DNA from: Paragyromitra xinjiangensis
Lineage: Eukaryota; Ascomycota; Pezizomycetes; Pezizales; Discinaceae
NCBI GenBank assembly: GCA_038503065.1
Contig: JBCAMK010000011.1
Coordinates: 1,550,001 to 1,614,000 of the forward strand
Reading direction: 5' to 3'
Length of the DNA: 64,000 nucleotides
Part shown: positions 1-64,000 of the stretch, in pieces
Position numbering within the stretch: position 1 is the stretch's first letter
Layout: every line of letters begins with the position of its first letter
The notes under the pieces: generated by a model
What the model was told of the DNA's origin: nothing
What the model saw: the letters and a program-made list of their open reading frames with translations, nothing else
Database searches by the model: none
Program-made: the position numbers and the translations under genes

Positions 1-545
1 AGTCAATTCGGCAGTCAATTCGGCAGGATTCGGAGGCTTAAAAACAGCCGATTCGGAGTCTATTCAGGAGTCTATTCAGCAGTCAATTCAGCAGGATTCG
101 GAGTCTATTCGGGAGCCTATTCGGTAGTCAATTCGGAGCCTATTCAGGAGCCTATTCGGAGCCTATTTGGGAGTCGATTCGGAGTCTATTGAGCAGTCAA
201 TTCAGCAGTCAATTCAGCGGGATTCGGAGGCTTAGAAACAGCCGATTCGGAGTCTATTCAGCAGTCAATTCAGCAGTCAATTCAGCAGGATTCGGAGGCT
301 CAGAAACAGCCGATTCGGAGTCGATTCGGAGACTATTTAGGAGCCTATTCAGCAGTCAATTCAGCAGTCAATTCGGAGCCTATTCAGGAGCATATTGAGC
401 AGTTGATTCAGAGCCTATTCGGGAGTCGATTCGGAGTCTATTGAGCAGCCAATTCGGAGTCTATTCAGGAGTCGATTCAGCAGTCGATTCGGAGGCTTAG
501 AAACAGCCGATTCGGAGGCTGCTCGGAAGGCTCTCACGCAGCCGA
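1..545. repeat. 12-bp tandem satellite
   Basis: The stretch is built from variants of a 12-bp unit of the form (C/G)AGYCDATTCRG, for example cagtcaattcag, gagtctattcag and gagcctattcgg. It is interrupted by a longer module ending in gaggcttagaaacagccgattcgg. Because 12 is a multiple of 3, one frame stays open and reads as a repetitive Ser-Gln-Phe-Ser type peptide, which I do not regard as a gene. The array is already under way at base 1, so its left end lies outside the window. Confidence 0.85.
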
Positions 546-1312
546 TTCAGCAGGCTGTGGAAGCGAGCGAGGTCTGCTGCTGAAGGGGTCTGCGGCTGAA
601 GGGGTCCGACCAAGCGAGGTCCGATGTAATAGGGTCATGTCTGCTGTTAACGATGGCCAAATGTCTGCGGGATGTGGGAACTGAAGTCACGATGTTAGCA
701 AAGTTCATGTAACTGCAAAGTAGGGAGGGAAGGGCAATAGGGGGTGTGGGTGGGTGTGAATGGGTGTGGATGGGTGTGGATGGGTGGGAGTTGGAGAATA
801 GGGGTAACGTAGGGTACGGTTGGTAGTAAAAGGCATTTGCCAAAAATTCGCTAAGTCCCTTAGGTCAGGGTTATTGATTCTCGCTTGCAAGCGAGGTCTG
901 AGTCCTGCGATCTCCTGTCAGCGGGGTGCGCAATTCGGGGGTCTAATAGAGGGCAGGTACACGCCTCAGGGCGCTGGTGGAGTGGAGGTACGCACTTCAG
1001 CGGTATCCAGAGAGCACCATGGACCTAGAAAAGCGAACCCTGATTGGCACCGGAGATGGGTATGAAACTCCAGAGAGGACCATGGACCGTGAAGCTGTGC
1101 TCCAGGAGCTCCAGGAAGGTCCATGGCCATGCAAGCGAGGTCCATGGGGTGTGCTGGAGCACAGTCCTTCATTCCTGCAGGTACCAGGGTGCGCCACAAC
1201 ACGGGTGGTTGATCCAGTTGCGCTCAGGACTCTCCCACACCAACGCTCAGACATCCTGGAAGATGCGGGACCTGGAAGCGCAAGCCTGGATCAGAATCAG
1301 TTTTGCTGATGA
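546..1312. other. Degenerate repeat-derived DNA, no gene
   Basis: The part around 620-860 resembles a decayed copy of the type-1 end of the element family at 3.6-16.8 kb. It has 'agtcacgatgttagcaaag', then a G-rich 'aataggggg' stretch, then 'ttcgctaagtccct', in the same order as in those ends. From about 1015 to 1150 the sequence carries several ccatgg palindromes (accatggacc, aggtccatgg). Reading frames here overlap on both strands and show no family signature. Confidence 0.5.
741..790. repeat. 10-bp GT-rich minisatellite
   Basis: About five copies of the unit gggtgtggat with small variations, lying inside the degenerate type-1-like segment. Confidence 0.75.
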
Positions 1313-2656
1313 GGAGCAGAAACAAAACGTATTTGTCGCAATATCCACCACAATCCACAGTATAAGGAAGCCATAAACCGGGAGTCTTGTTCAGTGGTGG
1401 AAAGTATGTGTATTGATGGCTTTACTGTCACTCCTTTGATAATCTTCAAAGGGCAAAATACACTTGCAGGATGGTTTAAGAATAAAAAGAATGAGGAGTA
1501 TTGGTATGGACATGCACCTAATGGTTATAATAATAGCCAATTATGTTTGGAATATTTGGAAAGAATATTTGAACCGGAGACCTACCACAGGTTAGTACTA
1601 GTATATCTATACTAAATTAAATGTTTGTGTCTATATATTAACTACTTCTTTTATAGAGCTAACGGGGAATGGAGGATGTTGATATTTGATGACTTTGAAT
1701 CACACCTTCAGTTGGAACTTGTGGAATTCTGTCTTGATAATAAGATAATTCCTTTCTGTCTTCCTGCCCACACATCACATGTTTTACAGCCATTGGATGT
1801 GGGTGTATTTTCCGCTCTAAAGACTTACTATAAACAAGAGGTTTCAAAGTTGCAGGTTGCAGTCTGTAAGAATGTATTCCCTAATCTTCTTGCTACTGCT
1901 CGGGGAAAAGCCTTCACTTTGAGCAATATACAAGCTGGTTTTCGGGCTACTGGAATATACCCCTACAATCCATCAATTGTTTTAAACACTTTATCACTAC
2001 CTGAGCCACCAATCACGCCAGTCAAACCTTCTACTCCTGTTCCAGCTCATTTACAAGCACCATATGATCTCCTCACCTATAACCCACCAACTCCTCTCAC
2101 ACCTCGATCTATTGGGTACATGTTAACTGAAGCCTTTTCTACAATCCCTTCCGATAGTCCCCGGTCACAAAAGCAGTGGGTTATTTACAACAAATTAAAA
2201 TCCTCAGCTACACAAAACGCAGCAAGGGTTATCATGCACACAGCTGGAGAGAATCATTTGCGGGAAGAAATTAAAAGAGATCAGAAAGGTAAAGCAGATA
2301 CCCGCCATCTTAATACAAGCTCAGCATGTATACTAGAAAGAGAGACTGTATTATATGATATGAAGAAAAAGAGGGATGAGAAAGAAAAGGACTCGGAGGA
2401 CCAGGAAAGGAAGGATAGAAAGGAAAGAGAGAAGGAGGAAAGAGCGATTGAGGAGAAGAGGAAAGAGGAGGAACGAGAAATAGAACGAGTAGTAAAACCT
2501 GCTGAAAAGGAGAGAAAGGAACAGGAAAGGTTGAGAAAGGTAGAGGAAAGAAAGCAAAAGGCATATGAAAGGGAGATGGAAAGGCAAAGAAAGGCAGAAG
2601 AACAAGCTAAAAAATTAGCAGAAAGACAGAACCAGCCAACAAACCACAAGAGATAA
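1313..2656 (+). pseudogene. Pogo/Fot1-type DDE transposase, 5'-truncated
   Basis: This encodes the C-terminal two thirds of a cut-and-paste transposase of the DDE_1 (pogo/Fot1) family. A 66-bp intron (1591-1656, GTTAGT...TTATAG) joins two open segments in frame. Joined, they give the family blocks in order: NRE...VES.CIDG, PLIIFKG, AGWF, MLIFDDFESH, LPAHTSHVLQPLDVGVF, FSALKTYYKQEV. The second and third catalytic acids are present (first Asp of FDD; Asp of QPLD). The first, normally in a DE-G motif, is not found: the frame is closed by a TGA at 1310-1312, and no HTH or CENP-B-like N-terminus is visible. The last ~120 residues are a Lys/Glu/Arg-rich predicted coiled coil, common in fungal members. 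The copy is probably inactive but is a candidate source family for the TA-flanked MITE at 17.4 kb. Confidence 0.85.
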
Positions 2657-3230
2657 ACCTCTTAAAGCTGGGTATTGATCTCACTATTATTTATATTTTT
2701 TTATCTTGTTTTCCTCTTGTAATAATACTTGTATTCGATGTACCTTATCAACAGTCCTGTACCCTACAGATAGTCCGAGCGTGCCAAGCGTGCCAAGCGT
2801 GCCAAAACCGCCATCCGACCGTATCCGCCATCCGCCCGTGGCTCACTGTAGTTTGAGGTAGTAAGACGTTCATAGGACCCTTTTGAGTGTTTGAACACGT
2901 CTTTAGTAGCAGACAAATTTACTTATCAGTGGAGAATAGAGATTGGAGGTTTAGCGGATGTGCAACAGGGCTCATAACCTGTTGTTTGATAAAGAAGATG
3001 ATGGTCGAATAGAATGTGATTGTGTATGACGTATAAGAGAGAAAAGAAAAGAAGCAAGAGACGACCATCAAAAGGTCGTCTATATATATATACAGTTCGA
3101 GCGTAGCTCGCTTAGTCATCCAGTAAGCTAGTTCCAATACATGGAAGCCCAGTCCATATTCCAACAATATTCAGGATGTAAGACTGAAGGTTAAACCTCA
3201 TCCGATCCTGCCAAGCCCCGTGTGGGAATA
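2657..3230. other. Intergenic, AT-rich, no gene seen
   Basis: This is probably the 3' flank of the pogo-type transposon. It contains a 10-bp tandem repeat (2777-2803, unit gtgccaagc plus one base) and a short TA run near 3080. No terminal inverted repeat of the transposon could be identified by eye. Confidence 0.5.
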
Positions 3231-3645
3231 TGCAGTTTTCTTTTTTGATAATGTGACAGGTCATGCAGCTTTTGCACCAAATGCATTACGAGTGAGTAAA
3301 ATGAATCTCTCTCCTAGTGGAAAACAGCCATGATTACGAGATGGATATTTCAACAATCAAGTTCAAACAATGAACTTTGCTTATGGTGATACCTTAGTTC
3401 CACGAAAATGGCGTGGTGAACCAAAAGGACTGAAACATGTTTTAAGCGAACGTGGTTTGTGGCAAACCAATCTTCGTTTAAAGTGCAAGTATATTGGCTT
3501 GGATGGGAAAGAGCATGATACAAAAATCAGTCATTGCATTGCTTACGACAGGGTCAATGTTGTGCACGTGCATTAATGGCAATACAACCTGATTTTCAAG
3601 CACAGAAAGGGCTGCTGCAAGAAGCTATTGAAAGAGGTGGGCATA
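3231..3645 (+). pseudogene. DDE transposase relic, 5' half (split by element A)
   Basis: This is the first half of a degraded DDE-type transposase of a kind common in fungal genomes and usually left unnamed. Visible blocks in one frame are AVFFFDNVTGHAAFAPNAL (with the probable first catalytic Asp in FDN), MNLSPSGKQP, a TGA stop at 3331-3333, LRDGYF, then GEPKGLKHVLSERGLW. A frameshift near 3540 moves the match to the next frame, reading CCARALMAIQPDFQ and LLQEAIERGGH. The reading breaks exactly at 3646, where CATCAGC of element A begins, and resumes at 11.92 kb. Stop and frameshift indicate it was already decaying or decayed after insertion. Family name unknown to me; homology is from remembered motifs only. 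Confidence 0.75.
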
Positions 3646-4029
3646 CATCAGCAAAAATTGATAAAGCCGCCCTGGCCACCTGGAGGTCTAGGCCGTCGGG
3701 CAGAATGTTACCCTTCTGTTAGGTTGCTGTAGCACCTTAGCGCGCCTGGGAGGCATGGTTTCTAGACCTTTGACCGCCTGGAGGAGGTTGTCTCCTCCTG
3801 AGGCAAGTGGTGTAGTGGGCAGCTTCTGGGCGCAGGTGGTCCCTCACTGCCGCAGTATTTTGGCAGCAGTTCGCCCTGTAGAATGGATATGCACAGTATG
3901 CTTGTAGGGCCTAGAATATCACTTGTATCGCACCAATATCATTGACAATTGCTTTATTTCAAGTATCTATCTATCTATCTATCTATCTATGTATTTATCT
4001 ATCTATGTACAAATATTGAGGGTGCAGCG

Positions 4030-4182
4030 AATCCACTTTATGGGAAAAGCTCAGGCAGTGAATCGACGACCTGCCAGAGGCAGGCAGCGAGTTTACCATG
4101 TGGCAGAAGCGGCGGAAGCTCAGGCAGCAAATCGGCCATATGGTGGAGGAAGCAAAGGCATCAGCAGTGAATTGGCCATATG
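4030..4182. repeat. 40-bp satellite array of element A (left part)
   Basis: A few units of the 40-bp repeat described for the element F array, cut by element B. Confidence 0.75.
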
Positions 4183-4784
4183 CATCAGCAAGAAAAAAAA
4201 GTCGCCCCGACACTTTCTTGTTTTCTGGAAGGCCATATTCCGCACGCCGTGTTTGTGGCCATCCCTAAACCCCAGGAGAGCTGGTCCAAGTGCTGGCCTG
4301 AGTGGGCACAGGCTGCACTACGCTCCTGCCTCCTGGCGCTCGGCTGTGGCCTCCAGCGCCCGGATGTGGCACTTAGCGAAATCCAGCAGGCTGCCCGATC
4401 GATTTTTGTTTCTCTAAGTCCCTGAAAACTCAGGACTTAGCAAAATTCACCTCACCTCCCTCCAGGCACTTAGAGATTTTCAAAAATCTCCAGGTCGCTT
4501 AGTCATCGCTTAGTAGTCGCCATGCCGTCGCCAAAGCAACACCTAATAAGACACCAATCTCCACCTCTCCCTTCCTTCCTACTATTGCTTCCTCCTATTC
4601 CCCCCTATTCTCCCATCCATCCCCTATTCCCTCCCACCCATTCTCAACCTCACTGTACCGCTGACTTCGTGACATTTGGGTTCGAAGTAACGAGCTCTGC
4701 TTGCAAAGAACCTCCCAGGTAACATCTTGATTCCGTTTATTTGACTCCTGCTGATATGCCTCCTAGACTCGCTTTGATCCGCTG

Positions 4785-5496
4785 CTTCTGCTTCCTCTGC
4801 TTCCGCCTAAGCAAGCTCTATATGCTGATCGATTTGCTGCCTGCACTTTATGGTCGATTTGCTGCCTGAGCTTCTGCTACCTCAGTCAATTGATCGATCC
4901 GCTGCCTGAGCTTCCGCCGCCACCTGGAGGTTGTTGATCCGCTGCCAGAGCTTCCTCCGCCTCCACCACATGGTCGATCCGCTGCCTGAGCTTCCGCCGC
5001 CTCCTGCAGGTTGTCGACCTGCTGCCTGAGCTTCCTCCGCCTCTGCCACATGGTCGATCCGCTGCCTGAGCTTCCACCGCCTCCGCCACATGGTCTATCT
5101 GCTGCTACAGCCTCTGCAGCCTCTGCCATATGGTTGATCCGCTGCCTGAGCTTCCGCCGCCTCTTGGAGGTCGTCGATCCGCTGTCCGAGCTTCCTCCGC
5201 CTTTGCCACATGATCAATCCGCTGCTGCAGCCTCCGCCATATGGTCAATTGGCTGCCTGAGCCTCTGCTGCCTCCACCATATGGTCGATCCGCTGCCTGA
5301 GCTTCCTCCGCCTCCGCCACATGGTCAATCCGCTGCTACAGCCTCTGCAGCCTCTGCCATATGGTTGATCCGCTGCCTGAGCTTCCGCCGCCTCTTGGAG
5401 GTCATCAATCCGCTGTCTGAGCTTCCTCCGCCTTTGCCACATGATCAATCCGATGCTGCAGCCTCCGCCATATGGTCAATTGGCTGCCTGAGCCTC
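4785..5496. repeat. 40-bp satellite array of element B (left part)
   Basis: About 18 units of the 40-bp repeat in the orientation gctgcctgagcttc...catatggtcgatc. It is cut by element C at 5497 and resumes at 8550-8940. The box at the unit boundary is variously catatggtc, cacatggtc, caattggtc or ctggaggtcgtc. Confidence 0.85.
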
Positions 5497-5879
5497 CAGC
5501 AGCAAAACAACAGATTGTCGCCCGGTCCGCCCAATGCATCAGGCGCCCCAGGCGGTCTGGGCAGAATATAGCCCTCCCTCAGGCTGTAAATTTTGCCCTT
5601 CACGTCTGGGCGACAGCTTACGAGAGGTCGGCATGGGGACGCCCTAGGTTCAGGAGGCTATTCTCTGGGCGACCACAGAGGGTTGACGAGCGTCTGGAGG
5701 ACAGTGGGGGAGAGCAGTGTGCCCACAGAATCACATTTTCAGCAGGTCACCCTGTGGTCTAGTTTGAATGCTTTTGCCCATATGCTTGTTTACAATTGTT
5801 CTATTATTTCTATATAGCTCGATATGTACATGTATCTGTTCTTCGTATCCAAGGGGTAGGGAGGGAGGGGGGGGGAGCA

Positions 5880-6520
5880 GAGGCAGCGGAGGCTCCTGCA
5901 GCGAATTGACCATATGGCGTAGGCAGCAAAAGCTGCTGCAGCAAATCGATCAATTGACTGAGGCAGCAGAAGCTCAGGCAGCGAATTGACCATATGGCGC
6001 AGGCAGCGAAAGCTGCTGCAGCTGTGGCGGAGGAGGCGGAAGCAGCGGAAGCTCAGGCAGCAGATCGACCATATGGCGCAGGCAGCGGAGGCTGCTGCAG
6101 CGAATTGACCAATTGGCGGAGGCGGAGGAAGCTCAGGCAGCGGATTGACGACCTCCAGGAGGCGGTGGAAGCTCAGTCAGCGGATAGACCATATGGCGGA
6201 GGCAGTGGAGGCTGCAGCAGCGAATCAATCAATTGACTGAGGCAGCGGAAGGTCAGGCAGCGGATCGACCATGTGGTGGAGGCGGCGGAAGCTCAAGCAG
6301 CGAATTGACCATATGGCGCAGGCAGCGGAAGCTGCTGCAGCTGCTGCAGCTGCGGCGGAAGCAGATCGACCATATGGCGCAGGCAGCGGATGCAGCTGCA
6401 TCGAATCGATCAATTGACTGAAGCAGCGGAAGCTCAGGCAGCGAATCGACCATATGGCGCAGGCAGCGGAAGCTCAGGCAGCAGAAGCTCAGGCAGCGGA
6501 TCGACGACCTCCAGGAGGCG
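5880..6520. repeat. 40-bp satellite array of element C (main part)
   Basis: The 40-bp units here run in reverse orientation (cgaattgaccatatggcgca). Element D cuts the array at 6521, and a short remainder follows at 7806-7925. Confidence 0.85.
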
Positions 6521-6695
6521 CATCAGTAAAAAAAAAATTCCACCCAATAGGTACATATTCCGCCCGACCGCCTGGCACACCTGGGTGACACTAGCTGCCT
6601 GCTGCGCTTCCCCCTGGCGCCGCTTGCTGCCTGCAGCGCTTCCGGGCGACCCCCTACCATCCGGCAGCGCTGGGCGGCAGCCTGAGTACTTAGCC

Positions 6696-6738
6696 GAATT
6701 TTGCTAAGTCCCTGAAAACTCGGGACTTAGCAAAATTC
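6696..6738. other. Subterminal hairpin of element D (type-1' end)
   Basis: A perfect 17-bp inverted repeat, GAATTTTGCTAAGTCCC, with a 9-nt loop. The same hairpin, more or less intact, recurs in the type-1 or type-1' end of every copy (near 4415, 8275, 9278, 11690, 12772 and 16545). Confidence 0.8.
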
Positions 6739-7021
6739 ACTTTGTCTCCTGCTAGGCACTGGCACTTAGCGATTTTCAAAAATCTGGAGGTCGCTTAGTC
6801 ATCACTTTGAAGTCGCCAAGTCGTCGCTAAGTCGTTGCCAAAGCAACGCCTAGTAAGACACCAATCTCCACCTCCCCCTATTCCCTCCCGTCCTTCCTGC
6901 TATTGCTTCCCCCTATTCCCTCCCACCCTTTCCTACCTCGCTGTACCAGAGTACTTTGCTAACATCGTGACTTTTAGGCTAGAAGTACTAAGCTCTGCCT
7001 GCAAAGAACCTCCTAGAGGTC

Positions 7022-7440
7022 GTCGATCTGCTGCCTAAGCTTCCTCCGCCTCCGCCATATGGTCGATTCGCTGCCTAAGCTTCCGCTGCCTCAGTCAATT
7101 GATCGATTCGCTGCAGCAGCCTCCGCTGCCTCCGCCAATTGGTCGATTCGCTGCTGCAGCTTCCGCCATATGGTCAATTCGCTGCCTGAGCTTCCTGCGC
7201 CTGCGCCAATAGGTCGATTCGCTGCCTGAGCTTCCGCTGCCTGCGCCATATGGTCTATTCGCTGCTGCAGCTTCCTCCGCTTCCGCCATATGGTCAATTC
7301 TCTGCCTGAACTTCCTGCGCCTGCGCCAATAGGTCGATTCGCTGCCTGAGCTTCCGCTGCCTGCGCCATATGGTCAATTCGCTGCCTGCCTCAGGCAGGT
7401 CGTCAATTCGCTGCTGCAGCTTCCACAGAAGCTAGTTTAG
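7022..7440. repeat. 40-bp satellite array of element D
   Basis: About ten units, with catatggtc, caattggtc and caataggtc boxes. It begins directly after the type-1' end and stops where the type-3 end (agaagctagtttagctg) begins. Confidence 0.85.
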
Positions 7441-8549
7441 CTGTGCCCTCGATATTTGTACATAGATATATAGATAGATACATAGAATAAAGCAATTGTC
7501 AATGATATTGGTTCCATACAAGTGATTCTCAAATACTCTAGGCCCTACAAGCATACTGTGCAAATACATTCTACAGGGCGAACTGCTGCCAAATTCTGCG
7601 GCAGCGAGGGACCACCCATGCCCAGAAGCAGCCGACTACACCACTTGCTACAGGAGGAAACGACCTCCTCCGGGCGGTCAAAGGTCTAGAAACCATGCCT
7701 CCCGGGCGCGCCGAGGTGCTGCAGCAACCTAACAGAAGGGTAACATTCCGCCCGACCGCCCCGACCTCCAGGCGGCCGGGGCGGCTTTATCAATTTTTAC
7801 TGATGCGGCAGAAGCTCGGGAAGCTCAGGAAGCTCAGGCAGCAAATCGACCAGCCAATTGAGCCGCCTCCTGAGCTCGCTTAGGCGGAAGCAGGGAAGCA
7901 GGCAGCCAGCGGAGGCAGAGGAAGCTGAAGCAGCGGATCGAAGCAAGTCTAGAAGGCATATCAGCGTGAGTCAAATAAACAGAATCAAGACGTTACCCAG
8001 CAGGTTCCTTGCAAGCAGAGCTTAGTACTTCGAGCCTAAAAGTCACGATATTAGCAAAGTACTATGGTACAGCGAGGTAGGGTATGGGTGGGAGAGAATA
8101 GGGGATGGGCGGAGGAGTAGGGAATGGGTGGGAGAGAATAGGGGGAAGCAATAGTAGGAAGGACGGGAGAGGTGGAGATTGGTGTCTTATTAGGCGTTGC
8201 TTTGGCGACGGCATGGCCACTACTGAGCGATGACTAAGCGACCTGGAGATTTTTGAAAATCGCTAAGTGCCTGGGTGAATTTTGCTAAGTCCCGAGTTTC
8301 CAGGGACTTAGCAAAATTCGTTGGGTAGAGCCCGCTGGATTTCGCTAAGTGCCACATCCGGACGTGGGTGGTCACAGCTGAGCTGCAGCCGAGCACCAGG
8401 AGGCCAGAGCGTTGTGCAGCCTGCGTCCGCACAGGCAAGCACTTGGACCAGCTCGCCTGGGTTGTAGGGAAGGCCACAAACGCAGTGGGCGGAATATGGC
8501 CTTCCAGAAGCCAAGAAAGTGTCGGGGCGACATTTTTTTTTTGCTGATG

Positions 8550-8940
8550 CTCTGCTGCCTCCACCATATGGTCGATCCACTGCCTGAGCTTCCTCCGCCT
8601 CCGCCACATGGTCAATCCGCTGCCTTAGCTTCCGCCACCTCCACCACAGCAGCAGCAGTCTCCGCTGGCTGCACCATATGGTCAATTCGCTGCCTGAGCT
8701 TCCGCCACCTCCTGGAGGTCGTCAATTTGCTGTCAGAGCTTCCTTCACCTCCGCGAATTGGTCAATTTGCTGCCTGAGCCTCTGCTGCCTCCGCCATATG
8801 GTCGATTCGCTGCAGCAGCCTCTGCTGTCTGCATCATATGGTCGATCAGCTGCCTGAGCTTTCTCCGCCTCAGTCAATTGATCGATTCGCTGCCTGCGCC
8901 ATATAGTCAATTTGCTGCAGGAGCCTCAGCTGCCTCAGCT
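8550..8940. repeat. 40-bp satellite array of element B (right part)
   Basis: This is the continuation of the 4785-5496 array after element C. It ends at a C run (cccccccc) that leads into the type-2 end. Confidence 0.8.
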
Positions 8941-9277
8941 CCCCCCCCATACCCCTAGGATACGAAGAACAGATACATGTACATATAGAGCTATATAGAA
9001 ATAATAGAACAATTGTAAACAAGCATATGGGCAAAAGCATTCAAACTAGACCACAGGGTGACCTGCTGAAAATGTGATTCTGTGGGCGCGCTCATCAGCA
9101 AAAAAAAAAATTGCACCCAATAGGTACATATTCCGCCCGACCGCCTGCCACACCCAGGCGTCACTAGCTGCCTGCTGCGCTTTCCCCAGGCGCTGCTTGC
9201 TGCCTGCAGCGCTTCCAGGCGACCTCCTACCATCCGGCAGCACAGGGCGGCTGCCTGAGTACTTAGCAAATTTTCAA

Positions 9278-9324
9278 GTGAATTTTGCTAAGTCCCTAAA
9301 AACTCGGGACTTAGCAAAATTCAC
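9278..9324. other. Subterminal hairpin of element E (type-1' end)
   Basis: A 19-bp perfect stem (GTGAATTTTGCTAAGTCCC) with a 9-nt loop, the most complete version in the window. Beside it lie GATTTTCAAAAATC and a run of CGCTTAGTC-like motifs (about 9375-9425). This arrangement resembles the subterminal repeats that transposases of some families bind. Confidence 0.8.
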
Positions 9325-9654
9325 TTCTTTTCCTGCCAGGAACCGGCACTAAGCGATTTTCAAAAATTTGGAGGTCGCTTAGTCAACACTTTATAGTCGC
9401 CAAGTCGTCGCTTAGTCGTCGCCAAAGCAATGCCTAGTAAGACACCAATCTCCACCTCCCCCTATTCCTTCCCGTCCTTCCTACTATTGCTTCCCCCTAT
9501 TCCCTCCCACCCATTCACTACCTTGCTGTACCATAGGACTTTGCTAACATCGTGACTTTTAGACCCAAAGTACTAACCTCTGCTTGCAAAGAAACTCCCA
9601 GGTAACGTCTCACTTCCGTTTATATGATTCCCACTGATATGCCTCCTAGACTCG

Positions 9655-10425
9655 CTTTGATCCGCTGCTTCAGCTTCCTCCGCCTCCGCTGGCTGCTTGC
9701 TTCCGCCTAAGCGAGCTCAGCAAGCAGCTCAATTCGCTGCCTGAGCTTCCTCCACCTCTGCCAATTGGTCGATCCGCTGCCTGAGCTTCCGCCGCCTCCT
9801 GGAGGTCGTTGATCCATTGCCTGAGCTTCCTCCGCCTCCGCCATATGGTCAATCCGCTGCCTGAGCTTCAGTTGCCTCAGTCAATTGATCGATTTGCTGC
9901 AGCAGCCTCCGCTGCCTCCACCATACGGTCAATTCGCTGCCTGAGCTCCTGCTTCCTCCGCCATATGGTCAATTCGCTGCCTGAGCTCCTGCTTCCTCCG
10001 CCATATGGTCAATTTGCTGCCTGAGCTTCCGCTGCCTCCGCCACATGGTCAATTCGCTGCCTGAACCTGCGCCTAAGCCTGCGCCTGCGCCAATAGGTCA
10101 ATTGGCTGCCTGAGCTTCCGCTGCCTGCACAATGTGGTCGATTCGCTGCCTGAGCCTGAGCCTGAGCCTGCACCTGCGCCTGCGCCTGTGCCTGAGCCTG
10201 CGCCTGAGCCTGCGCCTGAGCCTGCGCCTGCGCCAATAGGTCAATTCGCTGCCAGAGCTTCCTGCGCCTGCGCCAATAGGTTGATTCACTGCCTGAGCTT
10301 CTGCTGCCTGCGCCAATAGGTCGATTCGCTTCCTGAGCTTCCGCCGCCTCCGCCATATGGTCGATTCGCTGCCTGCCTCTAGCAGGTCGTCGACTCGCTG
10401 CTGCAACTTCTGCAGAAGCTAGTTT
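9655..10425. repeat. 40-bp satellite array of element E
   Basis: About 19 units. At 10149-10232 the unit is replaced by a simple gcctga/gcctgc 6-bp expansion. This local slippage product shows that the arrays change length. Confidence 0.85.
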
Positions 10426-11013
10426 AGCTGCGCCCTCGATATTTGTACATAGATAGATATATAGATAGATACATAGAATAAAGCAATTGTCAATGATATT
10501 GGTTCCATACAAGTGATTCTCGAATATTCCAGGCCCTACTATACAAATCTATTCTACAGGGCGAACTGCTGCCAAAATCCTGCGGCAGCGAGGGACCACA
10601 CGCGTCCAGAAACAGCCTACTACACCACTTGCTACAGGAGGAAACGACCTCCTCCAGGCGGTCAAAAGTCTAGAAACCATGCCTCCAGGGCACGCCGAGA
10701 TGCAGCAGCAACCTAACAGAAAGGTAACATTCCGCCTGACTGCCTAGACCTCCAGGCGGCCAGGGCGGCTTTATCAATTTTTGCTGATGCTGCTCTCCCC
10801 CTGCTGTCTTCTAGACGCTCATCTACCCTCCATGGCCGCCCAGAGAACAGCCTCCTAAACCTCGCGCGCCCCCATGCCAACCTCTAGTAAGCTGTCGCCC
10901 AGAGGTGAAGGGCAAAATTTACAACCTGAGGGAGGGCTATATTCCACCCCGACCGCCCTGGTCGCCTAATGCATTGGGCAGACCAGGAGACATTTCGATT
11001 TTTTGCTGATGTG

Positions 11014-11335
11014 GTGGAAGCTCAGGCAGCGAATCAACCTATTGGCGCAGACAGCGGAAGCTGCAGCAGCGAATCGACCATATGGCGGAGGCAGCGGAGG
11101 CTGGAGCAGCGAATCGATCAATTGGCGGAGGCAGCGGAAGCTTAAGCAGCGAATCAATCAATTGGCGGAGACGGCGGAAGCTCAAGCAGCGAATTGACCA
11201 TATGGCGCAGGCGGTGGAGGCTGCAGAAACGAATCAATCAATTAGCAGAGGCAGCAGAAGCTCAAGCAGCGAATTAATCAGTGAATTAAGCTCGCTTAAG
11301 CAGAAGCAGCGAAGCAGGCAGCCGGCGGAGGCAGG
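11014..11335. repeat. 40-bp satellite array of element A (right part)
   Basis: About eight units, in the orientation cgaatcgaccatatggcgga, continuing the fragment at 4030-4182 after excision of B. Confidence 0.8.
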
Positions 11336-11922
11336 GGAAGCTGAAGCAGCGAATGGAAGCAAGTCTAGGAGGCATATCACCTGGTGTCATATAAACGGAA
11401 GCGAGACGTTACCTAGGAGGTTCTTTGCAAGCAGAGCTTAGTACTTCAAGCCTAAAAGTCACAATGTTAGCAAAGTCCTATGGTACAGCATGGTTGAGAA
11501 TGGGTGGGAGGGAATAGGGGGAAGCAATAGTTGGAAGGGCAGGAAGCAATAGGGGGAGGTGGAGATTGGTGTCTTACTATGCATTGCTTTGGCGATGACT
11601 AAGCGATGACTTGGCGACTACAAAGTGATGACTAAGCGACCTCCAGATTTTTGAAAATCGCTAAGTGCCAGTGCCTGGCAGGACACGAAGTGAATTTTGC
11701 TAAGTCCCCGGTTTTCAGGGACTTAGAAAAAATTCGATCAAAAATTTGCTAAGTACTTGAGCTGCCGCCCAGCGCTACCGGATGGTAGGAGGTCGCCCAG
11801 AAGCGCTCCAGGCAGCAAGTGGCGCCTGGAGAAAGCGCAGCAGGCAGCTAGTGTAGCCTGGGCACAGCAGGCAGCCGGGCGGAATATGTACCTATTGGGC
11901 ACAATTTTTTTTTTGCTGATGC

Positions 11923-12226
11923 TATGGCTTTCTTTTACCCAAAATTTCATCGCAAGTTAAACTTTATTGAATATTACTGGGGTGCTGCAAAGTTTTATAC
12001 TTGTATTAATTGCGCTTATAATATCGCAGCATTACGGATTGTGGTTCCTAAAGCTCTTAAATCAGTATCACCACAGCTCATTTGGTGATAATGGAATAAA
12101 ACTTGTCGAATCATGGATGGCTATCAACAAGGTATAGCATATGGCACAACCGAGTTCAAAAAACACTATAAAAGTCACAGACGAGTGTCAGAACGCAAAA
12201 TTGATGAAACACATCACAGTGCATGA
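11923..12226 (+). pseudogene. DDE transposase relic, 3' half (split by element A)
   Basis: This continues the relic at 3231-3645. Directly after the right end of element A the + strand reads MAFFYPKFHRKLNFIEYYWGA, which is the family block FYPKFH-ELNFIE with the catalytic Glu, followed by AAKFYT. After a TGA and a frameshift it reads RIMDGYQQGIAYG and then KKHYKSHRRVSER, the conserved C-terminal block, and ends at TGA 12224-12226. The residues before and after the insertion fit together as GH-MAFFYP when one TA copy and one extra C are removed. It is convergent with the broken gene at 12339-12518, only about 110 bp away. Confidence 0.75.
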
Positions 12227-12338
12227 AACAACTAGTAGCTGCTCCAATATCAATGATTACAATAGCATAGATGTTAAAATACTACATTCACAGAAAAAAC
12301 AATGTTCAAATCGCATCTCTATCCCTTCAACAAATTTA

Positions 12339-12518
12339 CTACATTCCTGTCAACCTCCTTGCCTCCCTCAACAACATTTGCAGATTATTATTTCTCATAG
12401 TTCCAGCTTCTTCTTCCTCAATTTGCCTCTTCAAGTATGTCATAAACCACAACCAATCAGAATCTTCATCAGCGGTATAAACGGAACAATTGAATAGTGC
12501 AGCAATATCCCACGCGAT
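12339..12518 (-). pseudogene. Broken gene, downstream exon
   Basis: 60 codons including the stop (TAG at 12341-12339), open without interruption, starting IAWDIAALFNCSVYTADEDS and ending LLREARRLTGM. The exon follows an acceptor TACTGTAG at 12526-12519. Element F is inserted 10 bp upstream of the exon, inside what was the intron. The partner exon is at 14530-14772 and is now in the opposite orientation. No family was recognised. Confidence 0.65.
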
Positions 12519-12528
12519 CTACAGTATC

Positions 12529-14529
12529 CATCAGCAAAAAAAAAATGTCGCCCGGACACGTTCTTGTCTTCTGGAAGGCCATATTCCGCCTGCTGCGTTT
12601 GTGGTCTTCCTGCCGGCCCAGGCGAGCTGGTCCGGGTGCTGGCTGCGCCCAAGCGCAGGCTTTGCAGGCCGCGCAGTGCTCCGGCCTCCTGGCACTCGTC
12701 CGCAGCCACCCGTGTCCGGGCGCTGGCACTTAGCAGAATCCAGCCGACTGCCCGATGGATTTTTTTTTTTCTCCAAGTCCCTAGAAACTCGGGACTTAGC
12801 AAAATTCACCTCGACTCCCACCAGGCACTTCGCGATTTTCAAAAATCTCCAGGTCGCTTAGTCATCGCTGAGTAGTCGCCATGCCGTCGCCAAAGCAACG
12901 CCTAATAAGACACCAATCTCCACCTCTCCCGTCCTTCCTACTATTGCTTCCCCCTATTCCCTCCCACCAATCCACAACCTCGCTGTACCGCTGACATCGT
13001 GACATTTAGGATCGAAGCAACGAGCTTTGCTTGCAAAGAACCTCCTAGGTAACGTCTTGATTCCGTTTATTTGACTCCCGCTGATATGCCTCCTAGACTC
13101 GCTTCGATCCGCAGCTTCAGCTTCCTCTGCCTCCGCTGGCTGCCTGCTTCGCTGCTTGCCGAGCTCAGGAGCTTCCTGAGCTTCCACTGCCTCCTGGAGG
13201 TCGTCGATCCGCTGCCTGCGCCATATGGTCGATCCGCTGCCTGAGCTTCCTCCGCCTCCGCCAAATGGTCAATTCGCTGCCTGGGCTTCCGCTGCCTGCG
13301 CCACATGGTCGATCCGCTGCTTGAGCTTCCTCCGCCTCCGCCTCCGCCAATTGGTCGATTCGCTGCCTGAGCTTCCTCCGCTTCCGCCAATTGGTCGATT
13401 TGCTGCTTGAGCTTCCGCTGCCTCCGCCACATGGTCAATTCGCTGCCTGAGCTTCCGCCGCCTCCGCCAATTGGTCGATTTGCTGCTGCTGCCTCCGCTG
13501 CCTGCGCCATATGGTCGATCCGCTGCCTGAGCTTCCGCCGCCTCCTGGAGGTCGTCAATCCGCTGCCTGAGCTTCTGCTGCCTCCTGGAGGTCGTCGATC
13601 CGCTGCCTGAGCTTCCTCCGCCTCCGCCAATTGGTCGATTTGCTGCTGCTGCCTCCGCTGCCTGCGCCATATGGTCGATCCGCTGCTTGAGCTTCCGCCG
13701 CCTCCGCCAATTGGTCGATTTGCTGCTGCTGCCTCCGCTGCCTGCGCCATATGGTCGATTCGCTGCCTGAGCTTCCGCTGCCTCCGCCACATGGTCAATT
13801 CGCTGCAGCAGCCTCCGCTGCCTGCGCCATATGGTCAATTCGCTGCCTGAGCCTCTGGTGCCTCCGCTGACTGAGCCTCCGCCGCCTTCTGGAGGTCGTC
13901 GATCCGCTGCCTGCGCCATATGGTCGATTTGCTGCTGCTGCCTCCGCTGCCTCCGCCACATGGTCAATTCGCTGCCTGAGCTTCCGCTGCCTGCGCCATA
14001 TGGTCAATTCGCAGCCTGAACTTCCGCCGCCTCCGCCACATGGTCAATTCGCTGCAGCAGCCTCCGCTGCCTCCGCCATATGGTCAATTCGCTGCCTGAG
14101 CCTCTGCTGCCTGCGCCATATGGTCGATTCGCTGCTCAACCCCTCCCTACCCGTAGAGTACGAAGAACAGATACATGTACATATGGAACTTTATATATCC
14201 ATAGAAATAATAGAACGATTGTAAACAAGCATATGGGCAAAAGCCTCCAAACTAGACCACAGGGCGACCTGCTGAAAATGTGATTCTGTGGGCGCACTGC
14301 TCTCCTCCAGCTGTCTTCCAGACGCCCATCAACCCCCCATTGTCGCCTGGAAGATAGCCTCCTGAAGCTCAGTGCGCCCTATGCTGGAGAATGACCGACC
14401 TCTGGTAGGTTGTCACCCAGACGCAAAGCGCAAAATTCACAACCTCGGGAAGGGCTATATTCCGCCCCGACCGCCTGGGCCGCCTGAGGCATTGGGCGGA
14501 CCGGGCGACAATCCGTTTTTTTGCTGATG
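12529..14529 (+). mobile_element. Element F (subfamily I), left arm of the inverted pair
   Basis: A 2001-bp element with a type-1 end (catcagcaaaaaaaaaatgt then cgcccgg), a satellite core at about 13100-14145 and a type-2 end finishing cgtttttttgctgatg. Its flanks do not match each other (TC at 12527-12528, AT at 14530-14531), but each matches the flank of element G in the way expected if the DNA between F and G has been inverted. It is nearly identical to G in reverse orientation over the satellite core and type-2 end. Confidence 0.88.
13100..14145. repeat. 40-bp satellite array of element F
   Basis: The array has about 26 units with an exact 40-bp spacing: boxes at 13265 and 13305, then 13351, 13391, 13431, 13471 and 13511, with one 6-bp insertion in between. 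Each unit is gcctgagcttcc, then a GCC/TCC-rich stretch, then a 6-bp palindrome (CATATG, CAATTG or CACATG) and ggtc(a/g)at. Because 40 is not a multiple of 3, the frame rotates and a 40-residue peptide repeat appears on each strand. The long reading frames here are products of the repeat, not supported genes. Confidence 0.9.
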
Positions 14530-14772
14530 ATGGCCAGAGCACAAATAAAGAAGTATGAATAAAATGAATTTCAAACAATATTTGGAGCTCCAGTCATACA
14601 ACATAATCAATCCAACATGCCTCCTTTCTGTACAATCCGTATTGATCCAAAACAACATCATTTAGCCAATTTTGCTGCCTGGTCTACCGTGTATCGGAAA
14701 TTTCCTCAAAATCTCACATATAACATGCAAATCTGGAGCTGGCGATTCTGGGCATTTGTTAATGAACCAGAG
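14530..14772 (+). pseudogene. Broken gene, upstream exon, now inverted between F and G
   Basis: 81 codons starting ATGGCCAGAGCA (MARAQIKKYE), then a TAA at codon 11, then an open frame through GAPVIQHNQSNMPPFCTIRI, YRKFPQNLTYNMQIW and WRFWAFVNEPE. A donor GTTAGT follows at 14773, with TAACTAAC as a branch site. When the spacer is flipped, this donor and the acceptor at 12526-12519 form a 52-nt intron joining two phase-0 exons. One nonsense codon suggests it is dead, or that the true start lies further upstream. The product is unknown. 'WRFWAFVNEPE' is the most distinctive segment for a search. Confidence 0.65.
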
Positions 14773-14816
14773 GTTAGTCAAGTTATTTCCCTGATATCTG
14801 GTAACTAACCTTCTGA

Positions 14817-16814
14817 CATCAGCAAAAAAACGGATTGTCGCCCGGTCCGCCCAATGCCTCAGGCGGCCCAGGCGGTCGGGGCGGAATATAGCCCTTCCCG
14901 AGGTTGTGAATTTTGCGCTTTGCGTCTGGGCGACAACCTACCAGAGGTCGGTCATTCTCCAGCATAGGGCGCACTGAGCTTCAGGAGGCTATCTTCCAGG
15001 CGACAATGGGGGGTTGATGGGCGTCTGGAAGACAGCTGGAGGAGAGCAGTGCGCCCACAGAATCACATTTTCAGCAGGTCGCCCTGTGGTCTAGTTAGGA
15101 GGCTTTTGCCCATATGCTTGTTTACAATCGTTCTATTATTTCTATGGATATATAAAGTTCCATATGTACATGTATCTGTTCTTCGTACTCTACGGGTAGG
15201 GAGGGGTTGAGCAGCGAATCGACCATATGGCGCAGGCAGCAGAGGCTCAGGCAGCGAATTGACCATATGGCGGAGGCAGCGGAGGCTGCTGCAGCGAATT
15301 GACCATGTGGCGGAGGCGGCGGAAGTTCAGGCTGCGAATTGACCATATGGCGCAGGCAGCGGAAGCTCAGGCAGCGAATTGACCATGTGGCGGAGGCAGC
15401 GGAGGCAGCAGCAGCAAATCGACCATATGGCGCAGGCAGCGGATCGACGACCTCCAGGAGGCGGCGGAGGCTCAGTCAGCGGAGGCACCAGAGGCTCAGG
15501 CAGCAAATTGACCATATGGCGCAGGCAGCGGAGGCTGCTGCAGCGAATTGACCATGTGGCGGAGGCAGCGGAAGCTCAGGCAGCGAATCGACCATATGGC
15601 GCAGGCAGCGGAGGCAGCAGCAGCAAATCGACCAATTGGCGGAGGCGGCGGAAGCTCAGGCAGCGGATCGACCATATGGCGCAGGCAGCGGAGGCAGCAG
15701 CAGCAAATCGACCAATTGGCGGAGGCGGAGGAAGCTCAGGCAGCGGATCGACGACCTCCAGGAGGCAGCAGAAGCTCAGGCAGTGGATTGACGACCTCCA
15801 GGAGGCGGCGGAAGCTCAGGCAGCGGATCGACCATATGGCGCAGGCAGCGGAGGCAGCAGCAGCAAATCGACCAATTGGCGGAGGCGGTGGAAGCTCAGG
15901 CAGCGAATTGACCATGTGGTGGAGGCAGCGGAAGCTCAAGCAGCAAATCGACCAATTGGCGGAAGCGGAGGAAGCTCAGGCAGCGAATCGACCAATTGGC
16001 AGAGGCGGAGGCGGAGGAAGCTCAAGCAGCGGATCGACCATGTGGCGCAGGCAGCGGAAGCCCAGGCAGCGAATTGACCATTTGGCGGAGGCGGAGGAAG
16101 CTCAGGCAGCGGATCGACCATATGGCGCAGGCAGCGGATCGACGACCTCCAGGAGGCAGTGGAAGCTCAGGAAGCTCCTGAGCTCGCTTAGGCGGAAGCA
16201 GCGAAGCAGGCAGCCAGCGGAGGCAGAGGAAGCTGAAGCTGCGGATCGAAGCGAGGCTAGGAAGCATATCGGCGGGAGTCAAATAAACGGAATCAAGACG
16301 TTACCTGGAGGTTCTTTGCAGCAAGCTCGTTGCTTCGATCCTAAATGTCACGATGTCAGCGGTACAGCGAGGTTGTGGATTGGTGGGAGGAATAGGGGAA
16401 GCAATAGTAGGAAGGACGGGAGAGGTGGAGATTGGTGTCTTATTAGGCGTTGCTTTGGCGACGGCATGGCGACTACTCAGCGATGACTAAGCGACCTGGA
16501 GATTTTTGAAAATCGCGAAGTGCCTGGTGGGAGTCGAGGTGAATTTTGCTAAGTCCCGAGTTTCTGCGACTTGGAGAAAAAAAATCCATCGGAGTCGGCG
16601 AGGATTCTGCCAGAAGTCTGCCGCCCGGACACGGTGGCTGCGGACGAGTGCTGGAGGCCGGGAAAGACTGCGCGGCTGCAAAGCTCTGACTTGGGCGCAG
16701 CCAGCACCCGGACCAGCTCGCCTGGGCCGGCAGGAAGACCACAAACGCAGCAGGCGGAATATGGCCTTCCAGAAGACAAGAACGTGTCCGGGCGACAATT
16801 TTTTTTTGCTGATG
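14817..16814 (-). mobile_element. Element G (subfamily I), right arm of the inverted pair
   Basis: A 1998-bp inverted copy of F, starting catcagcaaaaaaacggatt (type-2 end) and finishing with a type-1 end, ttttttttgctgatg. Flanks are GA (14815-14816) and AT (16815-16816). Between about 16290 and 16680 it has a cluster of small deletions relative to F, many in G or A runs, while the rest is almost identical. The deletions could be real decay or assembly error in a palindromic region. Confidence 0.88.
15195..16235. repeat. 40-bp satellite array of element G
   Basis: This mirrors the element F array with almost identical unit order. It yields a + strand frame of about 312 codons from 15548, which I treat as repeat-derived. 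Confidence 0.9.
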
Positions 16815-16933
16815 ATCTATATATCTCTTCTATTTACTTGTCTCTCTGTTCCATGTGTCTCTCTCTATTCTGTGTCTACTAACTACTATAGATCAGGGCT
16901 GTCCCCTTCTTGTCTTTCTGGCCCCGACGAGGA

Positions 16934-16992
16934 AGTCCGGCAGCTCGTGAAAGTCCGGCAGCTCGTGAAAGTCCGGCAGCTCGTGAAAGTCC
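16934..16992. repeat. 18-bp tandem repeat
   Basis: Three full copies and a partial copy of agtccggcagctcgtgaa. On the minus strand the unit reads as an in-frame hexapeptide repeat (DFHELP) within a short open stretch that ends in TGA just before 16,900. It lies upstream of the broken gene in that gene's orientation, but no link to the gene is proven. Confidence 0.8.
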
Positions 16993-17135
16993 ACAAGCGT
17001 TGTGAACTGGGGAACGAAGCCCTTTCTTTATACTTGAATAGGGGGTTCCAAGTGTGTTCTCACATCAATCCTGTCTTGTTCCCTAACCCATACCCAATTC
17101 ACCCACCCGCAATCAAAGCTAATGTTAGTGCTTTA

Positions 17136-17173
17136 CGCACGCACACGCATGCACACACACGTACACACACACT
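17136..17173. repeat. CA-rich microsatellite
   Basis: An imperfect (CA)n/(CGCA)n run interrupted by cgcatg and cgta. Confidence 0.8.
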
Positions 17174-17407
17174 AATACCTGTTACCTGCCTGTGCTTGCT
17201 ACCTGCGCTCACTACCGACCTCCTTTCTTACTTGCACGCTTTAATTTTGCTTTACCGATCGGAACCCTAACCCACTCGGTGTGCTCAGGCCTCAGTTGCA
17301 TTATAGGTCTCATATAGGTACACCTTAATCGCTGCTTGCACTATACATAAAATAAGGAAAAGGGCAGAAACTTGGGGTTACCCTGCTGAACTATGCTCAT
17401 ACATGTA

Positions 17408-17619
17408 CTGTATTTACTCGGATAATTGGCTAAGTCCGGTATCTCCGGGGTACTTGCAGCAACCAGCAAATTATATATAAAGTTGTTGTACTCCTAGTTC
17501 AGAATTTAACATTGCAACGACCAGCAGCCTCTGAAGTACATGCGCACGACGTATATTTTGCTGGTTGCTACAAGTACCCCGGAAATACCGGACTTAGCCA
17601 ATTATCCGAGTAAATACGG
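17408..17619. mobile_element. MITE with TA target duplication
   Basis: A 212-bp element whose two ends form a ~70-bp imperfect inverted repeat: CTGTATTTACTCGGATAATT...GGCTAAGTCCGGTAT...CCGGGGTACTTG at the left, and its complement at the right ending GAGTAAATACGG. It is flanked by TA on both sides (17406-17407 and 17620-17621). There is no coding capacity. TA duplication and short inverted-repeat structure are typical of Tc1/mariner/pogo-mobilised MITEs, and the pogo-type transposase at 1.3-2.7 kb is a candidate family for the enzyme. Confidence 0.88.
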
Positions 17620-17661
17620 TATGTAATTGATTTTAAGTAATACATTTATATCACGGGACGA

Positions 17662-17747
17662 GGTTGAGAAGCCAAAATATGACGAACTTTGAACATAACA
17701 AGCAAAGCGAGTGAAGTGAGAAGTGAAGAATATTTTGCTTCTCAACC
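17662..17747. repeat. Short hairpin, 86 bp
   Basis: GGTTGAGAAGCCAAAATAT at the left and its near-complement aatattttgcttctcaacc at the right enclose about 48 nt. It could be a very small MITE or a solo hairpin. No clear target duplication was found. Confidence 0.6.
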
Positions 17748-18174
17748 GAGTGGACTCTTAACTGGCTTGGTGTGCCGAACGGATGAGAGAGTCACCATGA
17801 GCCAATATACCTTTGCTGTCAAATTCACCCTCTTACTACTTCCTCCTCCCAACGCCCATGTGGTAACACATGGGCAGCCCCTAGTGATCTTGATAGTGCA
17901 CGGACCATATTACCCCTGACTTAACCAATTGCCACTTTGATTTTAGCCACTTTGTTGACCGCCACATACTGACAGGGGGGGTCAGCATTTTTTACCGGAC
18001 TAAGGGATACGTTTGACCCGCCGTAACTTACACCCCCACCCCAAGCCGCAAATAGAACAATTAGGCATGGGAAATGGCTCAAAAAGGTCATTAGATAGGC
18101 GATAATACATTTAATTTTGTTCGGGGAACTATTTTCACTGAGTTACTACCGGGAACCCATTTTTTCGCTGAGGC

Positions 18175-18180
18175 ACGCGT
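18175..18180. promoter_or_regulatory. MCB-type box (ACGCGT) upstream of rad17
   Basis: ACGCGT lies about 150 bp upstream of the rad17 start codon. In yeasts this hexamer is bound by MBF (Mbp1-Swi6) and drives G1/S expression of replication and repair genes. A single hexamer can occur by chance. Confidence 0.35.
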
Positions 18181-18328
18181 TGCCACAATGCGTGATCGGG
18201 ATCCCAGTCAAAGACGTTAGGTCTACGTTTGAATGAGTGAAGCCCATCATCCCAAACCGCAAAACACAACACTGGAACTCGCCAAGGTCCTTCTTTCCAC
18301 CTTGTCCGTTGCCATTTTCTTTTAGACA

Positions 18329-21063
18329 ATGGCCGCTCAATCCTCCTCAAAAAAACGTCCATTTTTGGCCCTGGCCTCGGTGAATGAAGACGATATCGAA
18401 TCGCCCCCAGTCACTAAAGTTTCTCGAAGATCTCTCATTCCAGCTGCTCTTCCAGCCCGAACACGCATCCCCAATCGTGATAAGACAATTGTTCCAGCTA
18501 CACGAAATCCTAGTTTGAACTCGAGCAATGAAGTTCCCAGGTCCAAGTTAATGCACCTTCACTATCGGAATAGTTCCCCTGGCAAGCGTCAATCCACTGA
18601 CTCGTTTTCTCTTGCTTCCCAACGTCATTCCCTGCCTTTATTGCAGTCCAAGTTACCAACACCCCCTCAACATGAGGACCTCGAAGATTTGATTGAGGAT
18701 GCTTTCTCTGAGGATGACATCGAGTTGGGTAACGCAGGTGCTCCCTGTATAGTAGATATGAAACCTGCTAGAAACTCGAGCCCTCAGCCTCGGCCTCGGG
18801 AAACCAGTGTCACGATAATACGTGATGGCCTTGGGGAAGCCAAAACTTCCTGGGCTGCTTCTAAAGATACAGGAAGTAGCTATGATGGATGCCATTTCTC
18901 GCCAAGGCATTCTCCTCATTTTACTTTATCTGCTGTATCAAAAAACAAGTCACTTGGTATCTGTGCCCCGCCAATCTTACTTTTGCATTGGGCGTGATGG
19001 TTGCTAACCTATCCTCCCAGTAACAGACTCCCGCCCATGGTCAGAAAGATTCGCCCCAAAATCTTCGGTTGATCTCGCAGTGAATCCAAAAAAAGTATCT
19101 GAAGTCCGATCCTGGTTGGAGCATGTCCTGGACGGTTTCTCGAAGAAGCGGCTTTTAGTTCTCAACGGTTCTGCCGGTACAGGGAAGACAGCAACCATAA
19201 ATGCTTTATCGAAGGAATTGGGGTTTGAGATTCTGGAATGGAAAAACCCCAGTGGCGCCATCCGCGGCGATGTGTATGAAATTGAAGGAGCCTTTAGTGC
19301 AGGCCTAGCAGGTGTTTTCGAGGAGTTCATGGGCAGGGCAGGCAGATTTGGCAGTTTGAACATGTCTTCAACTTCGCCTTCCTTTGGAGCACAGAAATCG
19401 GCACGGAGAAGTGCGCCGTCTTCCAATGGTAAAGAAAACAAGAAAATAATTTTGATCGAAGATTTCCCCAATGCCCTTTTCACATCCTCTTCAGCCCCTC
19501 TTGCAGCTTTTCGACATACCATCAAATCGTTTCTCACGTTTGCCTCCTCTCGCCGCACTGTGCCGCAATTACCACCCTTAGTTCTTATAATATCTGAGAC
19601 GGCTACCTTTTCCGGCCCCAATGCCTTTACAGCTCATCGATTACTATCTTCAGAAATTCTCCATCACCCTCTCACGACTTCCATAACCTTTAATAAGATT
19701 GCTCCAACTTTCATGCTAAAAGCACTCTCCGCCATAATGGCTCAAGAGCACCGTGAATCATATCGCAAGTTCGGACCCAGCAAAGCGCTATTGGAGGCTT
19801 TGACAACTAGTGGAGATGTGAGAAGTGCTATTATGTGCCTTGAATTCTTAGCTGTGGATGGGGGCGTCGGAGCCTTTTCTGAACAGGCAACTTCCACGAA
19901 AAAAAAGAAACTGAAATTGAGAGATCGTGAGCTGAACGACATTGAACGAGAGATGCTTATCGGTGTTACCCAAAGAGAATCACGGTTGGGCATTTTCCAC
20001 GCAGTAGGGAAAGTGGTATACAACAAGCGTGAGGAATTCCACTTTGATGTTTTGTATGGACTAAGTCGGACTAAATATTCTCTTAAACAAGATAGGATAC
20101 GGAGATGACGTAGAAGATCCTTATGTTCCACCACCCCCAAGGCCATTACTAAAAGCTCATGCCTGGAGAAATAGGGCGAGTAAGGTAGATATTAGTTGTT
20201 TGATGGATGAAGCTGGAATGGATGCTCAAACCCTAATCTCCGGATTTCACGAGAATTATATCGGCTCTTGCAATTTTCTGGGAGGTTTCTCCCCTAAGAC
20301 CCATTCTGTTGAAGAACTGCTCGATTGCACCAATAGCTGCCTCGAGGGCTTGAGCGATAGCGATCTACTGGCCACCCCGCGCCCCTACTATCCTACGCTA
20401 GGAGCTGGAAGAAACTATGAAGGATTAGAGGGTTCCTCTGGAACAGGGCTGAGACAAGACGAAATTTCGTTTCAGGTTGCAGTCCGCTGCATCATCTTGG
20501 CGTTACCATCTCCAGTTAAGAGGGATGCCAAAGATAACAAAATGTTTTATCCAACCGCGCTCAAGCTCTGGAGAGACAAACAAGAAATCGAGAGTATGCT
20601 CGACCTGTTTGTGCGGAAATTCAGTTTGTCTGGTGATGAGAGCGTCGGAGGCAGTGGTGTGCTTGCGGCTGGAAGATCGGAGATGCTGTTAGAGAGACTG
20701 CCATACCTAAAAATTGTGATGAGAGCGCAGCAGCAGAAAATTGCCACCAGTAGATCCCTAGAAACGACCAACAATACCCGAAGAAGACTTATTGAGGAGC
20801 TTGAGACAGTTACGACCCTTAAGGGTATTCACGGACAGAGCGAGGAAATACCAGATGAAGACCCAGTCGGAGGACGAATAAGCTTGGACGAACTGGAGGC
20901 TGCAGAAGAGCAGGAAAAGGGGATATCTCGTATGGCAGCGGATATAAAGTCGGAAGCCCATCGTGGGAGAAAACAGGAAGTGAAAGACAAGCAATGGGCA
21001 TCAAAAGTGGCGGGCATAGAAACATTATTGTTGCCTGACGATGATATCGAGGATGATTGGTAA
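18329..21063 (+). CDS. rad17: Checkpoint clamp loader Rad17
   Basis: Large subunit of the Rad17-RFC complex, which loads the 9-1-1 (Rad9-Rad1-Hus1) clamp on damaged DNA in the nucleus. There are three exons: 18329-18956, 19021-20028 and 20096-21063, with introns of 64 bp (GTATCT...CCTCCCAG) and 67 bp (GTGAGG...AAGATAG). Joined, they give 867 codons in one frame. The first ~205 residues are low-complexity with acidic patches. Then come DSRPWSERFAP (~212), Walker A GSAGTGKT (259-266) and Walker B ILIEDFPN (~353-360). Further family blocks are AVGKVVYNKR, MDEAGMDAQTLISGFHENYI and the Rad17 C-terminal region. The tail ends in an acidic DDDIEDDW-like segment, as in other Rad17 proteins. The start was chosen as the first ATG in a good context, preceded by an ACGCGT box. 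Length fits fungal Rad17/Rad24. Confidence 0.93.
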
Positions 21064-22248
21064 CGCTGTCTATGTTAATAGAGGGAGGTTTGGTTGATTT
21101 TCCCCAGGTCAATCCTTTCTTGGTTTAACCATGGTAAGCAATCATTCATCAACATTAATAGAATGAGAAATTTTGCCGGATTAGTTTTCTTACTACCGAT
21201 AGAGATATATTCTGCTGGATTGTGGGAATTTTGGCATGATTTATAGAGTTTTAGCTATCTACTTTTTAATTAAATGGATGATCGTTCTATTTGGTGAGCT
21301 CTAACAGGTAGAATATGTAGCTAGCCCCTTGATATTCTGTAGTAGGAGAGCCGACAGGAACCCAAAAACCTCGTTTAGATAGATACACCCCAACATAAAA
21401 AAGTAACGAGTCCGAGCAAAAAACACCAAGTAATTCATACCTCACAAATCGCCTCAAGTAAAAGTAAGTAAACGATGTATTATCATTCACCACACCACCC
21501 TTTTGAGCCTCAACTAGGGGACATAGCGGTTCTATTCCTTATTTTTCGCTATCTACCTAAATAGCATCGGAAATCTCACCATAGGGTGGGAAATATTTAC
21601 CAAGCGGAACGGCCCCAGAAACATCACCAAAGATTGCGATAACTACCAACCTCACACTAATAGATACTGTCCTTTCTGAACTTTTTCCCCCTTCCTTTTC
21701 CAGGCGCGACAATATTCTTCTCGAGCAGCTTTTTAGATACATCTGCAGTAAAACCCCGTTAGTGGCTTGGGGTTGGAGCTCAATCTTTTGCACAGGACTG
21801 ACAATGACTTTCGTTTACAGCTGGCGAGATGGGTTACGCCCCCGTCATCCTCAACTGCAATTCTGAGTGCAACTCCAGCAGCCAGACCTTGACGAAGAAA
21901 AAATCACTAAGACTCGCATTTACCCACAGATACTGCAGCACAACATGATTGATAATATACATACACCCCAATATAAATACGTTAGATTACATGGAATAAA
22001 GATAATCAATGACGAGAGGAGAGGAAGAAATATTTTTTATGTATCGCAATCGCGATCAACCAAATCATACCAAATGCTCCGTACTCAACTCCCAAAAAGG
22101 AAACCTGCGTTTATCATGGAAAAGAGGCCTTCGGCTTTTCCAGCGCAAAAATCATACCTAATGAAACTGACAAAAATAAAGAGAATGAAGAAACTGTTCG
22201 CCGATCGGAATCTCCCACATTACTATCCAAAGGCCTCTTATCGTCATG
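21064..22248. other. Intergenic, between convergent 3' ends
   Basis: About 1.2 kb between the stop codons of rad17 (+) and the coiled-coil gene (-). It is AT-rich with no supported coding region. It probably contains both 3' UTRs. Confidence 0.6.
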
Positions 22249-25200
22249 CTATTTCTTTGCTTTCTTGGCTCCTAGCTTCTTCGGTAGCTTGCTCTTCCTC
22301 GACGATTTTGGAGACTTCTGTTCCTTTACTTCTTCCTTGGGGGGGCTGACCTCTGAATCGACATCCTCGGCGGCAGCCATGGATAGCTCACCCTCGGCCA
22401 CTTCGGGAGTGACTTCAGATAGTTCAAGATTCATAACAGGTACCAACTCCAGCAGGGTTTCCTCGGTTGTTTCAACCACGAGCAGTGGTTCGTTGATTGG
22501 AGCCTCGGCAGATACCTCGACCATTGACGCTTCAGCAGGGGCTTCAGCATCCTCGTGAACTTCAGGGCTTTCCATGATGGGATCTAGTGGCCCTTCCAGG
22601 GTTAGATCAAAATCCTCGGCGGGGGGGATCGCAGCTTCCGTCACAAAATCCTCTTGATTCGGGTTCGCTTCTCCTTCCACGATCTCCTCCGGCTCCAGTT
22701 GCAGCTCCTGCTCAACTTCAACTCCACCAATCACAGACTCAATTGCCAGCTCCTCAGCCAGCTCCTCAGCCAGTTTCTCCCTGGAGACATCAGTGTCGAT
22801 AACTTCTTCATCATTAACCATTCCACTATCCGCCTCGCATTTTTCCTCGGCCTGGGTCTCGGAATGTGTTTCAGCTTCAACCACTAGTCCTGCAGTATCT
22901 TCAGTCTCCTCGGCTTTTTCGAATTCTTCATCTTTTTTGCAAATTATGTTAGCGGTAGATCATTGTTTATGGGAAATCTGGTAGCAATTACCTCCTGCCA
23001 GTTGTGGGGCTGCTTTCTCATCAACTGCTACTTCGGCAGATACCTCTTGCGTTGTGATATTCCCAACCTCAGCACTAGTCTCCTCCATCACGAGCTCCAC
23101 CTTAGCGTCGCAATCAACGGTATCGTTTCCAAGCAACTGTTGTTCACATTCGGCTTCGATGGTTAGGGGGATAGTTTCTTCTACCTCTTTCAGAGCTTCA
23201 AGGTCCGTGGTTTTTGCCAGTGCAACAGCAATTTCCGCTTCTCTTAACGCTTCCTCAATTGCCTCCTCAGCCTCGTCATTCATTCTTGATAGTTCTTGCT
23301 CCTGAATGGCCTCGTCTTCCACCATTGGTATCGGGTCAACATCCCCAGCCTCGGCGGTTACGATCTCTTCCGCTACCTCTCCAGATAAACAATCAGCTTC
23401 TAGCTGCGCTACACGCTCCCCAGTCATCATAGGGATAGGCAGCTGTAGAAGGTTGAGCTCATATCTTCGGTGGAGGACTGGTAAGCAATCGGTGTAAAGT
23501 GCTGTTCCCTTAGAGAAGACAAGACCACTATCGAGCACGGCTAGAGGACGGTGAAGGGTTGGCAGGGTGCCTTCTCGAGAAAAGACGGGAAGGAGAGGCA
23601 GAATCATGGCACGGCCGGTAGCAGCTGCTTTAAGTTGAGAGGTGAGGAGAACGTTATCGAAGTAAGGGCTGTGTCTCTCATATGAATAGCACTCCCAAGA
23701 ACCTTTTTCTGTGTCATCCATGCTCATCGAAGCCGTAATTATTTCGCGCTCCATCCGTGCATAACGCCAAGTCTCAACAGCAAATTTCACAATCCGGGAG
23801 ATCCCAGAAGTGATGATATCCATGTTCTTCTGGTCAGCGAAGGGCTTGACATATCCGGCAATCTCCTCGATCACGCTTGAAGCAGCGACTCCCGCGTTCT
23901 TTTTGGCATTGGATGCGGTATAGCCAGCAAGAAGAGTGTAATGCCGCCAGACCGCCTCTTTTCGTGTCGACTTCTCGCGAAGTTGGTTCGACATGGATTG
24001 GAAAAAAGTATCAGCCTTGTCGTATCTCTTACCTAGTGAGAACAAGAATGGCTGAAAGATTCGGTGGCAAAGGTATTTTGAAATAATATGTTGAACATAT
24101 GCCATTCGGATGAGACGGGAGGCATCGCTATTTCCGAGCATTGATGGAAGGCCTGGAGGCAACTCGGCAAGCACCTTCTATATGTTGGAAGCATTCATTT
24201 AGCATACCAATATCTCATTAGTATGGGACTATCAGCTACTCACGTTGGGAGGTGAGATCGGCAAGTTCGAGAACTCGCCTGAGATATCGATAATATCCTT
24301 CGCAAGCTTCTGAAATGCGTCGATACTGTTTTCAGACACAAGTCAGTCAAGTATACTTCATGAAATATCACTCGCGCTTCAAAATGCGATACTCACTAGA
24401 AACAATCCCCCCGAGATCGAATTTCTGATCCCTCTTCCTCTTCGGCGACTTCTTTGAGCGTCTCAACAAGCTTGTTATTGTCATTCAACAAGCTGGTTTT
24501 GACATTTTCGAGCTGATTGATCATTTCCTGAAGCTTGGACTTCTCGCTTTCCCACTCACCCCTCTGCCTTTCTTTTTCGGAAATTAAGGTCTCTTTGTCT
24601 CCTTGTAGGGTAGCTGTCCTGTCCTCAAGGGTGGCAACGGTCCCTTCAAGCCCTGTCTTCTCGTCCTGTAGTGCCGCTTTCTCGCCCAGGAGCGTAGACT
24701 TTTCATCAAGCAACGTGGATTTTTCATCAAGAAGAAGGGTCTTTTCGTCGATGAGAGTGGTCTTTTCCACGAGTAGAGTAGAATTCTCATCGAGGAGGGT
24801 GGTTTTTTCGACAAGGAGAGTAGACTTTTCGTCAAGGAGTGTGGATTTTTCATCGAGAAGAAGAGCTTTTTCTCCTTCTAGGCCTGCCTTATCGGTTTCG
24901 AGTGCTACCCTAACATCCTCCAGCACCTGCTTATCTTCCTCCAGGCCTTTGATGATCTCATCCAACCGACTCTTTTCGTCCTTAAAATCTGAGATTATCT
25001 TCTCCTTCTCCTCTCCCCATTCCATCTTGGCCGTTTCAAAATAGCTAACCATCTCTGCCTTTTCATTCTCGAAATTTTCATGGAGCTGAGTTTTTTGATT
25101 CGCAAAATCGTCTTCGATACCTTTCCTCTGGGAGGCGAAGTCCTCTTCCATAGACAGCTTTTGTGATGAGAAGTCCTCAGTCATTTTTTGTTTCTCCGCC

Positions 25201-26627
25201 GCAAATTCCTCCCCCATTTTTTGCCTTTCAGCGGTAAAACAGCTTTCCATGCCTTGCTTCTCCTCTGCAAAGATACCTTCCATACCCCTCTTCTCTTCCG
25301 CGAATACCTCCTCGACCTCTTTCACTTTCGCTGTATAGATATCTTCCAGATCCTTTATCTTGGCTTCGTGGAGCTCTTCGAGTTCCCTTACCCTTGCCTC
25401 ATGGCCCGCTTCTAACTCCTTGACCTTGTCTGCATGGGATTCTTCGAGGTCTATTGTCTTGGCGCCGTGCATTTCCTCAAGGGACCTCTTCTCAGCTGCG
25501 AAAGTCTCCTCCATCGATTTTTTTTCAGCATCATGACCTTCTACCATAGAGACCTTCTCGTTGTCATGGGCGGTGAGTGTCTCCTCCTTCCACTTCTGGA
25601 ATTCCTGCTCGAGTGCCTCCCTTTCCTGATTGAACTTCACCTCAAACTCGATTCTCTCCTTATCTTTAGTCTCAATGGAAGCGTTCAATCGCTTGACCTC
25701 GACCTCCAAGTCGGCAATCTTTAGTTTGAGGCGATTGATCTCAGCCGTATTCATCTGGAGATTTTGCTCCATATTCTCCTTCAGGGCTTCGAGTTGTCTC
25801 TCTTTTGTTTGCAGCTCCTCAATATCCTTATCCTGTTCGGCAGCGATCTGATAGTAGCGTTGGAGCTCATCATTGACAGCGTTGTACCGATCACAAAGCT
25901 GCTGCAAACTTGGGATGGAGAGCGTGAGAGAGGTAACAGCTCCCTGAGCTCTCTGGATGATGCCATCAAGGTTGCTGTGAGGATCTCCTTGAAAGCCGCT
26001 CAGGGGAGGTGAGAGACGGCCACCATAGATTGGCCCATCATCTATCGCATCTTCGAATGGATACATATCATGACGTGGGGGTCCCATCTCGCTGGGTGCA
26101 TGGCTTGCGTAGCCTTGACTACTAATCCGACGCACAAGCTCGCTGCCACCTTGATACCGGAGAGCAAAGGAAGGTCTACGGCTCTGTGGCTGCCGCATAT
26201 TAGCGGAATTTGGTGCTGTCGGAGGATATTGCCCGCCATATTGATCAGAACGCCTTTCTGGATAGTCTCGCGGAATGTTGATAGGCTGAGGAGGCTGGTA
26301 ATTAGAAACATGGGGTAGTTGTTGATGGTGTTGATAAAATGAAGGATATGCGTTTGTGGTTGGGGGTGTCGTCTGGTGAGGAGGGGTAGGAGGATATTGT
26401 CCGTGGTGAGGGTACCGAGGACTGTGAGGATATGTTGGGGATCGGGAGCCAGACTTCATCATTCTGATAGGCTCCGGAAGCGGCGCTAAGTTTTCCGAGG
26501 GAGGCGGCGAAATTGATGGCTCCATCACCGGCGGTTCGGGAGCTCTGGGTAAGGTTGATGTTCTGGAATGGGTTGGCTCATCGAGGGAAACCTGTGCAGG
26601 ACGCGGAGCAACAGATGCAGAAGACAT
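22249..26627 (-). CDS. Large coiled-coil protein, conserved in filamentous fungi
   Basis: Four exons (26627-24397, 24325-24244, 24177-22992, 22931-22249) with introns of 71, 66 and 60 bp join into 1393 codons without a break. Residues 1-200 are Pro/Ser/Gln-rich and likely disordered. Residues ~240-735 are a long coiled coil, including a run of heptads of the STLLDEK type (~580-650) and repeated EEKxGMExxFxAE units. Residues ~745-1030 are globular, with SRLIRMAYVQHIISKYLCHR, IFQPFLFSLGKRYDKAD and ETWRYARMEREII. I remember similar blocks in uncharacterised proteins of other Pezizomycotina. The last ~330 residues are strongly acidic and end in a Lys-rich tail (KSKLPKKLGAKKAKK). The start is the ATG at 26627; an in-frame TTG lies two codons upstream. 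The function is unknown. A cytoskeletal or scaffold role is only a guess from the coiled coil. Confidence 0.85.
24690..24880 (-). repeat. 21-bp coding repeats (heptads) in the coiled-coil gene
   Basis: About nine in-frame 21-bp units, each encoding a heptad such as STLLDEK, STLLVEK or TTLLDEN, lie within the coiled-coil region. Leucine falls at constant heptad positions. The near identity of the DNA units points to recent tandem duplication within a structural repeat. Confidence 0.8.
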
Positions 26628-29600
26628 TTGCAAATTCCGTTCTATTTTTATCTATCCTGAAGGAGTTGGCAAGCGAGGAATCTAACGTCTTCAGCACGAG
26701 CTCAGCGTGTGGTTTCTTTCTCCTACACAGATTGTGTGGTCAGATATCTGGATAAGCCTATATTTGTTGGTTGGGTGAGGTGGCAGGAGATATAAGTTGT
26801 ATAAAAACTCTTTAGGCAGCTTACCAGAGAAGTCGGAGCACAAAGATATCTTAACCCTAGCTTCGTCTGAAGGATTCGGTGTGAGTTGTGAGTGCTGTGA
26901 AAGCTGTGACGAAAGGCTAGAAGACGTGGTCTCCAAAGTCAGACTATATACCCACAATCACGATATTTAGTGATTGGGATTATGGGGAAATCTCAAGAGC
27001 GGGGAAAGGAGGCATATCCATAGGGAAGAAGCAATTTTGTCGTAGAACATAAGAACATACCGGCAAGCCAACGGCGTCAAGCAGACAGGCCTTTTTGCAA
27101 GAGCGGGGCGTGGGGTACCTGCTTGCCTGAACTTGCAAACAATCTGTCAGCCTTTTCCTGGTCTGACATGAGAGATTAATGACCCGGGCTAAGAGTCTAT
27201 AGAAAAGAAAAAGAAAAAGCATATTACAAAACGCACCAGCAAAGTAATAATTATTTGTGCCTTCAGATAGTGTGATCTGAAAGATGCTGTAGTGGATGAT
27301 GGCCACAATGAGGATTAAGAGGACGTTATGTAAATAGAGGAAAATCGCGGGGGTTTATATGAAATAAATTTTCGGAGCTCATAGCATGAGTGCGCAAGAT
27401 GATTCGGAGAAACCCCAAAATTAATTCAGATGGCGATATCATATTGGAAATAGAACGGAACCGAGCAGAGGAAGAGGGTGGGGGAGTACACCATTCGTTT
27501 GCAAAAGAGAGGTAGATCTCTGCACCAAAAAGCATCATCCACAGGAACGGACCACTGCTTCTGCAGATATCGTGCCCTTGAAGTTGATGAGGGGCAGCAT
27601 GTGTACTCACGTTGCTTTGCCGGTCGACGACGTAATTATGCCTATTATGCCTATTATCATTTTTACTTTTTTTTTTTTTCTCACCCTGACACAGCAGAGC
27701 CAAACCAATGGGTCTTCTTTCAAAAAAAAATCTGGAAAAATGCTATGGTTGGTGGAGCAAATAAATCCTGAGCAGGTGAGATGCGGACGAAAAATATGTG
27801 GATATACCCTATAAGAAAACATATATCTGATTTAACCATTCACCAACAATTCACCGCAGGAAAATAACAAGCATCTTGATTGAGAAGAATGTTAAGAGAA
27901 TTAGCGAGACTAGATAGTACAAAACCACTCGAGGCGCACGACGAGACCGTCGGAAACCGCGTTTAACAGCAGAGACGTGGCTCTCGTCGGTTCTTTCTCC
28001 GAGTCCACATTGCTATCAGTGGTCAAGGTTTTACCAAACCACCATTAGTTTTTAGCCCACCAAGGCAGAGCTCTGGGGAAATATTACGAGAAAAGGATGG
28101 CTAGATGTTGTGTTGTCAACTTACCCGCAGCTGCATATCAATTTCCCACCCCAGGGGCACATGGGATCAGCGGTTGAAACGTTACCCTAGATGTCTGCCC
28201 TAGGTACTGCTTACCTGCATACCCGTCGACTGCCAGTGCGAGCAAAGAGAAGATCCTCGATATTACTCTTGTTGTAATGCTAAAAGACTACATCGTGCTG
28301 CGAAATCGTGGGGCACTGAATGGGCATCTACAGACCAGTAATCGCTTTTATTTCAACATTTACACCTCTCGGTAAGAATCCGAAAGGCTTTTGAGTCTTC
28401 GACTAAAATAATGAATGATTGCCTGGTCAAACTTCTAAATCAGCCCGACCCATGAAAGGAATCTACACGCCAAGTCTGGGGCATTTGGGCCCGGACGTCA
28501 CGCTTCTGGATATTCTTTTCGCCGGGCCCAAGCTACAGGGGTATATTCCCGTTGTCGGTTGCCCAGCGAACAACGCATCACCAATGGCCATTGCATATCC
28601 CACCACCAAATGTCAAGCCCAGACCTGTTCCATATTCGCCCCATCAACACCATTACTCTTGCCTAAGCTTCTCAATTCCCGCCCAAAGATAGGATTCCGT
28701 TTAGCAATCCTGGCAGCCTACATTTTGCGGGGACATGACATCCAGTTATTTCACCGACGATTGGTTTAGCTACTCACAGCATCGAACTACATCACCGATA
28801 CTTAGGTATCTGTCGATGAGAAATCCCAGTCCTTCATCATCTAAGTGATCTCTATGTGCTTTTGCTGGGACGACAGTTGATACCCGAGGCAAGATCCCGA
28901 TGTTAGCCCTGGCTCTTAGAGGCTAAAATCACATGCATATCACTGTAACTCCCGTTTGAATTTGATTGAAGTCACGAATTATCACTGGCTCTATGCAGAG
29001 AAATGTGAGCGTCTGAAAACGGATCAGAGCTGACTGTTTCAAATATATTATACTTCTAGCCTATGATCCGGAAATTATATTTTAGCTCATTTGTTTGCAT
29101 GCATTTTTAAAAAATATTTTATCTATGTGTGCAACTGCGCAAGAAGAGAGGAATTTCAGTGAGAGGGGCCGAGAGATTGTAGCACAAACCTGTAGTGCGA
29201 AATTGGACTGCATGCTCGCATTACTGTTAGAGATATGTCGGCACAAGCCTATTGGAGCGAAACATAGTCCGGAAACGCAGGATTCAATAGAAAGGTGCAC
29301 ACAAAGTGGCGCGAAAGAAACGGAACCAAACCTAACGCCTTTTGGTTAAAATTCCTGCAGCTTTCCAACCGAGAAATGCCTAGGTGCATAAAACCTTGGG
29401 GGGATCATATCAACACAGCAAAATACGGAACATTATAATCCTTATCTCGTGTGGCATGATAAATTTCTGAAGTTAGCCGTTTCTCTCCAGCTATCCGGGA
29501 GTCGCTTCTTCTCGTTCGAACACTGCCGCCAATTATCCGGCAAAGCAAAACAATGATTTCCTAACCAATAAGCCAGACCGTGGTAAAGTCGCCAGAGCCC

Positions 29601-32600
29601 CATAATAAGTTTCGTTGCTTTGTTGCTAGATTGATCAAACACAGCCGAAGAAAATATCCGAGGGCAATGATCAACCAGTGGGTAGCAAGAGGCCAATCAC
29701 AACGTCCAAATGGCCGTTTGCTAAAGCCACCAGCCGCCGCCGACATATGTATGCGGGAGAACTGTCGTACGGACATGTACTTATTATATCCCTACCAGTC
29801 GGAATCTCAAAACGAGCTGACAGTCTTCATTGAATGCGGCTCTAGCTACCTGTTAGAACCTCACTTTATCCAAACTACTGATAGTCGGAATAAACAATCA
29901 ATTCCCTCAAACTTCAATTAAGCTCGAATACAAAAATCAAGGCGCTTTGGGCAGAGCCACTTACAGCAGAGGCAGGAACAAATTTTCATTCTCAATCTCA
30001 GCGGGCTCGGGTTGGGTGCCGAACAAGCGTCCGCTTTACAATCGGCCCTATCCCCAAAAGGAAACATGTCTTCACAGCTGATATTCCTTATACCCCATGT
30101 TTTATTGAGATTGGAATTTAAACTTGGTGGGATCCTCGAGGCTTGGGATTCCGAAGGTTAACTTTTTCTGGGGTAGCCCTATAATTACTTTTATATGCGG
30201 GTCCAGCCCAAGTTGTAGCTAGCGTCAACGATTGAAAGTTTTTCCGAGTCTGGACGACTTTACATACGAATGAGATACATGTGGTAAATCCCAAAGAGGC
30301 TTGGGCTATGTGAAATAAACAAGATTATGCAAAAGAGGCCGCAAGATAAAAAAAACCCCCCCAATCCTGCACCCAGCAGAGAGCTCCCGAACCCGCCCTG
30401 ACTATTGTGGGATCTGACTCAAAAAGTAAACCTAGGTACTAATCGAAATAACGTCGACGCGGCGAAATTCTAGACCTGCAAATGGGATCAATATCCGAGG
30501 CTGTAGCGCGCAGAATCCTCATGACTGTGATGGTAGTCGGCTTATAGCGCACTGCGCTGTGCATCAAAATACGAGTAGGCAAGCCTTGCGGACGCCCTTC
30601 ATATGATGGACCCCCCACTTACAGTGGCTCTTTTCAGATACACACAGCATCTCTATTGACACATAATATCTTTTCACTCCAGCTAACCTTTACTGATGTG
30701 CTCAGAGAGTTTTTGACGTTGCGTTTCTCGCCATAGGGTAAGGATGGATGTATGGGAGATCTAACGTTCCATGGGCAACGTTGTTCCCACATTCCTGTCG
30801 ATCCAACAACTCCCACCTAATCAACGCTCTAAAATAACATGTACAGTTGAGGCTTTTAATGCCTAATCAAATACCAATCTCCAATCAACGCCACAAGAAA
30901 TTCTTTTAACGGCGTTTCTCTACTGTGGCTTTACTAATGAATATTTTCTTGGGGTTTCTAGACTCATGCGCTTTCCCGCACCATACCATTTCTTTCTACA
31001 AATTTGCAAGATTCCAGAGATTTCTAGCATCCCAACTGCAAGCCTCGATGAACTACTCTCATCTCATACACCTCTGTTCAAAACCAGACGGCAAACATTG
31101 TAGACCGCTGTGCACAGGACGCCATTGAGATTGTAAAAATACTGATGTAGTGTTTAACGCCGACAGAATACCGTTTTTTTAGGTACGAAAACCTACTTTC
31201 CTAATGACTCTAAGATAAACACCGATCGGAGACTCTCCGGAGCATTATTCTTGTATCAACCGTTAATATACTTGGGCTGGGAATAAATTGTCGCTCCAAC
31301 TTGCGCTACAAACGGGCGATTTCAATAGTTGCCAAGGTAGAATTTATTCCCACCCCAAGTACAACCTCGATGTCCAAAAGTGATTGATATACATAATAAT
31401 AATCATGAACCAAGCTCATTGATTAAAGAATATGCTCCTCGTTCTGGATTTTTCTCATCTTTATCAGCCCTAAGTTTCAAAGAGATAGCGACAATTGCGC
31501 AATCAGTTGATAAGATATTTTGACGTAGGCTCCGAACTCTTGGCTCCGAAAAGCTATATTATGCAACTCTATGCAAGGTTACTAGCTCACTCGCTACCTT
31601 GCATCACTTGATAAGCGTATGCAGCTCGTTAGAGTATGACAAACTAGATGCTCATCCGTTCCACATTCCCTATGCCAGTACTCGTAAGTCGTTGGTGTCT
31701 TTGGTTTGGGCTATACCCACACACCATAGAACGATTACGTATAGGTACATAGAGACGGCCCGAATTAAAAAAAAGTTTGGCAATCCACGAGCGCTAATAA
31801 GGTAGGCAGCTTAAAAATATCGCGGGTTGCGCCATTCCTCCGGCTATGCATTACACCTGCGCATCACATAGTATCACTCATCGCCAAGCTCTATAGCCTA
31901 TAGGGTGGATTTTAGTCCCGAGCACGCAGCTTGCCGCCGCCCTACAGTACGTAAGCATTAGGGAGCTTAAGCAGACTTGGACTAGGTATCAGGGTTGGCA
32001 TACATTATACGGGAGCAAGTTTAACTTGCGGAAAAGTGTGCATAAAGCTGACGATAGGAATCAGAACGGCATGGCAGACTCCTCACTTCACTAAGCCAGA
32101 TTATATCTTATATAACTAGTAGTTAGTACAACACGAACCCTGATATGCGAAACGCACATGGAAACTCTGTTCTAGACATAGACAAAGAACAAACCTCCAC
32201 CCGTACAGCCGCGCCCCGAAAGTCTTCGCACCACTTCCAAGCTTGGCCGCCGACGGATTGGGCTATAATTCCTGCAAAAGATCATATAAGGTGGTAAGAT
32301 TTTATTTAGTATGTCATTATTTATATCCATGTTCTCTTTCTGTTTGCTGTTCTCTAGCTTATTTCAGGATTATTTCATTGTAGTGATCTTCTTGGTTGTT
32401 GGGGCGCGAAGACTTTTGGAATCCGGTTGTACCGATTGCCCTTTAGCGTAAAAATTTGTTGTATCTTAGCGCTGGTTGGGCGCTTGCGACTTGTGCTGCC
32501 ATTTGCTAATCCAAAATATCTCCAGAGTGACTGGTGGGAAAATTTCGGAGCTATGTACTACGGGAGGTGTCTACGAAGTCCGTTTTCGCTATGGCCTAAA

Positions 32601-32782
32601 AAAGATGGGCAGTTGCTTTCCTTATACTTTTGTAGACCTTTCCGCACTTTCATATACCATTCCGAAATTCTTAACGGTCTTCGGCTGCATGGGATATAAC
32701 TACTAATTTTCAAATGACACCCAGCCAAAAACCTATCAAGGAGAATTCCCCAAAGCCACAGTAAAAGTATAACGGCAGTGCA
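26628..32782. other. 6.1-kb intergenic stretch, no gene supported
   Basis: The left edge holds the promoter of the coiled-coil gene. The remaining open frames (up to ~125 codons, for example at 27326-27703 and 28419-28769) show no recognisable family motif or plausible splicing partners. A small TA-flanked hairpin element lies at 31271-31359. Confidence 0.5.
31271..31359. mobile_element. 89-bp MITE with TA target duplication
   Basis: Terminal inverted repeats of about 20 bp, CTTGGGCTGGGAATAAATTG at the left and the complement of CTTGGGGTGGGAATAAATTC at the right, with flanking TA at 31269-31270 and 31360-31361. It has no coding capacity. It is a different family from the 17.4-kb MITE. Confidence 0.8.
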
Positions 32783-33580
32783 TCATGATAATCGAGAACT
32801 TTCGTCTCTCTTCAAGTGCCCCCAAATCATCTTTAGCCTCGCTGTAGCAGCTTCGCCACTTTTTTGCTTTGCTTTTCCTTTTCCATCATCTAGAACCTCT
32901 TCCCGGGCTTGTCGTATTACTTCAACACAATCTCCCCAAACATCCTCGGTGTATTCGTGGGTAACCGACAAGAACTCAACAGGGTCGTCACAATTTGCGA
33001 ATGAACGGACTATGGGATGAGTTGTATTAATCCCATGAAACCCAAGGCTTGGTGAAAAGATCTCTAGAGTTAGGGGTTGAGAAAGGAGGTTTATGACATC
33101 AAGACCATCCGTTGTAACGTCTTGATGGGGACAATAAGCATCCGACGGAGGAGTAGAGGGCTTCAGGTTCTCAATATCGAGCTGTATATGGGGCTGTTTG
33201 GCAAACGTGTTGAACTCATCCTGTGGTAGGCATAGTTGACTAGACGACTGACTTGGATCTCCTGAGGTCTCATTTATAATTCTGGGGAAAGGGTAGGCAG
33301 AGGAAGCACCGCTCCATAAAGAATCCTCAGACAATGTATAAGAGAGGTATCGGGGGTCGCCGGACTTTGTAGGAGCGGAGCTGGAGGAGAAGGCGGCGAG
33401 AGAAGCCTTTGCAGAAGATACGGTGGGATTTGTGAAGGAGCTGAGGAGAGAAGATGCGGATGCCGATATATCCGAGAGAACACCAGCGGATTTGGGATGA
33501 GAGGTTGGTTGAGGGATTGGAACTTCTTTTGTACTTGGTCGGGGGTGCTTGGGAGCGGGGGATTGCCGTACGGAAGACAT
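32783..33580 (-). CDS. Conserved fungal hypothetical protein
   Basis: A single-exon gene of 265 codons starting at an ATG (33580) in the frame MSSVRQSPAPKHP. The N-terminal ~90 residues are Ser/Pro/Ala-rich and likely disordered. The C-terminal third is better structured, with the block HEYTEDVWGDCVEVIRQARE (~210-225) and, near the end, ARLKMIWGHLK. I recall the pattern 'Y-[DE]-VWG ... A..E ... RLKMI..HM' from short uncharacterised ascomycete proteins, so this is probably a real gene. Function is unknown. It is divergent from the PP2A B gene, with 1.4 kb between the two starts. Confidence 0.75.
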   Translation of the reverse strand: MSSVRQSPAPKHPRPSTKEVPIPQPTSHPKSAGVLSDISASASSLLSSFTNPTVSSAKASLAAFSSSSAPTKSGDPRYLSYTLSEDSLWSGASSAYPFPRIINETSGDPSQSSSQLCLPQDEFNTFAKQPHIQLDIENLKPSTPPSDAYCPHQDVTTDGLDVINLLSQPLTLEIFSPSLGFHGINTTHPIVRSFANCDDPVEFLSVTHEYTEDVWGDCVEVIRQAREEVLDDGKGKAKQKSGEAATARLKMIWGHLKRDESSRLS

Positions 33581-34969
33581 GAAAACGGAGTTGGAGGCTA
33601 GATATCGAGGTGGAAGTACTATGGGGGTTGTAGGCGTATGGAGGTGATTTCTGTATCCATTCTTTTGTGGCTCCTTATATTCCAGGCTGTATCAACCAGC
33701 TGATCGTACTAGAAAGCCGAGGATACACGTATTAACATGTGTTTTACACAACCGAAGCTAAAAAAAACCAACCGAGAGAAATGACACTAACGTTTTCCTC
33801 ACTTCATGTCATTATAACGGGTATTATTTTTCTAAAGCTTTCCATAATGCTGCCGAATACAGTACTGGTATGTACAGGTCCTACAGTGAAACTTCGACCC
33901 AGAATCTCAGGATCTCATTTCTGGAAAAAAATTCCCAGTTCAGATCACCCGAATCATCTAGATCTTCCAATGCATTTAAAGTGCTTATCTGGAGATTTTA
34001 GGGGTTTCTATAAATTACATATTGACACCAAATTTTCATGCTCCCTTTACATAGAGTAAACTATGGGAACTGGACGGTGACTAAGCACCTCACTCCGCAT
34101 CGGGACTGGGAAGCCTTTGTTTCCCACAGTGCTTCTGCTATCGGGGGTGATGAAATGCTATGCGCACTTCAGGTGGAGGAGTAAGCTTTCAACTTTGTGT
34201 ACAGTTCTTGTCATTGATGCCGTCGCCATCGCCGACCTATTTCTCTCCGCCCTGGTGATTATTATTAGTCTCATTCGGCCACCATACTTTCGCTACGCTG
34301 TCATTAACCCACCAAGACCTATCTCCAATAACAAGGCACAGGGCATCAATACTACTCCTCTGCCACTGTTGGAAATCTCGGCCTATCGCTCTGCCTATCA
34401 AAATACTATTCTTTCTCTGCCGCACATCTCCCCTCAACCAGTTCGCAAACGCTTATCCATCCCCACCTCCTCCGCTTCCGCTTCCACCTACTTCCTCCTG
34501 CCCCTCTCCAGCTTTCCGACCGGCAACCCTACCCTCCGCCCCCCCGCGCGCCAATAACCCTTCCCCCCTCCACAAAAGAAAAGAATAGGTCTGTAAGCCC
34601 CTCTCTCTCTGCGGCCACTTGCTGCTACCTTTCTCTTCGTGCTGCTTTCTGTCTTGCATCGATTGCTGCATCTTCAGGTAGTCCTCAGCAAACCCCTCCC
34701 ATCTTCTCCTCGCTCTCCTCCTCCCTCCTCCTCCCCCCTTCCGCCCTGGTTTCCACCCCACCCATCCATCCATCCCAAAGAAAGTACTGCTGTCCCGCGG
34801 CATCCTCATTTCATCGACGACTAATTGCGGAATCAGCCAGATCCAGAATTCCATCCCAGCCCCGCTAAATAAGTAATCTCAGCCTTACTACAGCCTCAAC
34901 AATTTCACTAGTCTTCCACACGTTCTCTCCTCGCTTCTCGCTTCTCTATCACGCCTTCCTGCAGCCATC
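33581..34969. promoter_or_regulatory. Divergent promoter region with a CT-rich tract
   Basis: The 1.4 kb between two divergent starts. From about 34400 to 34960 the + strand is strongly pyrimidine-rich, a common feature of fungal core promoters and 5' leaders near transcription starts, here just upstream of the PP2A B gene. A 146-codon frame (34117-34557) overlaps it and is not considered a gene. Confidence 0.5.
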
Positions 34970-36875
34970 ATGGTCGACGGGGAGATAGCATCTCCGACAT
35001 GGAAGTTCACACAGTACGTCTCAACCTGTTGACTGATGCTTTACGGGTTGTGTAATGTCTATTTTTGGAGTGGGGCAGGGGTTGTGACCCCACTTCCCCA
35101 TTGATATCATAGCATTGGCCTGTAGAGCATCATCTTTGGGACTCGCTGATCACTGCCAATAATACAGATGCTTTGGTGATAAGGGGGATGTAGAAGATAT
35201 CACAGAAGGTAATGTTGTGTTTCGTTTGCTTGCTCGTCTCCGAAAGGCAAGGTCGGCAATAGCTACTGGTCTTACCCACAAGTAAGCTAACTCTTCATGA
35301 AACTCTAGCCGATATAATATCAACTGTCGAATTTGATCACACTGGCAATTATTTGGCTACGGGAGACAAAGGTGGGAGAGTAGTATTATTTGAAAGAAAC
35401 GAAACAGCAAGTTCCCGTACCCTGTGATATCCCGTCTACCGCTTTTTTATTTGAGAATTCGTCCGCGGTTGTTAATTAACTTATTGCTAAATTTTATTTC
35501 TTTTATTGCCACAGAAGAAAACCTGCGAATACAAATTTCACACTGAATTCCAATCTCACGAACCTGAGTTTGATTACCTAAAATCTCTCGAAATTGAAGA
35601 AAAAATCAACAAGATCAAATGGTGCAAGCGACAAAACGCCTCCCATTTCCTTTTATCAACGAACGATAAGACTATCAAGCTCTGGAAGGTCTTTGAGAAG
35701 TCTCTCAAGGTCGTTGCTGAAAATAACCTCTCGCACGATGGTGCCACTACTTCCGTTGGGGGTATCCGACACCATCTCCAGCAACCTCCCCCGATTTTCA
35801 ATAACTCCACGGCATTACGGCTCCCAAGACTAACACACCATGATACGGTTGTTGCTGCGGTGCCCAGAAGGACCTACGCAAATGCCCATGCTTATCACAT
35901 CAACAGCATCTCTGTCAACTCTGACGGGGAGACTTTTATTTCAAGCGATGATCTAAGGATCAACCTATGGAATTTGAACATCCAAGACCAAAGCTTTAAC
36001 ATTGTCGATATTAAACCAGCGAATATGGAAGAGTTGACTGAGGTAATCACTGCTGCAGAGTTTCATCCACAGTACTGCAATTGGTTCATGTATGCCAGTA
36101 GTAAGGGGACCATAAAGCTGGCAGACATGAGAGAAAGTGCTCTGTGTGACCAACATGTTAAACGTAAGATTCCTAGCTTGCATTGCGCGCAGTGAGCTGG
36201 AACTAACAAGCACATCTCTACCCGGGAATAGTGTTCGAGCAGGAAGAAGACCCATCTTCCCGTTCCTTCTTCTCCGAGATCATTTCCTCCATTTCAGATG
36301 TTCGTTTCTCCTCCGACGGCCGCTATATCCTCTCGCGCGACTATCTTACGGTAAAGATTTGGGATATCAATATGGAGAATAAACCTGTGAAAACAATCCC
36401 GATCCATGAACACCTACGGCCGCGGCTCTGCGATACTTATGAAAACGATTCTATCTTTGACAAGTTTGAAGTTGTGTTTTCAGGCGATGGGAGGAACGTC
36501 ATGACTGGATCTTACAACAACAACTTCATGATATACCCCAGCGATCCAGAAAAGGAGGTCGAAGTAGTGCTTCAGGCAGATAAAAGTGCTTTTAAAGCTA
36601 AAAAGGTGGGTGTGCCGACACCAATCAACGGTGGGAAAAAGGGTGGTTCCAGAGCAGGAAGCCCAGCGGCAGGTTCAGGTCCAGGAGGAAGAATGAGAAA
36701 GGAAACAGATGCGGACCAGATTGACTTCAATAAGAAGATTCTGCACATGAGCTGGCATCCATTTGAAGATTCGATTGCCATTGCAGCCACGAATAACGTA
36801 AGTTCCTTCTAGTTTCACGATTTCAATAATTTTTATTGACACGAGCATTAGTTGTTTGTGTTTTCCGCATTGTAG
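34970..36875 (+). CDS. PP2A regulatory B subunit (PR55/Cdc55 type)
   Basis: A WD40 subunit that gives protein phosphatase 2A its substrate choice. Six exons, 34970-35013, 35168-35208, 35309-35406, 35515-36163, 36232-36797 and 36852-36875, join to 473 codons. Both PR55 family signatures are present: [15 protein letters not shown] (79-93) and [15 protein letters not shown] (184-198). The N-terminus MVDG...[19 protein letters not shown] and the C-terminus [27 protein letters not shown] are typical. A Gly/Ser/Lys insert (~residue 400) separates the last blades, as in other fungal copies. The third intron (35407-35514) uses a GC donor (aca|GCAAGT...CACAG); no GT donor in the vicinity restores the expected KKTCEYKF. 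Introns 1 and 2 are longer (154 and 100 bp) than the others. Related to yeast CDC55, S. pombe pab1 and Aspergillus pabA. Confidence 0.95.
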
Positions 36876-39800
36876 ATTGGTTGTCCCCATTCTTTTACAA
36901 TTGGAAGCTCTTCTATCAAATGGACCCAAGAATTTGCCTTTTGTGTGTGCTGCCTTAGCAAGGGCAACCGGCTAGGAAGCTTCCTCTTTTCTCGTTCTCA
37001 GGCAAGGTTGCAACGTATGGCATTAGTATTCTACCAAACATGCCTTTTTTTGCCCATAATTCGGAAATTTCAACCTTGATATGATGTTTTTGGGAAGTGA
37101 AGCCATGGGCGCTAAGTGATTCATCAAGCTCTTAGCACCTTTGGATCCAAAGTTCGCAAATAATAAAACATAACTTGTTTGTACCACTTTTCTTCTAGGC
37201 TTTGGGGCATAGCTGGGCGATGCCGAATCTTCGACCCTTCGATATTTTTTTAATCCGAGCCATGTTGCGTCTTGCATCCAAATATCCACATCACCCTTTA
37301 GCAATACCAAACCCTTCAGCGCAAAACTATATTATCCCATCATCGAGAAATTCGTGTATTAGTTCTAAAGAACGTAAGCATATATAAATTCATACATTGC
37401 TACTTAGAATTAAAGGTGATACCACCCTCTTAGATCATGTTACTTGGAAGGATTTCAAGTAGCGTATCTTACAAGACCACTAAGGACTCCCACTCAGTAG
37501 AATCGTTCACTTACTTTGCGATAAGAATGCAACATAAATTTGGTTCACCGCTTAGTTAAAGGGCGTTCCACTGAAACCCCGGGAGTCCGAAAAATCATGA
37601 CATGCCTAGGGGGTCCGAGCATCATAGGTGGAAGAGCTTATTGAGCGGAACTTCTTGAGATGCGAAGATCATTGATTTAGAGAGTATAGTACACTTGGCT
37701 TACTCGAGAACCACTCCTTACTGTCCTAGATTAGACGATACTCATGTCGCCTCACGTGACCAGTTAATGGCAGGATAACCGGTGCCAAGACAGACTCAAG
37801 TGTCGGCAACACGAGTAGAGTAACTACATGTACTGAAGTCTCATCTAAGGCCTTAGGAAGGTCTAAGGGACGAAGCGAGCGATAGGATTAGGTTAGCCCA
37901 ACGCGCAGATTCCATCCGCCAAGCCCGTTTATAAACAAATATATTTTCACTAAGGATTTATGGTATTTCGCTCCAGCAGTGCCCACCAGTTAGGGTTATA
38001 TTATCTCATCACCCATAATCTCGTCGGCATGGCCTGCTTCATTCTTGCCTTTTTGACAATAAGAGCATAAGTTCAAATGAAAATATCTCTGTTCATTGGG
38101 TGGATAGTACCTCAAGGGATCCAAAACACCAGACTAGGCTTAATTCGATGGATAAAAGATAACAGCGGAAGAACCCTAGCCTTACGCCAAGCACAGCTAG
38201 TGCAGCTTAAACCACTTGCACTTTAAAGATTGGAAAACGTGCACGGCCTTTGCCATACAAATTCGTATGAGAGCAAGGATTCAAGCTTTCCGATTTTTAC
38301 ACCCATCCCCGAGTCGCTATCTGAATCATACGTACCTTTCTATACCGGAAAATCTTAACTATATATCAAATGAAAACCCAAACCTATTTTTATATAAAAG
38401 TGAGTTCAGCTGGTTTGACTTTTTTTGTGGACGAATACACTAGCTTGATTCTAAACCTAACCCACGCATCCAAACCGGTCACCCAAGCTCACTCGCAGGA
38501 TTTAGGCTCCCTAGGAGAGATCGAACGTCGCGCAACGAGGTGAGGATCCCGACTAGCGAGAGAAAGGGCAGCAGGACACCCAGTCGGGCACCTGGCAGTT
38601 GCTCTTCATACGACCCTCTTCTCCGGTTAGGCTATGGGAGCAGTGAGCTCGAGCACTCGATATCTAGGAGTAGGGTCGTCTCGAGTAAAGGGTTATGAGT
38701 TGTAAATAATAATATTTATTCTAGTTAGACGGCTGATCCGACTAACCAACAAAAGCCTAACCCAATAGCATAACACACCAAGAAATCGCCGCGAAACGGC
38801 GTGACTACAAGCTAGCCTAGAACCAGGCAGGTTTTCCAGAGCACTCTTGGTACCTCAAGTATACTTCTTCATTTAGGCGTCCAACCCCCGAATGAGATCT
38901 AATTCGGCGAGGTGGATGCTATTTAGCTATAGGCTGCATGTCGTATTGCAAGACTGGCTAACCGCATTTTTTGAGCAGCTTCTAATACTGATGACAAGGT
39001 GATGTCCTAAGACATTACCTAGTTTTAAATAAGGATGCAATGAGATACCGACGAGCATCATCTCCCAAAAACATATGACCCGCGCAGAGAGTTTATTCAG
39101 GACCCCCCTTTTCTTTTTCTGGCAGTCTAACCAAGAACACACTTGTAGTATTGCTAACGGCTAAGTTGATATTGTAGAATTCAGATTCCGATATATGTTG
39201 AAACGAGGACTATAGAAAAACATAAGAATATTGGGTGCCCAACTGTTATAACTTGACAAGATAAGCACCACAGCCATGTACCGACGATGCCGTTGCGAAC
39301 GGAAAAAATGCCACAGCAATATCGCAAACTAAGCTCAGAAACAAGGATGAAGTAACAGAAAGTCGCAAGGAGGAAATTAGAAAGCACTTAAAAACGAGAA
39401 AAGAAACCTAGGAGGATAAGAATTATAAAAAGGGAAATCCATCGAGGAAACATCTATTCTTAAAGTAGACCTCCCCCCCAAAAGCACCTTCATGTGCCTC
39501 AACTCCGCTCTTCCCACAGATGAGTATACAAGGTAGCCGAAAAAAACAAGCGCTCCCGCACGGGGCCTTCACCCTTCCGGAGTCAAATGCATTTTTTCTA
39601 TAGTATACTCATCCTCACACGACTTATAGAAGACCGTGGGGCGTGAACCCACACGCCACGCGGTCTTCGGCTCAGAAAACCTGATTGCGGGACCAAGAAA
39701 AAACTTGCTATCCGGCGTTGGGAATTCGAAAAAAATCGTCTGGCTCTCGAATGCCTTTTTTTTGTGTTTTTACTGATGTATAGGGTTGGGGGGATTTGTT

Positions 39801-39882
39801 GGTCGAGGATAGAAGTCATCAAAGCTTTCCGCAACGAACGATTTGATGGCTGCTGTTTAGATATGCGCTCTCCAGGGATTTA
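36876..39882. other. 3-kb intergenic stretch, convergent 3' ends
   Basis: Between the stop of PP2A B (+) and the stop of the zinc-finger gene (-). No gene was supported. It includes an imperfect palindrome near 38725 (gttagacggctgatccgactaa and one more base) and generally AT-rich DNA. Confidence 0.5.
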
Positions 39883-42800
39883 TCAGTCAGGAGTATCGCC
39901 TTCACTCTCGCAGTCCAAGGTTTCCGTGAAGCCAAGGCCATTATAATGGAAACTACCGACGGTCGGTTGACTGTTCTGATGGGTGACACCGAAGCTATTG
40001 CCTTCACTAGAGAAGTCGGGAAGAAAGGGTTCCATATACTGCTCTGTGCTTTGCGTCGAATAAAAGTCCTCCGGAGTGAGGGTGGGGCTAGCGTCGGGGT
40101 GACCACGGAGTGCCGCGTTGTAATCCTCGAAAATGCCCCCATACCCAGCCGCCGCGACAGACGAGTCTTCAAAAAACGGCTGGCCCATCCCCATATCATG
40201 ATAACCTATAGACCCCAGAAACGAACCGCCGGTGACTTCCTGTACCTGGCTAGGCTCCAAGTGATTTATGTTTTCCGCATTAGAAATATGCGACTGCGGG
40301 CTAAAGTTGAAAGGCCGAGCGAACAGATCCCGCTCCTGCGGAGGAACGCTAGTCTTCGGCTGCCGCGGTGATGGCGTTTGGGTGAATGTTACATCTTTGT
40401 TCGGGCACTGAATAGCCAGCGAAGACTCTACTGGGGTTGCTGAGTTCTGCTGCACGTTGCGCCTCCTTCTTTGGGTCAATGCTGTGGCCTGCCCTCCTTG
40501 GTCTCGTCTGCGAGGGTTCCTCTTCATCCTTTTATACACATATTTATGCGCCTTCTCCATGTGCTGCTTGCAATTACTCTCTCGTTTACTCTTGTATTGA
40601 CACGGAGAGAATTCGCATTTCCACTCTTTTGAATTTGGGGCATGGATATCATTCTGGTGACGTTCACGTTCCTTGCTTGTTGGAAAGCCCTCAAGGTGAT
40701 ATTTGCAAGGCTCAACGTCGCACTTGAACGGACGTTCATGAGTCTTTTTGTGCTTACTGTAATTTGAAGTGTCAACTTTTCGCTGTAAAGAACAAGGGAA
40801 GGGGTAGAGTAACTTACGTTAAGTCACAAGGTCTCGGGAATCTCTTGTCGCACAGCTCACACGGATACGTGAGTGTTTCCTCCTTATTAGACGTAAAACC
40901 CGGTATGATCCCTTTTGATTTTGTAGCTGAGCCAGAATTACTTTTCGCAAAACTATGCGTCCCAGCAGGGGAAACGATGGAGCTAGAGGATGTAGCGGAA
41001 ACTGCAGAAATAGGCGTTGGGGGCGGATAAAACCCTCGATTACCCATCATATTGGTAGATATGGAAAACAGCGTGACCGGCGGTGGCAACATCTCCGAGA
41101 AACCATCGTGAAACGCCTGAAATTCGTGGGACTGAACTTGTGCGACAGCCTTCCCAGTGCTTTGATCGCACGTGAAACTAGAGTTTACGGTTGGAAAATC
41201 TTGCTGGTGATATGGTTGAGGGTGGTTGTATGTATTGAGGCCATTTAGCGGCTGTGTTTGTATCTCCAGTTGTTGTTTTTGCTGAGCAGCAAGTCTTCGT
41301 TTTTGTCGCCCATCGAAAGGATTGGCAGCGGACGACGGGCCCGCGGAGCCGATCATTGACCTTTTCGCCGTAGGTAATAATCTGTCTCCAGTACCAGAAT
41401 ATCTTCTCTTCTGGGGTTTCTGTTGGGGCTGCTGTGCCATTGCGATTTCTCCCTTTTGCGTTATGTTTCTATAAATAATGTCAGCTGCTAACCCTTCCCT
41501 CGAGTCTCGCAAGTACAATGATGCGAACCGTGTCACTTGCTCTCCATGCACGTCCTCCAACTTTATAGCTGCACCCTGGGAAGATTGATGCGTGTAGTTT
41601 CCAGTTGATTTCTTTCCGCTCTCGACTTGAACGTGTTCAACCTCATGTATTTTATCGGTGAAATAACTCGAATCGTATACAGGATCAGAAGGTCTCCGCA
41701 AGTCGCATTCAGGAATTATAGCTGCTGCTGCCTCGATCCCTTTCAGTGATGCATTAGCAAACTGCTTATACGACTCAGAAGAGGTTGCGATCGTCTAGGA
41801 CGCTAGTCAGCGGAGATTCATTCAGAAGACTGAATAAAACCGAAACAACTTACTCGGCCACGAGTGGTTAAGAACATACTCTCCACATCCTTTAAAGAAC
41901 CAATCTTCCCATCACGCATTTCCTTTTTTGCGTACTTGCACAAATCCCAAAACTCCTCCAGATCTGGATTTCCCATCATTGGATCGAGGATCAAGGTCTC
42001 AATTTTTGCAATACTCTCGCGTGAAAGTCCCTTCACCTGCTGAGGAGTCTCCAACTCCTTAGAAAAGAAGATAGTAGCAGAAGGAGAAGGAGAGAGATGA
42101 GCCGAATTTGGTGGAGTAAGCTCTCCGGTGAAAAACAATTGCTCCATATCACAGGGAATTCCCCCTAACCCAGATTTCACGGTACAAAGATTGGTAAAGG
42201 CTGCACAACCATAAAGTCAGTGACCAATGCCTACACAAATTTAAACTACGCTGTGGAAGGGAGGCATACCATTCTCGCTCGATACAACCGAACTCACCTG
42301 CGCCGCTCCCTTGACTTTACTGGGGAAATGATATCTCGCAGGTGATGGAGTTCGGGTTCCAGAATCGTTGGACAGGTGCGCCAAACTTTGTGGAGTATTA
42401 AGAAAACAGTTGCCCTCCTTTCGATTAGCAGCCACAGTGTCCCGCCGAAGGGAAGAAGCTACAGTAGTCTCAGACTTGTGAAACTCTGCGGGTCCCATCA
42501 CACTGTCCGCGTCCATATTTTGCAATGTAACCATTGGCGTTACCACTTCATGGATAGGCACATCGGGCCCAGGAAAGAATTCTGAGTAGCCTTCCGGTAG
42601 GTAATTCTTCATATCTTCATCCAGGTCCTGAACGCTTCCAAGAGTAACAATAAAGTCCGTGTTCATCAAATCATGCTCAGGATTCGGATTCCCACATATG
42701 CCAGGTATCCAGGCGTTGTCAAACCCCGGCTTGGTAGCAAACCCAATGTGGGTCGGGTTGACAAAACAATCCGGAACAGAATTTACCTCCATCCCATTCT

Positions 42801-43041
42801 CTGGCACAAGCTCTCGATCCACGATATCGCTTCCAAGTGGGGAGCTTTGCGAGGGGTCAACAACCTTGCTGATCAAATCACTCTTGAGGAACATGTCCAT
42901 CTTCTCCACGTACTTTTTGGTTAGATCCATGATCGGTGCAGGGCAGGTATACGCTCTTCTAGGTGGAGAATAGTTGCCTAGCAGGACCCCGCAGTTTGGG
43001 GAGGAAGCCGGGGTGGGGTATGGGGATGTGTGACGCTTCAT
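39883..43041 (-). CDS. C2H2 zinc-finger protein, probable transcription factor
   Basis: Four exons: 43041-42270, 42200-41854, 41794-40818 and 40756-39883, with introns of 69, 59 and 61 bp, giving 989 codons. Three zinc fingers lie together: C685-C688-H701-H705 (CELCDKRFPRPCDLTKHKKTH), C711-C716-H732-H737 (CDVEPCKYH...H) and C746-C751-H764-H769 (CEFSPCQYKSKRESNCKQH). The last matches the KSKRESNCKQHMEKAH signature of a well-populated ascomycete family. The ~680 residues before them are low-complexity, with a helical segment near 300-360. The segment after them is Gln/Ser/Pro-rich with acidic patches, as in an activation region. The second intron junction splits the DNA encoding finger 1 exactly at CDLT|KH. 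The start is the ATG opening MKRHTSPYPTPASSPN; the frame stays open upstream to about 43240 without an ATG, so a further 5' exon is possible. Target genes are unknown. Confidence 0.85.
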
Positions 43042-46000
43042 GATCTTTACGGCGCCCACTAGTGTCGGTGTATCCTGTCGCCGATATTGGTTTCGTTTTT
43101 GGGGCTTAGGTATCTGAAGGTTCAATTGTGGCGTGGCCTGCTTCAAGGGAACTGGTGATGTGCAGCGTGGGATATCGAAGCAATCGGAAACGACTTCTTG
43201 TTGCCTGAGTAATTTGGGGGTTTGTTTTTGGTTGCTGAGAGAGGGCTGAAGTTAGTATTTATACACCCCAAGACAAAGTTTGAAGTGTGCATGTGTGAAA
43301 AAAACGAATGGAAATAAGGCGGCTGAGACAGCTCAATAGGAAGGGGGCTTCGAGGGAATAATGATATGTAGACATAAGATGGTATAGGAAATTGAAAAAC
43401 GCACGATGATGAATCCTGCAGTCCTTTGCTATCTTCAAGAGCACCTGTGAATGTCCTTCGAGAATTTGAAGTATTCCTACCAGGATGACTATTTGTACAA
43501 CTCTATCAGCTACTTGTAGCTAGACGCAGCGGAAACAACCAAAGCAAAATCAGGTATATCCTTCAAGAAAAGAAGAAACAAAAAGTAGAAGTTTAGAAGT
43601 ATACAGTAGCAACTTTATTCTTTAAAAGAAGCCAGGGGGGTAGACGAAGCGCGGGGTGGTGCGCGAACATGTGTGCGTATGTGTGTGCGCACTCGATCAG
43701 AACGTATTGCGTGGACGGGTGCGCAATAACAATGTAACTGGGTCATAGCTAAGAAAATAGCAACGCGAAACACTCACTTATTCCCTAAGCTTCTCCCTCT
43801 AAATTCCTGTTCCTCCCTTCTCTCTCTTCCATGCTCTTGTAGATTAGGATACCCCATCACCAACCTGCGTCGTTGATTCGTGGAAGAAGCGAGGTGCAGA
43901 CGAGCCGGAGCAATGACGAAGGTGAAATATGAGCGATGTATTGCAAGTAGTAGTTCTAAAATGTTTTCGTCGTGTCGTGAGTTCGTGTCGGTCGTGTATG
44001 ACTGGCTATCGTAGCTGCGTTGAGGGTCGTGGAGACTTGGGGCTACTAATTATTGGTAGCAGCGTCAATGCGGCTCCTAGCAGGGTAGCTTTGTAGCAAC
44101 CGAAAAACTGAAGTTTCGCCTCGCTCAACGTTTCTCCTAAGGCTTCTCTTCTTTCTCCTTCGTCTTCTTTTCTCACTGCAAGAATATTGGGGGGTGAACT
44201 CCAAGCAGATCCAAGGGATAAAAGGTTTGTGCGAGAACTCTGGGTAAACTATAGGGGAGGGTGGTGAGAGACGAGGCTGAGAGAAAAGCCACAGCCAGCA
44301 CTCTTAGCAAAGTTAACAGGTGGACTCGTCTTTGTAAACGGATTATCGGACACAGCAGAACTGATATATGATCTGTTGCTTCTTGAGGCAGAGGAGGCGG
44401 AGCGAAGAAATTTAAGTATAAAAGTTAGAGCTGGCTGGAGCAATAATGTCATCATAATAATAATGCTATTACAATGAGCGACAGGTTGATCAAGCATCGC
44501 GACATGCTTGCTACCCTTGGCCGTCATACAACAGGGGAAGCTGTAGGATCTAGGACAGAGGCGTGAAACACTTGAAATCTGATTGGTCGATGGAGGCGGC
44601 TCCGGAGTGACTGCAGTGTAATGAATTGGGTTCTGACTAGGCTCGCGAGTATCTACTACTGCAGTTCTCTTGGCCCAAAGGTTGCCTCGTAGGCGCATTC
44701 CTACTCTACACCACCTTTTATTGCTTCCTGCAGGGAGGCAAGGCAACAGCGTCCTGGGCACTTGTCCGCTTTGGAACCCCAGCCCTCATACCTGTGAGGC
44801 TGAAAAGGCGGAGCAACCAAGGACTTTCTGGCCCTGACGCTGTCATCCACGAGCTTTTGTTTTATCGAGTTGGAAGACTGTCGCTGAAAACCAGTCGATT
44901 TTCACGGGCTAACGTCCGGTTCGTCTTATGGCCCTCCGGTGCCGAGGTGGGAGGGGGGGGCTTTGAGAGGTTACTATCTACGCAAGATGGACCGTTTCGC
45001 GAGTAACCTACGTATTATGGTCACCAATCTATATACTACGTATAAAGGCACTAAATCTAAAAGCACAATTGGTAATTGCCGAATTGGGCGCGAAAGGTTA
45101 CGGATGGAACACTCAATTCGATCTAAGACACCGACTACAGGGCTATTTCCGTGATAGCAAAGATAGAACACGAGCAAACGGAAAGTAAAGGCGGGGAAAG
45201 GGGAGGGGTGGTGGAGGGGGCGAATGGATCGGAGCAGCAACGGATCCCAAGAAGCTCGTGCCGCAGCAGAGTACAACAGAAGCCAACGGTAGACACATAC
45301 GCAGCTCGCGATATACTGCTCTGGTATGCCCCCACGAAAACAAGCATCGACTGAGTTTCGACTCATGAGCCACGAAGTGCTCAGTCACAGTCACCACATG
45401 CATAGGCTAAATATCCCCTTGCAAAGAGCCTCAGCGATCAACACGCACTGTCCCAGAAATGAATCATCCCCGCCCCCACCACACACCCATGAACAGTCTA
45501 CAGCTGTATCGAGAACGGAGACTGCAAACCCTCCCAAATTCCGTATGATCTCGCTCTGTGCGAGTACCTATTACTTTCTCCCACTCGGATCTCGGTTGAA
45601 TCTGATCTTATCCCCTCTAAGCACATACCTATGTGATGAATTACCAACCGACCAGCCCACACCCGGTCGGCACCAGCTAAGCGCCGTCTATTCTCGCACA
45701 CAACCACCGCCACCCACCCGCGTCCCCGCGTCCGAAAAAAAGAGCAAATTCAGCATCACTGAAGAAACAGAAGGAAACTCTGAAAAAAAAGTCAGAGCCA
45801 AGACCCCTAAAAAGTTCTCCCTCCGTATGCTTGCTCCACTCCAAGCTACCAAGCGAGTGCACTATCGCTACCAGTAAAACCCTTCCTCCGGCTGTGCTGC
45901 AGCGGTCAAGTTCCTTGCATACCGCTCTCCACGATTAAATTAGCGAACGTATCAGACTGCAAATTTAATTGCGGTAGAGGCGGAGGAGAGACACCAGTAG

Positions 46001-49000
46001 GTTAAGGAACCCAGAAAAGGCGCGAGAAACTTCTCCATCCACGGCCTCGACTATCGTGGCTGGGGCTGGGGTGTGGGAACCGACAACAGCGCCAGCAACG
46101 AGCCGAACAGCATCGCTGCTGTGGCTTCAAATTCATGCGATGATGGTAATGACGACACCTTTCTGGCTAACCCACCCGAAATGGAAATTTACGACTGAGA
46201 AAAGAAAATCCGGGATTGAAAAAGGTAAAGGAAGAAAACACCTCCATAAACCAGGAAATGGTGGAAGGCTGAGCGGCTTTCAAGGATTCTAGAAGAAGCC
46301 GAGCTCGCCCGTGATCAAAACTTACGGCTAAACCTCCAAAATAAGGAGATGATCCAGTTCACCCAGCACTAACAATAGCACGGAATCGTGGGGCGGATGG
46401 TGATAAACGAAGGCGTAATGACACGCCGAGGCCAGCTCTCTTTCACAGACCGACTCTCTGTGAACGCAGAACGAATCCCGTCACTAATTGTAGCCGCTTT
46501 CCCGGTTTAGGTGGGGTTTCAAACGCGTTTCCCCCCATGCACTATCGAGGCCTCAGCTGAGATTGTTTAAGCTTTCGGACCAGCACTCAATATAGATACC
46601 TCCTCCGTTTCTTCCATGAGGCTTCTAGAAGGGCCTAATCCTAGCATGAGACAATCCTATCTCATGGGCGGACGGGTAATGATACTAACTTTATGCTCAA
46701 TTGCCACCACATGCAAACAAGAGAAATGAAGCAACATCTAGTGTGAAAGTCATACCCTAGTGACAGGTAAAAAAAGATTAGAGTGGCTTCAGCAAGGTGG
46801 TAACGGTTTTGGCTGACCTCCACGAAGCTACATCGAATTATTGATTGGTCAACTTCGCTCCCCCGATTTCCTCGCGCTTTTTTCTGCCACAAGTGCCTCA
46901 GGTATAAACCTAATATGATAATAGGCGCAATACGCGGAGGCGAATTTCAGACGGCTATGATATCGAGCGCGTTTGCTGTAACATCGGCCGTTCCAATTGA
47001 ACACTTGCCTGACCCAACTTCATACTTCGTGTACTTGTGCCGCGCGGAAAGCTCCTTTCCGGAGTTATAACCGTGAGCGTGGATCGAAAAAACAAACGAC
47101 AACTAAAAGCCAACGAGTGTTTGTGTGGGCTACCTAGATAGCCACAGTTGCCCCACTTTCCTTCGAATTTTTGGACTTGCATGAGGCATCGCATGCTAGG
47201 ACTGGGAAAAGAATCTCCCGGATAAAGCATCGCGTTTAATTATGTGGGGACTGCTAATGCGGTCACTCTTGGATATGAGGAGTGATGCGTTCGTACCTCC
47301 CGAGATGCGGAAGAGACCGTCGAACTAATCCTGGGAAAACAACGATCAAGGTTCTATTCCCTTGGGACTAAGATTAGGGGCCGCTGTCGAACGGTCTTGC
47401 ACGAGTGGCTGTTCCTTTTTTTGTTTGGCTTTGCTTTCTTTTTTTTGCGGTTAGGGACAAAAGGGGAGATCGTATGCGGTGAAACCCTTCTAGAACCGTG
47501 TAACGGAAGGAGCAGAGCGCTTTAAGGGATGCGCAAGACAACAAGAGAGATCGGTGGGGGCGAAATAAGTAAGGCAACAGGGAAGCATATCATGAGACAT
47601 GTTACAAGATAGAAATAGCGTGGATCTAACAGATTGCGTTGTGGACGGTGCTAGTGAATCGAAGGAGATTGCAATCCTAGAGACACGAGGAGTTGGAACT
47701 CTCCGGCAGGGTCAATTACAGATGGGTAAAAAATTTACACCAACTCTTCAGAAACATACTAAGTGAACTCCCACAATTGCTCTAGATCAAGACCTAAAAT
47801 AAGGATTGTAGGAAAGGAAGAAAGGGATAGGAAAGAAAGACAAAAACGGCGAAGTTGGAAATATCAAACTACGGATTGTATCTTGTCCTTCAATTAGGCT
47901 TCACCTCTGGCTCCACCACCCTCGAACATCTACTTTCATAAGGGTGAGCTAGTTCTTGAATCTCACCGCAAGCTCTAGATCTCTAGACGAAGTGTCAAGA
48001 TTAACAGCTGCGGAGCTAAGCCCAAGTTTCTGGTGTCTGTGCTCACTATTGTTACCCATATCAAATCCCTCAACTCTTTCGAATGTCGGTGCTTTGGTCA
48101 AGGCACCAGCTACATTGTGCGTTAGTTATGATGACAGCAGGCAACATGTGATCAAAGAGATATATGCTCACGCGAGACCACTTAGAAAATCTGGGTGGGA
48201 TACAAGGAATCACTGAAGCTTGCCTAAAATAATTGAGGAGCTCTTCCTTTTGCATCTTGTGGGCAGGCTCGGTGGCGGTAGCTACTTGTAGAACTCCCGT
48301 AGTCGGCAGTCTTTCCCGAGGATCAAGATTTTGGAAAGTGTGACATTGAGATATCATTATTATTTAATTTAGCGGTATATTGAGACTTTGTGAAACAAGA
48401 AATCTAAGATTTGTTCCTTGCCCGCGATGTTAGTGCTTACTTGCTAAGTCTTATCGTTTCCCGCTAGAAGAAAACCTCTGGTCAGGCTGTCGGTTGGTGA
48501 AGAGATTACATGACCCCTTTTTAGAGCTACATATGCAAGTTTCTTCTTGGAGTTGACTACAGTTCTCTGCGCTGCAGTCATCTTGTTTTACTTGCTAGCA
48601 GCCTCTAGGTGTAACGTCCTCGTTTATGGTCTTCAATGTATTTTCGGAGGTGGAGTTGGAGCTTGATTTCACGTCATAGCCTTAGGGGAATTATCTGAAG
48701 TAGAATGAGAGCTAGTACTACGCAGATGGTAGGTGAAGATAGTTGATACTAACCTACGTTCATAGGAGTACTAGTGGCGGTGGTGGCTAGCTCGGTAATT
48801 TAATGTTAGACCAAGCGTGTGGTAAGGGGATTGTCCAAATAAGGCTAGGGACATGATTGGGAAAGTTCTTAGCACACCTAGTGAGTTTTCCAGAGATGCC
48901 GCTAAATGTTTCTATACTCCCGCTTCTTACATCCTTACCACTGAATCCGATACTATAATTCTCTATGCCAGAGATCTATCCGGAGTATCAATGTTTCATA

Positions 49001-49115
49001 TTGTGGCTTTCTGAGATTGGTTGCGGTTCTGTGGAGTTCGTTTGTGGTGACGTCGACCGTAAGAAACCGCAACATCAGGTTGATTTGAAGTAATCGCCGG
49101 CGAAATTCCCAAACT

Positions 49116-49138
49116 TAAGGTCGCGTAGGGCGACCTTA
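49116..49138. other. Small GC-rich hairpin
   Basis: TAAGGTCGC and GCGACCTTA form a perfect 9-bp stem with a 5-nt loop. The role is unknown. Confidence 0.4.
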
Positions 49139-51974
49139 GGGCCCATCTTGGTTGATGGCTCTTTGTGATAACTTTTGGGTTGGGATGTTGCTACAGCTAA
49201 TTGAATTAAATTGGAACAGGTCCTTTCTGGTTGGACACCCTAAGTATACGTTTCGTCGGTGAGCTCGCTGGTCTTCCAACTAAAAATATTCAGCTTAATT
49301 TTTATCTTCTGTATTCTGCTAGCAAAGGGGGAAAAAATATGGTTTGGAGGTAGGGCTTGCTGCAACCGAAAACCAAGCCATATTTTATTTTCCAGCGGTA
49401 GGCCAAAGAATACCTGGTGATAGTAGAGCCGAGCTTTGCTTTGGGGTTTCGTTTCTTGCAAACCTACTTCTAGACCATTAATAAAAGAGATAACGAACCA
49501 ATTATGTATGGTTGCGTAGATTCCCAATGGAATAAATAACTTTCGGAGCAGGTTGCTGTTGATCATGAATGGTCACTCGGGTACCATATCTGGAAGTTTT
49601 GTTGAAATACTATACATCCATGGATTTATCGCTTGGTTGTACTCTAAAAATTAGCTGTATGCTCCTATAAATTCGTGTCTCTTCAAATTCTGCCTCGGAA
49701 GCTGCACTCTAACGGCACACTCTAACGATATTTTATTTAGAGGCCTCTCCGATAGGGGTGTTCCTCGGATGAGGCTTGGATATGTTGATGTCTCAATGTC
49801 TAGGTGGAGATCTACGAGGGGGTAGTTTGCTATAGGGGTATCGCGAGTAGGGGTGGCTACTGTATAAGAATATACATTTTTAGTCCCAAATAGATTGTCC
49901 TAACTAAATCTCCTCTGGGTATTCGGGCGTTCGGGCTGTCCGCACTGTGGGGATAATAAATAAAACCCGGTTCCGAGTACATTTCGATAGCGGGCATTTC
50001 TGTCACAATCTCCTGAGAGGTGGGATCAGTTTCCACCTCGCCTCACTCAACCAAATCTTTTGCAGAACATGAGTACAGCCGGAACTTAAGGAAATCGTGC
50101 GTTTTGCGCCTACGAACTAGTAGTAACCCCTTGTTGAAGTATTTAGATATGCCTTGGATAAGATTGGATTGTTGTATTCGTGTTTATGCTAGACCTCCAT
50201 AGATTAGTTGTGTACTTAGGAGAGCCCATTTCCCAGACCTTCACGTGACTGTCTAATCCGACGGTCACTAGCGTAGGAGAGCGCGGCTGTGTGCACCCTG
50301 TTACGGATAGATAGGTATTGATCATAAGACCAACTACGTTTTATTTGTTCCATTTTGTTTCCTAGGTACATCTAACCTTGTGGCTATAGACAAATTACTG
50401 GTGCTAGTGACTGAAGCACGAGACGGAAGCACTCTCTACATTACTATCCCATAAATCTTACTGTATCTCTCCTCTCTCGCACGTTTCTTTGACTAAGAAA
50501 CTCTTTATTATCATATTCATATTCGGACGTAATCTACTCTTTTCAATGAACTGGGGAAGTTTTAGCTTTGGTTATATTCTCCGCTACTAGGAAGCCTATC
50601 CAATAGTAGGTGTTGCCCACGGGCTAGCCACCCGGGGGAGTGGGTCACTGCAGGATGATGTACTTAACGTAAAGGCGATAGAATGGTAAGCATACGAATC
50701 CAAAGACTATGATCTTTTAAAACGTAGTCTTATTTTACCACGCCCGCTGATGGGAAACATTGCGCATGTTATGTATGTAGTTAGAGTGTGCTTTGCTGCA
50801 AAAAAAGAAGTAGAGTCAGGTGTTAAGGGCTTTCATACATATATCTGTAGACTGTAGAAACTTAGTTTACCAAACAACATGGGGGTCGCTGCGCCCTGTG
50901 ACTGGTTACAAAGCCTGCCACTTGGCTCAGGAATTCTGTGTGGAGGTTATTGTTTGTGTCATGGGGTTGAAGTGCATGGGCGAGTGCGTACCCCGAGCTT
51001 CGATCTTCCCGAAGAAAAGTAGCTTGGGCCGTTTTGGAGTGAGGCTCTATAGAAAGGACGTAGTTCCATTGGTCATAAATTGTCACTAGCTCAGGGCTGC
51101 GCTGTTCAATACTACTCTCGATCTCTTTTCATTTCATTAGGCTTGGGTATTATTGTAATATTGGGTGATCTGTAGTAGGGAGGATTAACTCGGGAGAAAA
51201 AAGGGAATAGCCTAGCAGGCTCGAGATCCATATCTCATGGTTTTTGGGAAATGAAAAGACTGTCATAACATAAGCCGGCAGAGGAACTACATATAGGCCT
51301 GGAGTGCAACTGGAACGCATTTAGAGAAGCCGACGAGATATACCGGGTATAGAAGGTTAGATATTCGTCTTCATACCTGTTAAGTTTTGCGAATCATATT
51401 AGGTGACTTGACCTGTGATAATTATTCAAAAAATTCCGCCGGCTATTCTATAGGGACTATATATATCCACTATCGCAGAGCGGCAGTTATTCAACTGTCT
51501 CGTAGCCGCTGTAGAATGGGTATTGCAAACCTTAACGCACCTACTGGCACTGCATTTCCTACTCTCTGGGAAAGAATCACTCAAATAGACCTTGACCTCC
51601 CCGAGTCAATGGGCACAGTTAGAAGTGCGACTACGGCTTGTTTCTACCCTCAGTTGAGGATAAGCATCTTAGTCCTAGTCCCACCCTGTATACACGTATA
51701 CGTACTGACATCTCAATCCAGGACAAAAGTGGGTGAATATGTATGGACCGCACTACAACTGGACTAAGACTACCGCGAATGCCTTAGCTACTAGGACTAC
51801 TTTATAGATACTCTTTCCTCCGTGAAGATCTCATAAAAGATGATGTATTGGTAGGAAGACCCAATGGGGTTATAGTTGAGCCTAGAATCACAAATTTAGA
51901 GGGGTAGAAGCATTCCTTCGCATTTTCAAGAATCCGCTTGTCATGTATCTTCCCAGCGACCCGGCACAGCTGTA

Positions 51975-51998
51975 GGGTGTCGACTCGACTCGACACCC
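51975..51998. other. Small hairpin
   Basis: GGGTGTCGA pairs with TCGACACCC around a 6-nt loop (CTCGAC). The role is unknown. Confidence 0.4.
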
Positions 51999-53372
51999 AA
52001 CCCCGAGGGTGCAAGTGCTATGTGTGTCAGGAGCTCTGTTATAGGATGGTAGGGAAAGGTAATTTGAGAATAGGGGAAGTACCGTAAAATCTCAGAAGTA
52101 ACGAGCGAATGGACTGAGATAGTAGGAGAATACCGTGTCAACGCTGGTTGAGTAGCCGCTGAGGCTCAATCGTAACAAGTGAACGGGCACCGTGTCTAAC
52201 CAGAACTATCTAGAGTAGAGTAATCTAGCTAGTGACGGCGCGGTGTTATCCTAGGATCCTGCTGTGTCAGCCTAGACCCGTTCGTTCTAAAATCTTACAG
52301 TATGAGGAAACTAGAGCTTTCCTCGTTGAGCGAGAATCATAGGAGCCACCAAGGAGCTTTGGTGATGACAAGGAGTGCTGTCGAGTTACTGTGGAGGAAC
52401 AAATAGAGTCTCTGGGGCTTAAATTTGAGTACTTAGGTTCAGTGCAGGGATCATAATAATCCGATATAGCTTCCAAATATCGCCGGAGGGTTGCGGCCGG
52501 AAGAAGCCAATTCCTGTGACATGAGACAGCGTTCTCCGAGAGGCCTTCGCTAAGTATACGTCCATGAGTATCTTGGATTATCGGTGTGAGAATATAGCTG
52601 AATTTAGGACCTAGTTGGTTAATGATTTAACTTATGATGGCTGGGCGAGAAAGGGTTTCCGGAAGCGAGTGAGGTTCGGAGGTATTCTGATCCTTAAGTT
52701 ATAAGCCCTGCTAGTAGTAGTTTATAGGGGAAGGAGGCTGCTAACTTAATCAAAAAAAAGCATGGGGCGCCTTATATGGAGCTGACTTCTATGTTTCTTC
52801 AACCAATTGCGAGCCAGGCCTGAGCTGCAGCCCATATATATGCATCATGCAGTGAATGGGGAGAAAGTGCTTCTACTAAAGCGAAGCTCTGGATGAAGGG
52901 GCCGAACATTACGTTGGTGAATTTTATTTCGGGGATCGTATCACGATCAGCCTCGATTCACGGCCCTGTACGACATCAGACCGCGGATGACTGGATACAT
53001 GAAACAAGGCAACGGAAAAAACCCTTACGCTTGGAGAAATTGTTCTGCTGACCTAGGTCTGCAAGGAAAAGCTCGACCTAGCCCGCAGAGACTTGCAAAG
53101 GCCACACTAGTTTTCTCCAATCCCGAAGGCCCACAGCAAGCTTCGAAACTTTTATTATTATCCACGACCGAGGACCTACCGATAGCCTCTAGGAAACCTG
53201 CCTCTACCGCGAGCCTTTTGCAAAGTTCTTAGAGAAGGGTGTGATTAAGAGGGCAACCCACCAATAAATACCATCTTGTAACACACCTTGCCGGGGCAAA
53301 GGCTGGCCTTTTACAGTGAAGACGAACACCTTGCCGATCTTCCTCGACACCCCATTCATCATAGATAAAAGA

Positions 53373-53406
53373 CAGCCAACAAGCCCAGCCAACAAGCCCA
53401 GCCAAC
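53373..53406. repeat. 13-bp tandem repeat
   Basis: Two and a half copies of agccaacaagccc. Confidence 0.6.
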
Positions 53407-56400
53407 TCTCTAGGGTTATTGATATCCCTTTGACGCTGGGATAATATGTTGATGAGAAGTTGCAGTGCTATTAAGCGTAAACATTTCTTGATAGATCATA
53501 GCACACAGCACTACGGATCTACGAGGTAGGTAATATCTACCAATAGTTGTGTTAGTTTTGAAGAACCTGTCCAAGCGGCAAACTTGATCAAAGGGATAAG
53601 TCCGAGAAAATATTGACTGTGAGGACGTCGACGAGATCCCCAAAGAGATAGATGAGGTGGCTTTGGGTTTTCCCTTATCACTTTCAACAGTCGCGAGCTG
53701 CGTGGTCCGGCCGCAGCTTCTACCGCATATGGAGATGTTATTTTTGCCTACCAGTGATAGTCTTAAGGAGGAGATCAAAGATCACAATAAGGCAACGGTT
53801 ACAATTTGGCTAATGGTTCACTGGTGAGTGCTTTCTTTGAGTTTCAATGGATATGCAAAGGCGTAACCTTACCATTCTTCACTTACCGTCAACAGACTAC
53901 GGCTGGTGCCATCTACTGTGGGGAAGGTAACCCCCAAGGGTTTCTTCCTTAGCTGTGACAAGATCCGCCTAAATGAGCAAGAAGGCCTCCCGACACGAAA
54001 GGTTGTCGACTATGTCAGCAGAGCCCCACCTGATCCCTTACCTCGAGACCCCCGAGATGGCATGAGTTCCGGCATCAAGTTCGCTTTGATGAACGGTCAT
54101 AGCAAGAAGAATCGTCGGATAACCACTTTTGGAGCTTGAAGCAGAGAAACACTTCCCATTCCTTCAAGAGAAAAGCGGTCGAACTTCCAAAGCCCCTATC
54201 AGGTGTTTGCGGCCAGCAATACGAGTAAGTCTTGGTTGCAGAAAGGTTGCCGGAATTTTCTAATAAAGCCCCATATCGAGTTGAACCAAAGGTTTGCGCC
54301 CTAGCATTTCTGGTTGTGGTTCCTACACTATGAAATTACTAAGTCGAAGTTTTATGTTGATGTTCCGCAAATCTAGCTGCTGGACCGTTCTAGCGTACCA
54401 TAACGTCCCGATAGTTCTATATCAGAATAGGCAGTTTCTGTGTGAGGAGTAATCGATGAAGTGTAGAAAGACTGATTAATGCTCCAGATATAACCTATGC
54501 AGCTCTTATTCATGGGCAAACTAACCAATAGCTAGCTGGAATACCTTGTCTTAGAGCCCAGAACACTCTTATAAGCACCGCGTCGTGCTACTCAATGCTG
54601 AGACGGTTAAGGGGGGCTGATGCTAGGGATGCCCCTTGCAGAATTGCTTCACTATTTTATGAAGCATGAGTTGGAATTTTCCAAGCTGCTAGAGAGACAA
54701 ATTTGGCGGACCCGTTGGGTAGATATACGTGTTTCTCGGTTCGAATACGAGATACTGACAAATGAGGCTTATAAGTTGGCAGAGCCAGCCGTTCTATTTC
54801 TGGCAAGATCAACCAGGGATCTTCAACCCCAGGAAAAGGGACCTATTTATAATAACCTAAACATGTAGCGTTTAAGATATTTATGGATAATGCTTTGGGA
54901 ATTCCTAGGTATTATAGTGTTGGACGGTCAACGATCGTAGGATCTCCCACGCGCTGATAGCTCCCAGGAACGGTGCTGTGTATCCTTTGCTTATGGCCTC
55001 GATTGTTGGTGGGGAATGATACTGACGACTAGATTGGTGTATCCCAGGGGAAATTTCGACTGAGAGCAACAGGCACGAATAACTTCGTGCGGGTGCCGGG
55101 AATCCATGACTTTTCTACTAACGAAAATTGTAGGGATATGTCAAAGTTGTAGATGTTACCCTTGCAATCGAAATTTCAACATGCTTCGCTTTCTTAGGAA
55201 GCTAAGGCCGCTTGCACCAGATGTACTGATTCGATGCGTATTCCACCTGATCGGATGTTGTCCTTGTACCTTTCATAAACCTATTGGATTTATGAATCAG
55301 ATTAAGGTAAGTGTGGTACCCTGCTCGGGAGAGTATTATCGAAAAATGAAACTACCAGTGCCCGAAATTAGCCCGTTAACTAGCAGTATGAAGGGGCGTC
55401 AGCGGGTTCATGGCCGACTCTATAGACACATTTATAGAGTCATACGGTGGGAGTAAGCCCTTGGATATTTTCTTCGCCCCGACGAAACTGCTTAAGGACT
55501 ATTTGCTTGCGAGGAAGTTTTCGATTGGTGGTGAAGCAGGTAGTATTCTCGCCCTTATCGGAGTTCAATACGAAGTTTGTCGACAAAAGAATTTACCGCT
55601 ACGACTGAGCCCTCCTACTGGAAATCAGGACGACCATCGGTATTTCAGGCTTTACCATAGCATTTCTTTATCCACTCTGGCTGAGAGCAAGATCGTGCTC
55701 TCAGTTCAAGCGTTTGGTGGAGACCCTGTTTGTCAATCTCGAAAGGTTGATGAGAGAAAACGAGAAATCTTGCCAACGAAGCAATAGCGAGAAGGAACTG
55801 AGGAGATTGATCCTTCAACATCTGGAAGCGCCAGCATATCTGAAAATGACGGACTAGGGATCTGTTCAACGAGAACTTCATCTAGATGAAAGTCGAGATG
55901 AAAGAGAAGCACCCGAGCCGCAGGGGAGGGACTTGATAGGGCACTTGGAGTTGCAGCAAGTGAGAGGAGGACCTAAGGCTGAGAGGTTTTCGTATTCTAG
56001 GCAGTGGTTTCGTAACCGGGTCGGCGGAAGACCTAGCCTACAAAGTGAAGAACATAGAGGCCCAAGCGGAAGGATTGTGAGATGAGGGGAGGGGAGGATC
56101 ATGAAGATCGTGGGCAGGGAGGATCGGGACAACGGGTTCTCTCTCGCTCTGGATAGGAACGCGCGATTTAAAGGTGAGGGTGGGGGCTTTTTTTCGTGAT
56201 TCCACATGCTGCGTTACTTTTTTAAGTATTTTCTTCTTCGTCGCATAAATATATCGATTTGATCCAAAGTACCAGTTAGCGTTCCTCCCATCACTGGTTT
56301 CTCTCATTTCCTCAGAGCGAAAGCCCTCTGACATGAAGCGCTAGTGTAGCGGAAAACGAAATGACCTCCAAGGCTAAGAGTTGCAGTAGTTAAGTACGCT

Positions 56401-57041
56401 AGTCTTGTGCTCAGGTACTCCTTCCTTACACCAGAGTTCACAAAAAGCATGATTACCATGGTTATCGTCTGCATCAAGCCACAAAGGAGGTATTAAGATT
56501 ACAGCCTCGTACTAATTAGGTCATGATGCTGATAGTAATCCATCCTGTCTCCTTCGTTCGACTTCTGGATTCTGGATTCAACGGCTACAGTCTGGAATCT
56601 GGATCACTCAGACTTTACTGAGCGGTCTGAGCGCGCATCCCGCGCGTCATAAGTAAGCCAACGAACCCCCTGCGGCCCCAGCACCGCCAGAAGTCTCTAA
56701 CTTATGTCGTCGGGTTGCACACTGAGGGTTTAACGGTTTAGAAGCAGTCTCACTTTTGGCGTGTCGTGCTACCTGGGTGACGAATGACAAGGTTTAACTT
56801 TCAACTACCGATACCATATATTCTCCAAAATAGCAAAATGACCTGGACTAGGCAGTTTTAAATCGGCCTTCGAAAAATGCTGAAAGAAGCGTCAAATCAG
56901 CTTCAGTGCACTAGAAACTTACATCCAAGTCAATCGCTTACTTACCTAGAAAGGTGATTTTAATTAAAGTATTCCAGCCCAGTCTATCCATGCAGGCTAT
57001 TTCGCTATTTTTGAGAATATACGGTATGCGGTAGATATAAT

Positions 57042-57149
57042 AGAGACTTTGCGCAAATAGATCCAGCCCCGATTTCTAGCAATTTGATTAGTGCTGATCA
57101 GCTTCTGATTGGTTAAAAACCAGGGCTGGCTCAAAAGCGCAAAGTCTCT
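57042..57149. mobile_element. MITE-like inverted-repeat element, 108 bp
   Basis: AGAGACTTTGCGC at the left and its exact complement GCGCAAAGTCTCT at the right. The similarity continues inward (gatccagcccc against agggctggctc). There is no coding capacity. AT-rich flanks make the target duplication ambiguous. Confidence 0.6.
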
Positions 57150-60100
57150 AATCTAGTGAATTTCTAGGCCAAGGGAGCGATTGAGATGAAAGATTGCCTG
57201 ATCACCACACGAATAATCCGTATCCTCGTTCGATTCTGTTGGGTGTTACCTTATCGGTAGGGCTGACAATCCTAAATTTAAGTGACAGGGAATTACTCGG
57301 CTATTATCAGAAACTAGGAAATGAATCTGACAATCTTCGCATTTTGCTTCTGTATGCACCCGAGTGCGTACCTAGCACCTAAGACAGTTCAATCCGCACC
57401 CACTAAAAGTATCCCTCTCAAAACCTTCCCTAGTACAGAGCTTACAGTGTACCCTACCCTAACCTCCGTCAGCTTCCCAATTGAGAGGACCGACTCTAGT
57501 CTTGAATATATGTACTACGGGTGTAGGGGTAAGTCTAATGACAGGTGGCGACGCACGTAAGAGTCCCCAATTCTCCTCCCCCTTCCACATCTCCCTGAGA
57601 GACCTAATAAAGATGTTAAAGAATCAAGAATGCTATGTGCTAAACATCAAACCAAGTTAGTTGGTAAAAGTATGAAATTATAGCGAGCTTGAGTCCCTCG
57701 AGAAAAGTGCTTCACCGCCACCTGCTATCAGACGTACCCCTGCACCCGTAGTACATACCCCATTTCAAAGTCCCACTGCGAGCCAAGATACCATAGAAAT
57801 TGCCAATGTTCGCATCATTGAGCGTTGTTTAGTCATAACGAGAGCGGCAATATATAGAAATTCCGAATATCGATTTAAATTCACAAGAGATTGTTTTGTG
57901 CTTAAGCGCTGTACGGTAGAAAAAGACATCAAGTTTATGTGTATGGAGCCACATGATTTGCGTGCATGGGGAGGTTTGTATTCTAAGTGATATGGGACTT
58001 GTTATGATTAAGCATATATTGCCGGTTGGGGAAATCTATCATCACAGATTGTGCTTTTAAAAAATGTCCCCATTCAATCGTCACCGTATGACAAAATCTC
58101 CAATGTCGATAAGCATAAAAACGCCTTGATTGCATAGGGAGAGACATTTCCAATTCCCGACTGTCGGTAAATTATGCATCCTCATGTCACCCATTTAATT
58201 TCCATGTCTAGATCTGTCTTGGCGCCGACAATCGACTGGTCACGTGATATTTATGGAGGCTGGCAGCATTAGTAAATTAATTGCTTACTGTAGAGTATGC
58301 GATGACTATAGAATTTTACACAGCCTTCATCGTGATCGTAACGGTTCTATATTTCCGTTCCGTTGGTCGCGTCAGCCTCAGTTTCGGACTTACAACATGT
58401 ACGGGCTCTTCCCGATTGGCACTCCAGTAGGAAAGTTAGCAGCTACAGCAGGGATTCACTTTTAGTCGGAATAAGATGATACCGGAAATCGTTGGCGAGA
58501 TCGGTATATGCCGGGATAAACCCCTGAGACCAAATACCTCAGCTGGGGCTGAGCTCTCACGCTGTATGAGCGTGACGAAGCCCCGTCACACAGAGGTTGG
58601 GTGCTTTCGTCCAGACAGATTTCTAGACGATCTGTTTTAAGTTTGAGGGAACGGTAGAAACAGAATCAAACGATTTTGCGGGCCTTGGTCAAGCCGATCT
58701 GGCGAGAGCGCCCCAACAACCTACAGGGGAATATATGGGTAATTAGTTGTCTGTCATTTGTACCACTAATCTACACATCCTGGGGAGGTGAAAGACCAAA
58801 TCCCGCTGTGACGGAAATGTGCGAGTTTTATCACCCCTTGTTAGTCGGTACCGCACTACGCTTGCAGAACCTCCCAACGAGAACGCCGCCGGAACAGTGA
58901 TGGTTTTGCATGAATGGATGATATGTACACGAAACTTTGATGTTGGCTCGCGGATGGCGCTAGCCCCCACTTTCAGCAAGTTCATACTACTTTAACCTCT
59001 AGGTGAATGACTACTGTCGAGGAAGTGGGTGAATGATTCTTGTAGATTTATTTGTGCGAAATAACGCTACTAGGAACTGTTGGGAGGCTGGATGTAGAGG
59101 AATGGTGCATGCAGCATAAATAGACCTAGTACTCCTTCCTGTTCATTCATAAGTCAACGAATTTTTCCTATTAGTCTCTTGGTTGGTACTAGGCTTCATT
59201 AGTACTAACATGTTTTCTTGGAATTAAGACTTGTGTTTTAATATTCAAGGAAATGAATAGGATACGAGGGGCGGTTCACGGTAATACTCGAACAAGACTC
59301 CAGCTAGTTGTATGTGGAAATTCTGGTCATTTGTGGGAGGGTTTAATTAGGCTTATGGTTGGAAGCGTATTACTGAGTGATCGTGGGTTTCTGTGATAGG
59401 AAACGCATTACCTTGTGATCTTTGTAATTAGCTATTCAAAGATACTATTCTAGACGCTTGTTGGTATAGGTACATATGCACTGTGTATATTTCGCCTAGC
59501 TCGTTGCTGATGCTATGGCATGCCTAACAGATATATTTTGTGAGTTTGGGAGAGGTTGAATACATTTGAGGGGCTATAATTAAGGATAGATTCTAGGAGT
59601 GGGTCTTGAGAAGCTATTGTCAGAAACTTCGGCGCCCTTGTTGGATTTATCATTTCTTGTGCTTTGGATGCCATCACAGGTGAGATTTTGCTATACACTG
59701 ACCACTTAGTTTATTTCTTGGCTTTGGTTAGTTTTTTCGACACTACTTACGGAACAATCGACCTTCCTATTATGTGACTTTTGGTCTAGGGGCTTATTGA
59801 TATATGCGGGTACGCGCATGAACCGTGGCTCCACACACCTTTGCACTTTGAGCGGCGCAGAACAGATTACTCTTAACCAGTGCGATGGCCCGAGTGAGCA
59901 GATGCACGATCTTGGGTAACGTAGGCGTGGTTGTCTGACTCGAAACATCGTAGGAGCGCTAGCGGCGATTTTTGGCGCAGTGGGTGAACGATTGGTTCTA
60001 TGACTTGTGCTTGTGGAGAAATTTTAGTATAAGTTGATGTTTCGATACCTATTCTCATTGAAAATGCTATTCTATCAATTTCACAGGCTTGAGACTGGTG

Positions 60101-60854
60101 TCGCCCTTGTGCACAGCTGCTCGTTGGTTCCAGCTTGAGAGAAGACCTGAGTAGTAAACCTGAATTTCTCGCTATTATTGCTGTTGATATACACTAATGT
60201 TAAAAAGTTGAGTAGCTTTTAAGTCTATTTCTAAAAGACTATGTTAAATAGTATACTACTGGCATATCTGCCCATACTTCTTTCTCGATTACATGCTGTG
60301 CTACGGGGGTCTATACTTATAGGGATGTTTCGGGCGAAAGCATACGAACGAATAGATAATTATAAGTTTAGGCGGAGATGGTTCATAAATTTAAAAGCCG
60401 TTTCCAATATTTTTATAGTGGCAATTGAAAGTAAGGGGATAATGAGACTGTAGCCCCTGAAGTGATCCCCCTAATCAATACCATGATAATGCCTATGCCT
60501 AACCAGATTCACCAATAAACCCTAAAAGAAAAATGTAGGTCTTCTGAAAAATAATAAACTAGAAAGAGATAACATGCATCACAAACAAAGCTCGTAAGTT
60601 AGTAAATAGGAATGTTTCTGGAGAACCCTATTGTAACAAACGCTATAAGTTAACCGTTTCCACTGCTACTTTCATGAATTCGGAAGATATACTAAAAAGT
60701 GCATTTGAGAGGCAAACCCTCACAAAGTATCCTAGGAAAAAATCTAAGAAAAGGAGAAGAATAAAACCTTGGCCCTAATCACGAATATACTTATCCGCTT
60801 TCGTGAAAAAAAGAGAAGATTTCGCACACACAATCCAATGCCCTAACTAAGCTT

Positions 60855-62420
60855 TTAGTGCTGGTCCGATGTAGAAGCGTCGGACTTTTCGTATTTTCCG
60901 TTATCTGCCATTTGGCTTCTCCACGCATTTGCCTCCGCTTCATCTACGCCGGGAGGCATAGTATGCATACGTTTAAGATGATCTTTCAAGTTGTCCCGCC
61001 GAGCGAATTCCTTGCGATAGCTTGAGCAGTTGGGGTCGAGACATCTCCAGTAAAAGCCAGGTATTTTGTGGACTGATTTTTCGTGTCGTTCTCGGTCATT
61101 TGGGGTGGCGAACCCTTCGGTACGAGTGCAGTTTTCAAACCTACAGCGGTACATCTTTTGATGTTTTTGCTGATGTTTCCTGCATAATTTTTTAGGTGGG
61201 GTCAGTATCACTTTGCATCACCTCAATGTATTTGTCTTTTGAGGGTGTGATGGATTGTGCTTACGTATACAGTTCGGTAGTTGTAAACTTTTGCGTGCAA
61301 TGAGGACAATGGATAGCATTGACGAGTGGGCTAGGGCTGGAGGTCTCTATTTCCCCAGGCCGTAGTGGAAGCTGAAGTATCTCTTGTCGATATGGTTCGT
61401 ATGTTGGCGATATATATGCTTTTGTGGGTATAGGGTCGAAGGTCGGGTAATGAGATGTATACGGTGGTGGGGAAGAATGTTGCTGTGGAGTGTGTAAGTC
61501 AGGGGAAGATGTATTCAACCACGGCCGGGGCCACGAAGAAACTGAAGTCTCCACTTCATGGTGTTCATTTTGGTGCCTGCCTTGTGATGGAGAGGCATGA
61601 TTGTAGTCACCATTTGGGGCACTCCCTGGTAGTATTTGTTCCTCGTAGCTTGCCGCTCGTGTCCCATCTTGGTGGGATGATGAGGTGCTATATGGGCTAT
61701 ATCGGATGAAGCGGCTGCGTTGGATCACTTGTCCACTAGATGGATGCCGCGCTAGCCACTACTTAGCCCTATGTCTGGCCACATAACGCACCTTGTTGGT
61801 AGGAATCACTTACAGGCAGGCTCTCCATCTGGATGGAAGCTAGCAGGGAGGTAGGATACCGATCCTGTAGGTTCATTAATGGCATATGCTCCTGAGGGAG
61901 GTGATTCGGGGGGCTTCTGTCGTGGAGATGCTGTCATTGCTTTTGGTGTCCTACTGATAGTATCTTGGCTAGTAGGGTATGGGTATTCGGATGAGAGCGA
62001 TTCAGGCGAGTATGGTATTCGTTGGCTTGAGTTCATGCCTCTTACCCTATTCGACGAAAAGTTGTTCTGGATCGTACTTGGACCTGGGTGGTGGTTAAAT
62101 CTGGTACTGTGATAGCTCAAGTTGTCTGAAATCGGTGATGATATGGCCTGGGTGTCTTTTATGATCGAGCAAAGCGGTGATGGAAGGTGATGGTAAGTTT
62201 TGTAGTTTTCAGCGGGGCCATTTTCCGGTGGGGTTATGGTGTCCATGGAAAATGACCCTGGTTCAGGTTGAGAGAATAGTCGGGACGAAATAGGATCGGA
62301 CGTTTGGCACAAAAAGCTGTCCAGTGGGGAAGAGGGAAACAGGGTGAAGTCAGACCTGATGCTTGGTTTGCTTTCAAATCGAAGTTCACTGTCGTGTGTG
62401 TTTGATGGATTAAAAGACAT
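60855..62420 (-). CDS. C2H2 zinc-finger protein, three C-terminal fingers
   Basis: Three exons: 62420-61814, 61751-61265 and 61179-60855, with introns of 62 and 85 bp, join into 472 codons. Residues 1-345 are Ser/Pro/Tyr/His-rich and probably disordered. The fingers are at the C-terminus: C351-C354-H367-H371 (CPHCTQKFTTTELYTKHQQKH), C377-C382-H397-H402 (CRFENCTRTEGFATPNDRERH) and C411-C416-H432-H437 (CLDPNCSSYRKEFARRDNLK then DHLKRMH). This triple-finger end with a 'TPNDRERHEKSVH' middle finger is a pattern of uncharacterised ascomycete zinc-finger proteins. The start is the ATG of MSFNPSNTHDSE; the frame opens further upstream only from a TTG. The second intron again falls inside finger 1. 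Likely nuclear and DNA-binding; targets unknown. Confidence 0.85.
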
Positions 62421-64000
62421 GTTGGTTTCGGAAGAGCGTGGGTTCTTAAAAGTCAAGCTCTGCTGGAGGTTAATGGAAACCGCCTTGTGGCTCGACTGTA
62501 CTTCCTTGAGATATGATAGATGCAGGCTGACTTACAAGGGGCTTGTTGAGGCTCACCATAAGAGAGTTACCGAGTCTCAAGACAAGAAGGCAATAAGACA
62601 GGGAATTCCTGAGGCGGCGTGTGTAGCACCGGCAGCTGCAGATAGATTTGGCGAAATCGACTTCAGTATCGCAGACCTACACAGCATTCTACTGTCACTC
62701 TAAAGCCAAATAGGAGGGATGATTGAATATGGTAGGGATGGTGGGAAGCATCAGTAGAAGGGGTTAGTTTACGCAAGGATGTTTGGGGGGCCAGCCTCCC
62801 CGGCGGTTCCAATACGTAGAGGTTTTGGTGAAATCACCGAAATCGATAGGTCTTTCAATGTATGAGCCTTCCTTCGGAAGATTTTCATAAGAACTTCGCT
62901 CGCTTAAATGAGGTTCAGCGGAAGAGCGTCAATGGCATGCAGCTACGTGCAACGAAGGCACTCGGCTCTTCAGCAGCAATCCTAGACTAAGATGAGTGAA
63001 AAATTCAAAGACATGAAGTGTGGGGTCTAAAAAAGAGCCGAGTTGTTTGTCCTGATCCGTTTGGAAACCAGGATGCAAATTGTACGTATAGGCCTAGGTC
63101 TATGAATATATATTTGTAGTTGCATAGTTTAGATCGCTACAAAGTTGGGAACGATGGGAATATAAGGGTTGGTATCCTGCAGGTCGGTAGGCGGCTCATC
63201 GGGTAAGCCCATTGTGGATTTCGACCTTCGTGAGGCTTTTAAATTTAACGGTCGTATGGACGGGTAGATTGATTAGAGGCGGCAGGAGGTGACAGTCTGA
63301 TTTCTTCCCATCTTTTTCAGCCCCATCAAAGCTCATGTTAATACTGGCAGCGCATTGGCCATTCCTATCAAGGATGTACGGAGAGTGTGGGGCATCATTT
63401 TTCGCTTGCTAAAAGATACTCGGAATGGTGAAAAATGCGCACCAGCTTTGTGAGGTTCCCCACACTGCCATGATGTAGGTGGACTGTGTATTCGTCACAC
63501 AACTGGTCTATAGTTGCATTTTGGTGTTTATTAGGTCTAGTTGCACACAAGTTTAATCAGCTCATCTGGTATGGGTTCCGGGTGCACTAATACCTTGAGG
63601 AAGGAGCGGAGGAAAGAGTAAAGGAAGCCGCATAGATCCTTGGTAATTGAGTGGTCAGTGTAGAAGTACCAGATTGTTCGAATGGGCTGCAGATGCGGCT
63701 GTGATAGTTGTGGAGCCGCATGAGGGGACAGACACAATAAGCGGGTCGGCGGTTAATTGCAACCATGGGAGAGTTTTATGCACTTTCGGAATGAGACACC
63801 GTATTTGACCAGATATGTCCGCTTTTGTCTAGCAGCATAAGGCTGCGAGACGATCGGCGCCTTTGCATCTTCAGATTTCTTGATATTTAAGCACCAGTGA
63901 GCCAGGAGGATCGAGTGCTCAAGGGCGATTGATGCGTTTGAAATGAAAGTCAACTGATACCTGTGATAGGAGGAGGCCAGAACGGGGTATTAGATCTCTA
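62421..64000. other. Upstream region of the zinc-finger gene, no further gene
   Basis: Contains the promoter of the 60.9-62.4 kb gene. Remaining short frames overlap each other and show no family motif. Confidence 0.5.

What the first reader, a model, noticed from the sequence alone, without database searches (positions are those of the whole stretch)
3646..11921. Five-element nest with every insertion resolved by its 2-bp duplication
Each CATCAG...CTGATG boundary can be paired: A (3646-11921, TA), B (4183-11011, TG), C (5497-8549, CT), D (6521-7805, CG) and E (9093-10789, CT). Excising them in the order D, C, E, B, A restores an uninterrupted satellite unit or element end each time, and finally the DDE relic reading frame. 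Two junctions (A right, C left) carry one extra C. The family therefore inserts repeatedly into its own copies, mostly into the satellite core, which would make the core both the body of the element and its preferred landing site. The restored host frame (GH-MAFFYPKF) independently supports the outermost boundary.
Basis: seen in the sequence. Interest (0 to 1): 0.88.

Follow-up and report, generated by a model that had tools for sequence, protein, structure and literature searches.

The report
Nested jumping genes with satellite cores
Seven small, non-coding jumping genes of a known fungal transposon group (Plavaka), each carrying its own block of short repeats, landed in the ruin of an older jumping gene, four of them one inside another, and the tiny duplications each landing left behind let the order of events be read back.

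Summary
The nest is real: all five segments are bounded as stated, a join test recovers each empty site, and three paralogues show the host continuous across A. Corrections: C has a 3-bp duplication (CTC/CTC), not CT plus an extra C; A is best read as 3 bp with one mismatch. The segments form two families: I (A, D, E) and II (B, C). Two more family II copies (F, G) sit in the same host and have inverted 287 bp of it. Ends CATCAG..CTGATG with 2-3 bp duplications match PlavakaB (PMC12730594). Plavaka elements of about 9 kb with the same ends exist for both families and lack the 40-bp array; that cargo rides on two end sets, probably after one swap. 'Preferred landing site' is only partly upheld: 0 of 54 sampled copies elsewhere lie in a satellite element, yet about 3% of ends genome-wide abut a core, 7-12 times the uniform expectation; tolerance in transposon-rich DNA may explain this as well as targeting. 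A new variant of a known kind; modest interest.

The parts
3231..3645 (+). host DDE transposon relic, part 1, ends in target ATA
   Evidence: collinear with L069-L071; 7 matches in the genome, itself included
3646..11921 (+). A: family I satellite element (end type 1 left, type 2 right), own sequence about 1.45 kb, duplication ATA/CTA
4183..11011 (-). B: family II element (type 3 left, type 4 right) in A's satellite units, own sequence about 2.07 kb, duplication TG
5497..8549 (+). C: family II element (type 4 left, type 3 right) in B's core, own sequence about 1.77 kb, duplication CTC/CTC; left end CAGCAG
6521..7805 (-). D: family I element, 1285 bp, at the edge of C's core, duplication CG
9093..10789 (-). 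E: family I element, 1697 bp, in B's type-4 arm (not core), duplication CT
4850..5496 (.). 40-bp satellite core of B, first part
8557..8859 (.). 40-bp satellite core of B, second part
5880..6482 (.). 40-bp satellite core of C
7022..7388 (.). 40-bp satellite core of D
9729..10375 (.). 40-bp satellite core of E
11016..11354 (.). 40-bp satellite core of A, part right of B
11925..12528 (+). host DDE transposon, part 2 (end of the DDE frame, then downstream region)
12529..14529 (-). F: family II element, 2001 bp (core 13208-14135); duplication TC once the spacer is flipped
14530..14816 (-). 287-bp piece of the host, inverted between F and G
   Evidence: matches three paralogues only on the opposite strand; flipped, the host is collinear over 726 bp
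14817..16814 (+). G: family II element, 1998 bp (core 15211-16138), inverted relative to F; duplication AT after flipping
   Evidence: inner 1.4 kb 98.5-100% identical to F, outer 600 bp 83-96%
16817..17000 (+). host transposon continues

Best explanation
The locus is one copy of an old DDE transposon hit at least seven times by non-autonomous PlavakaB-type elements: A, F and G entered the host, B entered A, C and E entered B, D entered C. Each element is a pair of Plavaka ends (12-bp inverted ends CATCAGCAAAAA, or a close variant, plus about 50-140 bp shared with a full Plavaka) around foreign cargo whose middle is a 40-bp tandem array. A Plavaka transposase made elsewhere would recognise the ends, cut the element out and insert it with a 2- or 3-bp staggered cut, leaving the duplication (inferred from ends, duplications and partners; not assayed). 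Family I ends match the Plavaka at C1:1659341-1668416, family II ends the Plavaka at C2:2817033-2826347. The array has no shown part in movement; it is carried cargo, now on two end sets, probably after a single swap. Nesting arises mostly because insertions accumulate and survive in transposon-rich DNA (inferred). Later F and G recombined as inverted repeats and flipped the host DNA between them.
For: Join test and host collinearity. 22 of 24 facing pairs with a 2-bp duplication; the 23 pairs of matching end type are 1+2, 3+4, 8a+8b, 9a+9b or 7+7. Published PlavakaB termini CATCA..TGATG with 2 or 3 bp duplications (PMC12730594, passages). Full Plavaka elements with the same ends: C1, 92 bp at 96% to D at one end and 70 bp at 84% to D (54 bp at 91% to E) at the other, duplication TC; C2, 103-141 bp and 82-95 bp at 79-88%, duplication GA; PF18759 in both. 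No 40-bp array inside either: none at C1; at C2 the 40-bp arrays flank the element. Families I and II are 76-96% identical over the shared arm columns, 41-53% over the terminal arms; a 59-row tree of the shared arm parts the families by one branch, support 100/99. Inversion.
Against: No transposition was observed. C1:2022231-2024121 (L018) and L022 have matching end types but flanks TCA/TAA and TAG/TAC. About 300 bp of the family I type-1 arm (E 1288-1605) occurs in neither Plavaka found, so the true partner may be another copy. The excess of ends in cores is more than tolerance alone need give. One assembly only; no reads were available.
Confidence: 0.87

Rival explanations
1. The satellite core is a true landing pad: Plavaka transposase complexes are drawn to the 40-bp array (for example because it holds transposase-binding sites), so elements seed further insertions into themselves.
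For: 3 of 4 nested insertions here are in satellite units; the 9.3-kb family II Plavaka itself sits in a core; 3 of 54 sampled elements hold a foreign CATCAG end in the core; 13 of 20 core-word junctions look like core, 1.1-1.9 expected.
Against: 0 of 54 sampled insertions outside the window are in a satellite element while 5 of 54 are in Plavaka bodies; by eye the breakpoints fall at many places in the unit; no 40-bp array was found in the two coding partners.
Confidence: 0.2
2. Plain transposon graveyard: insertions are uniform or regionally biased and survive where they do no harm, so nests form without sequence targeting.
For: Of 54 sampled flanks 5 are Plavaka bodies and others match repeats in further loci; by eye the listed copies cluster in stretches of some contigs.
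Against: Core density in the 1.5-kb flanks of sampled copies is only 0.41%, which still leaves a 7-fold excess; that density rests on 4 word matches.
Confidence: 0.6
3. F-spacer-G is one long foldback element inserted with a 3-bp duplication ATC.
For: ATC stands on both outer sides; the arms are 99% complementary over 1370 bp.
Against: The spacer is host sequence: three paralogues hold it between the same flanks in the opposite orientation.
Confidence: 0.03
4. The nest is an assembly artefact of repeats.
For: Repeat-rich region, one assembly.
Against: Duplications, host collinearity and end-type pairing agree; an artefact would not be expected to restore five target sites.
Confidence: 0.02

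Closest known systems
PlavakaB DNA transposons of fungi (Kojima 2025, PMC12730594, passages read; PF18759)
   Same: ends CATCA..TGATG, 2 or 3 bp duplications, Plavaka transposase in partners with the same ends
   Different: these copies are non-coding, 1.3-2.1 kb, with a 40-bp satellite core; in that paper's main text 'satellite' and 'nested' do not occur and 'non-autonomous' occurs once, of TET genes (supplements not seen)
Cg_HINE non-autonomous Helentrons of oyster (PMC7492417, abstract read)
   Same: satellite-like central repeats combined with different flanking modules and dispersed by transposition
   Different: Helentrons, another kind of transposon; here cut-and-paste-type ends with target duplications
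Tetris foldback element and DAIBAM of Drosophila (PMC4079207, abstract read)
   Same: non-autonomous, internal tandem repeats, relatives sharing terminal portions; DAIBAM implicated in inversions
   Different: Tetris repeats lie within its inverted ends; here the inverted ends are about 12 bp and the array is internal
CACTA-like Jozin and the Chenopodium satellite (PMC7320549, abstract read)
   Same: a CACTA-like (by PMC12730594 related) transposon linked to an about 40-bp satellite
   Different: there the monomer comes from the transposase gene; here neither Plavaka gave a significant match to the array

Membership tests
PlavakaB | termini 5'-CATCA..TGATG-3' | tested here: met
   (854 CATCAGCAAAA, reversed control 17); C's left end is CAGCAG
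PlavakaB | 2 or 3 bp target duplication | tested here: met
   22 of 24 pairs 2 bp; 21 of 23 loci; C 3 bp
PlavakaB | Plavaka transposase (PF18759) in an element with the same ends | tested here: met
   C1 and C2 elements
PlavakaB | C(2)C and H(3-4)H motifs between second D and last E | tested here: inconclusive
   CPVC and HLLTH seen by eye in the C1 translation; not aligned formally
PlavakaB | place in the PlavakaB clade of a transposase tree | not tested
   no tree with reference families built
CACTA/EnSpm sensu stricto | termini CAC..GTG and 3 bp duplication | tested here: not met
   ends are CAT; mostly 2 bp
KDZ/Zisupton | 8 bp target duplication and KDZ transposase | tested here: not met
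   2-3 bp; one KDZ match in the genome, its ends not examined
Foldback (Tetris-like) | long terminal inverted repeats | tested here: not met
   by eye the two ends of each element share only about 12 bp
MITE | short (under about 0.8 kb, recalled) non-coding element | tested here: not met
   1.3-2.1 kb; 247-249 bp elements with the same ends exist

The most novel reading that the evidence does not exclude
Plavaka-derived elements carry a 40-bp array that both spreads with them and attracts further Plavaka insertions, so the element builds its own harmless landing ground and the two families feed on each other's cores.
Probability: 0.15. Interest if true: 0.62.

Novelty: new variant of a known kind. 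Interest (0 to 1): 0.42.

Why it matters
It gives Plavaka, a little-studied group (11 papers in the library hold the word), two matched pairs of coding partner and non-coding derivative in one genome, shows one satellite cargo on two different sets of ends, and catches an inversion made by two copies with both duplications and a conversion-like tract still readable. Whether cores attract insertions is a clear, testable question about how dispersed satellites spread.

Tried and rejected
Pattern CATCAGN{0,30}CTGATG was too loose (93 per strand, control 46) and was dropped. KDZ as the source group: one match only. F-spacer-G as one foldback element: rejected by paralogues. L066 and L067 were fetched as possible partners; each holds a satellite element inserted in or beside a Plavaka gene. 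Rfam: 0 matches at gathering threshold in the window. Host protein: DDE_3 only below its cut-off (18.9 bits vs 28.6). Core versus arm from sampled loci: not decidable, because the queries demanded an intact left arm. So: a fungus, perhaps a Pezizomycete. Papers: PMC12730594 and PMC8290104 passages (the latter says Plavaka inverted ends of Marasmius are in its supplement, not seen); PMC4079207, PMC7320549, PMC7492417 abstracts; the rest search listings only. In these listings I saw no report of satellite-cored Plavaka; I did not open the other Plavaka papers.
Full report
OBSERVATION. The window is G000:C11:1550001-1614000 of a 48.2-Mb genome in 22 contigs. All five segments are bounded as stated. 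Comparing each join, with 0 to 7 bases dropped, to uninterrupted relatives outside the nest gives the best two-sided match at 3 bases for A and C and 2 for B, D and E (C least sharply). C is therefore a 3-bp duplication CTC/CTC. A is ATA/CTA, and dropping those 3 bases makes the host collinear with three paralogues and restores GH-MAFFY-PKFH.

TWO FAMILIES. The ends fall into four types that share CATCAGCAAAAA or a close variant (CATCAGTAAAAA in D, CATCAGCAAGAA in B left, CAGCAGCAAAAC in C left). A, D and E carry types 1 and 2 (family I); B, C, F and G carry types 3 and 4 (family II). One search counted 435 ends with its pattern (reversed control 2) and listed 100; among these 24 adjacent facing pairs under 6 kb occur, 22 with a 2-bp duplication (1.5 expected). 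Of the two exceptions one pairs unlike types (6/8a) and one (1+2, C1:2022231-2024121) reads TCA/TAA. Of 23 sampled loci outside the window that hold both ends, 21 have a 2-bp duplication; L018 (the same C1 copy) and L022 (TAG/TAC) do not. The 11-mer CATCAGCAAAA occurs 854 times, reversed control 17.

WHAT IT IS. PMC12730594 gives PlavakaB ends as CATCA..TGATG with 2 or 3 bp duplications (passages). The genome has 125 PF18759 matches (123 of 168 candidates scored). At C1:1659341-1668416 a 9.1-kb Plavaka has a type 1 end (92 bp, 96% to D) and a type 2 end (70 bp, 84% to D; 54 bp, 91% to E), duplication TC. At C2:2817033-2826347 a 9.3-kb Plavaka has type 3 and 4 ends, duplication GA, and lies inside a satellite core. 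Both code for the Plavaka domain in two frames split by one stop codon, and for a second large frame on the other strand. No 40-bp array was found within either: C1; at C2 the 40-bp arrays lie outside the ends, though that element has 56- and 148-bp repeats of its own.

CARGO. In one alignment of the window copies (E against F), the shared arm columns 200-700 are 76-96% identical between families; the array columns 700-1800 are 59-88% (alignment of tandem repeats is loose there); columns 100-200 and 1800-2200 are 41-53%. A tree of 59 shared arms (of 61 extracted; two too short) parts the families by one branch, 100/99; it is unrooted, and one family I row (L033) lies next to family II. The plain reading is a single transfer of the cargo from one set of Plavaka ends to another. 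Of 1457 genome-wide matches to an 11-base core word (control 23) the places listed are all on C1 + strand; apart from three lone matches they lie in clusters the size of single elements. I saw no free satellite array there; the rest was not checked.

DOES IT PREFER ITS OWN CORES? Of 60 sampled ends (the 30 best of each family), 57 have no kin at the flank by nucleotide; the three are E and D of this window and L022, in a Plavaka body. I then set aside five window loci and L052 (its match lacks the end). Of the remaining 54, none is in a satellite element, 4 are in Plavaka coding sequence, and L022 makes 5. Three of these 54 elements have a foreign CATCAG end in their core (L017, L034, L064). 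Genome-wide junction patterns gave 11 and 9 hits; by eye 13 are core (one is B), 3 unclear, 4 not. With core about 119 kb (0.25% of the genome), pattern sensitivity 0.53 and 854 ends, 1.1 are expected, or 1.9 using core density in local flanks (0.41%, from only 4 word matches in 81 kb): a 7-12 fold excess, some 2.9% of ends. This is an excess over uniform insertion, but both ends of one insertion can count twice, and tolerance and clustering are not excluded.

INVERSION. F and G look like a foldback pair with ATC on both sides. The 287-bp spacer matches three paralogues of the host only on the opposite strand; once flipped, the host is collinear over 726 bp (64%) with L074 and over 602 and 696 bp with L076 and L075, and the duplications become TC/TC and AT/AT. 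F and G are 98.5-100% identical over the 1.4 kb next to the spacer and 83-96% over the outer 600 bp, as a crossover with conversion would leave. So A, F and G all lie in one host copy.

MECHANISM. Shown: boundaries, duplications, nesting order, end sharing with two coding Plavaka elements, shared cargo, inversion. Inferred: mobilisation in trans by those or similar Plavakas, a single cargo swap, and survival in transposon-rich DNA as the main cause of nesting.

VERDICT. Members of a known group (PlavakaB) in a variant form: non-coding, satellite-cored, two end sets on one cargo, cross-nested. Interest 0.42.

Noticed in passing
window 12529-16814: F and G, two family II copies, have inverted 287 bp of host DNA between them; both target duplications reappear when the spacer is flipped.
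   Followed up: yes
G000:C1:3014761-3015007, C4:16544-16790, C2:2990031-2990279, C2:3041886-3042134, C5:514951-515199: Short families of 247 and 249 bp with the same CATCAGCAAAAA ends and 2-bp duplications.
   Followed up: partly
L067 position 560; L017 internal position 1145: Another Plavaka-type end, CATCAGCAAAAAATATATGTCC; one lies in the satellite core of L017.
   Followed up: partly
G000:C1:2601042/2601043: Two CATCAG ends abut with no base between them (CTGATG then CATCAG).
   Followed up: no
L068:4369-4371 and L073:3560-3562: A single in-frame stop at the same place in both Plavaka transposases, and one TAG in many PF18759 matches; probably the acceptor of a short intron of 3n length (inferred).
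   Followed up: no
L025, L027, L056, L009, L072: The flanks of L025 and L027 match repeats in L056, L009 and L072; L072 carries a retrotransposon gag-like frame (name recalled, not searched).
   Followed up: no
L073:760-1346: 56- and 148-bp tandem repeats inside the family II Plavaka, unrelated in period to the 40-bp array.
   Followed up: no
window 16933-16992: 18-bp unit repeated 3.3 times without mismatch in the host transposon's end region.
   Followed up: no
window 1-517: Diverged tandem array with 12, 35 and 68 bp periods.
   Followed up: no
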